This document shows, one piece after another, positions 1 to 64,000 of a stretch of 64,000 nucleotides of DNA (the first letter of the stretch is position 1; every line of letters starts with the position of its first letter). A program made the position numbers and the translations under genes. Where the stretch lies: contig NZ_VISR01000027.1 of assembly GCF_007827595.1 (NCBI RefSeq), positions 1 through 64,000 of the forward strand, read 5' to 3'. The notes under the pieces were generated by a model. The model saw nothing but the letters and a program-made list of their open reading frames with translations, did no database searches and was not told where the DNA came from. The DNA is from Streptomyces sp. BK340 (GTDB lineage: Bacteria; Actinomycetota; Actinomycetes; Streptomycetales; Streptomycetaceae).

Positions 1-1
1 T

Positions 2-94
2 CTCCACACCTACAACCACCACCGCTGCCACACCGCACTCGGAGGCCAGCCCCCGATCAGCCGAGTGAACAACGCTGCGGGTCAATACACCTAG
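2..94 (+). mobile_element. 3' end of an IS481-like transposase (partial at window edge)
   Basis: An open frame enters from the left edge and ends at a TAG at 92-94. The last residues read LHTYNHHRCHTALGGQPPIS..., the typical end of the integrase-core domain in IS481/IS3-type transposases (NHxRPHxALGGxPP pattern). Only about 30 codons are visible, so it cannot be judged whether the element is intact. Its stop codon overlaps the stop of the opposing ABC permease (91-93), so no free element end or terminal inverted repeat remains on this side. Either the IS end has been lost or the insertion trimmed the permease tail. Confidence 0.7.
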
Positions 95-993
95 GTGTTG
101 ATGTCCTTCGTCGTGAACCGCGCCCAGGCCGCCGAGCCGAACACGGCCGCGTACAGCGCCTGGAGACCGAGATTCCTGACCAGGTCGTCCCAGTAGACGG
201 GGTCGCGCATCAGATCGGCGAAGGACAGCCAGTAATGGGGGAAGAAGTACGGCTGCAGCGCGTGCAGCTGGGGTATCTGGTCGAGGATCTGGACGGTGAT
301 GAGCAGGCCCACGGTGGTCGCCATCGCCGCGATGCCGCTGTTGGTCAGCGTCGACACGAACAGGCCGAGGGCCGCGACGCCGACCAGCGAGGCCGCGACG
401 ACCAGGGCTATCAGCAGCGCCCGGCCGAGGCCCTCGGCGAAACTGATCCGGGTGCCGGAGATCGTGGTGAGGTCGCCGAGCGGGAACAGCAGCGCGCCGA
501 CGATCAGCGCGGAGACGGCCACGACCAGGGTGGCCAGCACGCAGAAGGCCATGACCGTCGTGTACTTGGTGAGCAGCAGGCGGGTGCGGCCGGCCGGGGC
601 GACCAGCAGATAGCGCAGGGTGCCGCCGCCCGCCTCGCCGGCGATCGCGTCGCCCGCGACCACGCCGACCGCCATCGGCAGGAAGAACGGCAGGGTCGCG
701 GCCAGTGCCGTGAACACCAGGAACAGGCCGTTGTTGGTGATCTGCGCGATGAACGCCGGCCCGTCGCCACCGCCCCGGCCCGCCGTCGAGCCGCCCCGCG
801 TCTCGATCCGCACCGCGATCCCGACCAGAACCGGCACCGCTGCCAGCACCCCGAGCAGCGCGAGGGTGCGCCAGCGGCGGACGGTGGTGACCAGCTCGCT
901 GCGCAGCAGCCCGAAGGTCCACAGGGGGTTCGGACGGCCGGGGCCGGCTGCGGCGGCCGGTGCCCGGAGTGCCTCGGCCTCAGCCCGCGACAT
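91..993 (-). CDS. ABC-2 type transporter permease
   Basis: Membrane subunit of an ABC exporter, 300 aa. After a basic cytoplasmic N-terminus come about six hydrophobic segments (roughly residues 42-62, 92-115, 140-170, 190-215, 220-240, 272-292). The second and third are separated by the conserved loop GDAIAGEAGGGTLRYLLVAP, characteristic of ABC-2 permeases. The ATG at 993 lies inside the 3' end of the ATPase gene (14-nt overlap) with GAGAGGG as ribosome binding site, so the two are translationally coupled. Substrate unknown. The last codons overlap the stop of the transposase fragment on the other strand, so the original C-terminus may have been altered. Confidence 0.85.
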   Translation of the reverse strand: MSRAEAEALRAPAAAAGPGRPNPLWTFGLLRSELVTTVRRWRTLALLGVLAAVPVLVGIAVRIETRGGSTAGRGGGDGPAFIAQITNNGLFLVFTALAATLPFFLPMAVGVVAGDAIAGEAGGGTLRYLLVAPAGRTRLLLTKYTTVMAFCVLATLVVAVSALIVGALLFPLGDLTTISGTRISFAEGLGRALLIALVVAASLVGVAALGLFVSTLTNSGIAAMATTVGLLITVQILDQIPQLHALQPYFFPHYWLSFADLMRDPVYWDDLVRNLGLQALYAAVFGSAAWARFTTKDINT

Positions 994-1954
994 CGAATCC
1001 CTCTCCCGTCAGTGCCACGAACGCGTCCTCCAGGGAGGCTCGTTCGAGTGTGAGGCCCCGGACCCGGACACCCGCCGTGACCAGGGCGGCGTTGATCTCG
1101 GCGAGGTCCCGCTCGGGAGGCTCGCCGGTCACCCGGTCGCCGTCGGCGGTGACGTCCCCGACGCCCTGTTCCTTCAGCAGCCGGGCCGCCTCGCCCGGGT
1201 CCGGCGTGGTCACCACGAGCCGGCCGCGCGCCCCGGCCGCCAGGTCGGCCACCTCGCCCTGCGTGATCAGGCGGCCCTGTGCCATCACCGCCGCGTGCGT
1301 GCACACCTGCTCGATCTCGTCGAGGAGGTGGGAGGAGAGGAAGACGGTGGTGCCGTCGGAGGCCAACTCCCGGATCAGGGCGCGTATTTCCCGCATGCCC
1401 TGCGGGTCGAGGCCGTTGGTGGGCTCGTCCAGGACGAGCAGCCTGCGCGGCTGGAGCAGGGCCGCGGCCAGGCCGAGGCGCTGCTTCATGCCGAGCGAGT
1501 ACGCCCTGGCCTTCTTGCCCGCGGCGGCCGTGAGGCCCACGCGGTCCAGGGCGGCCGCGACACGGGTCCGCCGGGTGCGCGGGTCCGCGGTCGGGTCGGC
1601 GGCGTCGTAGCGCAGCAGGTTGTCCCGGCCGGAGAGGAAGCCGTACAGGGCGGGGCCCTCGATCAGCGCGCCGACCTGCGGGAGGACGGTACGGCCGGCC
1701 CGGGGCATGGGGCGGCCCAGGACACGGGCCGTGCCCGAGGTCGGCTCGATCAGACCCATCAGCATGCGGATCGTGGTGGTCTTGCCCGAGCCGTTGGGGC
1801 CGAGGAAGCCGAAGACGCTGCCCGCCGGGACGGTCAGGTCGAGACCGTCGACGGCGAGCTGTCCGCCGCGGTAGCGCTTGGTGAGGCCGCGCGTGGCGAT
1901 GACATGCGCAGGCGCCTCCCCCGAGTCCTGCTCCGTGGCGGACGGTTCGCCCAT
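980..1954 (-). CDS. ABC transporter ATP-binding protein
   Basis: Energy-coupling subunit of the exporter formed with the downstream permease, 324 aa. Walker A GPNGSGKTT (residues 52-60), Q-loop PQVGALIE, signature YSLGMKQRLGLA, Walker B LLVLDEPTNGLD and the switch His in LSSHLLDE are all present, so the ATPase should be active. After about residue 225 there is a C-terminal extension of the DrrA/CcmA type. The ATG at 1954 has GAGGGAG upstream. It sits 39 nt after the LolA-like gene, so the three probably form one operon. Drug or lipid export is a family guess; nothing here fixes the substrate. Confidence 0.9.
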   Translation of the reverse strand: MGEPSATEQDSGEAPAHVIATRGLTKRYRGGQLAVDGLDLTVPAGSVFGFLGPNGSGKTTTIRMLMGLIEPTSGTARVLGRPMPRAGRTVLPQVGALIEGPALYGFLSGRDNLLRYDAADPTADPRTRRTRVAAALDRVGLTAAAGKKARAYSLGMKQRLGLAAALLQPRRLLVLDEPTNGLDPQGMREIRALIRELASDGTTVFLSSHLLDEIEQVCTHAAVMAQGRLITQGEVADLAAGARGRLVVTTPDPGEAARLLKEQGVGDVTADGDRVTGEPPERDLAEINAALVTAGVRVRGLTLERASLEDAFVALTGEGFDVAG

Positions 1955-1993
1955 CGGCTCCCTCGATTCGTCGTGTGCCGTACCCCGGAAGGG

Positions 1994-3190
1994 TTACTTC
2001 GCTTCGTCGGCCGCCTTGACCAGCGTGTCCTTGGTGACCGCGCCGGCGTACACCTTGCCGTCGTCGGTGATCAGCGCGTTGACCAGGCGGGTGGAGAAGA
2101 CCGTGCCCTTGCCGAACTTCCCGGAGACGTGGTCGCCGAGCGAGCCGAGGAAGCCGCCGAAGGCGCCGCCCTCGGAGCCGGACGGCATGCCGCCCTTGGC
2201 ACCGGTGTCGAAGGTGGCGACGGACGTCCAGCCCTTGCCGAGCACGTTGGCACCCTGCAGGCCCTGGGTGAAGTCCTCACCGGACCTCGGGGTGTGCCCG
2301 GGAGCCTTGGCCTCCTTCTTCTCCTCGGTGACCTTCGCACCCTTGGGCGGGGTGAAGTCGAAGGTGGAGTCGGCCGGCTTGGCGAAGGAGACCTGGGTGA
2401 AGCCCGCGTCGAGCACGGCGGCGCCGCCACTCTTCGGGGTGAGCGTGAACTTGAGCGGCATACCCGTCTTCGCGTCCACGGCGATGCTGATCGCGCCGAC
2501 CGTCGAACCGGACTGCCTGGGCTTGATCAGCAGCTTGTAGGCGTCGCGTCCGGCGACCTGCGCGGTGCCGTCGACGGTCACGGACGTGGTGTCGTCGACC
2601 GACTTCAGGGCCTCGTCGGCGAAGCCCTTGGGCGTGGCCGGCGGCTCGGCCCGGTGCTCCTTGCCCGAGTCGGCGGCGGTGCCGTGGAAGACCTCGTTGC
2701 TCTTGCTGTCGTAGCCCCAGACGTTCCTGCCGTCGTGGATGAGGCTGTACTCGGAGCCGCTCTCCAGCAGCGAGAGCTTCTGCCGGTCCGGGCCGTCGGT
2801 CGCCACGCGCAGGGTGTGCGTGCCGGAGACCAGCTCGGTGAGCTTGGACTTCGGGTCGGCGGAGGAGCCGTCGCCGCCCCGGGCCGCCCCGGACGCCAGG
2901 CTGCTCTCCAGGCCGCCGAGGTTCGGCAGGCCGAGGTCGGTGCTGACCTTCACCGTGCCGGACAGCTGCTGCACGTCCGACTTGGCGATCTTCTCGATGA
3001 GCTGCTGCGCGGTGATCTTCGGCAGATCGGGGGAGCCGGAGTCGGCGAGAGCCGGGACCAGCCCGATCGTGGCCGCCGCCACCCCCACCACCGCGACCGG
3101 GACCACGTACCGGGCGGCTTTGCGGCGTCCGGTGGGCAGGTCCTCGCCCTGTCCGGCGCCCGTTGCCTCGTCGGATTCGTACGGTGCCAT
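1994..3190 (-). CDS. LolA-like membrane-anchored protein
   Basis: 398 aa. A cytoplasmic N-terminus is followed by one hydrophobic segment (about residues 28-48, VVPVAVVGVAAATIGLVPAL) and a long extracytoplasmic domain. The domain shows the LolA/LolB-like pattern: repeated short beta strands with KLSLLESGSEYSLIHDGRNVWGYDSKSNEVFHG in the middle and a DAKTGMPLKFTL strand later. In diderms LolA carries lipoproteins; in Streptomyces, with no such outer membrane, the fold probably binds lipids or lipoproteins at the membrane surface. I start at the ATG at 3190, which has a perfect GGAGG at 3201-3205; a GTG 39 nt earlier lacks one. It precedes the ABC ATPase by 39 nt and may feed substrate to that exporter (inference). 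Confidence 0.75.
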   Translation of the reverse strand: MAPYESDEATGAGQGEDLPTGRRKAARYVVPVAVVGVAAATIGLVPALADSGSPDLPKITAQQLIEKIAKSDVQQLSGTVKVSTDLGLPNLGGLESSLASGAARGGDGSSADPKSKLTELVSGTHTLRVATDGPDRQKLSLLESGSEYSLIHDGRNVWGYDSKSNEVFHGTAADSGKEHRAEPPATPKGFADEALKSVDDTTSVTVDGTAQVAGRDAYKLLIKPRQSGSTVGAISIAVDAKTGMPLKFTLTPKSGGAAVLDAGFTQVSFAKPADSTFDFTPPKGAKVTEEKKEAKAPGHTPRSGEDFTQGLQGANVLGKGWTSVATFDTGAKGGMPSGSEGGAFGGFLGSLGDHVSGKFGKGTVFSTRLVNALITDDGKVYAGAVTKDTLVKAADEAK

Positions 3191-3252
3191 CTGTGCCTTA
3201 CCTCCGTCGTCGGCGGCGGCTGTCCCCACACTGGTCCACCTGAGCCGCCATT

Positions 3253-3270
3253 CTCACCCGAATCGGTGAG
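3253..3270. promoter_or_regulatory. Dyad CTCACC-N6-GGTGAG upstream of the LolA-like gene
   Basis: Perfect 6-bp arms at 3253-3258 and 3265-3270, 63 bp upstream of the LolA-like start. The position suits an operator, but the arms are short and no regulator is known. Confidence 0.3.
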
Positions 3271-3369
3271 GAGTGGTGATTTCCGTGGTTTCCATCTGAC
3301 CAAATCGGCCGTGAGGAAGCGTCAGACCACGGAGCCAACTCCGTGTACGCCTGCGGTATGACACACGAG

Positions 3370-3415
3370 GGCGGTGCCTCCCCCGACCCGTAGGGGTCGT
3401 GCGGGAGACACCGCC
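3370..3415 (-). terminator. Hairpin terminator after the polyprenyl synthase gene
   Basis: Long imperfect inverted repeat: GGCGGTG at the left, CACCGCC at the right, with complementary CTCCC/GGGAG and CGACCC/GGGTCG inside. It lies 22 bp past the stop of the polyprenyl synthase. There is no T-tract, which is usual for Streptomyces terminators. Confidence 0.7.
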
Positions 3416-3437
3416 GTCGGGTCAGGTGTGCGGGCGG

Positions 3438-4448
3438 CTAGCCGGCCCGGTGCACCACCGCGTCGCACAGCTCGAGCAGCGCCGCCTTGGCGTCGCACTC
3501 CCGCAGCGGGGCCAGTGCCGCCCGCGCCTCCTCTGCGTAGCGGACGGTGTCCCGGCGGGCCTGCTCCAGCGCGGGGTGCGCGCGCAGCGCGGTCAGCGCC
3601 TCGGCGTGCCGGGCGTCGTCGCTGAGGTCGGAGTCCAGCAGCTCGCACAGCGCGATGTCCTCGGCCAGGCCGAGGCGGGCGGCCCGCTCGCGCAGCCGGA
3701 GCACGGGCAGCGTCGGGATGCCCTCGCGCAGGTCGGTACCCGGGGTCTTGCCGGACTCGTGCGAGTCGGAGGCGATGTCCAGGACGTCGTCCGCGAGCTG
3801 GAAGGCGACCCCGAGCCGTTCGCCGTACTGGGTGAGCACGTCGACGACCGTCTCGTCGGCGCCGGACATCATCGCGCCGAAGCGGCACGACACGGCCACC
3901 AGGGAGCCCGTCTTGCCGCCGAGCACGTCCAGGTAGTGGTCGACCGGGTCGCGGCCGTCCGAGGGGCCCGCGGTCTCCAGGATCTGCCCGGTGACCAGCC
4001 TCTCGAACGCGAGGGCCTGGACCCGGACCGCCTCGGGGCCGAGGTCGGCGAGGATCTGGGAGGCGCGGGCGAAGAGGAAGTCGCCGGTGAGGACCGCGAC
4101 CGAGTTGCCCCAGCGGGTGTTGGCACTGTCCACGCCGCGCCGCACGGACGCCTCGTCCATGACGTCGTCGTGGTACAGCGTGGCCAGGTGGGTCAGCTCC
4201 ACGACGACGGCCGACGGCACGACGCCCGGCGCGTACGGGTCGCCGAACTGCGCCGCGAGCATCACGAGCAGCGGCCTGAACCGCTTCCCGCCGGCCCGGA
4301 CGAGGTGCTGCGCGGCCTCCGTGATGAACGGGACCTCGCTCTTGGTGGCTTCGAGCAAGCCTTCCTCGACAGCCGCCAATCCGGCCTGGACATCGGCTTC
4401 CAGAGCCTGGTCCCGCACGCTCAGCCCGAACGGCCCGACGACGGTCAC
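3438..4448 (-). CDS. Long-chain trans-polyprenyl diphosphate synthase
   Basis: Head-to-tail isoprenyl chain elongation from IPP and an allylic primer, 336 aa, the usual length. First Asp-rich motif DDVMD at 94-98, second DDVLD at 220-224, plus GGKRFRP (53-59), GKT (178-180) and the F-Q pair (FQLADD). The residue five before the first motif is Ala, a small residue that leaves the elongation tunnel open, so a long product (about C40-C50) is expected. With menaquinone genes nearby, the likely role is the side chain of MK-9-type quinones. The GTG at 4448 has AGGAGA eight bases upstream. The gene is divergent from the riboswitch-controlled gene. Confidence 0.88.
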   Translation of the reverse strand: MTVVGPFGLSVRDQALEADVQAGLAAVEEGLLEATKSEVPFITEAAQHLVRAGGKRFRPLLVMLAAQFGDPYAPGVVPSAVVVELTHLATLYHDDVMDEASVRRGVDSANTRWGNSVAVLTGDFLFARASQILADLGPEAVRVQALAFERLVTGQILETAGPSDGRDPVDHYLDVLGGKTGSLVAVSCRFGAMMSGADETVVDVLTQYGERLGVAFQLADDVLDIASDSHESGKTPGTDLREGIPTLPVLRLRERAARLGLAEDIALCELLDSDLSDDARHAEALTALRAHPALEQARRDTVRYAEEARAALAPLRECDAKAALLELCDAVVHRAG

Positions 4449-4956
4449 GAGGGGTCTCCTGTCTGCTGGTGTCTGCTGGCGATTACACGGTTTGTCGATA
4501 GGTCGTTGCCATCACTCAAGTCAGCGTATCCGGTCCTGTTTCGATCACCGATAGCGCCCACCGGTCCAGCCCGGGCGGTATCGGATCAGGGCCAGTATGT
4601 TTTTGATCATCTGATAAGTGTTGGTACACAACGACTTAACAGGATCTCGTCCGATTTGTCGCGAACCGCACGGCGCGCGGAGTACTCCTTTTGCGCCATA
4701 CTCAGCAAATCTCCCGAATCCCCCATGTCTGATTTGATACCCTTTGCCATTTCGTGAGTTGGGTCACGCGGGTCCGTGAATCAGCCATTGGCCGCCACCG
4801 CGTTCTCCCCTTGCCGCATCGGCCAGTTGAGCGTTGGCAACAGCAAAGGATCAAGTACCCCATTGGGAATAGATCAAGGTCAACTGCCTCATTGGGTGAA
4901 TTCAGTACTTGTTTCGGACATGTGCTGTCGCATAGCTTCCGGGCCAGTCAGACGAA
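4449..4956. other. Unusually AT-rich 0.5-kb intergenic region
   Basis: Divergent promoter region between the polyprenyl synthase and the riboswitch, far richer in A/T than the flanks. Short open frames on the plus strand (for example 4754-4978) lack GC-rich third positions and a ribosome site, so I do not call them. It holds the likely promoters for both directions; no other structured element was recognised. Confidence 0.5.
4909..4938 (+). promoter_or_regulatory. Probable promoter of the riboswitch transcript
   Basis: TTGTTT (4909-4914), an 18-bp spacer and TAGCTT (4933-4938) fit a vegetative sigma factor. The predicted start near 4945 is just upstream of the riboswitch 5' boundary. Confidence 0.5.
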
Positions 4957-5159
4957 CGCCGAATCCTGCCGCGTCTGACACCACCCATCGACGAACTCAT
5001 TTCGTACGGCAGGAGCGGGGGACCCAGGTAAGCCGCCGGACCGGACGACGCATGTCGCACCGGGACGGCTAGGGGTGAAGCCGTACCTCCCCCCAGAGGT
5101 ACGGCCGGGCACCTCCCCGCCCGAACCCGACAGCTCACCTCGCAGGCGACGGAGAGGAA
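4957..5159 (+). ncRNA. ydaO-class (c-di-AMP) riboswitch
   Basis: The leader contains the conserved blocks of the ydaO-yuaA RNA in order: CGCCGAATCCTGCC (4958-4971), the pairing GGCAGGAGCGGGGGACCCAG (5008-5027), GGGGTGAAGC (about 5072-5081), a variable hairpin CGTACCTC/GAGGTACG (about 5082-5104), then GGGCACCTC, CCGAACCCGACAGCTCACC and GCAGGCG next to the ribosome site. In the family, c-di-AMP binding turns expression off. Streptomyces uses these leaders for wall hydrolases and resuscitation factors, matching the downstream gene. Boundaries are set by the conserved blocks and may be off by about 10 nt. Confidence 0.9.
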
Positions 5160-5166
5160 CGTCCCC

Positions 5167-5655
5167 ATGTCTGCTGCCGCTCTGCCCCGCCGCACCCGCA
5201 CCAACCGCCTCGTCCGCAAGTTCGCCGTCATCGGCACCGGCGCCGCCGTGCTCGCCCTCCCGCTCATCGGCGCGACCGGCGCCTCCGCCGCCACCCCCAC
5301 GGCCAGCACGGCGGCCACCACGCTCGCCGGGTACCCGAACAACCTGGACGGCTGGATCCGCGAGTCGCTCGCGATCATGGCTCAGAAGGGCATCCCGGGG
5401 ACGTACAACGGCATCTACCGCAACGTCATCCGCGAGTCGTCGGGCAACCCGGCGGCCATCAACCTCTGGGACTCCAACGCGGCCAAGGGCATCCCGTCCA
5501 AGGGCCTGCTCCAGGTGATCGACCCGACGTTCAACGCGTACCACGTGGCCGGAACGTCCTTCGACATCTACGACCCGGTCGCGAACATCACGGCCGCCTG
5601 CAACTACGCGGCCGCGCGCTACGGGTCGATCGACAACGTCTTCGGCGCCTACTGA
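5167..5655 (+). CDS. Secreted lysozyme-like (SLT-fold) transglycosylase
   Basis: 162 aa with a signal peptide: basic RRTRTNRLVRK, hydrophobic core about residues 19-38, cleavage after ASA near residue 42. The mature part is one lytic-transglycosylase-type domain with IRESSGNPAAINLWDSNAAKGIPSKGLLQVIDPTFNAY; the Glu in RESSGN is the likely catalytic acid and GLLQVIDPTF the conserved substrate-groove strand. No LysM or other wall-binding domain follows. Expected role: cleavage of peptidoglycan glycan strands during growth or germination. The ATG at 5167 follows GGAGAGG at the end of the riboswitch, so c-di-AMP should control translation or transcription of this gene. Confidence 0.87.
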   Translation: MSAAALPRRTRTNRLVRKFAVIGTGAAVLALPLIGATGASAATPTASTAATTLAGYPNNLDGWIRESLAIMAQKGIPGTYNGIYRNVIRESSGNPAAINLWDSNAAKGIPSKGLLQVIDPTFNAYHVAGTSFDIYDPVANITAACNYAAARYGSIDNVFGAY

Positions 5656-5694
5656 CCGGCGCCCACGGCGGGCCCTGCTGATAGCCCGGTCAGT
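5651..5694. terminator. Bidirectional terminator containing both stop codons
   Basis: Perfect 9-bp arms ACTGACCGG (5651-5659) and CCGGTCAGT (5686-5694) with an inner GCCC/GGGC stem. Each arm contains a stop codon: TGA of the transglycosylase on the left and of the HAD gene on the right. It serves two convergent genes. Confidence 0.65.
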
Positions 5695-6502
5695 CGGTCG
5701 GGAACAGTCTTTCGAGGACGACGGCGATGCCGTCGTCCTCGTTCGACGTGGTGATCTCATCGGCGACGGCCTTGAGTTCGGGATGGGCGTTGGCCATGGC
5801 GACACCTCGTCCGGCCCAGTCGAACATGGGGATGTCGTTGGGCATGTCGCCGAACGCGAGGGCCCGGTCGGCGGCGATCCCCAGGTACTCGGCGGCCAGC
5901 GCCAGCCCCGTCGCCTTGGTGACCCCGCACGGCTGCAGCTCCACGGTCCCGGGCCCCGACATCGTGACCGTCGCCAACGAGCCCACCGCCGCGCGCGCGG
6001 TCTCCGCCAACTCGTCGTCGGACAGCGTGTGGTGGCGCAGCAGCACCTTGCTGATGGGCTCGCACCACAGGTCGTCGCGGCGGCCGACCCGCACGGCGGG
6101 CAGGGTCGGGTGCGGCATCAGATACCCCGGTTCGATCAGGGTGAGCCCGTCCACGCCGTCCTGGTCGACGGCCGCGTAGACCTGCCCCACCTCGGCCTCG
6201 ATCTTGCCGAGCGCGGTCTCGGCCAGTTCCCGGTCCAGCCGGACCGACCACAGCAGACGGTCGGTGCCGGCGTCGTAGACCTGCGCGCCCTGCCCGCACA
6301 CCGCGAGTCCCGTGCTGCCGAGGCCCTCCAGGAGGGGCCGCACCCGGGGGGCCGGGCGGCCCGTCACCACCAGGTGCCGGGCGCCGGCCCGCGCCACCCG
6401 CTCGAGCGCGGCGCGCGACCGGTCGGAGACGGTGTCGTCGCCGCGCAGCAGCGTCCCGTCCAGGTCGGTGGCGATCAGTGCGTATGCGGGGGGTGCGGCC
6501 AT
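5690..6502 (-). CDS. Cof-type HAD-IIB phosphatase
   Basis: 270 aa, the usual length for Cof-like hydrolases. Motif I DLDGTLL has the nucleophile Asp13 and acid/base Asp15; motif II is the Thr in [10 protein letters not shown]; the motif III Lys is in GVTKATGL; motif IV is FGDMPNDIPMF. The alpha/beta cap between motifs II and III marks class IIB. Such enzymes dephosphorylate sugar phosphates, FMN or pyridoxal phosphate; the substrate cannot be read from sequence. Convergent with the transglycosylase and followed by a separate locus, so probably monocistronic. Confidence 0.87.
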   Translation of the reverse strand: MAAPPAYALIATDLDGTLLRGDDTVSDRSRAALERVARAGARHLVVTGRPAPRVRPLLEGLGSTGLAVCGQGAQVYDAGTDRLLWSVRLDRELAETALGKIEAEVGQVYAAVDQDGVDGLTLIEPGYLMPHPTLPAVRVGRRDDLWCEPISKVLLRHHTLSDDELAETARAAVGSLATVTMSGPGTVELQPCGVTKATGLALAAEYLGIAADRALAFGDMPNDIPMFDWAGRGVAMANAHPELKAVADEITTSNEDDGIAVVLERLFPTD

Positions 6503-6656
6503 GATCAGAGAATACGGATCCCACGCCCCGCCGACTCACCCTGGAGTTCCCGGACTTGTGTGCTCCTCGGCCTCAAGTGGCCCCTGCGGGGCCCCTGATG
6601 GTGGTGGAGTTGACGCGATCGGACCCGCGGGTGAGCGGGACGGCGTCTTCCGCCGC

Positions 6657-7859
6657 TCAGCCGTGTGCCGCCGCCAGATGCCCGGCCAGACGCGGCGAGG
6701 CGAACTCCGTGCCGCACACGAACCGCATCACCGGGCCGTACGAGGACGCCGCCGGGAGGCCGGTGAAGTACAGGCCCGGGACGGAGGAGACGAACCCGGG
6801 TCCCAGCCTGGGCGCGCCCCGGCTCACCGCCAGCCGGGTGCGCAGCCCATGGCCGAGGAAGTCCATCGCGGCGATGTTCACGCGGTAGCCGGTGGCCGCG
6901 ATGACGTGGTCGGCCGAGAGCCGCTCGGTGCGCCCGACGTGGGTGCTCACGGTGAGGACCGGACTGCCGCCCGGGGCCTCGGCGCCCACCACCCGCTCGA
7001 CCTCCTCGACCTGCACCTTGCCCTCGAAGCGGTCGCGCAGCCACCAGGCGCCGAGCGGGCCGAGGACCCGGCGGACCAGGTAGTGGCGGGTGCGGGCGGG
7101 CAGGAAGCGGTACGGCTGGGGGTAGTAGCTGAGCGCCCACAGGGACCAGGCACGCCCGAAGGGCGACTCGGGGCGCAGCCTGGGCTGGGCCCAGGGCGGG
7201 GCGCCGAAGGCGACCCGGCCGCGGCCGCGCGAGACCACGCGCACCTGGGCGCCGGACTCGGCCGCGAGGGCGGCCGTCTCCAGTGCGGACTGGCCGGCGC
7301 CGACGACGATCAGCTCCTTGCCGGCGAAGCGGGTGAGGTCGTGGTGCTGGGAGCTGTGCGAGACCGGGCCCGTGAGCGCCGGACCGTCGGCCGCCGCTGC
7401 CGCCAGCTCCGCCGGGAGATGGGCCAGCCCGGACAGCCCGGTGGCGACCACGACCGCGCGGGCGGTGAACAGCTCCCCCGAGTCCAGTTTGAGTTCGAAC
7501 CCTCCGCTCTCGTCGCGGTCCACGGAGACGACCCGGACCTGCTCCAGGCCGGGCAGCAGCTTCTCCTGGAACCACTCGCCGTACGCGATGAAGGTCTCCA
7601 CCGGGACGATGTCCTCGTCGGTCACCAGCCGGCGGACACCGGCCGCGTCGCAGTAGTCGGCGAGGGTGTGGCCGGGCTGCGGGCAGTCGAGGCTGGAGGC
7701 GGCGGGGGTCGATTTGAGGAGCATGCCCTCGGGCATGTGGTCGCGCCAGCTGACCATGGGGTCGCCGAAGATGCGGACGGGGATGCCGCGCGCCCGCAGA
7801 TGGGCGGCGGTGGACAGGCCGTACGGCCCGGCACCGATGACTGCAACCGGTCGAATCAC
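6657..7859 (-). CDS. FAD/NAD(P)-dependent oxidoreductase (flavin-monooxygenase-like)
   Basis: 400 aa. The N-terminal dinucleotide fold has GAGPYG at residues 9-14, a second Rossmann site GAGQSALE lies near residue 188, and a late ATGYR motif follows, the arrangement of lysine/ornithine N-hydroxylases and flavin monooxygenases. The strict FMO fingerprint FxGxxxHxxxY is not seen; SHSSQHHDLTRFAGKELIVVG occupies its place. I start at the GTG at 7859, preceded by GGGAGG; the upstream in-frame extension looks non-coding. It follows the ATP-grasp gene by 44 nt, so the pair is probably one operon, perhaps ligating and then oxidising an amino-acid-derived product (inference). Confidence 0.78.
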   Translation of the reverse strand: MIRPVAVIGAGPYGLSTAAHLRARGIPVRIFGDPMVSWRDHMPEGMLLKSTPAASSLDCPQPGHTLADYCDAAGVRRLVTDEDIVPVETFIAYGEWFQEKLLPGLEQVRVVSVDRDESGGFELKLDSGELFTARAVVVATGLSGLAHLPAELAAAAADGPALTGPVSHSSQHHDLTRFAGKELIVVGAGQSALETAALAAESGAQVRVVSRGRGRVAFGAPPWAQPRLRPESPFGRAWSLWALSYYPQPYRFLPARTRHYLVRRVLGPLGAWWLRDRFEGKVQVEEVERVVGAEAPGGSPVLTVSTHVGRTERLSADHVIAATGYRVNIAAMDFLGHGLRTRLAVSRGAPRLGPGFVSSVPGLYFTGLPAASSYGPVMRFVCGTEFASPRLAGHLAAAHG

Positions 7860-7903
7860 GAAGTCCCTCCCCAGGACGCGGTGCGCCACTTCCGTGGCCT
7901 TGC

Positions 7904-9187
7904 CTACTTCGTGGTGTGAGTGGTGCTGCTGCCGCGCCGGCTGGTGCGCCACAGCTGATACAGGTGCTTCGCGCCCGGGCGCACGAACCGGGCGAGCATC
8001 GTGAGGAACGGCATCGGGTCGTCACCCGCGAACCAGGCCAGCTCCGTCCCGCTCGCCTTCGCCGGCGCGTGCGGCGTCGTGTAGCCGCTGCGGCGGTAGG
8101 CGAGGAGGGCGGGCAGGTCGATGTTCTCCACGACGAAACGGTGGCCGGCGCGCTGTTCCCCCTCCGGTACGGCGCGGCCGGTCAGGTCCAGGTGCATCGC
8201 GCGTACGACGTCCACGCCCGACTCGTTCTCGAAGAGCCGGAACTGGGCGCCCATGCGCGGGTTGAAGTCGAGGAGCTTGTACTGTCCGTCGCGCCGGTCG
8301 AAGCGCAGGTCGAGGTCGATGATGCCGGTGAAGCCGATCTGTTTGACGAAACGCGCGGCGAGGTCGGCGAGTTCCGGGTTGTCGACGACGTAGGCGTTCG
8401 CCGTCATGCCCGCGTGCGGCGGCCAGGAGCGGACCTTGACTCCGGTGAAGAGCGCGAGCGGGTTGGCGTCGGCGTCGAAGCAGGCGTGCACGATCCAGTC
8501 CTCGGCCTCCTCCCTCGGCAGGTACTCCTGCAGGATCACGCCGGGCTGCTCGCCCCAGTCCCGGGCGAGCGCGAGCAGGCCCTCGCGGGTGGCGATCCTC
8601 GTGGTGCCGTTGACGGCGGGCCGGCTGCGCCGCACGAACGCCTCGCGGTTCTTGGCCACCACAGGGAAGCGGGACGTGTCGGCGAAGGCGACGACCTCGT
8701 CGTACGACTCCGGGAACGCGGCCGCCGGGCTCGCGATGCCGTGTTCCGCGCACAGCTCGTGCAGGCCCTGCTTGCTGGCCAGCCGGCGCGGCAGCGCGGG
8801 GTCGACACGCGGGAAGAGAAAGGGACCGGCCAGATCGTCCTGGTGCTCGGCGATCAGGACGGCGGCCTCCTCGTCCGTCGGAACCAGGACGGTCGGACGG
8901 CCGATCCGGCGGCCGATGCGCAGCAGGCCCTCGACCAGCCGGCCCGGGTCCTCGGCGCCGGTCGTCGGCCACACGAACGCCCGCTCGAGATAGCGAGAGG
9001 CGGCTGCGGGCGTGTAGGCGTCCTCGGTGATCGCATACATCGGTACGCCGAGGCGGCCCAGGCTGCGGATCGCGCCGACACCGCCGTGGTGCAGCGGGTA
9101 GTCCCCGAATTTGACGATCAGTCCCGGCACGTCACGGTCCGCCTCGAAAGGCATGCCGATGGTGCTTCTGGCCACGGGTCCCCCCAC
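7904..9187 (-). CDS. ATP-grasp carboxylate-amine ligase
   Basis: 427 aa. It has the ATP-grasp order: an N-terminal Rossmann-like domain (VKFGDYPLHHGGVGAIRSLGRLGV), a lid with a nucleotide-binding Lys (FPVVAKNREAF), VILQEYLPREEAEDWIVHAC, and the metal-binding IIDLDLRFD...YKLLDFNPRMGAQF near residues 280-305. It should join a carboxylate to an amine through an acyl phosphate; substrates are unknown. Start codons at 9187 and 9175 (both GTG) each have a G-run upstream; I use the longer one. Pairing with the flavin oxidoreductase 44 nt downstream suggests a small two-enzyme pathway. Confidence 0.82.
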   Translation of the reverse strand: MGGPVARSTIGMPFEADRDVPGLIVKFGDYPLHHGGVGAIRSLGRLGVPMYAITEDAYTPAAASRYLERAFVWPTTGAEDPGRLVEGLLRIGRRIGRPTVLVPTDEEAAVLIAEHQDDLAGPFLFPRVDPALPRRLASKQGLHELCAEHGIASPAAAFPESYDEVVAFADTSRFPVVAKNREAFVRRSRPAVNGTTRIATREGLLALARDWGEQPGVILQEYLPREEAEDWIVHACFDADANPLALFTGVKVRSWPPHAGMTANAYVVDNPELADLAARFVKQIGFTGIIDLDLRFDRRDGQYKLLDFNPRMGAQFRLFENESGVDVVRAMHLDLTGRAVPEGEQRAGHRFVVENIDLPALLAYRRSGYTTPHAPAKASGTELAWFAGDDPMPFLTMLARFVRPGAKHLYQLWRTSRRGSSTTHTTK

Positions 9188-9325
9188 GTGTCCCCCCTAC
9201 GGACCGGACCCAACCCGTCCGTGTCCCCCAAAGGACGCTAAGCCGGAATTGCCGCCTCCCACAAGGGCTATTCGGACATTGCGAACTCTTTAGACACTGT
9301 CCGAGCAACCTTTCGAGCAACGCCT

Positions 9326-9392
9326 GGCGGTGCGTTCCATGTGGTCCCGACTCGGCCGTAACGTGTGCCGCGACCACATGGAACGCACCGCC
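9326..9392. promoter_or_regulatory. Perfect 21-bp inverted repeat flanking a possible promoter
   Basis: Arms at 9326-9346 and 9372-9392 are exactly complementary over 21 bp with a 25-bp spacer, ending 34 bp before the fumarylacetoacetase start. Possible promoter elements TTCCAT (9335-9340) and TAACGT (9359-9364) would place the -35 in the left arm and the -10 in the spacer. Either two copies of an operator or an RNA hairpin. Confidence 0.6.
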
Positions 9393-9426
9393 ATGCATGG
9401 CCCGGATGAGAGCGAGGCAGTACCCC

Positions 9427-10644
9427 ATGCCCCCCTTCGACGTCCCCGAGGGCGACCCCTTCGGTCCGCACAACCTTCCCTATGGCGTGTTCTCGCCCTC
9501 CGGCAGCACGGAGCGGACGGTCGGCGTTCGGCTCGGTGACCACGTCCTCGACGCGGGCGCCGCGGCCGCCGCCCTCGGCTCGCCGTACGTCTCCCTGCTC
9601 GCGCAGCCCACCCTCACGCCCCTGCTGGCGGCCGGGCGCACGGCGTGGTCGGACGTGCGGCGCGCGCTGACGGCGTGGGTGACCGTGCCCTCGCACCGGT
9701 CCACGATCGAAGCGCTGTTCCACCCCCTGTCGTCGGTGACCCTCCACCTGCCCTTCGAGGTCGCGGACTACGTCGACTTCTACGCCTCCGAGAACCACGC
9801 CCGGAACGTCGGCCAGATGTTCCGCCCGGACGCCGAGGACTCCCTGACCCCCAACTGGAAGCACCTGCCGATCGGCTACCACGGCCGCTCCGGCACCGTG
9901 GTGGTGTCGGACACGGACGTCGTACGGCCGTCCGGGCAGCGCAAGGGCCCCGCCGACCCGGCACCCGTCTTCGGCCCCTCGATCCGGCTGGACATCGAGG
10001 CCGAGGTCGGCTTCGTGGTGGGCGTGCCCTCGGAGCTGGGCAGGCCGGTCGCGCTCGGCGACTTCCGGGAGCACGTCTTCGGGCTGTGCCTGCTGAACGA
10101 CTGGTCGGCGCGGGACGTCCAGGCCTGGGAGTACGTCCCGCTCGGCCCGTTCCTCGGCAAGTCCTTCGCGACCTCGGTGTCGGCGTGGATCACCCCGCTG
10201 GAGGCGCTGGAGCACGCGCGCGTGGCTCCTCCGGAGCGCACCCACCCGCTGCTGCCCTACCTGGACGACGCCGCGCCGGAGATCGAGCCCGGCGGCTACG
10301 ACCTGCGGATCTCCGTCGCGATCAACGGCCATGTGGTGTCCGAGCCGCCGTTCTCCAGCATGTACTGGACCGCGGCCCAGCAGCTCGCCCACATGACGGT
10401 GAACGGCGCTTCCCTGCGCACCGGCGACCTGTACGGCTCGGGCACGGTGAGCGGCCCGGCGGAGAACCAGCGCGGCTCACTGCTGGAGCTGACCTGGAAC
10501 GGCCGCGACCCGCTCGAACTCCCGGACGGCAAGCGGACGTTCCTGGAGGACGGCGACGTCGTGACGATGTCGGCGTGGGCGCCGGGGGCGGACGGGGGCC
10601 GGGTGGGTCTCGGGGAGGTCAGCGGCCGCGTCGTCTCGGGCTGA
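9427..10644 (+). CDS. Fumarylacetoacetase
   Basis: Last step of tyrosine/homogentisate degradation: hydrolysis of fumarylacetoacetate to fumarate and acetoacetate, in the cytoplasm. 405 aa, full length. The SH3-like N-terminal domain is followed by the catalytic beta-roll. Metal ligands are visible as Asp117 (DYVDFYAS), Glu191 and Glu193 (DIEAEVGF) and the Asp of LNDWSARD; the catalytic His is His124 (SENHARN). GPFLGKSFATS and the C-terminal SGTVSGP block match the family. The ATG at 9427 follows GCGAGG; an in-frame ATG 30 nt upstream has no ribosome site. No other homogentisate gene is in the window. Expression is probably controlled through the inverted repeat just upstream. Confidence 0.93.
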   Translation: MPPFDVPEGDPFGPHNLPYGVFSPSGSTERTVGVRLGDHVLDAGAAAAALGSPYVSLLAQPTLTPLLAAGRTAWSDVRRALTAWVTVPSHRSTIEALFHPLSSVTLHLPFEVADYVDFYASENHARNVGQMFRPDAEDSLTPNWKHLPIGYHGRSGTVVVSDTDVVRPSGQRKGPADPAPVFGPSIRLDIEAEVGFVVGVPSELGRPVALGDFREHVFGLCLLNDWSARDVQAWEYVPLGPFLGKSFATSVSAWITPLEALEHARVAPPERTHPLLPYLDDAAPEIEPGGYDLRISVAINGHVVSEPPFSSMYWTAAQQLAHMTVNGASLRTGDLYGSGTVSGPAENQRGSLLELTWNGRDPLELPDGKRTFLEDGDVVTMSAWAPGADGGRVGLGEVSGRVVSG

Positions 10645-10694
10645 GCCCCGTTCCGGGTCGTCTCGGGCCGAGCTTTGCACCGGACGGGCCGAGA

Positions 10695-10771
10695 CTTGTA
10701 TCAAGCAATTGACACAAGTCCGCCGTGATGCCATCTTGTACTCACCACTTGATACAAGCGGTGAGTACAAG
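10695..10771. promoter_or_regulatory. Operator array of five CTTGTA-type half-sites
   Basis: Site 1 at 10695-10718 is CTTGTATCAA-GCAA-TTGACACAAG. Site 2 at 10735-10758 is CTTGTACTCA-CCAC-TTGATACAAG, with the same 10-4-10 geometry exactly 40 bp later. A fifth half-site at 10760-10771 (GGTGAGTACAAG) pairs perfectly with 10735-10746. The array ends 25 bp before the membrane-protein start. The GntR regulator in the same operon is the likely binder. Confidence 0.75.
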
Positions 10772-10796
10772 ATGCTCACTTTCACGGGGGTTTGTC

Positions 10797-11615
10797 ATGG
10801 CTGATGCCGACCTTGGTACGACGGCTCCGGCGTCCCGCGTGCCCGTCGACCGCTACGCCCGCTGGACGGGCCTGATCGTCGGCGCGCTCGTCGGCCGCTG
10901 GCTGTCCTCGCTCGACCACGGCGACGGGGTGCTGTACGCCATCCCGGCGTTCGGACTGTGCGCGGTGGCCGGCGTCCTGGCGGGCGACGCGCTGACCCCG
11001 CCGGCTCAGGGCACCGTCCGCACGGCGGGGCTCGCCCCGCGCCGCGTCCGGGCCTATGTGCCGCCGCGCGTGACCTGGCTGCTCCTGGCCCTCGCGGGGG
11101 CGCTGGTGGTGCTGCTCGTGGTGGCGGGCGCGATCGCCTCACCGGACGACCTGGGGCACGCGGGGCGCGCCCTCACGGCGACCTGCCGGGGCGTCACCCA
11201 GTCGGCCACACCCTGGCCCGGCTTCCACTACGGCCTGCCGATGCTGTCCTCCCTGGCCGTCGCCACGGCCGCCTGCGGCTGGTCCCTGCGGCGGATCGCG
11301 ACCCGGCCCGGCGACGAACAGTCCCGCCGCGACCGCAGCCTCGCCGTCGTCGCCGCCTGGGGACTGGTCGTGTCCGCCTCCCTGCTGGGCGCCGCCTCGA
11401 CGGCGTCCGGGGCACTGATGGACATCAGCTGCGACGGCACCGCCGGGACGGTGGCCAACGCGGTGCTGTGGCCGCTGGCCACGCTCGCGCTCGCGACCGT
11501 GCCGTGGACGCTGGTCACGGTGTGCTCCCCGCGGGCGTCGTGGGGGCGCCGGTCCGCCGCCGGTGACCGTCGCCGGCGGGCGCTCCGCCGGCCGGGCTCG
11601 GGGGAACGCCGGTGA
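10797..11615 (+). CDS. Multi-pass membrane protein co-transcribed with a GntR regulator
   Basis: 272 aa of unknown function. About five to six transmembrane segments: around residues 20-35, 45-62, 95-118, 150-170, 190-212 and 222-242, with an Arg-rich C-terminal tail. The extracellular loop before the fourth segment (ATCRGVTQSATPWPGFHYG) and one late in the protein (DISCDGTAGT) each contain a Cys that could pair. ATG at 10797 has a G-run ribosome site. Its stop overlaps the GTG of the GntR gene (GTGA), so they are translationally coupled. Membrane-protein/YtrA-type pairs are usually regulated by the partner in response to envelope stress, which is the likely context here. Confidence 0.65.
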   Translation: MADADLGTTAPASRVPVDRYARWTGLIVGALVGRWLSSLDHGDGVLYAIPAFGLCAVAGVLAGDALTPPAQGTVRTAGLAPRRVRAYVPPRVTWLLLALAGALVVLLVVAGAIASPDDLGHAGRALTATCRGVTQSATPWPGFHYGLPMLSSLAVATAACGWSLRRIATRPGDEQSRRDRSLAVVAAWGLVVSASLLGAASTASGALMDISCDGTAGTVANAVLWPLATLALATVPWTLVTVCSPRASWGRRSAAGDRRRRALRRPGSGERR

Positions 11616-11992
11616 ACGGCGCGGTCGTGCGGGTCGACACCACCAGTCCCGTCCCGCCCTACGAACAGATCCGCGCCCAGCTCGCCGCCCTGATCACCAC
11701 CGGTCGCCTGCCCGAGGGCGAACGGCTGCCGACGGTACGGCAGCTGGCGGCCGACCTGGGCCTGGCGGCGGGTACGGTGGCCCGCGCCTACCGCGAGCTG
11801 GAGGCGGCCTCCCTGATCCGGACACGGCGCGGCGCGGGCACCCGCGTGGCCCCGCTGCCGGCCCCGGCCGACCGCCCGGACCCGGCAGCCGAACTCGCGG
11901 CACTGGCCGACGGGTTCGTGGGACAGGCGCGGGCGCTCGGGGCGACGGAGGAGCAGGTGACCGCGGCGGTCCGGGCGGCGCTGCGCGCATAG
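11612..11992 (+). CDS. GntR-family regulator, YtrA subfamily
   Basis: 126 aa. An N-terminal winged helix (residues about 8-75) with PPYEQIRAQLAALITTGRLPEGERLPTVRQLAADLGLAAGTVARAYRELEAASLIRTRRGAGTRV is followed by only about 45 residues, the hallmark of the YtrA subfamily, which lacks a large ligand-binding domain. It should repress its own operon as a dimer through the CTTGTA array upstream of the membrane-protein gene. The GTG at 11612 overlaps the preceding stop by 4 nt. Confidence 0.88.
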   Translation: MNGAVVRVDTTSPVPPYEQIRAQLAALITTGRLPEGERLPTVRQLAADLGLAAGTVARAYRELEAASLIRTRRGAGTRVAPLPAPADRPDPAAELAALADGFVGQARALGATEEQVTAAVRAALRA

Positions 11993-12070
11993 GGGCGCGT
12001 TCGGGAGCCGGGAACCGGCTCAGCGGGAACACGCCACGAGGGTCGGGGAAGAGACGATCGCTGCTCGACC

Positions 12071-12109
12071 CTGACACTCGCGCCGCCCGTCCCGTCATAC
12101 TGACGGGAC
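12071..12109 (+). promoter_or_regulatory. Promoter with overlapping perfect dyad before the M56 peptidase
   Basis: CTGACA (12071-12076), 19 bp, CATACT (12096-12101). The -10 sits in a perfect dyad GTCCCGTCA-tac-TGACGGGAC (12089-12109). A repressor bound here would block the promoter. Confidence 0.5.
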
Positions 12110-12194
12110 ACGCACCAGAAGATGCGCCCCCGTGCACCGCCTCCGCACCACCCGGCACCCGCACCCGTCTCCGACCAGGAACCGGAGCCCCGGC

Positions 12195-13133
12195 ATGACC
12201 GTCTGCCTGCTCCTGCTGAGCGTCGTCGCCCTGACGGCCGCCGTACCGGCGCCGCGCGCGCTGACCCGGGCCGCCTGGCCCGAGCGGGATCCCGTGGTCG
12301 CGTTGTGGGTGTGGCAGTGCCTGGTCGCCACGGTCCTGCTGTGCTGTCTGACCGCGCTCGTGCTGGGCGCGGCGGCGGTCTTCCACACCGTCCGCGACCA
12401 TGTCTTCGCCCCCGCGCCGCCCGCCGTCACCGCCGCGTACGACCTCTCCACCGCCCCGGTCTGGGCCGTCGCCCTCACCCTGCTGCTGGCCTGCGGAGCC
12501 GCCTGGACCACCGCGATGCTCGCCCGGGAGATCGCCGAGGCCCGCCGCCGTCGCGGCCAGACCCGGGCGCATCTGCGTGAACGCGCCCCCGACCTGCCCG
12601 CGGGACTGCCGGCGGCACGCGGGCCGATGCTGGTGCTGGAGGACGAGTACCCGGACGCCTGGTGGATGCCGGGCCACCCGCCCCAGCTGGTCGTGACGAC
12701 CGGAGCGCTGCACCGCCTGACCGACCATCAGCTGGACGCGGTCCTCACCCATGAGCGCGGCCACGCCCGCGCCCACCACGACTGGCTGCTCCACCTGTCC
12801 ACCGCGCTCGCCACGGGCTTCCCGCACGTCCCGCTCTTCGCCCACTTCTGCGACCAGACGCACCGGCTGGTCGAACTGGCCGCCGACGACGCGGCATCCC
12901 GCCGCTGCGGCCACCTCACCACCGCCCTGGCCCTGATCGAGCTGAACCAGCACCGCGGCGTCCTGTCCTGCGCCTCCAGCCGCCGCCTCCTCGGCGAACG
13001 CGTGGACCGCCTCCTGGAGCCCCCACCACGCCTGCTCCGCCGGCACCGGGCCCTGACGACGACGGTGGCGGCACTGGTCCCGCTGCTGCCGCTGCTGATC
13101 ACGTTCGCGCCGGGACTCACGGCACTGTCCTGA
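12195..13133 (+). CDS. M56 (BlaR1/MecR1-like) membrane metallopeptidase
   Basis: 312 aa. Hydrophobic segments near residues 3-20, 34-58, 88-108 and 287-308 frame a cytosolic zinc peptidase domain with HERGH at residues 186-190 and a second Glu downstream (LVELAADDAA). In BlaR1-type systems this domain cleaves a BlaI repressor after signal sensing. Here there is no C-terminal penicillin-binding sensor and no BlaI gene adjacent, so it may act with a repressor elsewhere or process another protein. The ATG at 12195 follows AGGAACCGGAG. Confidence 0.82.
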   Translation: MTVCLLLLSVVALTAAVPAPRALTRAAWPERDPVVALWVWQCLVATVLLCCLTALVLGAAAVFHTVRDHVFAPAPPAVTAAYDLSTAPVWAVALTLLLACGAAWTTAMLAREIAEARRRRGQTRAHLRERAPDLPAGLPAARGPMLVLEDEYPDAWWMPGHPPQLVVTTGALHRLTDHQLDAVLTHERGHARAHHDWLLHLSTALATGFPHVPLFAHFCDQTHRLVELAADDAASRRCGHLTTALALIELNQHRGVLSCASSRRLLGERVDRLLEPPPRLLRRHRALTTTVAALVPLLPLLITFAPGLTALS

Positions 13134-13379
13134 CCCCATGTCCCGACGCCACCGGGGGCAGTCACAGCCGGACCGTCGTCACCTCCAGCAGGCGGCCTAC
13201 CGCCGGCGCGAGCATGCGCCCCACCCGGCTTCGATCAGCGTGAACCGAAGAGCAGCCGAGTGGCAGTTCTAGCCCGCCCCCTCGGAAAACCCAAGCTCAG
13301 CGACCTATCCAACGCACCCTCACCTGGCGCAACACTCCAGAAACACCCCATTCCCTACCTGCTCGGTATGGTTCCAGCC

Positions 13380-14171
13380 ATGCCACCCACCGACCGCTCC
13401 CGAGACCACGCCGGGCAGGGCGCCGCGACCACTGTCGCCGCCCACCGCGTGCGTCGCCGGCTGCGTGCGGACCGGGCCCGGCAGCTCGCCGACCTCCTGC
13501 GCCACCAGCTCCTCACCGGCGTGTTCGAGGACGGCACCCTCCCCCACGAGTCCACCCTCGCCGCCGACTACCGCGCCTCCCGCAACACCGTCCGCCAGGC
13601 CCTGGACCTGCTTCGGGCGGAAGGCCTGGTGGAGCGGCTGCCGGGGGTCGGCACCGTCGTCGTGGGCCAGAAGTACCCACACGGGCTCGACCACCTGATG
13701 GGTCTCGCGGAAACCCTCCGCGAACACGGCCGCGTCACCAACGAGGTCCGCACCCTGGGCCCCGCCCCCGCGCCCGCCCCGGTGGCCGAACGCCTCCATG
13801 TCCCGGCCGGCGCCGACGTCCTTTACATCGAACGCCTGCGCCGTTTGAACGGCCTCCCCCTCTCCCTCGACCTCACCTACATCCCCCTCGACATCGGAAC
13901 ATCCCTGCTCGGCGCCGACCTGGAGAACACCGATGTCTTCCGTCTGCTGGAAGCCATCACCGGCCAGCGCCTCGGCCACGCCGAGATCACCCTGGAGGCG
14001 GTGAACGCGGACGCCCACTCCGCCGCCGTGCTCCAGGCGCCGCGCGGGGCCGCCGTGCTGATGCTGGAACGCCTCACACACCTCGCCGACGGCCGCCCCG
14101 TCGACCTGGAGTTCATCCGCTTCCGCGGCGACCGCATCACCATGAGCGGCCTGCTCCACCGGTCGCTGTAA
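13380..14171 (+). CDS. GntR/HutC-family regulator with UTRA domain
   Basis: 263 aa. Winged helix at about residues 30-95 (LLRHQLLTGVFEDGTLPHESTLAADYRASRNTVRQALDLLRAEGLVERLPGVGT) and a UTRA effector domain at about 105-260 with VLYIERLRRLNGLPLSLDLTYIP and the closing FRGDRITMSG. UTRA domains bind small metabolites, so it probably senses the substrate of the transporter encoded next. No ribosome site precedes the ATG at 13380, but TATGGT at 13367-13372 would start a leaderless mRNA there. It is 33 nt from the ferredoxin gene and probably the first gene of the operon. The 246 bp before it hold no gene. Confidence 0.85.
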   Translation: MPPTDRSRDHAGQGAATTVAAHRVRRRLRADRARQLADLLRHQLLTGVFEDGTLPHESTLAADYRASRNTVRQALDLLRAEGLVERLPGVGTVVVGQKYPHGLDHLMGLAETLREHGRVTNEVRTLGPAPAPAPVAERLHVPAGADVLYIERLRRLNGLPLSLDLTYIPLDIGTSLLGADLENTDVFRLLEAITGQRLGHAEITLEAVNADAHSAAVLQAPRGAAVLMLERLTHLADGRPVDLEFIRFRGDRITMSGLLHRSL

Positions 14172-14204
14172 CCACCCTGCCTGACCCGTTTCCTGGAGAC
14201 AGCC

Positions 14205-14432
14205 ATGCCCTTGGCGCCCCAGCGGGCCGACGTGCCCGTGACCATCGACGAGTCGAAGTGCATCGACGGCTGCACGCTCTGCGTGGACATGTGCCCGCTG
14301 GACTCACTCGCCATCGACGACAGCAGCGGCAAGGCGTACATGCACGTCGACGAGTGCTGGTACTGCGGCCCGTGCGCGGCCCGCTGTCCCACCGGAGCCG
14401 TCACGGTCAACATGCCCTACCTGCTCCGCTGA
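14205..14432 (+). CDS. Two-cluster [4Fe-4S] ferredoxin, AprB-like
   Basis: 75 aa. Two cysteine motifs: Cys19-x3-Cys23-x2-Cys26-x3-Cys30-Pro and Cys51-x2-Cys54-x2-Cys57-x3-Cys61-Pro, each ligating one cluster with the usual swap of the fourth Cys. The first motif has three residues between the first two Cys instead of two, as in the beta subunit of APS-reductase-type proteins. With the AprA-like flavoprotein in the same operon, the two are probably an electron-transfer pair. ATG at 14205 has GGAG upstream. Confidence 0.87.
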   Translation: MPLAPQRADVPVTIDESKCIDGCTLCVDMCPLDSLAIDDSSGKAYMHVDECWYCGPCAARCPTGAVTVNMPYLLR

Positions 14433-14468
14433 CCCTTCCGACCTGCTCCGGTGAGAGGCCGAACAACC

Positions 14469-15812
14469 ATGAAACGCAAGGCAGTCGTCCTGTCCGCCGC
14501 CACGCTCCTCCTGCCCCTGTCCGCCTGTGGCGGCAGCGCCGAAGCGGGCAGCGGTTCCACAGTCACCGTGACCGTCGGCTACCAGTCCAAGACCATCAAC
14601 ACGGTCACCGCAGGGACCCTGCTTCGCTCCCTGGGCTACTTCGAGAAGCAGCTGAACGCCCTGCACGACGGCCACACCTACAAGGTCGACTGGCAGGACT
14701 ACGCCACCGGCGCCCCGATCACCGCCCAGATGACCGCCGGGAAGATCGACATCGGGTCGATGGGCGACTTCCCCCTGCTGCTCAACGCGGCACGCGGCAA
14801 GCAGCTCGGCCAGCCCACACACCTGGTGTCGGTCACCGGCTACAACCTGCGCGGCGGCCTCAACACCGTGGTCATCGCCCCGGACTCCAAGCTCGCTTCC
14901 CTGAAGGACCTGAAGGGCAAGAAGGTCTCCACGAGCGTCGGCTCCGCAGCCGACGGCACCCTCGTGCGAGCCCTGCAGCGCGCGGGCGTCGACCCGAACA
15001 CCGGTGTCTCGAAGCTCAACCAGCAGCCCGCCGTCGGCGCTTCGGCCCTCTCCGCCGGCAGCGTGGACGCACTGTCGCAGTTCGTCGCCTGGCCGGGCCT
15101 GCTCGCTTACCAGGGCAAGGCAAAGGCCCTGTACGACGGCGCCCGGCTGAACCTGCCGACCTTCCACGGTGTCACCGCCCGCGAGGACTTCGCCAAGCAG
15201 CACCCAGCCGTGCTGGATGCTTTCCTGAAGGCCCAGGCGCAAGCCTCGGACTATCTCGACGACCACCCTGTGACCGCCGCGGAGAAGGTCGCCGGGGCCA
15301 CCGGTCTGCCCGCCGAGGTCGTCTACCTGTACAACGGCGCCCACGGCATCGCCACCTTCGATCCGGCCGTCAAACCCCAGCTCGTCGCCGCGCTGAAGCA
15401 GGACGTCTCCGTCCTCAAGGCCGCCAAGCTCACCGGCGACATAGACGTGGACTCCTTCATCGACGACCGGTACGTGAAGAAAGCCCTCGGCGCCTCCTAC
15501 GCCGAGCGGCTCGCCGCCGCACCCGCGCCGGGCGCGAGCGAGGTATGGCCCAAGGGCGGCAAGAAGACCGTCTCCTTCAAGTCGCCGAAGGAGTTGCTGG
15601 CCTACGTGGCCGGGCACCGGGGCGGCATCCGCGCTGCCTACGTCCCCGACGCCACCACCGGCACCCTCTGGTTCGCCGACAAGGCGGTCTGGGTGGCCGA
15701 CGGTGACCAGCTGCTGCCGTTCGTGGCCCCAGATACAGCGCAGGCGTACATCACGGCTCACGGCGGCGCCCGTGCCGTCTCGTACACCGAGGCACTCGGG
15801 CGGTCCTCATGA
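14469..15812 (+). CDS. Substrate-binding lipoprotein of an SsuA/TauA-type ABC importer with a C-terminal NosL-like domain
   Basis: 447 aa. Lipoprotein signal ends at LSAC with the lipidated Cys at 20. Residues about 35-335 form the NMT1/SsuA-type periplasmic fold (VTVGYQSKTINTVTAG, KIDIGSMGDFPLLL, DLKGKKVSTSVGSAADGTLV). Residues about 358-440 form a separate domain with TVSFKSPKELLAYVAGH, AAYVPDATTGTLWFADKAVWV and LLPFVAPDTAQAYITAHGG, which I read as NosL-like. The Cys/Met copper ligands at the start of NosL are missing. ATG at 14469 has GAGAGG ten bases upstream; an earlier GTG at 14451 does not. The stop overlaps the permease start (ATGA). Ligand: probably a sulfonate or other small organic anion (inference). 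Confidence 0.85.
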   Translation: MKRKAVVLSAATLLLPLSACGGSAEAGSGSTVTVTVGYQSKTINTVTAGTLLRSLGYFEKQLNALHDGHTYKVDWQDYATGAPITAQMTAGKIDIGSMGDFPLLLNAARGKQLGQPTHLVSVTGYNLRGGLNTVVIAPDSKLASLKDLKGKKVSTSVGSAADGTLVRALQRAGVDPNTGVSKLNQQPAVGASALSAGSVDALSQFVAWPGLLAYQGKAKALYDGARLNLPTFHGVTAREDFAKQHPAVLDAFLKAQAQASDYLDDHPVTAAEKVAGATGLPAEVVYLYNGAHGIATFDPAVKPQLVAALKQDVSVLKAAKLTGDIDVDSFIDDRYVKKALGASYAERLAAAPAPGASEVWPKGGKKTVSFKSPKELLAYVAGHRGGIRAAYVPDATTGTLWFADKAVWVADGDQLLPFVAPDTAQAYITAHGGARAVSYTEALGRSS

Positions 15813-16741
15813 CCCGGCGGCCGCTCGCCCGCTATGCGTTGCGGGCGGCGTCCCTTGCCACCGCTCTTGGGCTCTGGCAGCTGCTGACCAGCCTGGACGT
15901 CGACCTGTGGCTGCGCTTCTCGCAGTTTCCGACGGCCACCGACGTGGCCCGGGCCTTCGCCGACCGGGTCTCCGGGGCCGACTACTGGACCGACCTCACC
16001 GACAGCCTCACCCGCATCCTCACCGGCTTCGCGCTGGCAGCCGTCCTGGGCGTGGCGACGGGCGTGCTCGTGGCCCGCTCGCGCCTCGCCGAGGACCTGC
16101 TCGGCCCGGTCCTGGAAGTCGTACGCCCCATCCCGGCCATCGCCCTCGTCCCCGTCGCGATCCTTCTCTTCCCCTCGAACGAACAGGGCATCGTCTTCAT
16201 CACGTGCACCGCCGCCTTCTTCCCCGTGCTGGTCTCCACCCGGCACGCGGTCCGTGCACTCACCCCCGTGTGGGAGGAGGCGGTGCGCACCCTCGGTGGC
16301 GGCCGGCTGCGGATCCTCGGCTCGGTCGTGCTGCCGGGGGCGCTGCCCGGCATCTTCGGCGGCCTGTCGGTCGGTATCGGCGTCTCGTGGATCTGCGTGA
16401 TCTCCGCCGAAATGATCTCCGGCCAGTACGGCGTCGGTTACCGCACCTGGCAGGACTACACGGTCGTGAACTACCCGGGCGTCTTCGTCGGCATGGTCAC
16501 GATCGGCCTCCTCGGCTGGGTCACCTCCACGGCTGTGGAACTCCTCGGCCGCCGCCTGACCAGCTGGCTGCCCCGCACCTCGTACGTGCCCGCCGGCCGG
16601 GGGCGCACTGGGGTGCCCCGCGTCGCCGCCCCGGCCGCGGTCGCCATGAAGGCCGACGGCAACCCCGAGAACCAGCCCGAGGCCCAGCACCAGGGCCACG
16701 ACGAAAGCGAGCAGGGGGCGCGGGATGAGCACCTCGTCTGA
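15809..16741 (+). CDS. ABC importer permease, SsuC/TauC type
   Basis: 310 aa. Six predicted transmembrane segments between about residues 10 and 250 and the cytoplasmic coupling loop EEAVRTLGGGRLRILGSVVLPGALPGIFGGL (EAA motif). The last 55 residues form a polar, charged tail (for example NPENQPEAQHQGHDESEQGA) not typical of SsuC. It overlaps the lipoprotein gene by 4 nt and the ATPase gene by 17 nt, so the three are translationally coupled. Confidence 0.9.
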   Translation: MTRRPLARYALRAASLATALGLWQLLTSLDVDLWLRFSQFPTATDVARAFADRVSGADYWTDLTDSLTRILTGFALAAVLGVATGVLVARSRLAEDLLGPVLEVVRPIPAIALVPVAILLFPSNEQGIVFITCTAAFFPVLVSTRHAVRALTPVWEEAVRTLGGGRLRILGSVVLPGALPGIFGGLSVGIGVSWICVISAEMISGQYGVGYRTWQDYTVVNYPGVFVGMVTIGLLGWVTSTAVELLGRRLTSWLPRTSYVPAGRGRTGVPRVAAPAAVAMKADGNPENQPEAQHQGHDESEQGARDEHLV

Positions 16742-17522
16742 GACGGTCGTGACAGGCGTCGCCCCTGCGACGACGTCACGGGAGGCCGTACGCGGCACCC
16801 GGCTCACCTTCCGTGCCGCCGTCCTCGGCCGTCCGGGCGCCCCGGTCCTGCACGACGTCGACCTGGATGTCGCGCCGGGCGAGATCCTCACCGTCGTCGG
16901 CCCCTCCGGCTGCGGCAAGTCGACGCTGCTGCGCACGCTCGCCGGGCTGCTGTCACCGCTGGCCGGGGCGGTGGAGCAGGACGGCAGCCCGCTCACCGGG
17001 CCGTCCGCCGACCGTGCGCTGGTCTTCCAGGAGGACGCGCTGCTGCCTTGGCGCACCCTGCGCGGAAACGTCGAACTCCCCCTCGCCATCAGCGGCGTAC
17101 CGCGCTCCGAGCGTCGTTCGCGGGCCGAGTCCTGGCTCGGGCGCGTCGGACTAAGTGCACAGGCGGGACAGTTGCCGCACCGGGTCTCCGGCGGGCAGCG
17201 CCAGCGCGCCCAGTTGGCCCGCGCCCTGGCGGACAGCCCGCGCGCGGTCCTCATGGACGAACCCTTCGGAGCCCTCGACGCCCAGACCCGCTCGGGCATG
17301 CAGGACCTGCTGGTGGAGGTCCTGCGCGGCACGGGCGCGACCGTCGTCTTCGTCACGCACGACGTGGACGAGGCGCTCTTCCTCGGCGACCGCGTCGCCC
17401 TCCTCGGGGCCGGCGGCCTGGCCTCCGTACGCGACGTGCCGCGTCCGCGTGACCGTGGCGCCCTCGACGACCCGGCCCGGGCAGCCCTGCGTCGCACCGT
17501 CCTCTCCTCGCTCGGCACCTGA
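16725..17522 (+). CDS. ABC importer ATP-binding protein, SsuB/TauB type
   Basis: 265 aa. Walker A GPSGCGKST, Q-loop VFQEDALLPWRT (the form typical of nitrate/sulfonate/taurine importers), signature VSGGQRQRAQLARAL, Walker B VLMDEPFGALDA and switch His in FVTHDVDEAL are complete. It drives uptake with the preceding permease and lipoprotein. The ATG at 16725 lies inside the permease gene. It ends 11 nt before the flavoprotein gene. Confidence 0.92.
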   Translation: MSTSSETVVTGVAPATTSREAVRGTRLTFRAAVLGRPGAPVLHDVDLDVAPGEILTVVGPSGCGKSTLLRTLAGLLSPLAGAVEQDGSPLTGPSADRALVFQEDALLPWRTLRGNVELPLAISGVPRSERRSRAESWLGRVGLSAQAGQLPHRVSGGQRQRAQLARALADSPRAVLMDEPFGALDAQTRSGMQDLLVEVLRGTGATVVFVTHDVDEALFLGDRVALLGAGGLASVRDVPRPRDRGALDDPARAALRRTVLSSLGT

Positions 17523-17533
17523 AAGGCACCCCG

Positions 17534-20317
17534 GTGACCACCCCCGCCAACGCCCCCGCGCAGACCCCCATGGAGATCCCCGCCGTCACCGATGCCGAGG
17601 AGCTGACCTGCGACGTTCTCGTCATCGGCGGTGGCACCGCCGGCACCATGGCCGCCCTGACCGCCGCCGAGCGCGGCGCGGACGTCCTGCTCCTGGAGAA
17701 GGCCCACGTCCGCCACTCCGGCGCGCTGGCCATGGGCATGGACGGCGTCAACAACGCGGTCGTCCCCGGCCGCGCCGAGCCCGACGACTACGTCGCCGAG
17801 ATCACCCGTGCCAACGACGGCATCGTCGACCAGTCGACCGTCCGCCAGACCGCCATCCGCGGCTTCGCTATGGTCCAGCGGCTGGAGTCGTACGGGGTCA
17901 AGTTCGAGAAGGACGAGCACGGGGACTACGCGGTCCGCCAGGTCCACCGCTCGGGCTCGTACGTGCTGCCGATGCCGGAGGGCAAGGACGTCAAGAAGGT
18001 TCTGTACCGGCAGTTGCGGCGGCGGGAGATGCGGGAGCGGATCCGTATCGAGAACCGGTTGATGCCGGTCCGTGTGCTGACCGCGGCGGACGACGGGCGG
18101 GCCGTGGGCGCCGTCGGCTTCCACACCCGCACCGGTGCCTTCGTCACCGTCCGCGCGGGCGCGGTGATCCTCGCCACCGGCCCCTGCGGCCGTCTCGGTC
18201 TGCCCGCCTCCGGCTACCTCTACGGCACCTACGAGAACCCCACCAACGCCGGTGACGGCTACGCCATGGCCTACCACGCGGGCGCCGAGCTGACCGGAAT
18301 CGAATGCTTCCAGATCAATCCGCTGATCAAGGACTACAACGGTCCGGCCTGCGCCTACGTCGCCAACCCCTTCGGCGGCTACCAGGTCAACCGGCACGGC
18401 GAGCGGTTCGTCGACTCCGACTACTGGTCGGGGCAGATGATGGCCGAGTTCGCGGCGGAGGTCGCCAGCGACCGCGGCCCGGTCTACCTGAAGCTGAGTC
18501 ATCTGCCCGAGGAGTCGGTCTCCGCCCTGGAGTCCATCCTCCACTCCACCGAGCGGCCCACCCGCGGCACCTTCCACGCCGGGCGCGGGCACGACTACCG
18601 CACCCACGACGTCGAGATGCACATCTCCGAGATCGGTCTGTGCGGTGGCCACTCCGCCTCCGGTGTCCGCGTCGACGACCGGGCCCGTACGACCGTCCCC
18701 CGCCTGTACGCCGCGGGCGACCTCGCCTGCGTCCCGCACAACTACATGATCGGCGCCTTCGTCTTCGGGGACCTCGCGGGTGCTGACGCCGCCCAGTACA
18801 CGGCGTACGCGGGAGAGCTTCCCGCGGACCAGGTCCGCGAGGCGCACGAGCTGATCTACCGCCCGTTGCGCAACCCGGACGGCCCGCCGCAGCCCCAGGT
18901 CGAGTACAAGCTGCGCCGCTTCGTGAACGACTACGTGGCACCGCCCAAGTCCGGCGTCCGCCTCTCCCTCGCCCTGGAGGCTTTCGAACGGATGCGCGCC
19001 GACATCGCCGCGATGGGCGCCCGCACCCCGCACGAGCTGATGCGCTGCGCCGAGGTCACCTTCATCCGTGACTGCGCGGAGATGGCCGCCCGCGCCTCCC
19101 TCGCCCGTACCGAGTCCCGCTGGGGGCTCTACCACGACCGGATCGACCACCCCGGGCGCGACGACGCCTCCTGGTTCCACCACCTCGATCTGCACAAGTC
19201 CCCCTCTGGTGCGATGGAGTTCACGGTCCGGCCCGTGGCTCCGTATCTGGTCCCGGTCGAGGGCTTCGCCCCGGCAGGCGGTCCCTCCCGGCAGCTGGGC
19301 CAGGTCCGGCCCGAGGACGTCGCCACGGCCGGCCCGCGCGATGCGGCGCCGGTCGCCACCGGACCGTCGTCCACCCGCGCCGCCGGACTGGAGGCCCCGA
19401 GCGGCGCCCCGGGCACCGCCCCGCCCCGGCTCCTGGAGCTGCTGCGGCTGGCCGAGGAGGAGCCCGAACTCGCTTCCCTGCAGCCCTATTTGTCCGATCC
19501 CGATCCCGCGGTCCGCCGTACGGCCGTCTCCGTCCTCACCGAGACCGTGCCGCCCGGCACCGGACCGGCCCTGGCGGGCGCCCTCGCGGACCCCGACGCC
19601 AAGGTCCGCGCGGCCGCCGCGGCCTCGATGCGTGAACTTGTCGAGACCCTGCCGTCCGAGCCCGCCCTGGGCGCCGCCCTCATCGACGCGCTCGGCGAGG
19701 CGGACCCCGTGGTCCGCGCCGCGGCCCTCGATGTCCTGCGCGCCCTGCGGCTGGGCGAAGCAGCCGTGTTCGCCGCCGCGCTGGACGACCCCGACATTCC
19801 GGTCCGTATCGAGGCCGTGCGCGCCCTCGTCTCGGTCGACGTGGCCGAACCACTGGCGGGCGCCTCGAACGATCCCTCCCGGGAAGTCCGCGTGGCCGTG
19901 GCCAAGGCGCTGGCCGCCGTCAGCCCGGCGCCCCTGGACCCGCGGGCCCGGGAGTCGCTCACCGGCGCCCTGGACCGGCTCACCGAGGACGCCGACCCGC
20001 TGGTGCGCGGTGCCGCGCTGGGTGCGCTGGCCACGCCCGGCTGCCCGGCGCCGCTCGCCGCCCGTGCCGTGGCCGCCCTGTCCGACCCTGCCTGGCAGGT
20101 CCGCGCCGGCGCCGCCACCGCGCTGTCGGTCGCACCCGCCGACTCCGCCGTCCCCGCCCTTGCCAAGGCCGTGGCCGACCCGAACCCCGACGTGCGCAAG
20201 GCGGCGGTCCTGGCCCTGACCCGGCACAACGCCACCGAGGAGGCTCGTGCGGCCCTGGCCACGGCCACGACCGACTCGGACGCGGATGTCAGGGCATACG
20301 CGGCGCGGGGATTGTGA
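17534..20317 (+). CDS. AprA/fumarate-reductase-like flavoprotein fused to HEAT repeats
   Basis: 927 aa from GTG 17534. Residues about 25-580 are an FAD flavoprotein of the succinate dehydrogenase/fumarate reductase/APS reductase alpha group: IGGGTAGT at 31-38, a Gly-rich ATGPCGRLG block, ENPTNAGDGYAMAYHAG, an active-site-like NRHGERFVDSDYW and a late FAD segment RLYAAGDLACVPHNYMIGAFVFGDLAG. The last looks like APS-reductase alpha more than fumarate reductase. Residues about 632-927 are at least eight HEAT-like helical repeats (units such as LSDPDPAVRRTAVSVL and LADPDAKVRAAAAASM). The usual partner, an AprB-like ferredoxin, is four genes upstream. The reaction is unknown; a redox step on the imported compound is likely. 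Confidence 0.82.
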   Translation: MTTPANAPAQTPMEIPAVTDAEELTCDVLVIGGGTAGTMAALTAAERGADVLLLEKAHVRHSGALAMGMDGVNNAVVPGRAEPDDYVAEITRANDGIVDQSTVRQTAIRGFAMVQRLESYGVKFEKDEHGDYAVRQVHRSGSYVLPMPEGKDVKKVLYRQLRRREMRERIRIENRLMPVRVLTAADDGRAVGAVGFHTRTGAFVTVRAGAVILATGPCGRLGLPASGYLYGTYENPTNAGDGYAMAYHAGAELTGIECFQINPLIKDYNGPACAYVANPFGGYQVNRHGERFVDSDYWSGQMMAEFAAEVASDRGPVYLKLSHLPEESVSALESILHSTERPTRGTFHAGRGHDYRTHDVEMHISEIGLCGGHSASGVRVDDRARTTVPRLYAAGDLACVPHNYMIGAFVFGDLAGADAAQYTAYAGELPADQVREAHELIYRPLRNPDGPPQPQVEYKLRRFVNDYVAPPKSGVRLSLALEAFERMRADIAAMGARTPHELMRCAEVTFIRDCAEMAARASLARTESRWGLYHDRIDHPGRDDASWFHHLDLHKSPSGAMEFTVRPVAPYLVPVEGFAPAGGPSRQLGQVRPEDVATAGPRDAAPVATGPSSTRAAGLEAPSGAPGTAPPRLLELLRLAEEEPELASLQPYLSDPDPAVRRTAVSVLTETVPPGTGPALAGALADPDAKVRAAAAASMRELVETLPSEPALGAALIDALGEADPVVRAAALDVLRALRLGEAAVFAAALDDPDIPVRIEAVRALVSVDVAEPLAGASNDPSREVRVAVAKALAAVSPAPLDPRARESLTGALDRLTEDADPLVRGAALGALATPGCPAPLAARAVAALSDPAWQVRAGAATALSVAPADSAVPALAKAVADPNPDVRKAAVLALTRHNATEEARAALATATTDSDADVRAYAARGL

Positions 20318-20383
20318 CGATCCGCGGCGTCGCCCCAGTCGCAGCGCAGGAGGGAAGGCCGGTCTCCCGAGGCCTCGGGCGGG

Positions 20384-22423
<2,040 letters not shown>

Positions 22424-22757
22424 CGTCCTGTGTCCCCCGGGTCCGTCCCCCGTGTGTCGTCCCTCGACCACTGCGTCCACGATAGGCGCCCGCGCCGACA
22501 GCGTCGGGAGTTGTCCACAGGTACGAGTGACTTGTCATATCAATGCAGCGACTGTTTCCGGACAGTCGATCCTGCACCCCATCGGACGCGTCAGGTGCTG
22601 CCAAAAGGTCACCGCTCAACCCATTGGGGCGCCTCTGGATGGCCACTCCCTTCGCCCGGGGACAGGCTGCTGGAGCGGGCCGCGGAGGCTCGCTCGCCGC
22701 CGGATCACGCTTCCCACACCCCGGTACACCCGCGTCTGCCCCTAGGAGCCCCGCCCC
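22424..22757. other. Divergent promoter region with a 20-bp dyad
   Basis: 334 bp between recQ and a secreted-protein gene, without a convincing reading frame. The notable element is a perfect dyad at 22549-22568, CGACTGT-N6-ACAGTCG. It does not match the actinobacterial LexA box. No terminator was found. Confidence 0.5.
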
Positions 22758-23303
22758 ATGATCGCTCGCCTCGCCGGAGCCGCCCTCGCCCTCGTCTCGG
22801 CCCTCGCCGTGCCGGCCTCGGTGCCCGCCCAAGCCGCCGACCAGGACGCCTTCACCGACCCGCAGCTGACCGCGGCGTACACAGCGACGGCGCTGTACCG
22901 CTACGAGCCGTTCGCGACCGCCGCCGGCTACGAGCCGCATGTGTGCCTGGCCCGCGCCGAGGGCGCCATGGGCTTCCACTACTTCAACGAGTCCCGCTTC
23001 GGCTCCCTCGACCCGAAGAAGCCGGGCGGCCTGCTCTACGAGGACGTCGGCAACGGCAAGCGCCGGCTCGTGGGCGTGGAGTGGGTGGTCCCGGTCACCG
23101 GCAAGAACATGAAGCGGCCCCGCCTGTTCGGGCAGGACTTCCAGGGCCCGATGGCCGGCCACTACCCGGGCATGCCCACCCACTACGACCTGCACGTGTG
23201 GATCTACAAGAAGAACCCCCGCGGTCTCTTCTCCCAGTGGAACCCGACAGTGAAGTGCCCTTCGTCGGCAACACCGGGCATGTCGAAGATGCCGGGCCAC
23301 TGA
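22758..23303 (+). CDS. Secreted protein of unknown function
   Basis: 181 aa. Sec signal with cleavage after AQA at about residue 27. The mature part is aromatic and compact: FATAAGYEPHVCLARAEGAMGFHYFN, YEDVGNGKRRLVGVEWVVPV, and a later MPTHYDLHVWIYKKNPRGLFSQWNP. Conserved-looking His, Trp and Tyr residues and two Cys in the mature chain suggest a folded extracellular domain. I do not recognise an enzyme family. ATG 22758 follows AGGAG; a strong terminator follows. Probably monocistronic. Confidence 0.7.
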   Translation: MIARLAGAALALVSALAVPASVPAQAADQDAFTDPQLTAAYTATALYRYEPFATAAGYEPHVCLARAEGAMGFHYFNESRFGSLDPKKPGGLLYEDVGNGKRRLVGVEWVVPVTGKNMKRPRLFGQDFQGPMAGHYPGMPTHYDLHVWIYKKNPRGLFSQWNPTVKCPSSATPGMSKMPGH

Positions 23304-23310
23304 CAGGCGA

Positions 23311-23345
23311 CGGCCCCGGCTCCTCGCTCGGAGGAACCGGGGCCG
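23311..23345. terminator. Bidirectional terminator between the secreted-protein gene and nuoN
   Basis: Two 15-nt arms (23311-23325 and 23331-23345) with a single mismatch and a GCTCG loop. It ends the plus-strand secreted-protein gene and the minus-strand nuo operon. Confidence 0.85.
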
Positions 23346-23363
23346 CAGGACGTCGCGCGGGCC

Positions 23364-25013
23364 TCAGCGCACGAACACGCCCGCCTGGCTCGCCAGGTTC
23401 AGGAAGTACTGCGGCGCCACACCGAGCACCACCGTGACCGCCACGCCCACCCCGATCGCCGCCATGGTCAGCGGCGACGGCACGGCCACGGTCGGGCCCT
23501 CGGGCCTCGGCTCGCTGAAGAACATCAGCACGATCACCCGGATGTAGAAGAACGCGGCGATCGCCGAGGAGATCACACCGATCACGACCAGCGGGGCCGC
23601 ACCGCCGTCCGCCGCCGCCTTGAACACGGCGAACTTCCCGGCGAAACCGGAGGTCAGCGGGATACCGGCGAAGGCCAGCAGGAAGACCGCGAACACGGCC
23701 GCCACCAGCGGCGACCGGCGGCCGAGCCCGGCCCACTTGGACAGGTGCGTCGCCTCGCCGCCCGCGTCGCGCACCAGCGTGACCACCGCGAAGGCGCCGA
23801 TCGTCACGAACGAGTACCCGGCCAGGTAGAACAGCACGGACGACACGCCGTCCTTCGAGGTCGCGATGACACCCGCGAGGATGAATCCGGCGTGCGCGAT
23901 CGACGAGTACGCCAGCAGTCGCTTGATGTCGGTCTGCGTGATCGCGATGATCGCGCCGCCCAGCATGGTGACGACGGCCACCGCCCACATGACCGGCCGC
24001 CAGTCCCAGCGCATGCCGGGCAGGACGACGTACAGCAGGCGCAGCAGCGCGCCGAACGCCGCCACCTTCGTCGCCGCCGCCATGAAGCCGGTCACCGGGG
24101 TCGGCGCGCCCTGGTAGACGTCGGGCGTCCACATGTGGAACGGCACCGCGCCCACCTTGAAGAGCAGGCCCATCACGATCAGGGCGCTGCCCAGCAGCAG
24201 CAGAGCGTCGTTGCCCATGGTGCCCGCGAGCGCCGGGTCGACGGTGCCGACCGTGCCGTCGACGACCTGCGCGATGCGCGCGTACGACATCGAGCCCGCG
24301 TAGCCGTACAGCAGGGCGATGCCGAACAGCGTGAACGCCGAGGCGAACGCGCCGAGCAGGAAGTACTTGACCGCGGCCTCCTGCGAGAGGAGCCGCTTGC
24401 GGCGGGCCAGCGCGCACAGCAGGTACAGCGGCAGGGAGAAGACCTCCAGGGCCACGAACAGCGTCAGCAGGTCGTTGGCCGAGGGGAAGATCAGCATGCC
24501 GGCGATCGCGAAGAGCAGCAGCGGGAAGACCTCGGTGGTGGTGAAGCCGGCCTTCACTGCGGCCTTCTCGCCGTCACCGCCCGGCACGGACGCGGCCTGC
24601 GCCGCGAACGAGTCGACCCGGTTGCCGTGCGCCGCCGGGTCCAGGCGCCGTTCGGCGAAGGTGAACAGGGCGACCAGACCGGCCAGCAGGATCGTGCCCT
24701 GCAGGAACAGGGCCGGACCGTCGACCGCGATCGCTCCCATGGCCGCGATGTGCGCCTTCGTGGTGCCGTAGCCGTCGGCCGCCAGGGCGACCACCGCGGC
24801 GAACGCGGCACAGAGGGCCACGACGGACACGAACACCTGCGCGTAGTAGCGGGACCTGCGCGGGACGAACGCCTCGATCAGCACGCCGACCAGCGCCGCG
24901 CCGACGACGATCAAGGTCGGCGACAATTGCCCGTACTCGATCTTCGGCGTGGGGATCTTCGAGATCGGCTCGGCCGCGGTTGTCCACAGGCTGTGGACGG
25001 CTGTTGCGCTCAC
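23364..25013 (-). CDS. nuoN: NADH-quinone oxidoreductase subunit N
   Basis: Antiporter-like proton-pumping membrane subunit of complex I, 549 aa with about 14 transmembrane helices. Conserved Glu and Lys of the pumping channel appear in ALEVFSLPLYLL, MGLLFKVGAVPFHMWTPDVYQGAPTPVTGFMAAATKVA and DIKRLLAYSSIAHAGF. An extra hydrophilic loop near residues 118-150 (RRLDPAAHGNRVDSF) is longer than in E. coli. The GTG start overlaps the nuoM stop by 4 nt (GTGA). Last gene of the operon, followed by the bidirectional terminator. Confidence 0.96.
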   Translation of the reverse strand: MSATAVHSLWTTAAEPISKIPTPKIEYGQLSPTLIVVGAALVGVLIEAFVPRRSRYYAQVFVSVVALCAAFAAVVALAADGYGTTKAHIAAMGAIAVDGPALFLQGTILLAGLVALFTFAERRLDPAAHGNRVDSFAAQAASVPGGDGEKAAVKAGFTTTEVFPLLLFAIAGMLIFPSANDLLTLFVALEVFSLPLYLLCALARRKRLLSQEAAVKYFLLGAFASAFTLFGIALLYGYAGSMSYARIAQVVDGTVGTVDPALAGTMGNDALLLLGSALIVMGLLFKVGAVPFHMWTPDVYQGAPTPVTGFMAAATKVAAFGALLRLLYVVLPGMRWDWRPVMWAVAVVTMLGGAIIAITQTDIKRLLAYSSIAHAGFILAGVIATSKDGVSSVLFYLAGYSFVTIGAFAVVTLVRDAGGEATHLSKWAGLGRRSPLVAAVFAVFLLAFAGIPLTSGFAGKFAVFKAAADGGAAPLVVIGVISSAIAAFFYIRVIVLMFFSEPRPEGPTVAVPSPLTMAAIGVGVAVTVVLGVAPQYFLNLASQAGVFVR

Positions 25014-26581
25014 TTGGCCGCCTCCACCGAGGGCTTGGGATCGGTCTTGTGTACGTCGGACATGGTCTGCTTGACCGCCGGGTTGACGATGTCCGTGACG
25101 GGCTTCGGGTAGACGCCCAGGAAGATCAGCAGCACGATCAACGGCGCGACGACCACCAGCTCGCGCGCGCGGAGGTCGGGCATCGCCGAGACCTCGGGCT
25201 TGACCGGGCCCGTCATCGTGCGCTGGTAGAGCACGAGGGTGTAGAGCGCGGCGAGCACGATGCCGAAGGTGGCGATGATGCCGATCGCCGGGTAGCGCGT
25301 GAACGTGCCGACCAGGACCAGGAACTCACTGACGAACGGCGCGAGCCCGGGCAGCGACAGAGTGGCGAGGCCGCCGATCAGGAAGGTGCCGGCGAGCACC
25401 GGGGCGACCTTCTGCACACCGCCGTAGTCGGCGATGAGGCGCGAGCCGCGCCGGGAGATCAGGAAGCCCGCGACCAGCATCAGCGCGGCCGTGGAGATGC
25501 CGTGGTTGACCATGTAGAGCGTGGCGCCGGACTGGCCCTGGGTGGTCATCGCGAAGATGCCCATGATGATGAAGCCGAAGTGCGAGATCGACGCGTAGGC
25601 GACCAGACGCTTGATGTCCCGCTGGCCGACGGCGAGCAGGGCTCCGTAGACGATGCTGATGAGCGCCAGTACGAGGATGACGGGCGTCGCCCACTTGCTG
25701 GCCCCCGGGAACAGCTGGAGGCAGAAGCGGAGCATCGCGAAGGTGCCCACCTTGTCGACGACCGCGGTGATGAGGACGGCGACCGGGGCGGTGGCCTCCT
25801 GCATGGCGTTGGGCAGCCAGGTGTGCAGCGGCCACAGCGGCGCCTTCACCGCGAAGGCGAAGAAGAAGCCGAGGAACAGCCAGCGTTCGGTGTTCGTCGC
25901 CATGTGCAGGGAGCCGTTGGCGCGTGCCTGCGCGATCTCCTGGAGGCTGAAGTTCCCGGCGACCACGTAGAGGCCGATCACCGCGGCCAGCATGATCAGG
26001 CCGCCGACCAGGTTGTAGAGCAGGAACTTCACCGCCGCGTACGACCGCTGCGTGGAGGCCGCCTCCTCGCCGTGCTCGTGGGCACGGTCCCCGAAACCGC
26101 CGATGAGGAAGTACATCGGGATGAGCATGGCTTCGAAGAAGATGTAGAAGAGGAAGACGTCGGTGGCCTCGAAGGAGATGACCACCATCGCCTCGACCGC
26201 CAGGATCAGCGCGAAGAAGCCTTGAGTGGGCCGCCAGCGGCGGCTGCCGGTCTCCAGCGGGTCGGCGTCGTGCCAGCCGGCGAGGATCACGAACGGGATC
26301 AGCAGCGCGGTCAGCGCGATGAGCGCCACCGCGATGCCGTCGACGCCCACCTCGTAGCGGACGCCGAAGTCGGCGATCCAGGGGTGCGATTCGGTGAGCT
26401 GGTAGCGGGCGCCGTCCGGGTCGAAGCGGACCAGGACGGTGACCGCCAGGGCGAGCGTGGCGAGCGAGACCAGCAGCGCCAGCCACTTCGCGGCGGTACG
26501 CCGTGCGGCCGGTACGGCGGCCGTGGCGACGGCCCCGATGGCCGGGAGCGCCGCCGTCGCTGTCAGCAGAGGAAAGGACAT
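25010..26581 (-). CDS. nuoM: NADH-quinone oxidoreductase subunit M
   Basis: Proton-pumping antiporter-like subunit, 523 aa, about 14 helices. Channel residues are visible in the Glu of YIFFEAMLIPMYFLIGG, Lys in FAVKAPLWPLHTWLPNAMQEATAPVAVLI, and the later helix with HFGFIIMGIFAMTTQG. The ATG at 26581 begins MSFPLLTATAALP; the long in-frame reading upstream is an out-of-register copy of nuoL sequence and not coding. It starts 5 nt after the nuoL stop. Confidence 0.95.
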   Translation of the reverse strand: MSFPLLTATAALPAIGAVATAAVPAARRTAAKWLALLVSLATLALAVTVLVRFDPDGARYQLTESHPWIADFGVRYEVGVDGIAVALIALTALLIPFVILAGWHDADPLETGSRRWRPTQGFFALILAVEAMVVISFEATDVFLFYIFFEAMLIPMYFLIGGFGDRAHEHGEEAASTQRSYAAVKFLLYNLVGGLIMLAAVIGLYVVAGNFSLQEIAQARANGSLHMATNTERWLFLGFFFAFAVKAPLWPLHTWLPNAMQEATAPVAVLITAVVDKVGTFAMLRFCLQLFPGASKWATPVILVLALISIVYGALLAVGQRDIKRLVAYASISHFGFIIMGIFAMTTQGQSGATLYMVNHGISTAALMLVAGFLISRRGSRLIADYGGVQKVAPVLAGTFLIGGLATLSLPGLAPFVSEFLVLVGTFTRYPAIGIIATFGIVLAALYTLVLYQRTMTGPVKPEVSAMPDLRARELVVVAPLIVLLIFLGVYPKPVTDIVNPAVKQTMSDVHKTDPKPSVEAAK

Positions 26582-26586
26582 CGGTA

Positions 26587-28482
26587 TCAGACCGCCCTCA
26601 TCAGCAGGGTCGCGGCGACCAGGAGTGCCGCGCCGCCGAACATCGAGACCGCGTAAGAACGGACGAAGCCGTTCTGGACCCGGCGGAGCCGGCCCGACAG
26701 GCCGCCGAAGCCGGCCGCCGTGCCGTTGACGACGCCGTCGACCAGGGTGTGGTCGACGTAGACCAGGGAGCGCGTGAGGTGCTCCCCGCCGCGCACCAGG
26801 ACGACGTGGTTGAAGTCGTCCTGGAGCAGGTCGCGCCGGGCGGCCCGGGTGAGCAGCGATCCGCGCGGGGCGACGGCAGGCACGGGCTTGCGGCCGTACT
26901 GGGCCCAGGCGATGCCGACGCCGATGACCAGGCACACCATCGTCGCGGCGGTGACCGTGGCCGCGCTGACCGGCGAGTGGCCCTCGCTGTGGCCGGTGAC
27001 CGGCTCCAGCCAGTGCAGGAAGCGGTCGCCGATGCTGAACAGCCCGCCGGCGAAGACCGACCCGAACGCGAGCAGGACCATCGGGATCGTCATGACCTTC
27101 GGCGACTCGTGCGGGTGCGGCTCGTTGCCGTTCTCGTCCGGCTGCCAGCGCTTCTCGCCGAAGAACGTCATCAGCATCACGCGGGTCATGTAGAACGCGG
27201 TGATGGCCGCGCCCAGCAGGGCCGCGCCGCCGAGGATCCAGCCCTGTGTGCCGCCCTTCGCGAAGGCCGCCTCGATGATCGCGTCCTTGGAGAAGAAGCC
27301 CGACAGGAACGGAAAACCGATGATGGCGAGGTAGCCGAGACCGAAGGTGATGAACGTGACCGGCATGTACTTCCTGAGGCCGCCGTACCTGCGCATGTCG
27401 ACCTCGTCGTTCATGCCGTGCATGACGGAACCGGCGCCGAGGAACAGTCCGGCCTTGAAGAAGCCGTGCGTCACCAGGTGCATGATCGCGAAGACGTAGC
27501 CGATGGGGCCGAGGCCGGCGGCGAGGATCATGTAGCCGATCTGCGACATGGTCGATCCGGCCAGCGCCTTCTTGATGTCGTCCTTCGCGCAACCGACGAT
27601 CGCACCGAAGAGGAGCGTGACCGCGCCGACGACGGTGACGGCGAGCTGGGCGTCCGGAGCCAGGTTGAAGATGGCCGCGGAGCGGACGATCAGGTACACG
27701 CCCGCGGTCACCATCGTCGCGGCGTGGATCAGGGCCGACACCGGGGTCGGGCCCTCCATGGCGTCCCCGAGCCAGGACTGCAGCGGCACCTGGGCGGACT
27801 TGCCGCAGGCTGCGAGCAGCAGCATCAGGCCGATCGCGGTGAGCCTGCCCTCGGAGGCGTCACCGGCGTGGCTGAAGACCGGGCCGAAGGCGAAGCTGCC
27901 GAAGGTGGTGAACATCAGCATGATCGCGATCGACAGGCCCATGTCGCCGACGCGGTTGACCAGGAAGGCCTTCTTCGCCGCCGTGGCCGCGCTGGGCTTG
28001 TGCTGCCAGAAGCCGATCAGCAGATACGACGCGAGGCCGACGCCCTCCCAGCCGACGTACAGCAGCAGATAGTTGTCGGCGAGGACGAGCAGCAGCATCG
28101 CCGCGAGGAACAGGTTCAGGTAGCCGAAGAAGCGGCGGCGCCGCTCGTCGTGCTCCATGTACCCGACCGAGTACAGGTGGATCAGCGAGCCGACGCCGGT
28201 GATCAGCAGAACGAAGGTCATCGACAGTTGGTCGAGGCGGAAGGTGACGTCCGCCTGGAAGCTGCCGACCGAGATCCACGTCCACAGGTGCTGGGTCAGG
28301 GTGCGATGTTCGGCGTTCTTGCCGAGCAGGTCGGCGAAGAGGATCAGGCCGAACACGAAGGAGGCGGCCGACAGGAGCGTGCCGATCCAGTGGCCGACGG
28401 CGTCCAGCCGCCGGCCGCCGACCAGGAGGACGGCCGCTCCGAGCAGGGGCGCCGCGATGAGCAGCGCGATCAGGTTCTCCAC
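26587..28482 (-). CDS. nuoL: NADH-quinone oxidoreductase subunit L
   Basis: Largest antiporter-like subunit, 631 aa. Sequence blocks [57 protein letters not shown] and [19 protein letters not shown] contain the pumping Glu, Lys and His. The C-terminal part should form the long lateral amphipathic helix along the membrane arm, here ending [23 protein letters not shown] start at 28482, 15 nt after nuoK. Confidence 0.96.
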
Positions 28483-28497
28483 GATTCTTCCGACCCC

Positions 28498-28797
28498 TTA
28501 CAGCTTCATCAGGCTGGCGTCGTCGACCGAGGCCGAGTGGCGGGTACGGAACAGCGACACGATGATCGCGAGGCCCACCACGACCTCCGCGGCGGCGACG
28601 ACCATCGTGAAGAAGGCGATGATCTGGCCGTCGAGGTTGCCGTGCATCCGGGAGAAGACGACGAACGCGAGGTTGCAGGCGTTGAGCATCAGCTCGATGC
28701 ACATGAACACGACGATCGCGTTGCGCCGGATCAGCACCCCGGTCGCGCCGATGGTGAACAAGAGAGCGGCGAGGTAGAGGTAGTTGACGGGGTTCAC
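28498..28797 (-). CDS. nuoK: NADH-quinone oxidoreductase subunit K
   Basis: 99 aa, three transmembrane helices. The conserved buried Glu residues are in [16 protein letters not shown] and [14 protein letters not shown], part of the proton path in the membrane arm. GTG start overlaps the nuoJ stop by 4 nt. Confidence 0.95.
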
Positions 28798-29636
28798 TTC
28801 GACGCCTCCTCGGGCCGCTTGAACGTCGTCGGCTCGGTCTCGGTCCGCTCCAGGCGCTCCTCGGCGCGCTGTTCCAGGGCCCGCAGGTCGCCCAGTGCCT
28901 CCGCCGACACGTCACGGATCTGGCCGCGCTCGCGCAGCGTCTTGTTGACGGTCAGCTCGGAGGGGGTGCCGTCGGGCAGCAGGCCCGCGACGTCCACGGC
29001 GTTGTGCCGGGCGTAGACACCGGGGGCCGGCAGGGGCGGCAGGTGCTTGCCCTCGCGGACGCGCTGCTCGGCCAGCTCGCGCTGCGTCCTGGCGCGCTCG
29101 GTGCGCTCGCGGTGGGTGAGCACCATGGCGCCGACGGCGGCCGTGATCAGCAGGGCGCCGGTGATTTCGAAGGCGAAGACGTACTTGGTGAAGATGAGGG
29201 CGGCGAGGCCCTCCACGTTGCCGTGCGCGTTGGCCTGACCGGTGCCGTTGAACTCCTTCAGGGAGGCGTTGCCGATGCCGGCGAACAGCAGGACTCCGAA
29301 GCCGACCCCGCACAGCAGGGCCAGCCAGCGCTGGCCCTTGATGGTCTCCTTCAGCGAGTCCGCGGCCGTGACGCCGACGAGCATCACCACGAAGAGGAAC
29401 AGCATCATGATCGCGCCGGTGTAGACGACGATCTGCACGACGCCGAGGAAGTAGGCGCCGTTGGCGAGGTAGAAGACCGCCAGGACGATCATGGTCCCGG
29501 CGAGGCAGAGCGCGCTGTGCACTGCCCTCTTCATGAAGACGGTGCACAGGGCGCCGATCACCGCGATCGCGCCGAGGACCCAGAACTGGAAGGCCTCACC
29601 GGTGGAGGTGGTGTAGGCCGCGAGCTGCGGGCTCAT
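28794..29636 (-). CDS. nuoJ: NADH-quinone oxidoreductase subunit J
   Basis: 280 aa. Five transmembrane helices in the first 180 residues with the conserved [21 protein letters not shown] block, including the pi-bulge helix near the quinone site. The C-terminal 100 residues are charged and cytoplasmic (EEA/R-rich), longer than in E. coli and common in actinobacteria. ATG at 29636 has AGGAGGTGGAGG upstream and overlaps the nuoI stop (ATGA). Confidence 0.95.
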
Positions 29637-30262
29637 GCCTCCACCTCCTGGTCCTCGGCCGCGGCCGAAGGGCCTGCCGATTGAGGCTGTTCTCCCTTGG
29701 ATACGGCCACCTGCCGTACGGTCCCCGGCGCGGCCTCGGTCACCAGGCCCCGGTAGTAGTCCTGTTCGTCGGTCCCCGGGAAGATCGCGTGGGGCGTGTC
29801 GACCATGCCTTCTTCGAGGCCGGCGAGCAGCTGCTCCTTGGTGTAGATGAGGTTGGCGCGGCTGGAGTCGGCCAGCTCGAACTCGTTGGTCATCGTCAGC
29901 GCGCGCGTGGGGCACGCCTCGATGCACAGCCCGCACAGGATGCAGCGGGCGTAGTTGATCTGGTAGACGCGGCCGTACCGCTCGCCCGGGGAGTAGCGCT
30001 CCTCGTCGGTGTTGTCGGCGCCCTCCACGTAGATGGCGTCGGCGGGGCAGGCCCAGGCGCACAGCTCGCAGCCGACGCACTTCTCCAGGCCGTCCGGATG
30101 GCGGTTGAGCTGGTGCCGTCCGTGGAACCGCGGAGCCGTGGTCTTCTGCTGCTCGGGGTACTGCTCCGTCAGCCGCTTCTTGAACATGGCCTTGAAGGTC
30201 ACGCCGAAGCCGGCCACGGGATTCTGGAAACCGGGCTTGGTCTCCTTGGGCTCCTCAGCCAT
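29633..30262 (-). CDS. nuoI: NADH-quinone oxidoreductase subunit I
   Basis: 209 aa, peripheral arm subunit carrying clusters N6a and N6b. Two complete motifs, [12 protein letters not shown] and [12 protein letters not shown], bind two [4Fe-4S] clusters that pass electrons toward NuoB. Start at ATG 30262 after a perfect AAAGGAGG; a longer in-frame start at 30322 would lie well inside nuoH. It overlaps nuoH by 8 nt. A C-terminal acidic tail of about 35 residues ([18 protein letters not shown]) is dispensable-looking. Confidence 0.96.
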
Positions 30263-31619
30263 CGGACGCCTCCTTTCCATCCGAAGATCCGTCACTGACA
30301 GTGTCCGATCCGCCACTGACAATCAGCTCCCGGTCCCGGCGCGAGCGGCGCCTCGGCACCGGCGGCAGCTCCTGTCCGGGCAGCGGCGGTACGGGGAATC
30401 CGCCCGCCATCGGGTCGAACCCGGGCTGCTGGGCGGCGGGCTCCTCGGCCGTCTTCGCCTTCTCGCGGAACATGTCGGCGATGAAGGAGACCAGCAGCAG
30501 GGCCAGGACCCCGCCGCCGACGTAGAGGGCGATGTCGGCGAAGTCGTAGTTCTCGTTGCGCAGCGCCCGCACGGTCGCGACGAGCATCAGCCAGGTCAGC
30601 GAGACCGGGATGAGGACCTTCCAGCCGAGCTTCATCAGTTGGTCGTAGCGCACGCGTGGGAGCGTGCCGCGCAGCCAGATGAAGAAGAACAGCAGCAGCT
30701 GGACCTTGATGACGAACCAGAGCAGCGGCCACCAGCCGTGGTTCGCGCCCGCCCAGAAGCCGCTGATCGGCCAAGGGGCGCGCCAGCCGCCGAGGAACAG
30801 GGTGGTCGCGACGGCCGAGACCGTCACCATGTTCACGTACTCGGCGAGCATGAACATCGCGAACTTGATCGAGGAGTACTCGGTGTTGAAGCCGCCGACC
30901 AGGTCGCCCTCGGACTCCGGCATGTCGAAGGGGGCGCGGTTGGTCTCCCCGACCATCGTGACGATGTAGAGGATGAAGGAGACCGGCAGCAGCAGGATGT
31001 ACCACCGGTCCTGCTGCTGTTCGACGATCGTCGACGTCGACATCGAGCCGGAGTAGAGGAACACGGAGGCGAACGCGGCGCCCATGGCGATCTCGTAGGA
31101 GATCATCTGCGCGCAGGAGCGCAGGCCGCCGAGCAGCGGGTAGGTGGATCCGGAACTCCAGCCCGCGAGGACGATGCCGTAGATGCCGACGGAGGCGACC
31201 GCGAGGATGTAGAGCATCGCGATCGGCAGGTCGGTCAGCTGCATCGTGGTGCGGTGCCCGAAGATCGAGATCTCGTCGTCGGCCGGGCCGAAGGGGATCA
31301 CCGCGATCGCCATGAAGGCCGGGATGGCCGCGACGACCGGCGCGAGGACGTAGACCACCTTGTCCGCGCGCTTGACGATGATGTCTTCCTTGAGCATCAG
31401 CTTGATGCCGTCGGCGAGCGACTGGAGCATGCCCCAGGGGCCGTGCCGGTTGGGGCCGATGCGAAGTTGCATCCAGGCGACGACCTTGCGCTCCCAGACG
31501 ATGGAGAACAGCACGGTCACCATCAGGAAGGCGAAGCAGAACACCGCTTTGATGACGACCAGCCACCAGGGGTCGCGGCCGAACATCGAGAGGTCTTCAG
31601 CGGCGAAGTACGGGCTCAT
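30255..31619 (-). CDS. nuoH: NADH-quinone oxidoreductase subunit H
   Basis: 454 aa. Eight transmembrane helices form the heel that carries the quinone chamber. Family blocks [39 protein letters not shown] and [20 protein letters not shown] (Glu-rich cytoplasmic loops) are intact. A C-terminal extension of about 75 residues is Pro/Ser-rich ([20 protein letters not shown]) and typical of actinobacterial versions. ATG overlaps nuoG stop. Confidence 0.96.
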
Positions 31620-34120
31620 GCCTCCACCTCCTTGGGGGCCGCGCCGGCGCGTGCCGCCGGGCCGATGCGGACGAGGGAGCCGGGCTGCGCGCCGGTGCCG
31701 GAGGCGACGCCCGAGCCGACGGAGTTCAGCGGGAGCCAGACCACCCGGTCGGGCATCTCGGTGATCTGGAGGGGGAGTTCGACCGTGCCGGCCGATCCGG
31801 TGACGGCGAGGAGATCGCCGTCCCCGACGCCGGCCTCGGCGGCGGTCGCCGACGACACGCGCGCGCGTGCGGCGTGCCGGGTGCCGGCCAGCGCCTCGTC
31901 GCCCTCCTGCAGGACACCGTGGTCGAGCAGCAGCCGGTGTCCGGCGAGTACGGCCTCACCCGCGGCGGGTCGGGGCAGCGAGGCCGCGGTCTCCGTGGGC
32001 TCGGAGGCGCGCGGGCCGTCCCAGGCGCCGAGCCGGTCGATCTCCGCGCGCGCGGTGCGCAGGTCCGGCAGGCCCAGGTGGACGTCCATCGCGTCGGCCA
32101 GCATCTGCAGCACACGTCCGTCGGTCGGGGCGAGGCGGCGGGTCATCTGGTCGGGCTTGAGCGCGGCCTCGAAGAAGCGGACCCTGCCTTCCCAGTTGAG
32201 GAAGGTGCCGGCCTTCTCGGCGACCGCGGCGACCGGCAGGACGACGTCGGCGCGCTCGGTGACCTCGCTGGGCCGCAGCTCCAGCGACACCAGGAAGCCG
32301 ACGCTGTCGAACGCCTCACGCGCGCGTGCGGGGTCGGGCAGGTCCGCGGCCTCGACACCGGCGACCACCAGGGCCGACAGTTCGCCGGTGGCGGCGGCCT
32401 CGATGATCTGGTGGGTGTCGCGGCCGTAGCGCAGGGGCAGTTCGGAGATCCCCCAGGCGGCGGCGACCTCCTCCCGCGCGCGCGGGTCGGTCGCCGGGCG
32501 GCCGCCCGGCAGCAGCGACGGGAGTGCGCCCACCTCGACGGCGCCGCGCTCGCCCGCCCGCCGCGGGATCCACACCAGCTGTGCGCCGGTCGCGGCGGCG
32601 GTGCGTACGGCGGCGGTGAGTGCGCCGGCCACCGCGGCGAGCCGCTCTCCCACGACGATCACCGCACCCTCGGTGCGCAGGGCCTCGGCGGCCTTCGTGC
32701 CGGGCTCCTCCAGGCCGACACCGCTCGCGAGGGCGTCCAGCCACTCGGTCTCGGTGCCGGGAGCGGCCGGCAGCAGCGTGCCGCCCGCCTTCTCCAGGCC
32801 GCGGGTGGCGTGTGTGGCCAGTGAGAACACCCGCTGCTTGTGCTTGCGCCAGGCCTTGCGCAGCCGCAGGAAGACGCCGGGCGCCTCCTCCTCCGACTCG
32901 AACCCGACGAGCAGGACGGCGGGCGCCTTCTCCAGGGAGGTGTACGTGACGCCCGTACCGTCGAGGTCACGGCCGCGGCCGGCCACCCGGGCCGCCAGGA
33001 AGTCGGCCTCCTCGCCGCTGTGCACACGCGCGCGGAAGTCGATGTCGTTCGTGTCGAGTGCCACGCGCGCGAACTTGCTGTACGCGTACGCGTCCTCGAC
33101 GGTCAGGCGGCCGCCGACGAGGACACCGGCCCGGGAGCGGGCGGCGCTCAGACCGCGTGCCGCCGCTTCCAGCGCCTCGGGCCAGGAGGCGGGCTCCAGG
33201 ACACCTGCGGCGTTGCGCACCAGCGGGGTGTCGAGGCGGTCCTTGAGCTGCGCGTACCGGAACGCGAAGCGTCCCTTGTCGCAGATCCACTCCTCGTTGA
33301 CCTCGGGGTCGTTGGCGGCGAGCCGCCGCATGACCTTGCCGCGCCGGTGGTCGGTGCGGGTCGCGCAGCCGCCGGAGCAGTGCTCGCACACCGACGGCGA
33401 GGAGACGAGGTCGAAGGGGCGGGAGCGGAAACGATAGGCCGCGGAGGTGAGCGCGCCGACCGGGCAGATCTGGATGGTGTTGCCGGAGAAGTACGACTCG
33501 AAGGGGTCCCCCTCGCCGGTGCCTACCTGCTGGAGCGCGCCCCGCTCGAGCAGTTCGATCATCGGGTCGCCCGCGACCTGGTTGGAGAAGCGGGTGCAGC
33601 GGGCGCACAGCACGCACCGCTCGCGGTCGAGCAGCACCTGGGTGGAGATCGGGACGGGCTTCTCGTACGTCCGTTTGCGGCCCTCGAAGCGGGACTCCGC
33701 GTTGCCGTGCGACATGGCCTGGTTCTGCAGCGGGCACTCGCCGCCCTTGTCGCAGACCGGGCAGTCCAGCGGGTGGTTGATGAGCAGCAGCTCCATCACC
33801 CCGTGCTGTGCCTTCTCGGCGGCCGGGGACGTGAGGTGGGTCTTCACCACCATCCCGTCCGTACAGGTGATCGTGCAGGACGCCATCGGCTTGCGCTGGC
33901 CCTCGACCTCGACGATGCACTGACGGCAGGCACCGGCCGGGTCCAGGAGGGGGTGGTCGCAGAAGCGGGGGATCTCGATGCCGAGCTGCTCGGCGGCGCG
34001 GATGACCAGGGTGCCCTTGGGCACGCTGATCTCCACGCCGTCGATCGTCAGCGTGACGAGGTCCTCCGGCGGGACCGCCGCCTCTCCCCCTCCGGAGGGA
34101 GCGCTGGTGGTCACGGTCAT
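31616..34120 (-). CDS. nuoG: NADH-quinone oxidoreductase subunit G
   Basis: 834 aa. N-terminal [2Fe-2S] domain ([20 protein letters not shown]), the His/Cys3 cluster motif ([15 protein letters not shown]), a [4Fe-4S] site ([10 protein letters not shown] plus CPVGAL), and the extra N7 site CEHCSGGC...CDKGR, which many bacteria have and mitochondria lack. The molybdopterin-oxidoreductase-like C-terminal half lacks a cofactor signature and is structural. ATG 34120 overlaps nuoF stop. Confidence 0.96.
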
Positions 34121-35466
34121 GCGTTCACCTCCGGGCGGTCGGCCCAGGCCGTCGACTTTGCCGGGTCGAAGGGGCAGCCCCGGCCCGTGATGTGCTGCTC
34201 GTACTCCTCGCGGAAGTACTTGAGCGAGGAGAAGATCGGCGAGGCGGCGCCGTCGCCGAGGGCGCAGAAGGACTTGCCGTTGATGTTGTCGGCGATGTCG
34301 TTCAGCTTGTCGAGGTCGGACATGACGCCCTTGCCGGCCTCGATGTCCCGCAGCAACTGCACCAGCCAGTAGGTCCCTTCACGGCACGGTGTGCACTTGC
34401 CGCAGGACTCGTGGGCGTAGAACTCGGTCCAGCGGGTCACCGCCCGCACCACGCAGGTCGTCTCGTCGAAGCACTGCAGGGCCTTGGTGCCGAGCATGGA
34501 ACCCGCGGCGCCCACTCCTTCGTAGTCGAGCGGGACGTCGAGGTGCTCGTCGGTGAACATCGGCGTCGAGGAGCCGCCCGGCGTCCAGAACTTGAGGCGA
34601 TGCCCGGGCCGCATGCCGCCGCTCATGTCGAGGAGCTGGCGCAGGGTGATGCCGAGCGGCGCCTCGTACTGGCCGGGGCTCGCGACGTGACCGCTGAGCG
34701 AGTAGAGCGTGAAGCCGGGCGACTTCTCGCTCCCCATCGACCTGAACCATTCCTTGCCGTTTTTCAGAATGGCGGGAACCGACGCGATCGACTCGACGTT
34801 GTTCACAACAGTCGGGCAGGCATAGAGCCCTTCGACCGCAGGGAAAGGGGGACGGAGCCGCGGTTGACCACGGCGGCCTTCGAGCGAGTCGAGCAGTGCG
34901 GTCTCCTCACCGCAGATGTACGCGCCGGCGCCGGCGTGCACGGTGAGTTCGAGGTCGAGTCCGCTGCCCAGGATGTTCTCGCCGAGGTATCCCGCCGCGT
35001 GGGCCTCGCGCACGGCCTCGTGCAACCGCCGCAGAACGGGAACGACCTCACCACGCAGATAGATGAAGGCATGCGACGACCTGATGGCATAGCACGCGAT
35101 CACAATGCCCTCGATGAGGCTGTGCGGGTTCGCGAAGAGGAGCGGGATGTCCTTGCAGGTCCCGGGCTCCGACTCGTCGGCGTTGACAACTAGATAGTGC
35201 GGTTTTCCATCACCCTGGGGAATGAACTGCCACTTCATTCCGGTCGGGAATCCCGCGCCGCCACGCCCGCGCAGACCTGAGTCCTTGACGTACGCGATCA
35301 GGTCGTCCGGCGACATGGCGAGCGCCTTGCGGAGCCCCTCGTACCCCTCGTGCCTCCGGTAGACGTCCAGAGTCCAGGACCGGTCCTCGTCCCAGAAGGC
35401 CGACAGCACGGGTGCGAGCAGCTTCTCGGGGCTCGAGTCCTTGAGTTCGGGTGCCACGGTCATCAC
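34117..35466 (-). CDS. nuoF: NADH-quinone oxidoreductase subunit F
   Basis: NADH dehydrogenase subunit with FMN and cluster N3, 449 aa. Gly-rich NADH site [19 protein letters not shown] site [16 protein letters not shown] and [25 protein letters not shown], and N3 ligands in [15 protein letters not shown] plus a later Cys in [13 protein letters not shown] at 35466 overlaps nuoE stop. Confidence 0.96.
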
Positions 35467-36332
35467 TCCCCCTCCTCGGCGGTAGGCCCTGCGGGGTGGG
35501 CGGGGTCGGAGGCCGATGTCTCCTGCGGCGCGTCATGAGAACTGAGGTGCTCGGCCGGCGACGGCTTGTGCACCCGGTCCTGCGGTTCGTCGTGCGGACC
35601 GCCGTCGCGCGGATGGACCACGCGCGCGGGTGCGGCCTCTCCCCTTGCCAGGCGAAGGCCCACCAGCGAAGCGGGTCCCGCACTGCCGCTCTCCTCGACG
35701 GCCCCTGGCCGCTCGTCGGGGAAGCCGGCCAGGATCCGCGCGGTCTCCTTGAAGGTGCACAGCCGCGCCCCGCGCGTGGGCTGCACGGGCCGTCCGGCAC
35801 GCAGGTCGTCGACCAGACGCCTGGCGCTGCCGGGAGTCTGGTTGTCGAAGAACTCCCAGTTGACCATCACGACCGGCGCGAAGTCGCAGGCCGCGTTGCA
35901 CTCGATGTGCTCCAGGGTGACCTTGCCGTCGTCGGTGGTCTCGCCGTTGCCGACGCCCAGGTGCTCCTGGAGGGTCTCGAAGATCGCGTCGCCGCCCATC
36001 ACCGCGCACAGCGTGTTGGTGCACACGCCGACCTGGTAGTCACCGGACGGCCTGCGCCGGTACATGGTGTAGAAGGTGGCGACGGCGGTGACCTCGGCCG
36101 TGGTCAGGTCCAGCATGTCCGCGCAGAACTGCATTCCGGTGCGCGTGACATGCCCCTCCTCCGACTGCACGAGGTGGAGCAGCGGCAGCAGGGCGGACCT
36201 GGAGTCCGGGTAGCGCGCGATCAGCTCGCGCGCGTCCGTCTCCAGCCGGGCCCGGACGTCGTCCGGATACGCGGGTGCGGGCAGTTCGGGCATGCCCAGG
36301 CTGACGCCCCGCTCCGAGGAACTGGTGGTCAC
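35463..36332 (-). CDS. nuoE: NADH-quinone oxidoreductase subunit E
   Basis: Thioredoxin-like [2Fe-2S] subunit (cluster N1a), 289 aa. Ligands are Cys in [12 protein letters not shown] and [12 protein letters not shown]. The family domain ends near residue 185; about 100 further residues are Pro/Glu/Ser-rich and low complexity ([20 protein letters not shown]), an extension well beyond the usual 160-180 aa. GTG 36332 overlaps nuoD stop (GTGA). Confidence 0.93.
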
Positions 36333-37669
36333 CGGTCGACGCCTCCCATCACGGGGTCGATGGACGCCACCGCGACGATGACGTCGGCGACCTGGCCGCC
36401 CTCGCACATCGCCGCCATGGCCTGCAGGTTGGTGAAGGACGGGTCGCGGAAGTGGACCCGGTAGGGGCGGGTGGCGCCGTCGGAGACGGCGTGCACCCCG
36501 AGTTCGCCCTTGGGTGACTCGACGGCCGCGTACGCCTGTCCGGGCGGGACGCGGAAGCCCTCGGTGACCAGCTTGAAGTGGTGGATCAGGGCCTCCATGG
36601 AGGTGCCCATGATCTTCTTGATGTGGTCGAGGGAGTTGCCGAGTCCGTCCGGTCCCAGGGCGAGCTGGGCGGGCCAGGCGATCTTCTTGTCGGCGACCAT
36701 GACCGGGCCGGGCTGGAGCCGGTCCAGGCACTGCTCGACGATCCTGAGCGACTGACGCATCTCCTCCAGGCGGACCAGGAAGCGGCCGTAGGCGTCGCAG
36801 CTGTCGGCGGTCGGGACGTCGAAGTCGTACGTCTCGTAGTCGCAGTACGGCTGGGCCTTGCGCAGGTCGTGCGGCAGGCCGGCGGAGCGCAGGATCGGCC
36901 CGGTGGCGCCGAGGGCCATGCAGCCGGCCAGGTCGAGGTAGCCGATGTCCTGCATACGGGCCTTGAAGATGGGGTTCCCGGTGGCGAGCTTGTCGTACTC
37001 CGGGAGGTTCTTCTTCATCTTCTTCACGAACTCGCGGATCTGGTCCACCGCGCCGGGGGGCAGGTCCTGGGCGAGTCCGCCGGGCCTGATGTACGCGTGG
37101 TTCATGCGCAGGCCCGTGATGAGCTCGTAGATGTCGAGAATCATTTCACGATCACGGAATCCGTAGATCATGACCGTGGTGGCGCCCAGCTCCATGCCAC
37201 CGGTGGCGATGCACACCAGGTGGGAGGACATCCGGTTCAGCTCCATCAGGAGCACCCGGATGATCTTGGCGCGCTCGGTGATCTGGTCCTCGATGCCGAG
37301 GAGCTTCTCGACGGCGAGGCAGTAGGCGGTCTCGTTGAAGAAGGACGTCAGGTAGTCCATGCGCGTCACGAACGTGGTGCCCTGCGTCCATGTGCGGTAC
37401 TCGAGGTTCTTCTCGATGCCCGTGTGGAGGTAGCCGATGCCGCAGCGGGCCTCGGTGACCGTCTCGCCCTCGATCTCCAGGATCAGACGGAGCACTCCAT
37501 GGGTGGACGGGTGCTGGGGACCCATGTTGACGACGATGCGCTCGTCGTCGGCGCGGGCCGCGGACTGGACGACCTCGTCCCAGTCGCCACCGGTGACCGT
37601 GTATACGGTGCCCTCGGTGGTCTCGCGTGCCGAGGCGGCGGAGGCCGCGGATGCTGACTGCGTGCTCAC
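36329..37669 (-). CDS. nuoD: NADH-quinone oxidoreductase subunit D
   Basis: 446 aa. Family blocks [22 protein letters not shown] (His and Asp/Glu near the quinone headgroup), [17 protein letters not shown]-type loop [10 protein letters not shown] and the C-terminal DPVMGGVDR end. It forms the quinone pocket with NuoB and NuoH. GTG at 37669 overlaps nuoC stop. Confidence 0.96.
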
Positions 37670-38418
37670 GAGTACGACCTCCGCTGGTCCGGAGCCGGGA
37701 TCTGGGCGCCCTTGTACTCGACGGGGATGCCGCCGAGGGGGTAGTCCTTGCGCTGCGGATGGCCCTGCCAGTCGTCCGGCATCATGATCCGCGTCAGGGC
37801 CGGGTGACCGTCGAAGACGATCCCGAAGAAGTCGTAGGTCTCGCGCTCGTGCCAGTCGTTGGTCGGATAGACGGAGACCAGGGACGGGATGTGCCGGTCG
37901 CTGTCGGGGGCGCTGACCTCCAGGCGGACGAGCCGGTTGTGGGTGATCGAGCGCAGGTGGTACACGGCGTGCAGCTCGCGTCCCTTGTCGCTCGGGTAGT
38001 GGACGCCGCTGACGCCCGTGCACAGCTCGAAGCGCAGGGCCGGGTCGTCGCGCAGGGTGCGGGCGACACGGAGCAGGTGCTCGCGTTCGATGTGGAAGGT
38101 GAGCTCGTCCCGGTCGACGACCGTCTTCTCGATGGCGTTCTCCGGGAGGAGTCCCTGCTCCTCCAGGGCGCCCTCCAGCTCGTCGGCGACCTCGTCGAAC
38201 CAGCCGCCGTAGGGCCGGTTCGCCGGTCCCGGGAGCCGGACCGAGCGGACCAGGCCTCCGTAGCCGGAGGTGTCGCCGCCGTTGTCGGCGCCGAACATGC
38301 CGCGCTGGACGCGGATCTCCTCGCCGCCCTGGCCGCGCTGGCCGGGGAGGTTGGAGGCGGCGAGGTCCTTCTCGGGGTTCACCCCGTTCGCGCCGTTGGT
38401 GCCGTTCGCGTCGCTCAC
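37666..38418 (-). CDS. nuoC: NADH-quinone oxidoreductase subunit C
   Basis: 250 aa, 30-kDa-type peripheral arm subunit. Conserved end [39 protein letters not shown]. The first 70 residues are Gly/Asn-rich ([15 protein letters not shown]) and unlikely to be structured. GTG start overlaps nuoB stop; C and D are separate genes, unlike the E. coli fusion. Confidence 0.95.
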
Positions 38419-38969
38419 CGCAGCAGCCCCTTCATCTCGATCGTGGGCAGGGCCTTGAGCGCCGCCTCCTCCGCCTCGCGGGCCGCCTCCTCGGCGTTCA
38501 CGCCGAGCTTGGAGGTCTGGATCTTGTGGTGGAGCTTGAGGATCGCGTCCATCAGCATCTCGGGCCGCGGCGGGCAGCCGGGGAGGTAGATGTCGACGGG
38601 GACGATGTGGTCGACGCCCTGGACGATCGCGTAGTTGTTGAACATGCCGCCCGAGGAGGCGCAGACGCCCATGGAGATCACCCACTTGGGATTGGGCATC
38701 TGGTCGTAGACCTGCCTGAGCACCGGCGCCATCTTCTGGCTGACCCGGCCGGCGACGATCATCAGGTCCGCCTGCCGCGGCGAGCCGCGGAAGACCTCCA
38801 TGCCGAAGCGCGCGAGGTCGTAGCGGCCGGCGCCGGTGGTCATCATCTCGATGGCGCAGCACGCCAGGCCGAAGGTGGCGGGGAAGACGGACGCCTTGCG
38901 CACCCAGCCCGCGGCCTGTTCGACGGTGGTCAGCAGGAAGCCGCTCGGCAGCTTTTCTTCGAGTCCCAT
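38415..38969 (-). CDS. nuoB: NADH-quinone oxidoreductase subunit B
   Basis: 184 aa; carries the terminal [4Fe-4S] cluster N2 that reduces quinone. Ligands are the tandem Cys in [11 protein letters not shown], Cys in [11 protein letters not shown] and Cys in [12 protein letters not shown] at 38969 lies 15 nt after nuoA. Confidence 0.96.
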
Positions 38970-38984
38970 GTCTCTAAAGGCCCC

Positions 38985-39344
38985 TCAGTCCCATTCCAGG
39001 CCGCCGCGCCGCCATACGTACGCGTACGCGACGAAGACGGTGAGCACGAAGAGCAGCATCTCCACGAGCCCGAAGATCCCCAGGGCGTCGAAGGTGACGG
39101 CCCAGGGGTAGAGGAAGACGATCTCGATGTCGAAGACGATGAAGAGCATCGCCGTCAGGTAGTACTTGATGGGAAAGCGCCCGCCGCCGGCCGGCGTGGG
39201 GGTCGGCTCGATACCGCACTCGTAGGCCTCGAGCTTGGCGCGGTTGTACCGCTTCGGACCGATCAGCGTGGCCATGACCACGGAGAAGATCGCAAAGCCT
39301 GCCCCGAGGGCTCCCAGTACGAGGATGGGCGCATACGCGTTCAC
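38985..39344 (-). CDS. nuoA: NADH-quinone oxidoreductase subunit A
   Basis: First gene of the operon; 119 aa with three transmembrane helices and the conserved block KYYLTAMLFIVFDIEIVFLYPWA (Asp/Glu face the quinone tunnel). GTG at 39344 has two AGGAG copies upstream. Transcription probably starts near the Rex-type site about 110 bp upstream. Confidence 0.95.
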   Translation of the reverse strand: MNAYAPILVLGALGAGFAIFSVVMATLIGPKRYNRAKLEAYECGIEPTPTPAGGGRFPIKYYLTAMLFIVFDIEIVFLYPWAVTFDALGIFGLVEMLLFVLTVFVAYAYVWRRGGLEWD

Positions 39345-39446
39345 CGCTCCTCGCTCCTCTCAGTCGGCACTGACTGGTGGCGGTTGCACTGGGCTCACAC
39401 CCGCCTCACCGGTCCCACGAGCCCCGCTCGTCCCGGGCGAAGATCG

Positions 39447-39475
39447 AGAACATGTGAAGCAGGTCACAAGCCCAA
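39447..39475 (-). promoter_or_regulatory. nuo promoter with candidate Rex operator
   Basis: TGTGAAGCAGGTCACA at 39453-39468 matches the Rex consensus TGTGAA-N4-TTCACA with one mismatch. On the minus strand it lies between TTGGGC (39475-39470) and TGTTCT (39452-39447), a 17-bp spacing. Rex is known to repress respiratory genes at low NADH/NAD ratio in Streptomyces, being released when NADH is high. Confidence 0.6.
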
Positions 39476-39934
39476 CTGCCTCGCATCTTATGCCTGCCGC
39501 TCTGTGATCTGCGACACGGGGTATTACACAAGCTTTGTGATCTCCACCACCTGACGAAGGATCATGAAGTCGGATGATGGGTGATCTTCGTACGCGAAGC
39601 GTCCAGGTGATCACCAGAAGTGACATTTTCGCTCGTCACCGCAGGCCGGAGGGGGCGTCTCAATATCAAGAGAGTTCCGCTGCATGCAAATTGGTGCTGG
39701 ATCCGGCGTCCTGGTAGTGGACCGCGTTCACACATCAGGGGGAGCCCCGAGGCGGGATGTGGACGCGCGGCGAATGCGTGCACACGTTCACGAGCTCCCG
39801 CCCGCGCGTGACGCCACCCCTCCGGTAACCGTTCCGTGACCTCCGCCACATCCATGAGAGCGGTCTGAGAACCGGGCTTGGCCATCCACCCGAACCAGTG
39901 GTAGGTGCGGGGCAATTCGGACGTAATGATCAAA

Positions 39935-39962
39935 GACCGTGATCAAGGGCTTGATCACGGTC
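39935..39962. promoter_or_regulatory. 28-bp perfect palindrome
   Basis: Arms GACCGTGATCAAG and CTTGATCACGGTC (13 bp each) with a 2-bp centre. It lies 127 bp upstream of the NlpC/P60 start. A partial copy, TGATCAAAGACC, precedes it. Either an operator for a symmetric dimer or a hairpin in a transcript from either side. Confidence 0.55.
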
Positions 39963-40089
39963 GTCCGCAATGTCCGTTACGGCGTCAATAAAGAGCGACA
40001 CGCCCGGGCTTCGGGGGCTCGATTGAACAACTGTGGCGCAGCACACGTTTCTTGAAGATATGAAGGAGCCCCTGGTACCGGTTATTCCC

Positions 40090-40905
40090 ATGTCCCACAC
40101 CGCTCACATACGCAGCCACCGGAAGCCCCGCCGCAGCGCGTCGACCATCGCCGTGCGGGCCGGAGTTGCCGGTGGCGTCCTCAGCACCCTGGCAGTCGCC
40201 GGGGCGTCCGGCGCGGCGAACGCTGCCGAGCCGGTGACGCAGACCCTCGAACTGCCCACCCTGACGGCCGACCTGGCCTCTCAGGTCGCCCAGTCCGCGG
40301 ACGCCACGCAGCAGGCCGCCGCGAACTACCAGCTGCAGGCCGAGCGTGATCAGGCCGCCGCAAACGCCGCGAAGCAGGCCAAGTCGGACCTCGCGGACGC
40401 GAAGCAGAAGGCGGCGGAGGCCAAGAAGAAGGCTCAGGAGGCGGCCCGCAAGGCCGCCGCCGAGCGTGCCTCGCGCAACGCGGAGCGGACGACCCTCTCC
40501 ACCACGGCGAGCACCGGCTCGAGCACCTCCACCAGCACGTCCACGGCCACCGGTTCGGCCGCGGCGGTGCTCGCCTTCGCCAAGGCGCAGATCGGCAAGA
40601 GCTACGTTCTGGGTGCCTCCGGCCCCAACGCGTGGGACTGCTCCAGCCTCGTGCAGGCCGCCTTCAAGCAGGTCGGCATCAGCCTGCCGCGCGTCTCCCA
40701 GGACCAGTCGACCCAGGGCACCCAGGTATCGCTGAGCAACCTGCAGCCGGGCGACATCCTCTACTGGGGCAGCGCGGGCAGCGCGTACCACGTGGCGATC
40801 TACGCCGGCGACGGCATGTTCGTCGGTGCACAGAACCCGTCTACGGGCATCGTGGAGAAGCCGCTGTCGTACGACCCGCCGACCGGCGCCGTGCGGGTGC
40901 TCTGA
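40090..40905 (+). CDS. Secreted NlpC/P60 peptidoglycan hydrolase
   Basis: 271 aa. Signal peptide with a basic stretch and hydrophobic region about residues 22-42, cleaved after ANA. Residues about 55-130 form an Ala/Lys/Gln-rich coiled coil (AAANAAKQAKSDLADAKQ). The NlpC/P60 domain (about 155-271) has Cys184 in WDCSSLVQ, His234 in YHVAIY and a later polar residue as the catalytic triad; it should cleave the gamma-D-Glu-diamino acid bond of stem peptides. Start: ATG 40090 is chosen, but in-frame starts at 40060 and 40033 exist and no site has a convincing ribosome signal. Confidence 0.88.
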   Translation: MSHTAHIRSHRKPRRSASTIAVRAGVAGGVLSTLAVAGASGAANAAEPVTQTLELPTLTADLASQVAQSADATQQAAANYQLQAERDQAAANAAKQAKSDLADAKQKAAEAKKKAQEAARKAAAERASRNAERTTLSTTASTGSSTSTSTSTATGSAAAVLAFAKAQIGKSYVLGASGPNAWDCSSLVQAAFKQVGISLPRVSQDQSTQGTQVSLSNLQPGDILYWGSAGSAYHVAIYAGDGMFVGAQNPSTGIVEKPLSYDPPTGAVRVL

Positions 40906-40932
40906 GCACTCGGCACACCACTCACGCGCGTA

Positions 40933-40961
40933 GGGCCGCAGCCGCTCGGGGGCAGCGGCCC
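40933..40961 (+). terminator. Terminator of the NlpC/P60 gene
   Basis: GGGCCGC (40933-40939) pairs with GCGGCCC (40955-40961), with an inner GCCGCT/AGCGGC stem. Confidence 0.7.
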
Positions 40962-41020
40962 TTCGGGCTCGTCCGCCCCCTCACTTCCTGGGCGATCCAG
41001 GCAAATTCGCCCTATTGGGC

Positions 41021-42879
41021 TCATCTCAGGTCGAAGGTGCTGGGCAGGCCGAGCCGGTAGCGCGGCTCGTCGACACACTTGAACGGTTCCATCTCGGGCG
41101 GGCGGAACAGCTCCCGGATCCGGCAACGCCCGGTGTCCGAATTGTCCGCGTCCAGAAGAGCGTTGACGGCCCGGCGTGCGGACTCGTCGGCGCCCTCCAT
41201 CGTCGCCAGGTCCACCTCCGTGCGGACGTAGTCGCCGGCGAGGAAGAAGTTGGGCACCGCCGTCCTCGCCGACGGACGGTTGCAGAGCGTTCCCGTGGGG
41301 TGGATGAGGAGCTGTTCCCGGTTCTGCGGATCGGGGCCGCCCAGGCCGGTCACCGCGGGGTCCATGAACCACCGAGCCGGTCCTCGTCCCTGAGCCTCGC
41401 CCTGCCGGAGTCGTTCACCCAGTCCTTCAGCTGGGCCCAGAGTTCGGCGACGGTCTCCTCCTTGGTGCAGGCGCGTGCCGTCTTGCCGTACAGGATGCCG
41501 GGCTTGCCCCATTCGGAGCCGATCGCGGACAGGCAGTCGTGGGCCTGTCCGTCCCCGTAGTCACGCGCAAAGTCCCGCACGTCCCAGAACTGGGCCTGGC
41601 CGATGCCTGCCACCGCCCAGGGTGAGTCGAGGCAGTTGATGTGCCCGTGGACCACCGGTGTGGGCGTGCGCAGACAGAACGGGACGCCGGTCATCCAGTC
41701 GGTCCTCAGCGCGTCGCAGCGGCCGAGCCGGGGGTCGGCGGCGCGCAGGGCCCGGCCCCAGGTCGCGCGGGCGTGTTCGACGGGCAGCGCGGAGACGTAG
41801 CGGTCGGCGGTGGTCGTGCGCTCGTGGCCGCCGTCCCGGGCCGAGAGGCGGATGCCGCTCACCCGGCCGCCCTCGTACACCACCTCCTCCCGCACCTGGG
41901 TTCCGAGCACGAACTCGACGCCGAGGGAGACAGGCGCCTCTCCCAGGGGTCGATCCACGCCTCGCCGGTGGGGGCGTTGAGGACACGGTCGATGTCGGCG
42001 TCGCCGTCCATGCCGCGGCCGAGCAGACCCCACAGGAGCGGGGCCTCGATGATGACGCGGCCGACGATGGGGGCACCTCCCTGCTCGAGCGAGGCCGAGA
42101 GCCTGGGGGAGGGTGGAGGCGATCTCGGCGCGGGTGGCCACCAGGTTGCGGGTCTGGCCGATGCCGAGGAGAACCTGGTACTCCCTGCTCATCTCGCCGG
42201 CCCGGATGAAGTCCCACCACGCGGTCTTCTCCCACTGGTCCTCGCGGCGGGCGTCGCAGCTGGTGAGATGGACCGGGAGGCGGTCGGCGAAGTACGGGCG
42301 GGGTGGTGACCCGTCGCAGGGGAAGTGCAGGTCCGGGCGGCCGGAGCCGTGGGCGAACAGGGCCTCGGTGCCGCTGCGCAGGTTGTCGTGGACGCCGTTC
42401 GCGTTGCCGGGGACGGGGATGCGGCACATCGTGTCCGGCGGGTTCCGGCAGAAACCGGGGAAGAAGCGGAAGCCGTGCTCGCCCGGGAGCGGTCTGCGGC
42501 CGCCGGTGCCCGTATCGGGGACGTCCATCGAGTGGGCCTTGCCGCCGAGGTGGTCGTGGTACTCGTGGACGGTGACGGCGTAGCCGCGTTCGGCGAGTTC
42601 GTGGGCGGCGCTGAGGCCGGAGACCCCGCCGCCGAGGACGGCGACCCGCCTGTCGGCGGCCGGGGTCGCCGCAGCGGCCGTCGAGGCCGTCCCCGGGGCG
42701 GCGGCAGCGGCCACGCCCGCGGCGGCCGTTCCCCCGGCCGCTGTCAGGAAGCGTCTCCGGGAGGTGCCGACGTGTCCGGCGAGCCCCTGTGACCGCTGCG
42801 CGTGTTCTGTTGTGATGAGTCCCGGAGGGTAGGGAGGGGCGCCGGAGGCCGGAAGCCCACTGCCCTTCACCCACAGCAT
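41021..42879 (-). pseudogene. Disrupted Tat-exported FAD amine-oxidase-like gene
   Basis: The N-terminus has a twin-arginine-type signal (TSRRRFLTAAGG) and the FAD site VAVLGGGVSGLSAAHELAERG. The protein then changes frame three times: near 42075-42110 at a palindromic repeat (after ASTLPQALGLA the next frame reads EQGGAPIVGRVIIEAPLLWG), near 41935-41945 (EAWIDPW... then back to LGVEFVLGT), and near 41370 (DEDRL then WFMDPAVTGLGG, ending at 41021). Each piece matches its neighbour in the family order (hydroxysqualene-dehydroxylase/amine-oxidase-like), ending with LAGDYVRTEVDLATMEGADESARRAVNALL. Real decay or assembly error; sequencing would tell. Intact function would be oxidation of an unknown substrate outside the cell. 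Confidence 0.75.
42069..42113. repeat. Streptomyces-type short palindromic repeat (REP-like)
   Basis: GGGGGCACCTCCCTGCTCGAG then CGAGGCCGAGAG and TGGGGGAGG. This combination of a GCTCGAGCGA core and flanking G5/C5 tracts is one I recognise as a dispersed element in Streptomyces intergenic DNA. Here it is inside a reading frame and coincides with the first frame change. Confidence 0.6.
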
Positions 42880-42905
42880 CCTCACAAACACAGGGAGACA
42901 CAGCG

Positions 42906-43529
42906 ATGCCACGTGTGTTCGTCCAGGGCAGTCCCGCCGACCACTACCCGCGCCACGCCCCCGAGGCCGGGCGCGGTGCGGTGCGCCGTATCACCGAGGT
43001 CGGGGAGGAGGTCCTGCACAAGCCCTGCCGGGACGTCACGGAGTTCGGGCCCGACCTCGCCGCGCTCGTCGACGACATGTTCCTCACCATGTACGTGGCC
43101 GAGGGCGCGGGGCTGGCGGCGAACCAGGTCGGGGTCGATCTGCGCCTGTTCGTGTACGACTGCCCCGATGACGACGGAGTCCGGCATGTCGGGCACATCG
43201 CCAATCCCGTGCTGGAGACGCCTGTGAGCGGCCGGCGGCTGCTGGACGAGGGTGAGGGGTGCCTGTCGGTGCCGGGCGCCGTCATGGCCGTACCGCGGCC
43301 GGACCGGGCCGTCGTGCGCGGGCAGGACAGGGACGGCAAGGCCGTGGTCGTCGAGGGCACGGGGTACTTCGCGCGCTGCCTCGCCCATGAGACCGACCAC
43401 ACCAACGGGTACATCTACCTGGATCGGCTCTCCAAGCGGGAGAAAAAGGACGCACTGCGGCAGATGGCGGACCGGCGGGACGAGGTGTACGCCCGCCGGA
43501 CCGCCAACGCGGCGGCCCTCAGCGGCTGA
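42906..43529 (+). CDS. def: Peptide deformylase
   Basis: Removes the formyl group from nascent N-terminal Met, 207 aa. Motif 1 GAGLAANQ (67-74), motif 2 EGCLS (117-121) with the metal-binding Cys, motif 3 HETDH (161-165) with two His ligands and the catalytic Glu. An N-terminal extension of about 25 residues precedes the domain. Streptomyces usually has several copies, so this may not be the essential one. ATG has GGGAG upstream. Convergent with the MenJ gene with no spacer. Confidence 0.92.
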
Positions 43530-44813
43530 TCACGCCTTCGGGGCCACCTTGCTCAGGCCGTTGATGATGCGGTCCATCGCGTCGCCGCCCGTCGGGTCGG
43601 TGAGGTTCGCGAGGAGCTTCAGGGTGAACTTCATCAGCTGCGGGTGAGTGAGACCGCGCTGGGCGGCGATCTGCATGACCTTCGGGTTGCCGATGAGCTT
43701 CACGAAGGCGCGGCCGAGCGTGTAGTAGCCGCCGTAGGTGTCCTTGAGGACGCGCGGGTAGCGCTGCAGGGCGATCTCGCGCTGGGCGGGCGTGGCCCGC
43801 GCGTGGGCCTGGACGATGACGTCGGCGGCGATCTGGCCGGACTCCATGGCGTAGGCGATGCCCTCGCCGTTGAAGGGGTTCACCAGGCCGCCGGCGTCGC
43901 CGACGAGCAGCAGGCCCTTGGTGTAGTGCGGCTGGCGGTTGAAGGCCATGGGGAGGGCTGCGCCGCGGATGGGTCCGGTCATGTTCTCGGGGGTGTAGCC
44001 CCACTCCTGCGGCATGGACGCGCACCAGGCCTTGAGGACCTCCCGCCAGTCCAGCTCCTTGAAGGAGGCGGAGGTGTTGAGCACACCGAGGCCCACGTTG
44101 GAGGTGCCGTCGCCCATGCCGAAGATCCAGCCGTAGCCGGGCAGCAGACGGTCCTGGGCGCCGCGGCGGTCCCACAGTTCCAGCCAGGACTCCAGGTAGT
44201 CGTCCTCGTGGCGCGGCGAGGTGAAGTACGTGCGCACCGCGACGCCCATCGGGCGGTCCTCACGGCGGTGCAGGCCCATCGCCAGGGACAGGCGGGTGGA
44301 GTTGCCGTCGGCCGCGACGACGAGCGGTGCACGGAAGGTGACCTCACGCTTCTCCTCGCCGAGCTTGGCGGTCACGCCGGTGATGCGGCCCGTGCGGTCG
44401 TCGACGACCGGACCGCTGACGTTGCACAGCTCGAAGAGCCGCGCTCCCGCCTTCTGGGCCTGGCGGGCGAGTTGCTCGTCGAAGTCGTCGCGCTTGCGGA
44501 CGAGACCGTAGTTCGGGTAGGCGGCGAGATCCGGCCAGTCCAGCTGGAGTCGCGAGCCGCCGCCGATGATGCGCAGGCCCTTGTTGCGCAGCCAGCCGGC
44601 CTCTTCGGAGATGTCGATGCCCATGGCTACGAGCTGCTTGACCGCGCGCGGGGTGAGGCCGTCACCGCAGACCTTCTCCCGGGGGAACTCGGTCTTCTCC
44701 AGCAGGAGGACGTCGAGTCCGGCCTTGGCGAGGTGGTACGCGGTGGTGGAGCCGGCTGGCCCCGCGCCCACGACGATCACATCGGCGGTGTTGTCGGAGA
44801 GGGGCTCGGTCAC
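43530..44813 (-). CDS. Geranylgeranyl-reductase-family flavoprotein, MenJ-like menaquinone reductase
   Basis: 427 aa from the GTG at 44813 (GGGAG at a normal spacing); an ATG at 44864 is a possible longer start. FAD site VVGAGPAGSTTAY (14-26), then the family motif EKTEFPREKVCGDGLTP, the second FAD motif LLVGDAGGLVNPFNGEGIAYAMESG. The best-known relative, mycobacterial MenJ, saturates one isoprene unit of MK-9, and Streptomyces makes partly hydrogenated menaquinones. MenG about 1 kb away supports this role. Geranylgeranyl reduction for other lipids is an alternative. Confidence 0.82.
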   Translation of the reverse strand: MTEPLSDNTADVIVVGAGPAGSTTAYHLAKAGLDVLLLEKTEFPREKVCGDGLTPRAVKQLVAMGIDISEEAGWLRNKGLRIIGGGSRLQLDWPDLAAYPNYGLVRKRDDFDEQLARQAQKAGARLFELCNVSGPVVDDRTGRITGVTAKLGEEKREVTFRAPLVVAADGNSTRLSLAMGLHRREDRPMGVAVRTYFTSPRHEDDYLESWLELWDRRGAQDRLLPGYGWIFGMGDGTSNVGLGVLNTSASFKELDWREVLKAWCASMPQEWGYTPENMTGPIRGAALPMAFNRQPHYTKGLLLVGDAGGLVNPFNGEGIAYAMESGQIAADVIVQAHARATPAQREIALQRYPRVLKDTYGGYYTLGRAFVKLIGNPKVMQIAAQRGLTHPQLMKFTLKLLANLTDPTGGDAMDRIINGLSKVAPKA

Positions 44814-44911
44814 GGCGGGATCTCCCCAAGGTTCGAAATCTGCGTGCCGACCGGCACTGGACATGGGCAGTCTATTCAGCAGAATTGATCACCCGGCTGA
44901 AGGGCTGCCCC

Positions 44912-45418
44912 GTGAACCGAGCTCTCCCCGCAGTACAGCTGCGAGTGCCCACCGACGAGGACGCGTTCGCCTGGCACCGGGTCTTCGACGATCCCGAGGT
45001 CATGGAGTTCCACGGTGGCAGGGCGGCCGAACTCTCGGTCTACGAGGAGCTGACCGCGCGCCAGCGCCGGCACGACGCGGAGCGGGGGTTCTGCCTGTGG
45101 TCGGTGCTGGACGACTCCGGTGACGTCGTCGGCTTCACCGGCGCCCAGCCGTGGCCGCACGAGTGGGGGCCGTCGGGCGAGATCGAGATCGGCTGGCGGC
45201 TCGGCCGGGCGCACTGGGGCCGGGGATACGCCTCGGCGGCCGCCGAGGCGACCCTGGAGCGGCTGCGGGCGCTGGGGGTGCCGCAGGTGGTGGCGATGGT
45301 GGACGCGCGCAACGAGCGCTCCATCGCGGTCACCCGGCGCCTGAACATGCGGCTCGCGGAGACGTTCGTGACCCCGTCCTCGGAACGCGAGGGGCACTGC
45401 TACCGACTTGATCTGTGA
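44912..45418 (+). CDS. GNAT-family N-acetyltransferase
   Basis: 168 aa. Acetyl-CoA pyrophosphate loop in WRLGRAHWGRGYASAAAEA and the later Asn helix (VDARNERSIAVTRRLNM) are typical of RimJ/RimL-type GNATs. It likely acetylates an amine on a protein N-terminus or small molecule. I prefer the GTG at 44912 (GAAGGG upstream) to the TTG at 44885. Divergent from the MenJ gene. Confidence 0.83.
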   Translation: MNRALPAVQLRVPTDEDAFAWHRVFDDPEVMEFHGGRAAELSVYEELTARQRRHDAERGFCLWSVLDDSGDVVGFTGAQPWPHEWGPSGEIEIGWRLGRAHWGRGYASAAAEATLERLRALGVPQVVAMVDARNERSIAVTRRLNMRLAETFVTPSSEREGHCYRLDL

Positions 45419-45510
45419 CTTTGAGTAACCAAGTGTTACAGAAAGCCACATGACGCTTCCGGGCGGCGCGCACTCGGGTTACCCTGCCAGTACCGCTGGG
45501 GGTGACATCT

Positions 45511-45846
45511 GTGCACATAACACCCAAAACACCCGAAGTGCGCGTTCCTCGTCTGGTCGGCCTCATGGCCATGGACGCGCGCGAGACGGCCCAGGCGCGG
45601 GGTCTGTTCCTGAACGCGCCGGACCGCCCGGAATTCCATCTCACGGTCGTCGACTACGTCGTACGGCAGTACCCGCAGCCCGGCGCCGAGGTGCCGCGGG
45701 ACTCCATGGTGTACGTGTGGTTCGACTTCGGTGAGGGTGAGGGCGGCGGGGGCGTGCGCGAGCCACGCATCCCACGGCCGCCCAGAGGCGGAATGCAACG
45801 CGAACTGGGCGAGCCCGGCGACGCCTTCGAGATGATCGACCGGTGA
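45511..45846 (+). CDS. Small PASTA-domain protein
   Basis: 111 aa. A single PASTA unit at about residues 8-75 (EVRVPRLVGLMAMDARETAQARGLFLN...VVRQYPQPGAEVPRDSMVYVWF) followed by a Gly/Arg-rich tail. No signal peptide or transmembrane helix, so unlike the wall-sensing PASTA kinases it is cytoplasmic. Function unknown. GTG 45511 has GGGGGTGA at a good distance; a GTG nine bases earlier overlaps that ribosome site. Confidence 0.75.
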   Translation: MHITPKTPEVRVPRLVGLMAMDARETAQARGLFLNAPDRPEFHLTVVDYVVRQYPQPGAEVPRDSMVYVWFDFGEGEGGGGVREPRIPRPPRGGMQRELGEPGDAFEMIDR

Positions 45847-45853
45847 GACGACG

Positions 45854-45869
45854 GCCCCGCCGCCGGGGC
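45854..45869. terminator. Short bidirectional hairpin
   Basis: GCCCC (45854-45858) and GGGGC (45865-45869) between the convergent PASTA and menG genes; short but well placed. Confidence 0.45.
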
Positions 45870-46565
45870 TCAGCTCTCCTTGAAGCCCCGGTGCAGCGCG
45901 ACCACACCGCCGCTCAGGTTGCGCCAGGCCACCTTCGACCAGCCCGCCTTGCGCAGCCGCTCGGCGAGCGCGGGCTGGTCGGGCCAGGTGCGGATGGACT
46001 CGGCGAGGTAGACGTAGGCGTCCGGGTTCGAGGACACCGCGCGCGCGACCGGCGGCAGCGCCCGCATCAGGTACTCGGTGTAGACGGTCCGGAACGGCGC
46101 CCACGTCGGGTGCGAGAACTCGCAGATCACCACCCGGCCGCCGGGCCGGGTCACCCGGTACATCTCACGCAGCGCCGCGTCCGTGTCCTGCACGTTGCGC
46201 AGCCCGAAGGAGATCGTCACGGCGTCGAAGGTGTCGTCCTTGAACGGCAGCCTCGTCGCGTCGCCCGCGGTGAACGGCAGCCAGGTGTGCTTCTTCTTGC
46301 CGACCTGGAGCATCCCCAGCGAGAAGTCGCAGGGGACCACGTACGCGCCCGTCTGCGCGAAGGGCAGCGAGGAGGTCGCCGTGCCGGCCGCGAGGTCGAG
46401 AACCTTCTGCGCGGGGCGCGCGCCGACCGCCTTCGCCACCTCCTTGCGCCAGCGCCGGTCCTGGCCGAGCGACAGCACGTCGTTCGTCAGGTCGTACCGT
46501 TCCGCCACGTCGTCGAACATCGAGGCGACTTCGTGCGGCTGCTTGTTCAGGGAAGCGCGGGTCAC
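45870..46565 (-). CDS. menG: Demethylmenaquinone methyltransferase
   Basis: SAM-dependent C-methylation of demethylmenaquinone, last ring step. 231 aa. SAM site [14 protein letters not shown] (55-68), the UbiE/MenG family motif [19 protein letters not shown] (22-40) and [24 protein letters not shown] (120-143). The GTG at 46565 overlaps the stop (TGA, 46562-46564) of a truncated membrane-protein frame upstream, which supports this start. No obvious ribosome site, consistent with past translational coupling. Confidence 0.92.
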
Positions 46566-46690
46566 CCGCCCATTCTTGCAGCACGTCCTCCCGGGACCGG
46601 TCGCGGCTTCTTCTTCGCGGCCACCCAGCCGCACGCCAGGACGAAGCCGGCGATCAGGACCCAGCCGAGTGGTGGCCCGGCCGCCCCGGA
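46562..46690 (-). pseudogene. 3' remnant of a small membrane protein formerly coupled to menG
   Basis: A minus-strand frame reads [20 protein letters not shown] then KKPRPVPGG..., one transmembrane segment followed by a basic tail, and its TGA overlaps the menG start (GTGA). No start codon exists upstream: the frame meets a stop at 46694-46696, where the sequence gives way to the chitinase fragment. I read it as the end of an upstream gene whose 5' part was lost in a rearrangement. Confidence 0.55.
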
Positions 46691-46691
46691 A

Positions 46692-47147
46692 GGTCAGGAT
46701 CGGGCCGCCGTCGAGGACCTTGCCGGGGACCTCGCCAGAGCCGGCGCCAACACGCACGACGTCCAGGTCTCCACCGTCAACCTCATGACGATGAACTACG
46801 GCGAGTCCTACACCGGCGGCATGGGCGACTACGCCCTCACCTCCGCCGAGGCCGCGCACACCCAGCTGAAGAAGGTGTTCGGGCTGTCCGACGCGGCCGC
46901 CTGGCGGGGCATGGCGCTCACCTCGATGATCGGCGTCCACGACGTGGCCGGGGAGACCTTCACGCTCTCCGACGCCGCGCAGGTGCGGAAGTTCGCCGGG
47001 CGCAAGGAGATCGCCTGGGTGTCGATGTGGTCGGCGTTCCGGGACCGACGCTGCGAGAAGGGTGACTCCGCGTCGGACGACGCGGCGACCGACTGCAGTG
47101 GGGTGAAGCAGAGTACGGGCGCGTTCGCGCAGGCCTTCGCGGGCTGA
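46692..47147 (+). pseudogene. 3' fragment of a GH18 chitinase
   Basis: The frame ends [44 protein letters not shown] and [26 protein letters not shown], the C-terminal third of a GH18 domain of secreted Streptomyces chitinases (MxY strand, a Trp-rich barrel end). The catalytic DxxDxDxE strand and signal peptide are absent; only about 150 codons remain. It abuts the menG-side remnant, so it is a by-product of a deletion or translocation. Confidence 0.75.
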
Positions 47148-47173
47148 GCCGGCGTCCCCGGTACGGGCCGTGA

Positions 47174-47773
47174 TCAGCGGCCGCGGTACACCAGCCGTCC
47201 TCCGATCACGGTCGCCACGCAGGTCCCGGCACCGCGCCGGACCAGTTCGGCGCGGTCCGCCACATCGAAAACGGCGAATCGGGCCGGACCGCCCGGCACC
47301 AGCTTCGGCAGCAGGATCAGCGGGGTCGGGGACAGCGCCGCCGGGCCCGGCAGACGGTCCGGCCGCTGCCCCGTCACGAGCCCGGCTCTGCGCACCGCGT
47401 CGGCCGCGGCCCGCGACCGCAGCTCCCCGGCCACCGCCACCGTGCCGTGCGCCAGCATCCGCTGCACCCCGCGCCGCGCGCTCGCGCCGAGGCGGGCGGG
47501 GTCGCCGCGCAGGATCTCCCGCGCCCGTTCCCCGCGGATGGGCTCGGTACCGAGGGAGTCGGCCTCGCGCGGGTCGGGATGGTACGTGGCCTCCAGCAGC
47601 TCCGGGCCGTACGGGTTCAGCAGTCCCGGCGTCAGGATGCCGGGCCAGCGCCGCACCCTCGCCTGCGGGTGGGCGGCGGCCAGTTCCTGGTACGGGCCGA
47701 CCGCGGCGACGGACGCCCCGTCGACCACGACCGCCGTCTCGGGCGACTGCTCGGCGACATGAAGTGTCAGCAC
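47174..47773 (-). CDS. Amidohydrolase-like protein without the catalytic barrel
   Basis: 199 aa. It starts like the beta-sandwich of imidazolonepropionase-type amidohydrolases ([42 protein letters not shown]) and ends like one ([34 protein letters not shown]), but the metal-binding HxH and most of the TIM barrel are absent. GTG 47773 is 17 nt after the mqnC stop, so the genes are probably co-transcribed. A binding or regulatory role in futalosine metabolism is possible; no activity is predicted. Confidence 0.7.
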
Positions 47774-47790
47774 GGAACGCCGGGCCGGCT

Positions 47791-48990
47791 CTAGTTGGAC
47801 GCCAGCAGCTTCAGCTCGGGGTGAGCCGTGCCGCCCTCGATCGCCGTGGACGAGATGTGCGACATCACCCGCTCGTCGACGGGGTCGTTCGCCGGGTCGT
47901 CGTGCACGACGAGGTGCTCGTAGGTCGTGGCCCGCTGGGCCGGGACGCGGCCCGCCTTGCGGATGAGGTCGATGATCTCGAGCCGGTTGGAGCGGTGCTT
48001 GGCGCCGGCCGAGGAGACCACGTTCTCCTCCAGCATGATCGAGCCGAGGTCGTCCGCGCCGTAGTGCAGGGACAACTGGCCGACCTCCTTGCCGGTGGTC
48101 AGCCACGAGCCCTGGATGTGCTGGACGTTGTCCAGGAAGAGGCGAGCGATCGCGATCATCCGCAGGTACTCGAAGAGCGTGGCCTGGGTGCGGCCCTTCA
48201 GGTGGTTGTTCTCGGGCTGGTAGGTGTACGGGATGAAGGCGCGGAAGCCGCCCGTGCGGTCCTGTACGTCCCGGATCATGCGCAGGTGCTCGATGCGCTC
48301 GGCGTTCGTCTCGCCGGTGCCCATGAGCATGGTGGACGTGGACTCCACGCCCAGCCGGTGTGCGGCCTCCATGATCTCCAGCCAGCGCTCGCCGCTCTCC
48401 TTGAGGGGCGCGATGGCCTTGCGGGGGCGGGCGGGCAGCAGTTCGGCGCCGGCACCCGCGAAGGAGTCGAGGCCCGCCTCGTGGATCCGGGTGATGGCCT
48501 CCTCGACCGACACCCCGGAGATCCGGGCCATGTGCTCGACCTCGGAGGCGCCGAGCGAGTGGATCACCAGCTGCGGGAAGGCGTCCTTGATGGCCTTGAA
48601 GTGCTTCTCGTAGTACTCGACGCCGTAGTCCGGGTGGTGGCCGCCCTGGAACATGATCTGGGTGCCGCCCAGCTCCACGGTCTCCGCGCAGCGGCGCAGG
48701 ATGTCGTCGAGGTCGCGGGTCCAGCCCTTGGCGGTGTCCTTGGGGGCCGCGTAGAAGGCGCAGAACTTGCACGCCGTGACACACACGTTCGTGTAGTTGA
48801 TGTTGCGCTCGATGATGTACGTCGCGATGTGCTCGACGCCCGCGTACCTGCGGCGGCGTACGGCGTCGGCGGCGGCGCCCAGCGCATGCAGCGGAGCGTC
48901 GCGGTAGAGGACGAGCGCCTCTTCCGGGGTGATCCGCCCACCGGCAGCGGCACGGTCGAGGACAGACTGGAGGTCGGCCTTCTCGGTCAC
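47791..48990 (-). CDS. mqnC: Cyclic dehypoxanthine futalosine synthase (radical SAM)
   Basis: Futalosine pathway step that cyclises dehypoxanthine futalosine, 399 aa. Radical SAM cluster motif Cys70-x3-Cys74-x2-Cys77 in [16 protein letters not shown], then [16 protein letters not shown] and the SAM-binding [13 protein letters not shown], the MqnC-type order. MqnE is a close relative, but the residues around the cluster and the length fit MqnC better. GTG 48990 has AAAGGGA upstream. With mqnA in the window it shows menaquinone is made by the futalosine route. Confidence 0.88.
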
Positions 48991-49061
48991 CAGGAGTCCC
49001 TTTCGTCAAGGGTTGTGGACGGACTGATCCAGCCTACGCCAGGGGTTCGGGCCGTCTGCGC

Positions 49062-49787
49062 TCAGGCCGCGTACGCGCCGATCAGCAGCCCGGCGACGGC
49101 TCCGGCGAGGAGGAAGGGCCCGAACGGGATCACTGTCCTGCGGCCCGCCCGTCGCGCGAGGACGAGGGCACCGCCGTACAACGCCCCGAGCAGGAAGCCC
49201 GCGAAGGTGCCGAGAAGGACGGTCGGCCAGCCGTACCAGCCGAGGACGGCGCCCATGCCGAGGGCCAGTTTCACGTCGCCGAAGCCCATGCCGGCCGGGT
49301 TGATCAGGTACAGCACGTAGTAGCCGACGCCGAGCGCGAGGGAGCCGTACAGCGCGGTGAGCCAGTGACCGGCGTGCTCGGGCAGCAGCGCGACGAGGCC
49401 GAGCAGGGCGAGCCCGGCGGCCGCGAGCGGCAGGGTCAGCGGGTCGGGCAGCCGCCGCACCCGCAGGTCGACGGCGGCCAGCAGCACCCACACCGGAGCG
49501 AGCAGCAGCCAGACCCCCAACTCGGGCCGGGTACCGGTGGCTGCGGCAAGGGCGGCACAGGTGAGGGCGGTGGCGGTGGCCAGCGCCGCAGAGGCGTCGT
49601 CCGGCGTCCGCGCGCACGCGCCGCACCGTGCCCGGCCGAGCCACCCGCGCACCGGGTGGCCGTCCGGGCACCGCTCCCGCCACGGCTCCTCGTCCGGGGC
49701 GGCGAACCGGTAGGCGGCCCGGGGCAGCAGCGCGCCCGCGACCGCGCCCCACAGCGCCGCGACGAGGACCAACGCGCCCATGCTCAC
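49062..49787 (-). CDS. Type IV prepilin peptidase-like A24 aspartic protease
   Basis: 241 aa, about six to seven transmembrane helices. Catalytic Asp residues are in AAVDLRVRRLPDPL and GMGFGDVKLALG (GxGD). Two Cys pairs in the N-terminal loop (RCPDGHP...RCGACAR) match the zinc site of bifunctional prepilin peptidases. No pilin gene is nearby. GTG 49787 start overlaps a following ATG two codons later. Confidence 0.87.
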   Translation of the reverse strand: MSMGALVLVAALWGAVAGALLPRAAYRFAAPDEEPWRERCPDGHPVRGWLGRARCGACARTPDDASAALATATALTCAALAAATGTRPELGVWLLLAPVWVLLAAVDLRVRRLPDPLTLPLAAAGLALLGLVALLPEHAGHWLTALYGSLALGVGYYVLYLINPAGMGFGDVKLALGMGAVLGWYGWPTVLLGTFAGFLLGALYGGALVLARRAGRRTVIPFGPFLLAGAVAGLLIGAYAA

Positions 49788-49828
49788 GGGGAGATCCTAG
49801 GGAGTGCGGCCGGTCCGGGAGGCCGGTC

Positions 49829-52216
49829 TCAGACAGCCGGCATCGCGTAGACCTCCTGACCGCCGGTGACCAGCAGCCGGCTGCCCGACCGGGTGATCTG
49901 CCAGTAGTCGGTGGCGTCGGTGTTGTCGACCCAGGTCCAGCGGACCTTGCCGGTCCTGGCGTCCAGGGAGATGATGCCGCCGCCCAGCGCGCCGGCGGCC
50001 GCGTACAGCGTTGTCCCGGCCTTCAGGAACGTCTCCCTGGGCACGCGGTTGCCCGCCTCGCAGAGCCAGATCCGCTTGGCGTCCTCGACGTCGACGGCCC
50101 AGATGCCGCGGTCGTAGTCGGTGGCGTAGAGGACGCCGTCGATGACGGTGGGGTTGTGGAAGCCGCGGCGGCCGTTCGGCGAGAGCGTCCAGCGGGTCCT
50201 GCCGGTCTCGATGTCCACGGCGGTCAGCTCCTCGCCCGGCAGGAACACCAGTCCGTTCGCGGCCGTGGGCTGCCAGCTCCAGTCGTCGCCGATCTTCCTG
50301 GTCCACAGCTGCCCGCCGGTGGCGGTGTCCCGCACGGTCAGGTTGTAGTTGGAGTCGGCGTAGACGAGGTACTTGCCGGAGACGGTGCCCTCGACGTCGT
50401 AGTCCTTGGTGCCCCAGTCGCGCCGCTGCAGCCATGTGGTCCGGCCCGTGGCGTGGCTGACCGCGGCGACGGCCGTGCGGTACTTGGTGGCGCTCTTCGC
50501 CTGGCCGTAGTCGGTCAGCGTGACGTAGACGTTCTCGTCGTCGATGGCGATCGTCCGCTCGATGCTCAGCTTCTTGCCGAGCCGGCTGCGCCAGGCCTCG
50601 TCGCCGGTCCGTACGTCGTAGGCGACCAGGACGCCGTCGAAGTCGCCGTCGGCCAGGAACACCTTGCCGCCGTGGAAGAGGAGCGGGGCTCCCGAGCGGC
50701 AGATGCCCTTCCTGGACCAGCGCGCCTTGCCGGTCTTCACGTCGTACGCCACCAGCGGGTCGCCGCTGACCAGGAGCAGTCCGTCGTAGGTGACGAGCGG
50801 TACGGAGGTCGCGGTGCTGTCCTCGGCGGCGCTCCTGTGCCACAGCGGCTGCGGGGCCACTCCGGGAGGCGGGGTGGTGAAGGTCTCGGCGGCCGGCTCG
50901 CCGGAACTGCCGTGGCCGCCCGGGCCGTCGGACGTGCCGGTCCCGCCGTCCTTCCGGGACAGCCACCAGGCCGTGCCCCCGCCGGCGACGGCTACGGCGG
51001 CGGCCCCGCCGAGGGCGTAGGAGAGGGCGCGGCGGCGGGTGGGGGCCGGGGCGGAGGCGTCCGTGGCGCCGAGCCGGACGGTGCCGGGCTGCGGGGTGTC
51101 GTGGCCGGGGGCGGGTGTGCCGGGGGCGGGCGCCGGTGGGCCGTAGGCGGGGGCGGGCGTGCCGGCCCGCGGATGGCCGTACCCGGCCGCGGGCGTACCC
51201 GCCGGCGGGTAGCCGTATCCCCCGGCCGGCGTACCCGTCGACGGGACCGCTGCGGCCGGCATCGTCGGGGCCGGGCCGAAGGAGGGCGCGGCGGCCGGTG
51301 CGGCCGGCTGCTCCGGTGCCTCCAGGTCGAGGTCCAGGATCCCGGCCGCGTGAGTGGCGATGGTGGACGCCACCGCCGAGGGCAGCCAGTCGCCGAGCAC
51401 GCCCTCGACGCCCTGCGGGGCCAGTGCCGCCACGATCTCGGCGGGGCCGGGCCGGCCGGCCGGGTCCTTCAGCAGACAGGCCCGCACCAGACCGAGCAGG
51501 GACTGCGGTACGTCCGTCAGATCCGGTTCGCCGTGGACGACCTGATAGAGCATCGCGGCGTGCGAGGCGGCGCCGTCACCGAAGACGTTGCGGCCGGTGG
51601 CGGCGAAGGCGAGGACGGCGCCCAGCGAGAAGACGTCGCCGGAGGGGCCGACGTCCTGGCCCAGGGCCTGCTCGGGGGGCATGTAGCCGGGCGAGCCGAC
51701 CACGACGCCGGTCTGGGTCATCCGGTTGCCGTCCACCGCCCGCGCGATGCCGAAGTCGATGACGCGGGGGCCGTCGGCGGCCAGGAGGACGTTCGAGGGC
51801 TTGAGGTCACGGTGGATGAGACCGGCCGCGTGGATCTCCTGGAGGGCGGCCGCGAGCCCGGCGCCCAGCGCGCGCACGGTGCGCTCGGGCAGCGCGCCGT
51901 GCGCGTCCACGACGTCCGTCAGGTCCGGGCCGAGCACGTACGAGGTCGCCAGCCACGGCAGCGGTGCGTCCGGGTCGGCGTCCACGACCGAGGCGGTGCA
52001 GGGGCCGGAGACCGCCTGGGCGATCTCCACCTCGTGCCGGAAGCGCCGGCGGAAGTCGGCGTCGGCGGCGAGGTCGGGGCGTACGACCTTCACGGCGACG
52101 GTGCGGCCGCCCGGCGAACGGGCCAGGTAGACCCGGCCCATGCCGCCGGCTCCGAGCCGGCGCAGCATGCGGTAGCTGCCCAACTCCCGTGGGTCGTCCG
52201 GCTGCAGTGTCTCCAT
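49829..52216 (-). CDS. Transmembrane Ser/Thr kinase with extracellular PQQ propeller
   Basis: 795 aa. Kinase domain residues about 15-275: GAGGMGRVY, catalytic Lys43 (VAVKVV), HRDLKPSN (135-142), DFG (154-156). A Pro/Gly-rich linker (repeats of GTPAxGYG) leads to one transmembrane helix at about 398-420. Outside lies an eight-bladed-type PQQ/quinoprotein-like beta-propeller (repeats such as GLLLVSGDPLVAYDVKTGKARW and GVLVAYDVRTGDEAWRS). This is the AfsK-like arrangement, sensing an external ligand to control secondary metabolism or development. ATG 52216; nearby in-frame codons upstream are less likely. Confidence 0.9.
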   Translation of the reverse strand: METLQPDDPRELGSYRMLRRLGAGGMGRVYLARSPGGRTVAVKVVRPDLAADADFRRRFRHEVEIAQAVSGPCTASVVDADPDAPLPWLATSYVLGPDLTDVVDAHGALPERTVRALGAGLAAALQEIHAAGLIHRDLKPSNVLLAADGPRVIDFGIARAVDGNRMTQTGVVVGSPGYMPPEQALGQDVGPSGDVFSLGAVLAFAATGRNVFGDGAASHAAMLYQVVHGEPDLTDVPQSLLGLVRACLLKDPAGRPGPAEIVAALAPQGVEGVLGDWLPSAVASTIATHAAGILDLDLEAPEQPAAPAAAPSFGPAPTMPAAAVPSTGTPAGGYGYPPAGTPAAGYGHPRAGTPAPAYGPPAPAPGTPAPGHDTPQPGTVRLGATDASAPAPTRRRALSYALGGAAAVAVAGGGTAWWLSRKDGGTGTSDGPGGHGSSGEPAAETFTTPPPGVAPQPLWHRSAAEDSTATSVPLVTYDGLLLVSGDPLVAYDVKTGKARWSRKGICRSGAPLLFHGGKVFLADGDFDGVLVAYDVRTGDEAWRSRLGKKLSIERTIAIDDENVYVTLTDYGQAKSATKYRTAVAAVSHATGRTTWLQRRDWGTKDYDVEGTVSGKYLVYADSNYNLTVRDTATGGQLWTRKIGDDWSWQPTAANGLVFLPGEELTAVDIETGRTRWTLSPNGRRGFHNPTVIDGVLYATDYDRGIWAVDVEDAKRIWLCEAGNRVPRETFLKAGTTLYAAAGALGGGIISLDARTGKVRWTWVDNTDATDYWQITRSGSRLLVTGGQEVYAMPAV

Positions 52217-52552
52217 GGCGGGCGTTCCCCGTCCTTCCCCGTTGCGATGCTTTGCACCGCTGTGCTGCTCGTTGTGGCGCGTTGTCCGGACCAAGGCCGG
52301 TGCGGCGGCGCGCCGTTGGCGTTCGCCAACGCAGACACATTAGTGACAGCCGGGGCGGGCGGGCCGCCGGGGGCGTGGCGCGGTGCCGGGGCTGGGGGGC
52401 GTCTGGATCAGGTCGGATCAGGCCGCGGCGTCCGGTGCGGTGCATCGCAAGGCGGAGGAGCACCCGCGTACTGGGCGTACCCGGGTGGTCCGACAACGCG
52501 ACGAGGTGCCGTGCCGGGCCTCGCGGACCCGGGCTGGACCGAACGAAACCCC
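52217..52552. other. 336-bp gap with an 18-bp palindrome
   Basis: Upstream of the first kinase. A perfect 8+2+8 palindrome CGTTGGCG-TT-CGCCAACG at 52314-52331 lies about 100 bp before the kinase start. Nothing else recognised. Confidence 0.45.
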
Positions 52553-54241
52553 CTAGCCCACCTTCGACATCCGCGACTCCGGGTCGCCCTCGGCCGCGCT
52601 CTGTGCGGTGTACCGCAGGTCGTCGCCGACCGGCGTCAACTCCACGGGGTGCGGCGCGGGATCGCAGCCGGCGTGGTTGCCCGCGGCGCCCACCGAGGTC
52701 GCCACGATCCGGGTCTTCGTCACCTGCTTGAGGGTGAGGATGTCGGTGCAGACGCCCCCGATCTGGTCGGTCTGCCTCAGCCGCCCCAGCTCCTTGCCGA
52801 CGGCGGCCTGGTGGACGGTGAGCCGGAAGGTGCCCATGTCCAGGCTGCCGCCGAGTCCGGTGGCCCGGCCCTCCCAGGTGCCCAGGTAGCGGGCCGGGAT
52901 CGCGCCCGGCGCGGCACTCGGCCGCTGCGAAGCGCCGTCGGCGGGTGACTGTGCCGAGGACGAGGCGGAGGTGGGCGCCGCGCCGCCCACCGTGTCGTGC
53001 TTCCCTTCGGCCCACGGCTGGAGCAGCGCCCCGATCCCCACGGCGGTCGCGGCCAGTGCCCCCGCCACGGCCAGCGCGACGGTGCAGCTCACCCGCCGTC
53101 CGCGCCCGCTCTCCGCCGGCCCGGAAGCCGCCGCCACGCTGACGCTGACCTTCCCGGGCGCCGGCACCGCGTCCTCGGGCAAAGCCCCCGACGGCCCGGC
53201 CGGAGCCGCGGCCGGCACGGGGGGAGTCATCACCGGGGCCGGTCCGAACTCCCCCGCGACCAGGGCCGGCTCACGCGGGACCGCACCGGGTTCCCCGCCC
53301 ACCGATGGACTGCTGAACCGCACCGGCCCCGACGGCGCCGGCTCCGCGGTCTCCAGGTTCAGCAGGTGTACGGCGCTGCGGCTGACCTGTTCCACCAGTG
53401 CGCCCGGCAGCCAGCCGCCGGCGACCAGGCGGGCGGCGCCCTCGGGGGCGAGCCGGCGGGCCAGTTCGGCCGGGGCCGGGCGGGCGGCCGGGTCCTTCGC
53501 CAGGCAGGCGGCAGCGGCTTCCCGCAACTCACCCGTCAGGTCACCGAGTTCCGGCTCCTCGTGGACGACCTTGTAGAGCAGCGCGGCCGAGGAGTCGCCG
53601 GGGAAGGGCGGCTCACCGGTCGCCGCGTACGCCAGCACCGCGCCGAGGGAGAAGACGTCCGCCGCGCCCGTGACCCCCTTGCCGAGGATCTGCTCGGGGG
53701 ACATGTAGCCCGGTGAGCCGACGGAGACGCCGGTCGAGGTCAGGGACGCCGTGCCGTCCGTGGCGCGCGCGATGCCGAAGTCGATCAGCAGCGGGCCGTC
53801 CAGGGTCAGCAGGACGTTGGAGGGCTTCACGTCCCGGTGGACGAGGCCCAGTTCGTGCACCGCCGTCAGCGCCTCGGCGAGGCCCGCGCCCAGCGCCCGT
53901 ACGGTGTGCGCGGGCAGTGCGCCGCCGTCCCGGACGGCCGTGGCGAGGGAGGGGCCGGCCGCGTAGGCGGTGGCGACCCAGGGCACGGCGGCCTCCGGGT
54001 CCGCGTCGAGCACGGGCGCGGTCCAGGCCCCGCCGACCCGGCGGGCGGCCTCCACCTCGCGCCGGAAGCGGGCCCGGAACTCCTCGTCCAGCGCGAAGTG
54101 CGGATGCACGATCTTCACGGCGACCGTACGGCCGCCCGCGCTGCGGCCCAGGTAGACCCGGCCCATGCCGCCGGAGCCGAGCCGGCCGAGCAGCCGGTAG
54201 GGCCCGACGGCGGCAGGTTCGTCCGCTGCGAGCGGCTGCAT
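52553..54241 (-). CDS. Transmembrane Ser/Thr kinase with a small extracellular domain
   Basis: 562 aa. Kinase domain 13-275 with Lys43, HRDVKPSN (135-142) and DFG (154-156). Pro/Ala-rich linker, transmembrane helix about 384-406, and an extracellular part of about 150 residues of unknown fold containing YLGTWEGRATGLGGSLDMGTF and two Cys (GVCTDI, HAGCDP) that could be disulfide-linked. Similar kinase domain to the neighbouring PQQ kinase (YRLLGRLGSGGMGRVYLGRS), so the two arose by duplication and gained different sensors. Substrate unknown. Confidence 0.88.
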   Translation of the reverse strand: MQPLAADEPAAVGPYRLLGRLGSGGMGRVYLGRSAGGRTVAVKIVHPHFALDEEFRARFRREVEAARRVGGAWTAPVLDADPEAAVPWVATAYAAGPSLATAVRDGGALPAHTVRALGAGLAEALTAVHELGLVHRDVKPSNVLLTLDGPLLIDFGIARATDGTASLTSTGVSVGSPGYMSPEQILGKGVTGAADVFSLGAVLAYAATGEPPFPGDSSAALLYKVVHEEPELGDLTGELREAAAACLAKDPAARPAPAELARRLAPEGAARLVAGGWLPGALVEQVSRSAVHLLNLETAEPAPSGPVRFSSPSVGGEPGAVPREPALVAGEFGPAPVMTPPVPAAAPAGPSGALPEDAVPAPGKVSVSVAAASGPAESGRGRRVSCTVALAVAGALAATAVGIGALLQPWAEGKHDTVGGAAPTSASSSAQSPADGASQRPSAAPGAIPARYLGTWEGRATGLGGSLDMGTFRLTVHQAAVGKELGRLRQTDQIGGVCTDILTLKQVTKTRIVATSVGAAGNHAGCDPAPHPVELTPVGDDLRYTAQSAAEGDPESRMSKVG

Positions 54242-54318
54242 GGCGTCCCCCTCTTCCCCCGGGGCGTCCCGCCTCTCCCCCGGTACACCTCACTGCCCGC
54301 AGCGTAGTGCCGTGGCGA

Positions 54319-55176
<858 letters not shown>

Positions 55177-55270
55177 CTAGACCCCGTGCTGTACCGTGCT
55201 GAGACCGGCCCCACCGTCAACCCACCCGTCCGGTGGTTCAAACATTCGGGTGACGTGATCTTGACCTCTA

Positions 55271-55298
55271 TTGCTTTCGGCTGCCCGCGTGCTAGGCT
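55271..55298 (+). promoter_or_regulatory. Promoter of the cold-shock gene
   Basis: TTGCTT (55271-55276), 16 bp, TAGGCT (55293-55298), close to the actinobacterial vegetative consensus. The start near 55305 leaves a leader of about 150 nt before the coding region, a property of temperature-sensitive csp mRNAs. Confidence 0.55.
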
Positions 55299-55453
55299 CG
55301 CCGCAAGTTGCAGTTTGGTTTCCCTTGCAGTACAGAGCCTGCGGAGCATGTGACCGCGGGCTCTCGTCGTTTTCAGACGAATGCGTTGTGCAGCACAGTT
55401 TCGCACTTGCAGGTTCTGGAGCAGGGCAACCCTTTTGAGCCCAAGGAGGGCTT

Positions 55454-55657
55454 ATGGCTACCGGAACCGTGAAGTGGTTCAACGCCGAAAAGGGCTTTGG
55501 CTTCATCGCCCAGGAGGGCGGCGGCCCCGACGTCTTCGTTCACTACTCCGCGATCAACGCCTCCGGCTTCCGCTCCCTCGAGGAGAACCAGCAGGTGAGC
55601 TTTGACGTGACGCAGGGCCCGAAGGGTCCGCAGGCGGAGAACGTCACCCCCGTCTAA
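55454..55657 (+). CDS. Cold-shock protein, CspA family
   Basis: 67 aa, one OB-fold that binds single-stranded RNA/DNA. RNP1 KGFGFI and RNP2 VFVHY are intact, with the typical start [19 protein letters not shown] follows AAGGAGGGC. The terminator immediately downstream suggests a single-gene transcript. Confidence 0.96.
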
Positions 55658-55693
55658 TCACTGCCTGATCGCAGAACCTGAGTGCAGTACCCA

Positions 55694-55734
55694 AGGAGCC
55701 CCACGCCGCAAGGCGACGGGGCTCCTGCCTTTTC
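55694..55734 (+). terminator. Intrinsic terminator of the cold-shock gene
   Basis: AGGAGCCCC (55694-55702) pairs with GGGGCTCCT (55718-55726), loop with CGCC/GGCG, followed by GCCTTTTC. Confidence 0.9.
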
Positions 55735-55749
55735 CCGTTCATTTCCGGT

Positions 55750-56325
55750 TCACATGTGCTGCATGATCAGTACGAACTTTGTCCCGGCGGTGAGCGCTTC
55801 GTAGGCATGCGGGACATCGCCGCGGTAGGACATGTAGTCCCCGGGCGCCAGTTCGACCGTCTCCCCACGCGGCCCCGCCTTGACGCCCCCCTCGGTGACC
55901 ACGATGTGCTCCGTGGTCCCGGGAATGTGCGGTTCGGAATCCCGTACGGTCCCGGGCTCCAGCCAGACGTAATAGATATCCCTGCGCACACCCGGCGGGC
56001 TCGCCGACAACAGCGTCGCCAGATAGCCGGCCCGCTCGGAGTGCACGGCGGGTCCCGCGCCGGCCCGGATCACCTGGACCGCGGGCGTGGGCGGCTCCAC
56101 GAGGGCACTGAAGGGCACCCCGAGGGCCACGGCCAGCGCCCAGATCGTCTCCATGCTCGGATTCCCGCTCGCCGCCTCCAGCTGGGACAGCGTGGACTTC
56201 GCGATCCCGGCGCGCTTGGCCAGCTCGGACAGGGACAGCCCGGTGCGGGTGCGCTCCCGCCTGAGGGACGCGGCGATCCACTCCATCGGGAGCCGGGCGG
56301 GCGGCCCGGACGGTGCCTCGGACAT
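55750..56325 (-). CDS. XRE-family regulator with a cupin domain
   Basis: 191 aa. N-terminal HTH (LSLSELAKRAGIAKSTLSQLEAASGNPSMETIWALAVALGVPFSALV, residues about 29-76) and a cupin-2 domain (about 95-190) with EPHIPGTTEHIVVTEGGV and DYMSYRGDVPHAYEAL containing metal-type His residues. Such regulators bind a small ligand. It is divergent from azlCD with 68 bp between the starts, so it probably controls both. ATG 56325 with GGAG upstream. Confidence 0.88.
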   Translation of the reverse strand: MSEAPSGPPARLPMEWIAASLRRERTRTGLSLSELAKRAGIAKSTLSQLEAASGNPSMETIWALAVALGVPFSALVEPPTPAVQVIRAGAGPAVHSERAGYLATLLSASPPGVRRDIYYVWLEPGTVRDSEPHIPGTTEHIVVTEGGVKAGPRGETVELAPGDYMSYRGDVPHAYEALTAGTKFVLIMQHM

Positions 56326-56356
56326 GTCGTTCGCTCCATCGGTACGATCGTTCGCC

Positions 56357-56386
56357 TTGACGGACTGGGTAGTCGCTGTTCATTGT
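56357..56386 (+). promoter_or_regulatory. Probable leaderless promoter of azlC
   Basis: TTGACG (56357-56362), 18 bp, CATTGT (56381-56386). Transcription would begin at about 56393, the base before or at the ATG (56394). Confidence 0.5.
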
Positions 56387-56393
56387 AGAAAAC

Positions 56394-57110
56394 ATGCGTT
56401 CGCTACTCCGAACACGCTCACTCGGCCGAACGGGTCTCGGCACGCCGGAGACCGGCTCGCTGGTCCGGGACAGCTCCCTCGTCTGGCTGGCCAGTGGCAT
56501 CGTCGGCGTCTCGTTCGGCGCGGTCTCCGTCGCGGGCGGGCTGCCGGTGTGGGTCCCGGTACTGATGTCGCTGGTGGTGTACGCGGGATCGGCCCAGTTC
56601 AGCGCGGTCGGGGTGCTCCTCGCCGGAGGCGGTCCACTGGCCGCCGCGGCCACCGGCCTGCTGCTCAACACGCGCACGGCCGCCTTCAGCCTGGCGGTGG
56701 CCGAGACCATCGGTACCGGTCGGGCGACCCGTTTCCTGGGTGCGCATCTCGTCACCGACGAGACGGTCGCCTTCGCCCTCGCCCAGCCCGACCCGCGGCG
56801 GCGGCGCCGGGCGTTCTGGATCTCCGGACTCGGCCTGTTCGCCGTCTGGAACACCGGCGTACTGGCGGGGGCCCTCGCCGGCCGCGCCCTGGGCGACACC
56901 GCGCGCTACGGCCTCGACGCGGCCTTCCCCGCCGTCCTGGCGGCCCTGGTCGTGCCGACCCTGCGCGCCGACGCGATGCTGCGGCGCTGCGCCCTGCCCG
57001 GCGCCGCCCTGGCCCTGGCCGTGACGCCCGCGGTACCGGCCGGGGTGCCGGTGCTGCTCGCACTGGCCGGGCTGTTCCTGTACCGCCGCCCCGCCGGGGC
57101 CGCCGCGTGA
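56394..57110 (+). CDS. azlC: AzlC-family branched-chain amino acid exporter subunit
   Basis: 238 aa, about seven helices. Family features: GSAQFSAVGVLLAGGGPLAAAATGLLLNTRTAAFSLA and the later FLGAHLVTDETVAFA. Exports branched-chain amino acids or analogues such as azaleucine with AzlD. The stop overlaps the azlD start (GTGA). Confidence 0.9.
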   Translation: MRSLLRTRSLGRTGLGTPETGSLVRDSSLVWLASGIVGVSFGAVSVAGGLPVWVPVLMSLVVYAGSAQFSAVGVLLAGGGPLAAAATGLLLNTRTAAFSLAVAETIGTGRATRFLGAHLVTDETVAFALAQPDPRRRRRAFWISGLGLFAVWNTGVLAGALAGRALGDTARYGLDAAFPAVLAALVVPTLRADAMLRRCALPGAALALAVTPAVPAGVPVLLALAGLFLYRRPAGAAA

Positions 57111-57421
57111 ACGCCACGGTCGGCATGATCCTGGCCCTGGCCGTCGGCACGTACGCCTTCCGCCTGGTGGGCCCGCTGCTGCACGGCCGGGTCACGGTTC
57201 CGGCCCGGGTGCAGGAGCTGGCGTCGGCGGGCGCCGTCGTCCTGCTCGCCGCCCTGCTGGCCACGGGCGCCCTGACCGAGGGCGGCGGCTTCGCGGGCTG
57301 GGCCCGCCCTGCGGGGGTGCTGGCCGGAGGCCTTCTGGCATGGCGTCGGGCACCGTTCGCGGTGGTCGTCCTGGGCGCGGCGGCGACGACGGCACTGCTG
57401 CGACTGGCGGGGGTGGCGTAG
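57107..57421 (+). CDS. azlD: AzlD-family exporter subunit
   Basis: 104 aa, three to four helices (ILALAVGTYAFRLVGPLL, GAVVLLAALLATGAL, FAVVVLGAAATTALLRLA). Forms the exporter with AzlC. GTG 57107 overlaps the azlC stop by 4 nt; the terminator follows at once. Confidence 0.87.
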   Translation: MNATVGMILALAVGTYAFRLVGPLLHGRVTVPARVQELASAGAVVLLAALLATGALTEGGGFAGWARPAGVLAGGLLAWRRAPFAVVVLGAAATTALLRLAGVA

Positions 57422-57424
57422 TCC

Positions 57425-57442
57425 GGGGCTGCCGGCAGCCCC
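57425..57442 (+). terminator. Terminator of azlCD
   Basis: Perfect 18-bp palindrome GGGGCTG-CCGG-CAGCCCC, 4 bp after the azlD stop. Confidence 0.8.
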
Positions 57443-57474
57443 ACTGTCAGTGGACCTGGCTACGGTCCCTCCCC

Positions 57475-58134
57475 ATGACCGACTCCCACGACTCCCACGA
57501 CTTCCTCACCGCCACCCGTACCTTCTACGACACCGTCGCCGACGACTACGCCGAGCAGTTCCGGGACGCTTACGCGGGCAGGCCCCTGGACCGGGCCCTG
57601 CTCGCCGCGTACGCCGAACTCGTCGGCCCCGGCGGACCGGTGGCCGACCTCGGCTGCGGACCCGGGGAGGTCACCGCGCACCTCGCCGCGCTCGGCCTGG
57701 ACGTCTTCGGACTCGACCTGTCCGAATCCATGCTCGCGATCGCCCGCCGCGAGAACCCCGGGCTGCGCTTCGAGCAGGGCTCCATGCTGGACCTCCCCCT
57801 CGGGGACGGCGCGCTGGCCGGTGTCGTCGCCTGGTACTCGACCATCCACACCCCGGTGGACGAACTCCCCGCGCTGTTCGCCGAGTTCCACCGGGTCCTG
57901 TCCCCCGGCGGCCACCTCCTGCTCGCCTTCCAGGCCGGGGAGCACACCCGCCGCCACGACCGTCCCTGGGGCCATCCGGTGGCGCTGGACTTCCACCGGC
58001 GCCGCCCCGAACACCTGGCGGAACTGCTCACGGACGCCGGTTTCGCGCTCGGCTCCCGCACGGTCCGCGAAGCCGACACCGCCCTCGGTGAGCCGGTCCC
58101 CCAGGCCTTCCTGTTCGCCCGGAAGCCCGCCTAG
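57475..58134 (+). CDS. SAM-dependent methyltransferase
   Basis: 219 aa class I methyltransferase. SAM motif VADLGCGPGEVTAHLA, then LDLSESMLAIARREN and GALAGVVAWYSTIH. The TrmB/UbiE-type features and the missing metal sites suggest a small-molecule methyltransferase. ATG 57475 has TACGGT eight bases upstream, so the message may be leaderless. Substrate unknown. Confidence 0.87.
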   Translation: MTDSHDSHDFLTATRTFYDTVADDYAEQFRDAYAGRPLDRALLAAYAELVGPGGPVADLGCGPGEVTAHLAALGLDVFGLDLSESMLAIARRENPGLRFEQGSMLDLPLGDGALAGVVAWYSTIHTPVDELPALFAEFHRVLSPGGHLLLAFQAGEHTRRHDRPWGHPVALDFHRRRPEHLAELLTDAGFALGSRTVREADTALGEPVPQAFLFARKPA

Positions 58135-58284
58135 GCGCGGTTGAAACCAGGAGTACCGGGAGCCCGCCCCGTGCCGGGAACCGGCGGGGACGGCATGGGG
58201 ATCGCTCGCCACGAGCATCGGATGCGGCGTCGGGGAGAGGCCCGGCGACCGGATCACGATCCGTCTCTTCCTGGGGGTTGACCT

Positions 58285-58488
58285 ATGCGCGCCATCGCAC
58301 TGCGTACGAAGACGGTTCTGACCGCGCTCACCGGCGCCGGCGTCCTGGCACTCGGCACCGGTGCGGCCGTTCCCGCGACCGGTGTTCAGGATGCCGTGGT
58401 GCGCATCGCCTCCGGTCTGTCGGGGCACCAGGCGCACTCCGGGCCGTCTCTGGCGGACGAGCGCGAGCCGAAGCTGGTCCACTACTGA
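58285..58488 (+). CDS. Small secreted protein of unknown function
   Basis: 67 aa: MRAIALRTKTVLTALTGAGV hydrophobic signal, cleavage possibly near AVPA (about residue 31), then a short polar mature region (SGHQAHSGPSLADEREPKL). ATG follows GGGGG. No known family. Confidence 0.55.
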   Translation: MRAIALRTKTVLTALTGAGVLALGTGAAVPATGVQDAVVRIASGLSGHQAHSGPSLADEREPKLVHY

Positions 58489-58522
58489 CGCGTCGCATCG
58501 CCGATCACGCACCGCGGCATCG

Positions 58523-58561
58523 ACGGCACCGCCGGGCTCACGCCCCGCCGGTGCCGTTTGT
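58523..58561. terminator. Terminator between the small secreted gene and the AfsR-like gene
   Basis: ACGGCACCG (58523-58531) and CGGTGCCGT (58549-58557), followed by TTGT. Confidence 0.75.
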
Positions 58562-58610
58562 CATGAAAGCCGCATCGGTACGCTCTGCCACCCCGCAAGG
58601 CCGCCGTTGC

Positions 58611-61600
58611 CTAGACACGCCGCCCCGCCTCGGTCACGCCCATCGCGTCGTACAGCGCCTCCGCCGCCCGCCAGTGCTGACGTGCCATCGATTCATCGCC
58701 CAGGGCCTGCGCCGCCTCGGCCATGCCGTGCAGGGCGCGGGCGGTCTCGAACCGGTAGCCGAGGCGGGAGGCCAACTCATGGGCGTGGCCATGCAGTTCC
58801 ATGGCACGGTCGGGTGCGCCGCGGCGCAGGTGGACCAGGCCCACCACGTTCGCCACGGTCGACTGGCGCAGAGCCGTGCCCTCGGCGGAGACCAGGTCCA
58901 GGGCACGCTCGGCGTGTTCGGCTGCCGTACGCGTGTCCCCGAGCCGCTGGCAGACCCGCGCCCAGTGGGCGAGGACGACGGCCACGTTCGCGGGTCTTCG
59001 GGACTCGTCGCACAGTTCGAGGGCCTGGGCGAGGCAGGCCCGCGCCCGCTCGTCCTCACCGGTGCCCAGATGGGCCAAGGCAAGCCAGGTCAGCGACGAG
59101 ATCTCGTTGTTCCGCTCGCCGAGACGCCGGTTCAGTTCGGTGGCGCGAGCCGCGTGCCGGGCGGCCTCGGCGTAGTGGCCCGCCCAGGTCTGTACCGTGC
59201 TGAGGTTGACCAGCGCCTGAGCCTCGTCGCGGGGCGCACCCAACTCCCGGTGCAGCTCGATACCTTGGGCCAGATGAGCGCGGGCCTCGTCGAAGTTGCC
59301 GAGTGCCCCGTGCAGCAGGCCGAGCACATCGAGGCAGAACGCCTCGGTGCTGCGATCGTGGCTGCCGGCCAGTTCCAGGGCCTCCTGGGCGGTGCTGATC
59401 CCGTCCTGGAAGTCGCCGAGCCACCAGTGCGCCACGGCCAGGTTACCGAGGCTGATGCCGAGCAGCACCGGGTCGTCGAGCCGCTGGCAGGCGCCGACCG
59501 CGATCCGGCTGACGACCCGGAACTGCTCGTAGTGTCCACGCAAGTTCAAATAGAACAGGACATTGCGGGCCAGGAGCGCGGCCCGGCGGTGCAGGCGCTG
59601 TGTGCCCGCCTGCGCGACGATCGCGAGCAGTGCCTCGTACTCGCGGTCGAACCAGCGCAGCACCCGCTCGTCGCCGTCCAACCGGGGCAGTTCGGGCGCG
59701 TCGTCGGTCGGCGGGTCGCCGTGGCGGCTACGGCCGGGGAAGAGCACATCGCAGGCTTTGTCGGTGGCCAGCGCGTAGTACGCCACCAGGCGCCCGCCGG
59801 CCGCCTCCTCGTCGTCCTCGGCCTCCCGCACGCTCATCGCGTAGGTCCGCACCAGATCGTGGAAGCCGTACAGCCCCGCCTCGTGCTGTTCCAGCAGATG
59901 CGTGTCGAGCAGATGCTCCAGGACGTCCTCGGCTCCGTGGACGTCGGTGCCGAGCAGCGCGGCGGCCGAGTGGACATCGATGGCGCTGCCGGGGTGCAGG
60001 CCGAGCAAGCGGAACGCGGCGCGCAGGTCCTCCTCCATCGCCTGGTACGACAGCCTGAGCGTGGCCTCGACACTGCGCTCCCCGGCGCTCATCTCGCGCA
60101 GCCGCCGGGTCTCGTCGGCAAGCCGGTCGACCAGGTACTGGACGGTCCAGCGGGGCCGGTTGCGCAGCCGGGCGGTGGTGATGCGCAGGGCGAGGGGCAG
60201 GCCGCAGCACAGCCGGGCGAGCTGGTCGACTGCCTGGGGTTCGGCGGAGGTCCGCTCGGCGCCGAGCATCCGGGTCAGCAGGGTGGTGCTGTCGCCGGCC
60301 GAGAGCAGCCCCAGCGAGAGCCACTCGGCGCCGTCGAGTTCGAGCATCCGGACCCGGCCGGTGAGGATGGCCAGACAGTTCTCGGAAGCGGGCAGCAGCG
60401 GCCGTACCTGGGCGGCGTCGGCGGCATTGTCGAGGAGGAGCAGCAGCTTCCGCTGGGCGGAAACGGTTCGCCACAGGGTGGTGCGCCGCTCCAGGTCGTC
60501 CGGTATTCGGTCGTCCTGGACGCCGATGGTGCGGAGCAGGGAGTGCAGGACCGCACCGGGCTCCTGCGCCTTCTCGCCAGGGCTGAACCCACGCAGGTCG
60601 ACGAAGAGCTGCCCGTCGGGGTAGTCCGGCGCGAGCAGGTGGGCGGCGTGCACGGCCAGGGCGGTCTTGCCGCTGCCGCCCATGCCGTCCAGACCGACGA
60701 TCCGGGTGCTCACGCCGGTCGGGGCCCTGCCCACTTCCAGCAGCCGGGCCAACTCCTCGTCCCGCCCGGTGAAGTCCGGCAGGTCGTACGGCAGGGTGCA
60801 GGGCACCGGCTCGGACCCGTCAGGCTGTGCGAGCGGGGCCGGTACGAGGTGGGCGGCGCGGTCGGCCACGGACTGCGGTACCCGGGGTGCCACTTCGGGG
60901 CTGTCGCGCAGAATGGCTTCGTACAGCCTTGTCAGTTCGGCGCCCGGGTCGATGCCCAGCTCCTCGACGAGCAGTTCGCGCACCCGGCCGAACTCCTCCA
61001 GCGCATCGGCCTGCCGGCCGCCCCGGTACAGGGCCAGCATCAGCCGTCCGCGCAGGGTCTCCCGCAGCGGGTGCGCGGTCACCAACTCGCGTAGAGGTCC
61101 GATGAGTTCCGCGGACTGGCCGAGTTCCAGCTGCAGCTCGAAGTACTGCTCGGCGACGGCCATGTGCCGTTCCTCGAGCGCGGCGGAGGCCGCGGAGATC
61201 ACCGAACCGCCCGTTCCGGCCATGACCGGACCCCGCCACAGGTCCAGACAGGCCCGCAGATGCCTGACGGCCTCCGCGGGCTGACCGGCGGCCACCGCCT
61301 GCCGGGCCTCGGCCGAGCGGCGGCCGAACTCGTGCAGGTCGAGCTGGCCCTCGTCGATGACGGCCCGGTATCCGGCGCCGTCGGTGACGATCAGTCCGGC
61401 GCCGCCCGGTATCCGGGTGCGCAGCGCGGCGACCGCCTTGCGGATCTGGTGGCCGGCGGTCTGCGGCGGCTCGTCGTCCCAGGCCGCGGCGACCAGCCGG
61501 GGCACCGGCACCATACGCCCCGGCTCCAGTAAGAGCGTGACCAGAACGCGTTCCTGGGTCGGGCTGCCGAGTCTCAGCCGACGCTGGCCGTGCCAGCCCT

Positions 61601-61658
61601 CCAACGAACCGAGGATGTTGAAGCGCACGACAGGCCGAGCGGATACCGCCGACTCCAC
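58611..61658 (-). CDS. AfsR-like SARP-family regulator (BTAD, NB-ARC, TPR)
   Basis: 1015 aa. Residues about 1-250: OmpR-type winged helix and BTAD activator domain (GSPTQERVLVTLLLEPGRMV... HPLRETLRGRLMLALYRGGRQADALEEFGRVRELL). Residues about 290-600: NB-ARC ATPase with P-loop GMGGSGKTA (325-333) and KLLLLLDNAADAAQVRPLLP. Residues about 690-1000: TPR repeats (TAQEALELAG, ARAHLAQGIELHRELG). Large SARPs integrate kinase signals and activate pathway genes. Leu43 is encoded by TTA, so translation should depend on the bldA tRNA. GTG start 61658 after a G-run. It and the small SARP are read in the same direction. Confidence 0.93.
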   Translation of the reverse strand: MESAVSARPVVRFNILGSLEGWHGQRRLRLGSPTQERVLVTLLLEPGRMVPVPRLVAAAWDDEPPQTAGHQIRKAVAALRTRIPGGAGLIVTDGAGYRAVIDEGQLDLHEFGRRSAEARQAVAAGQPAEAVRHLRACLDLWRGPVMAGTGGSVISAASAALEERHMAVAEQYFELQLELGQSAELIGPLRELVTAHPLRETLRGRLMLALYRGGRQADALEEFGRVRELLVEELGIDPGAELTRLYEAILRDSPEVAPRVPQSVADRAAHLVPAPLAQPDGSEPVPCTLPYDLPDFTGRDEELARLLEVGRAPTGVSTRIVGLDGMGGSGKTALAVHAAHLLAPDYPDGQLFVDLRGFSPGEKAQEPGAVLHSLLRTIGVQDDRIPDDLERRTTLWRTVSAQRKLLLLLDNAADAAQVRPLLPASENCLAILTGRVRMLELDGAEWLSLGLLSAGDSTTLLTRMLGAERTSAEPQAVDQLARLCCGLPLALRITTARLRNRPRWTVQYLVDRLADETRRLREMSAGERSVEATLRLSYQAMEEDLRAAFRLLGLHPGSAIDVHSAAALLGTDVHGAEDVLEHLLDTHLLEQHEAGLYGFHDLVRTYAMSVREAEDDEEAAGGRLVAYYALATDKACDVLFPGRSRHGDPPTDDAPELPRLDGDERVLRWFDREYEALLAIVAQAGTQRLHRRAALLARNVLFYLNLRGHYEQFRVVSRIAVGACQRLDDPVLLGISLGNLAVAHWWLGDFQDGISTAQEALELAGSHDRSTEAFCLDVLGLLHGALGNFDEARAHLAQGIELHRELGAPRDEAQALVNLSTVQTWAGHYAEAARHAARATELNRRLGERNNEISSLTWLALAHLGTGEDERARACLAQALELCDESRRPANVAVVLAHWARVCQRLGDTRTAAEHAERALDLVSAEGTALRQSTVANVVGLVHLRRGAPDRAMELHGHAHELASRLGYRFETARALHGMAEAAQALGDESMARQHWRAAEALYDAMGVTEAGRRV

Positions 61659-61700
61659 GAACCCGTCCCCCCCGCCCCATCGCGTTGCCCGGCCCGAGAT

Positions 61701-61730
61701 GTTCGGGACAATCCTAGGTTGTACCCGAAC
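61701..61730. promoter_or_regulatory. Inverted repeat over the AfsR-like promoter
   Basis: GTTCGGGACAA (61701-61711) pairs with TTGTACCCGAAC (61719-61730) apart from one extra base. The centre holds CCTAGG and, on the minus strand, TAGGAT (61716-61711), a good -10. A factor binding this dyad would block or organise transcription of the AfsR-like gene. Confidence 0.6.
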
Positions 61731-61797
61731 GGGCCACGCTGAAAGGCGACTTCACGTTACCGTGCGACACGTCTCGGCTCAGTCAAAAGCTAACCCT

Positions 61798-62592
61798 TTA
61801 CGCAAGTTGAAGGAGCGAGGAACGCGCATCACCGGCCAAAGCCGGGTCATGGCGGAGAATCGCGCTCTCGACGTGCCGCAGGGCGGGGGATGGCTGGATG
61901 CCGAGTTCGTCGTCGAGGTGGCGGCGCATCCGGCGGAAGACGTCCAGGGCGTCGGCCTGCCGTCCCGAGCCGTACAGGGCGATCATCAGCTGCTCGCAGA
62001 AGCGCTCCCGCAAGGGGTGGTTGGTGTGCGCCTCGGTCAGCTCCGCGAGCACGGCGGCATGCCGGCCCAGCCGCAGCTCGGCGTCGAAGCGCAGCTCCAT
62101 GGCCCGCATCCGGTACTCCTCGTACCGCGCACCGGCCAGCTGGCACAGCGTCCCGCCGGCGAACCCGCCGAAGACGGGTCCGCGCCACTGCGCGAGAGCG
62201 TCGCCGAGCAGCCGCGCGGTGCGCTCCGCGTCCTGCGGGGACGCCGACTCGGCCTGCCGTACCGTGCGCACGAACTCCGCGGCGTCCAGCTCGCCCTCGG
62301 ACACCACCAGCCGGTAGCCGGAGGGGTGGATGGTCACCCGGGATCCGGACCGGCCGGGCTCCAGGCTGCGCAGTCTGCGGCGCAGCCGGCTGACATGGGC
62401 CTGCAGGGCGTTGGCCTGGTTGTCGGGGACCGCGTCACCCCACATCTCCTCGACCAGGCTCTCCCCGGACACCGACTGGCCCTCGCTGATCAGCAGGGTC
62501 TGCACCAGGGTGCGCTGCAGGTCGCCGGAGATCTCCGCCGGGCCGGACACGGTACGGATCTGCAGTGCCCCGAGGATCGAGAACTTCAGCAT
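61798..62592 (-). CDS. Small SARP-family pathway regulator
   Basis: 264 aa with only the DNA-binding winged helix (FSILGALQIRTVSGPAEISG...LRRRLRSLEPGRSGSRVTIHPSGYRLVV) and BTAD (AEFVRTVRQAESASPQDAERTARLLG, HPLRERFCEQLMIALYGSGRQADALDVF). SARPs of this size usually switch on one antibiotic cluster by binding 11-bp-spaced direct repeats; such repeats precede this gene and the next upstream one. No TTA codon seen. Confidence 0.93.
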   Translation of the reverse strand: MLKFSILGALQIRTVSGPAEISGDLQRTLVQTLLISEGQSVSGESLVEEMWGDAVPDNQANALQAHVSRLRRRLRSLEPGRSGSRVTIHPSGYRLVVSEGELDAAEFVRTVRQAESASPQDAERTARLLGDALAQWRGPVFGGFAGGTLCQLAGARYEEYRMRAMELRFDAELRLGRHAAVLAELTEAHTNHPLRERFCEQLMIALYGSGRQADALDVFRRMRRHLDDELGIQPSPALRHVESAILRHDPALAGDARSSLLQLA

Positions 62593-62652
62593 CCTGACTC
62601 CGCCTCCCGTTGACGTCGCTGGCGTCGTCGTCCTTCTTCCGGCGACGTATCA

Positions 62653-62696
62653 ACAGTGCGGTCGGCCCGTACCGGATCGTTCCCGATCCGTTCCCG
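62653..62696 (-). promoter_or_regulatory. SARP-type repeat array of the small SARP gene
   Basis: On the minus strand, CGGGAACGGAT (62696-62686), CGGGAACGATC (62685-62675) and CGGTACGGGCC (62674-62664) are phased at 11 bp. The last heptamer is 9 bp from CACTGT (62658-62653), a possible -10. Confidence 0.7.
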
Positions 62697-62704
62697 GTCG
62701 CCGG

Positions 62705-63523
62705 TCAGCCGCCGTCGCCGACGACCAGGGCGGTGAGGGAGGCGACCCGGCGGGCCGCCAGCTCGGGCGATTCGGCGTGCACGACGAGGTGTCCGGGGCC
62801 CAGCGCCCCGGGCGGCGAGACGTGCCGGACGTGCGGCAGTATCCCGACCTCGGTGGTCTCCAGCCGCCACGGCGGGCTCAGCAGGGCCGCGGCCGCGAAC
62901 CGGTTCGGCCGCACCGCGTCGACCAGCCGGCCGGCCAGCACCTCGATGGCGCCGGCCGCCAGGTCGAACCCGCCGGCCACCTTGACCAGTTCGGGCACCG
63001 GGTCGTCCCCGAGTCCCGCCCGGCAGCCGGTGATCACCGGCCCGCGCGGGGTGAGGGCGACGCTGATGTGGGCCGGTCCGTACTGGTACCCGGTCAGGTC
63101 CAGCAGCGCGGTCACCACCGCGCGCACCTCGGCGGCGGTGTCGTCGGTGAGCGGGGCGGGGTGGAGCAGGCCGTAGGGGGTGCTGGCGGTGATCCCGACG
63201 GCCTGGTGCATGCCGTGCACGCTCAGCGTCTCCACGGTCAGCCGCAGATCACCGGGGGCGACCTCGGTGCCCCCGGGGGAGAGCCGGTTGTCGCGGACCA
63301 GGCGCTGCACGGCCGCCGGGTCCGAGAGCACCCTGAGGGCGCGGGCCGGGTTGACGCACAGCCCGGCCTCGGCGGCCTCCGCGAGCGGTGCGCGCAGGGC
63401 CGCCTCGTCCGTTGCGTCGACCCGGATCGAGCGCACTTGGACACCCGCGTGCGCGGCCTCGCGGACGAGGCGCTGGTCAGGGTTCAGCAGGAAGATTCGG
63501 CGGACGTCGTTGTCTTCTTTCAT
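62705..63523 (-). CDS. Degenerate ATP-grasp-fold protein
   Basis: 272 aa against about 400 for full enzymes. It begins like a Rossmann-like preATP-grasp (FLLNPDQRLVREAAHAGVQVRSIRVDATDE) and then resembles the C-terminal half of a carboxylate ligase (VETLSVHGMHQAVGITAS, LTDDTAAEVRAVVTALLDLTGYQYGPAHISVALTPRGPVITGCRAGLG, ELVKVAGGFDLAAGAIEVLAG). The ATP-binding Lys segments and the EVNARPGG metal site (here GCRAGLG) are lost. It may be a partner or inactive paralogue. Same operon direction as the SARPs and under a SARP-type promoter. Confidence 0.7.
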   Translation of the reverse strand: MKEDNDVRRIFLLNPDQRLVREAAHAGVQVRSIRVDATDEAALRAPLAEAAEAGLCVNPARALRVLSDPAAVQRLVRDNRLSPGGTEVAPGDLRLTVETLSVHGMHQAVGITASTPYGLLHPAPLTDDTAAEVRAVVTALLDLTGYQYGPAHISVALTPRGPVITGCRAGLGDDPVPELVKVAGGFDLAAGAIEVLAGRLVDAVRPNRFAAAALLSPPWRLETTEVGILPHVRHVSPPGALGPGHLVVHAESPELAARRVASLTALVVGDGG

Positions 63524-63564
63524 GCCTCTGCTCGTGGTGACGGAGTCGGCGAGGGTGGAAAGGC

Positions 63565-63608
63565 AGGCTACGAGCGGGCGTTACCGATCCGATCCCGGCC
63601 GGTTCCCG
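63565..63608 (-). promoter_or_regulatory. SARP-type repeat array of the ATP-grasp-like gene
   Basis: On the minus strand, CGGGAACCGGC (63608-63598), CGGGATCGGAT (63597-63587) and CGGTAACGCCC (63586-63576), 11 bp apart, ending 9 bp before TAGCCT (63570-63565). Same spacing as the array before the small SARP gene. Confidence 0.75.
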
Positions 63609-63774
63609 AGGTGGTGCGTGGGCCCAAGACGCTCACTTCTTCTGTGTGGTCGACCAGTTGACGACACACCTGGATACGGGTGCATCCCTCCTACGCTACC
63701 CGCTCTCCGGCACTTGCCGGGGGCGGATTCACGGCAAAAACAGAACAGCCGGTTTACCGCGCTGTCCGGCCGTT

Positions 63775-64000
63775 TCAGGGCACAGCCGGTGCGCCGCAGC
63801 GTTCGACGACCGTGTCCGCGAAGGCCCTCGCGGGCGGACCGAGCGCGTCCCAGCGGCGGACCGCCCAGCCGACCGGCAGGGGCCGCAGCCCCGGCAGCGG
63901 CACGAGCCGGAGCGCGCCCTCGCCGGGCACCGGCAGCCCCGGTACGGCGGGGACGACGGCCCGTCCCACCCCCAGCTCGGCCAGCAGCAGCGCGGTGTCC
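63775..64000 (-). CDS. LysR-family regulator, C-terminal end (runs off the window)
   Basis: The frame DTALLLAELGVGRAVVPAVP... matches the end of a LysR effector-binding domain (DTALLLAELGVGRAVVPAVPG, then LRPLPVGWAVRRWD). It ends at 63775 and its start lies beyond the right edge. Confidence 0.7.
   Translation of the reverse strand, partial: DTALLLAELGVGRAVVPAVPGLPVPGEGALRLVPLPGLRPLPVGWAVRRWDALGPPARAFADTVVERCGAPAVP

Follow-up and report, generated by a model that had tools for sequence, protein, structure and literature searches.

Three arrays of direct repeats at one Streptomyces locus are very probably operators of the large, AfsR-like SARP encoded beside them, as predicted from sequence comparison across genomes. 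Arrays A and B precede the gene for a small SARP and a neighboring gene, and array C is weaker. By this comparison, the small SARP appears to be regulated by the large one rather than to activate its own gene. The locus lies in the window analyzed here, a stretch of 64,000 nt (bases 1-64000 of contig C27) from a 10.3-Mb genome. An earlier sequence-only reading had recognized SARP-type operators, one of them in front of the small-SARP gene, and had assigned them to the small SARP; we retain the operators and replace the binder.

Array A (62668..62696, minus strand; CGGGAAC-GGAT-CGGGAAC-GATC-CGGTACG) is the putative operator of the small-SARP gene, with a distance of 75 bp to its ATG. Array B (63580..63608, minus strand; CGGGAAC-CGGC-CGGGATC-GGAT-CGGTAAC) is the putative operator of a gene for a 272-aa protein, with 56 bp to the ATG. 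Both are phased at 11 bp, and each is followed 9 bp downstream by a -10-like hexamer of the form NANNNT (A at position 2, T at position 6), namely CACTGT (62653..62658, minus strand) for array A and TAGCCT (63565..63570, minus strand) for array B. The triple heptamers, their phase and the 9-bp distance had been read correctly before; the arrays had also been called identical, but they are only alike and match at 18 of the 21 positions in the heptamers. SARP operators are expected to consist of heptameric direct repeats at 11 bp shortly before a -10, and by appearance arrays A and B look like such operators. The measured gap to the -10 is 9 bp versus 8 bp in the general rule given in PMC10936776, a difference that depends on where the repeat is taken to end.

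A scan of the window with up to three mismatches returned two matches, compared to none in 100 dinucleotide shuffles. Scanning the 10.3-Mb genome returned three places (A, B and C2:350894), and a reversed control pattern gave none, so that the recurrence at random frequency, named earlier as grounds for doubt, did not occur. The match at C2:350894 was set aside as chance, with the hexamer CACGGC instead of NANNNT at 9 bp. Some array-like matches in other genomes (e.g., G138 and G158) were simple tandem repeats, as one would expect if the arrays were chance or low-complexity repeats of a GC-rich genome. This explanation can hardly be true, given the empty shuffles, the lack of any tandem repeat reported by TRF at 57-64 kb and the retention of both arrays together with the 9-bp gap in all 21 loci that have both the 272-aa gene and the small SARP, a number that includes the window itself and the training loci (six, the window among them) and counts at least four loci twice (L038/L215, L039/L219, L041/L206 and L042/L217). 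Orthologous loci in five other genomes retained both arrays, and carriers of the window-type locus include Streptomyces cellostaticus, S. misionensis, S. griseofuscus, S. murinus, S. bungoensis and S. diastatochromogenes. A promoter scan at 58.1-63.7 kb found no sigma-70 -35/-10 pair, which says little since shuffled sequences also gave a mean of only 0.1.

The large SARP (58611..61658, minus strand; 1015 aa) is of the STAND type, with a SARP domain, NB-ARC and TPR. Pfam matches to BTAD (3e-43), NB-ARC (6e-9) and TPR_12 (1e-25) were all above the cutoffs, and the match to Trans_reg_C (8e-4, 19.8 bits) was under the cutoff of 26.2. BTAD, an OmpR-type DNA-binding domain, NB-ARC and TPR are thus combined in one protein, as is characteristic of large SARPs. 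The protein is not an AfsR equivalog, since it scored 591 bits with NCBIfam NF053617, below the cutoff of 1430.

Searching 295 genomes of the genus for the large SARP (E up to 1e-150) yielded 61 places in 59 genomes. We examined 52 of them, 44 with at least 48% identity to the window protein (the closer class) and 8 with 43-45%. A heptamer model was trained only on the 11 arrays of six window-type loci and used with a score threshold of 21. When applied to 40 held-out large-SARP loci, it gave 44 hits in 26 loci at a period of 11. Each of nine other periods (7-10 and 12-16) gave 0-4 hits, and six permuted models gave 0-1. The single hit in 16 control loci was in L122, a locus chosen because it held an array. 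No array reached the threshold in 14 of the 40 held-out loci, and the arrays were distributed very unevenly between the classes: 25 of 32 closer-class loci, which have A, T, D or E at position 92, carried one, compared to 1 of 8 in the 43-45% class, which reads RKTVAKLR. The hexamer NANNNT was present exactly 9 bp downstream of 36 of 42 non-overlapping arrays in the held-out loci (background 1.7%) and, at named loci that are not of the window type (65, of which 51 carry an array), downstream of 78 of 83; at 8 bp it was never found and at 10 bp once in each locus set, and all these counts overstate independence because several loci represent the same species twice and the two sets share some species.

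The recognition helix is conserved as well. It reads QIRKAVAALR in the window protein and mostly HQ[VI]RKAVAxLR, with small variants, in the others; AfsR position 88 is lysine in every large SARP that could be read there (51 of 51; one more row was unreadable). According to PMC10936776, the DNA contacts of AfsR include T88 and R92, versus K88 and A92 in the large SARP of the window. No small SARP with at least 60% identity was found within up to 5 kb on either side in the 64 other named large-SARP loci. Since the arrays go with the large SARP whether or not a small SARP is close by, the large SARP is likely their binder. The locus set was gathered via the large SARP, and an unlinked regulator that coevolves with these loci would also be compatible with the co-occurrence.

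Several other loci have arrays in front of other types of genes. In G125, the large SARP (71-72% identical; L043, G125:C30:13000-32999, with L153) shares its contig with a gene cluster that has arrays at divergent promoters and may be of the C-nucleoside type. It contains genes for a pseudouridine-glycosidase-like protein (Pfam Indigoidine_A), an HAD hydrolase, an FMN reductase, an asparagine synthase and a homolog of the 272-aa protein. In L117, L157, L170, L171, L173, L177 and L178, arrays lie upstream of a gene for a tautomerase-like small protein, a serine-acetyltransferase-like protein or a cupin-like protein. In L168 and L169 (arrays at 11764 and 11982), an array lies ahead of a transposase-like 457-aa gene. 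The tautomerase-, serine-acetyltransferase-, cupin- and transposase-like genes were named by eye from the translations. Arrays before biosynthetic genes suggest that the large SARP may control such genes in other strains.

The small SARP (61798..62592, minus strand; 264 aa) consists only of an OmpR-type DNA-binding domain and BTAD, as is typical for its class (Pfam BTAD 3e-47, Trans_reg_C 3e-10), and matched AfsR chains with an E-value of 4e-36. Its recognition helix is ALQAHVSRLR, with Ala88 and Arg92. This genome has a second copy with 89% identity at G000:C22:57528-58298; all six window-type genomes found in the genus search have such a copy elsewhere (82-89% identical). In a tree, the window-type small-SARP copies formed one clade, and the recognition helix was the same in the small SARP and the paralogs except for a V/I exchange. 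At all 12 paralog loci, which comprise those six and six similar loci in other genomes, the upstream region has GTCAG triplets at 11 bp, with 8 bp to CAATGT or CACTGT (CANNNT). No CGGGAAC-type array reached the threshold in any of 13 stretches fetched at paralog loci. Judged from their position, the GTCAG arrays would be bound by the paralogs of the small SARP.

These data bear on the earlier proposal, in which arrays A and B are bound by the small SARP, which would thereby switch on both its own gene and the neighboring one. The small SARP is a genuine SARP adjoining the arrays, and SARPs are described as binding 11-bp heptamers in PMC10936776 and PMC10972967. We nevertheless consider this unlikely, as paralogs with the same helix sit at GTCAG arrays and not at arrays of the A/B type, many loci have A/B-type arrays in the absence of a small SARP of at least 60% identity, and no GTCAG triplet was found in the window with up to three mismatches. 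That the small SARP activates its own gene, in particular, does not agree with the three GTCAG repeats and the 8-bp distance to CANNNT at the paralog loci. The two SARPs are paralogs and could have some sites in common. A scheme in which both act on arrays A and B, where the large SARP would first open the sites and the small SARP would then provide feedback at them, would fit the relatedness of the DNA-binding domains and the shared 11-bp geometry, and PMC7917814 gives rslR2 as a SARP gene controlled by several SARPs. It is quite improbable, since helix positions 88 and 92 differ, the consensus differs, and the gap to the -10 is 8 bp for GTCAG and 9 bp for the arrays. The co-occurrence of arrays with the large SARP and the GTCAG code of the paralogs together make it likely that the order is from the large to the small SARP.

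In this genome, GTCAG arrays occur at 22 places, with overlaps counted, versus 2 for the reversed control. Nine of the 22 (two overlapping) are on C22, within G000:C22:40001-100000 (L103, L104 and L284), and more are on C2, C20, C21, C23 and others. Genes near these places include those for ketoacyl synthases, a desaturase and an aminotransferase, among others. This suggests a wider predicted regulon of the small SARP or a similar SARP.

The gene behind array B (62705..63523, minus strand) encodes the 272-aa protein, which has no Pfam hit. The match to NCBIfam PRK02186 (E 1e-8) was far under the cutoff. Its AlphaFold model has a mean pLDDT of 90.6, and Foldseek gave the L-amino acid ligase 3vot (3vot_B) as the best match (E 3e-14, TM 0.71 by query length), so the modeled structure points to an ATP-grasp fold like that of L-amino-acid ligases. 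With 272 aa compared to 394-411 aa for 3vot, it is about 120 residues shorter, and it lacks a stretch after about residue 68 that is present in L116 and L121. Relatives at other loci have 118 to 363 aa. With E ≤1e-6 as the limit, 45 of 80 named loci contain the ATP-grasp-like protein, often as a fragment. The window protein is probably a non-catalytic relative, with catalytic residues judged by eye from known motifs.

Array C (58175..58203, plus strand; CGGGAAC-GGGGACG-GGGGATC) was found in a scan at lower threshold, with a score of 16.0 versus the threshold of 21, and had not been part of the sequence-only reading. The hexamer GAGCAT (58213-58218, plus strand), again NANNNT, follows after 9 bp. 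L038-L042 have similar weak arrays at the same place (score 14.0-18.5). The rest of the regulon had been expected beyond the right edge of the window, but the contig from 60 to 120 kb (L005, L006 and L007) held no further array at threshold in a scan with the heptamer model, and the additional site lies to the left, at 58.2 kb. L005 also encodes, outside the window (9822-11852, at about 69.8-71.9 kb of contig C27), a protein that weakly matches the Cas12f1-like TNB family of Pfam (E 6e-6, slightly over the cutoff). Near the module, a menaquinone-biosynthesis gene is located at 54319-55167 (VitK2_biosynth, E 1e-74), and a gene with the same start recurs beside the module in L039-L042.

Array C is the putative operator of a gene for a 67-aa secreted-type peptide (58285..58488, plus strand), which is convergent with the large-SARP gene. 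The peptide has a basic and then hydrophobic N-terminus and ends with ADEREPKLVHY. In a comparison of 14 orthologs, dN/dS was 0.26 in codons 2-30; in the remaining codons it was 0.98, a rough value because of alignment gaps. Using a finder based on a signal-like N-terminus (by a home-made hydropathy rule) and a ribosome site, with no core motif required, we detected such a gene in 41 of 44 closer-class loci, the exceptions being L166, L176 and L179 (close to the end of a contig). Among 80 named loci, two of them with insufficient sequence, 65 had it. Overall, 106 of 124 large-SARP loci, representing 88 distinct SARPs, have a similar gene, the linkage of secreted-type peptide and regulator that is expected for peptide quorum sensing; candidates of more than 230 aa were dropped, as were those that ended at least 400 nt away from the end of the SARP gene, and L220, with a different 160-aa ORF and no array, is left out of the count. 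An upstream array scoring at least 12 was found for 77 of these 88 SARPs. Kitasatospora and Streptacidiphilus are among the named carriers. The core most often reads A-[DSE]-[DNG]-[KQER]-G-P-[TG]-V, and G-P was present in 73 of 88; the core in the window, ADEREPKL, has E-P and is an exception. Cores occur in one to many copies, e.g., as tandem repeats of SGEGPN or DDKGPTVIG, in peptides of up to 217 aa. A stricter test for the core motif was positive in 26 of 44 loci compared to 5 of 1363 random segments of 500 nt. For the class with 43-45% identity (L180-L187), ORFs in four of eight loci are alike at the start and lack the core; they were read as antisense to a coding gene, and by our reading the peptide gene is present in none of the eight. 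No family above the cutoff was found in Pfam (three peptides) or NCBIfam (six peptides), and the repeats of the L117 peptide matched the model of a large repeat protein with 31.5 bits (cutoff 700), which was taken as low complexity and not as a relationship. Searches among open-licence PMC papers showed no report of such a peptide adjoining a SARP.

We propose, tentatively and as a possibility still on the doubtful side, that Streptomyces, Kitasatospora and Streptacidiphilus share a widespread module for signaling between cells. A short peptide, whose core is A-D-x-x-G-P at most loci and is present once or in many tandem copies, would be secreted, processed, taken up and sensed by the STAND-type SARP encoded tail to tail with it. 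The SARP would then activate a local output as well as the peptide promoter, the latter in a positive feedback. At the locus in the window, this output would have been rewired to a second SARP with a near copy at a distant cluster. Coevolution of the peptide core with the TPR domain beyond overall divergence was not supported (partial r 0.06, p 0.24), so the proposed sensing step relies on genetic linkage and shared control. For the core and the ATPase part, r was 0.18 (p 0.005, uncorrected for the six tests made).

The same lack of core-TPR coevolution would fit a convergent gene that is not a signal and encodes instead a RiPP-like precursor, another secreted product that is merely controlled, or an AfsS-like effector; we give this close to an even chance. 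Tandemly repeated cores in peptides of such length, the ATP-grasp-like protein under the same operator type, and the control of the small gene afsS by AfsR (PMC10972967) also agree with it. The ATP-grasp-like protein of the window is a poor candidate for a modifying enzyme, because it is so much shorter than the best-matching enzyme. For the proposed signaling module, peptide signaling of the RRNPP type (Rgg, PlcR, NprR) offers a parallel, in which a TPR-containing regulator adjoins a small secreted-type peptide gene. The module resembles it in having a TPR regulator next to such a gene, which is likely controlled by the regulator. It differs in that RRNPP regulators are HTH-TPR proteins and the regulator here is a STAND-type SARP, with the A-D-x-x-G-P core in most peptides; sensing in our case is hypothetical.

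From the arrays and their conservation, the 9-bp spacing, the co-occurrence with the large SARP, the helix type and the different operator of the paralogs, all of which can be read from sequence, we infer binding, activation, a cascade and a role of the peptide. The ATPase/TPR half of the large SARP would be switched on first. The protein would then bind side by side on the 11-bp heptamers and recruit RNA polymerase to the weak -10 located 9 bp downstream, in the manner solved for AfsR (PMC10936776). It would activate the small-SARP gene through array A, the 272-aa ATP-grasp-like gene through array B and the secreted-type peptide gene through array C. The small SARP would then act elsewhere on GTCAG arrays, e.g., in the C22 cluster, and the locus would form the top of a two-step cascade. 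The small-SARP gene is followed after 139 bp, on the same strand, by the large-SARP gene. Transcription from the promoter at array A may extend into the latter, and a positive loop would close in that case.

Parts of this arrangement have counterparts. PolY of polyoxin biosynthesis is a large SARP and an activator. It activates polR. In rishirilide biosynthesis, RslR3 acts on rslR2, and it is already known that a large SARP can activate the gene of another SARP-type regulator (PMC7917814), just as 11-bp heptamer operators are known (PMC10936776 and PMC10972967). What sets the present case apart from RslR3-RslR2 and PolY is the second copy of the target SARP at a distant cluster, together with the conserved secreted-type peptide gene as part of the module. 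AfsR and its afs box at afsS in Streptomyces coelicolor are alike in combining SARP, NB-ARC and TPR, in the 11-bp direct repeats upstream of the -10 and in the control of a small gene, but the afs box has two repeats of CGTT(T/C)ATCGNN and the arrays here have three (PMC10936776 and PMC10972967). Operators of PimR-type SARP-LAL regulators also consist of three heptamers separated by four nucleotides; these regulators have another C-terminal half, and the site of PimR is described as free of overlap with the -35 box (PMC10972967).

The operator code (three CGG[GT]AAC-like heptamers at 11 bp, with 9 bp to NANNNT) and the helix signature together allow candidate targets of one subfamily of large SARPs to be predicted from sequence. 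Whether an inducer binds to the sensor domain of AfsR is stated as open in PMC10936776, and the linked peptide gene is a concrete and cheap route to this question. If the signaling proposal is true, the module would supply the kind of inducer that is missing for AfsR-like proteins, and if the peptide binds to the sensor domain, synthetic peptides could be used to activate silent clusters across many strains.
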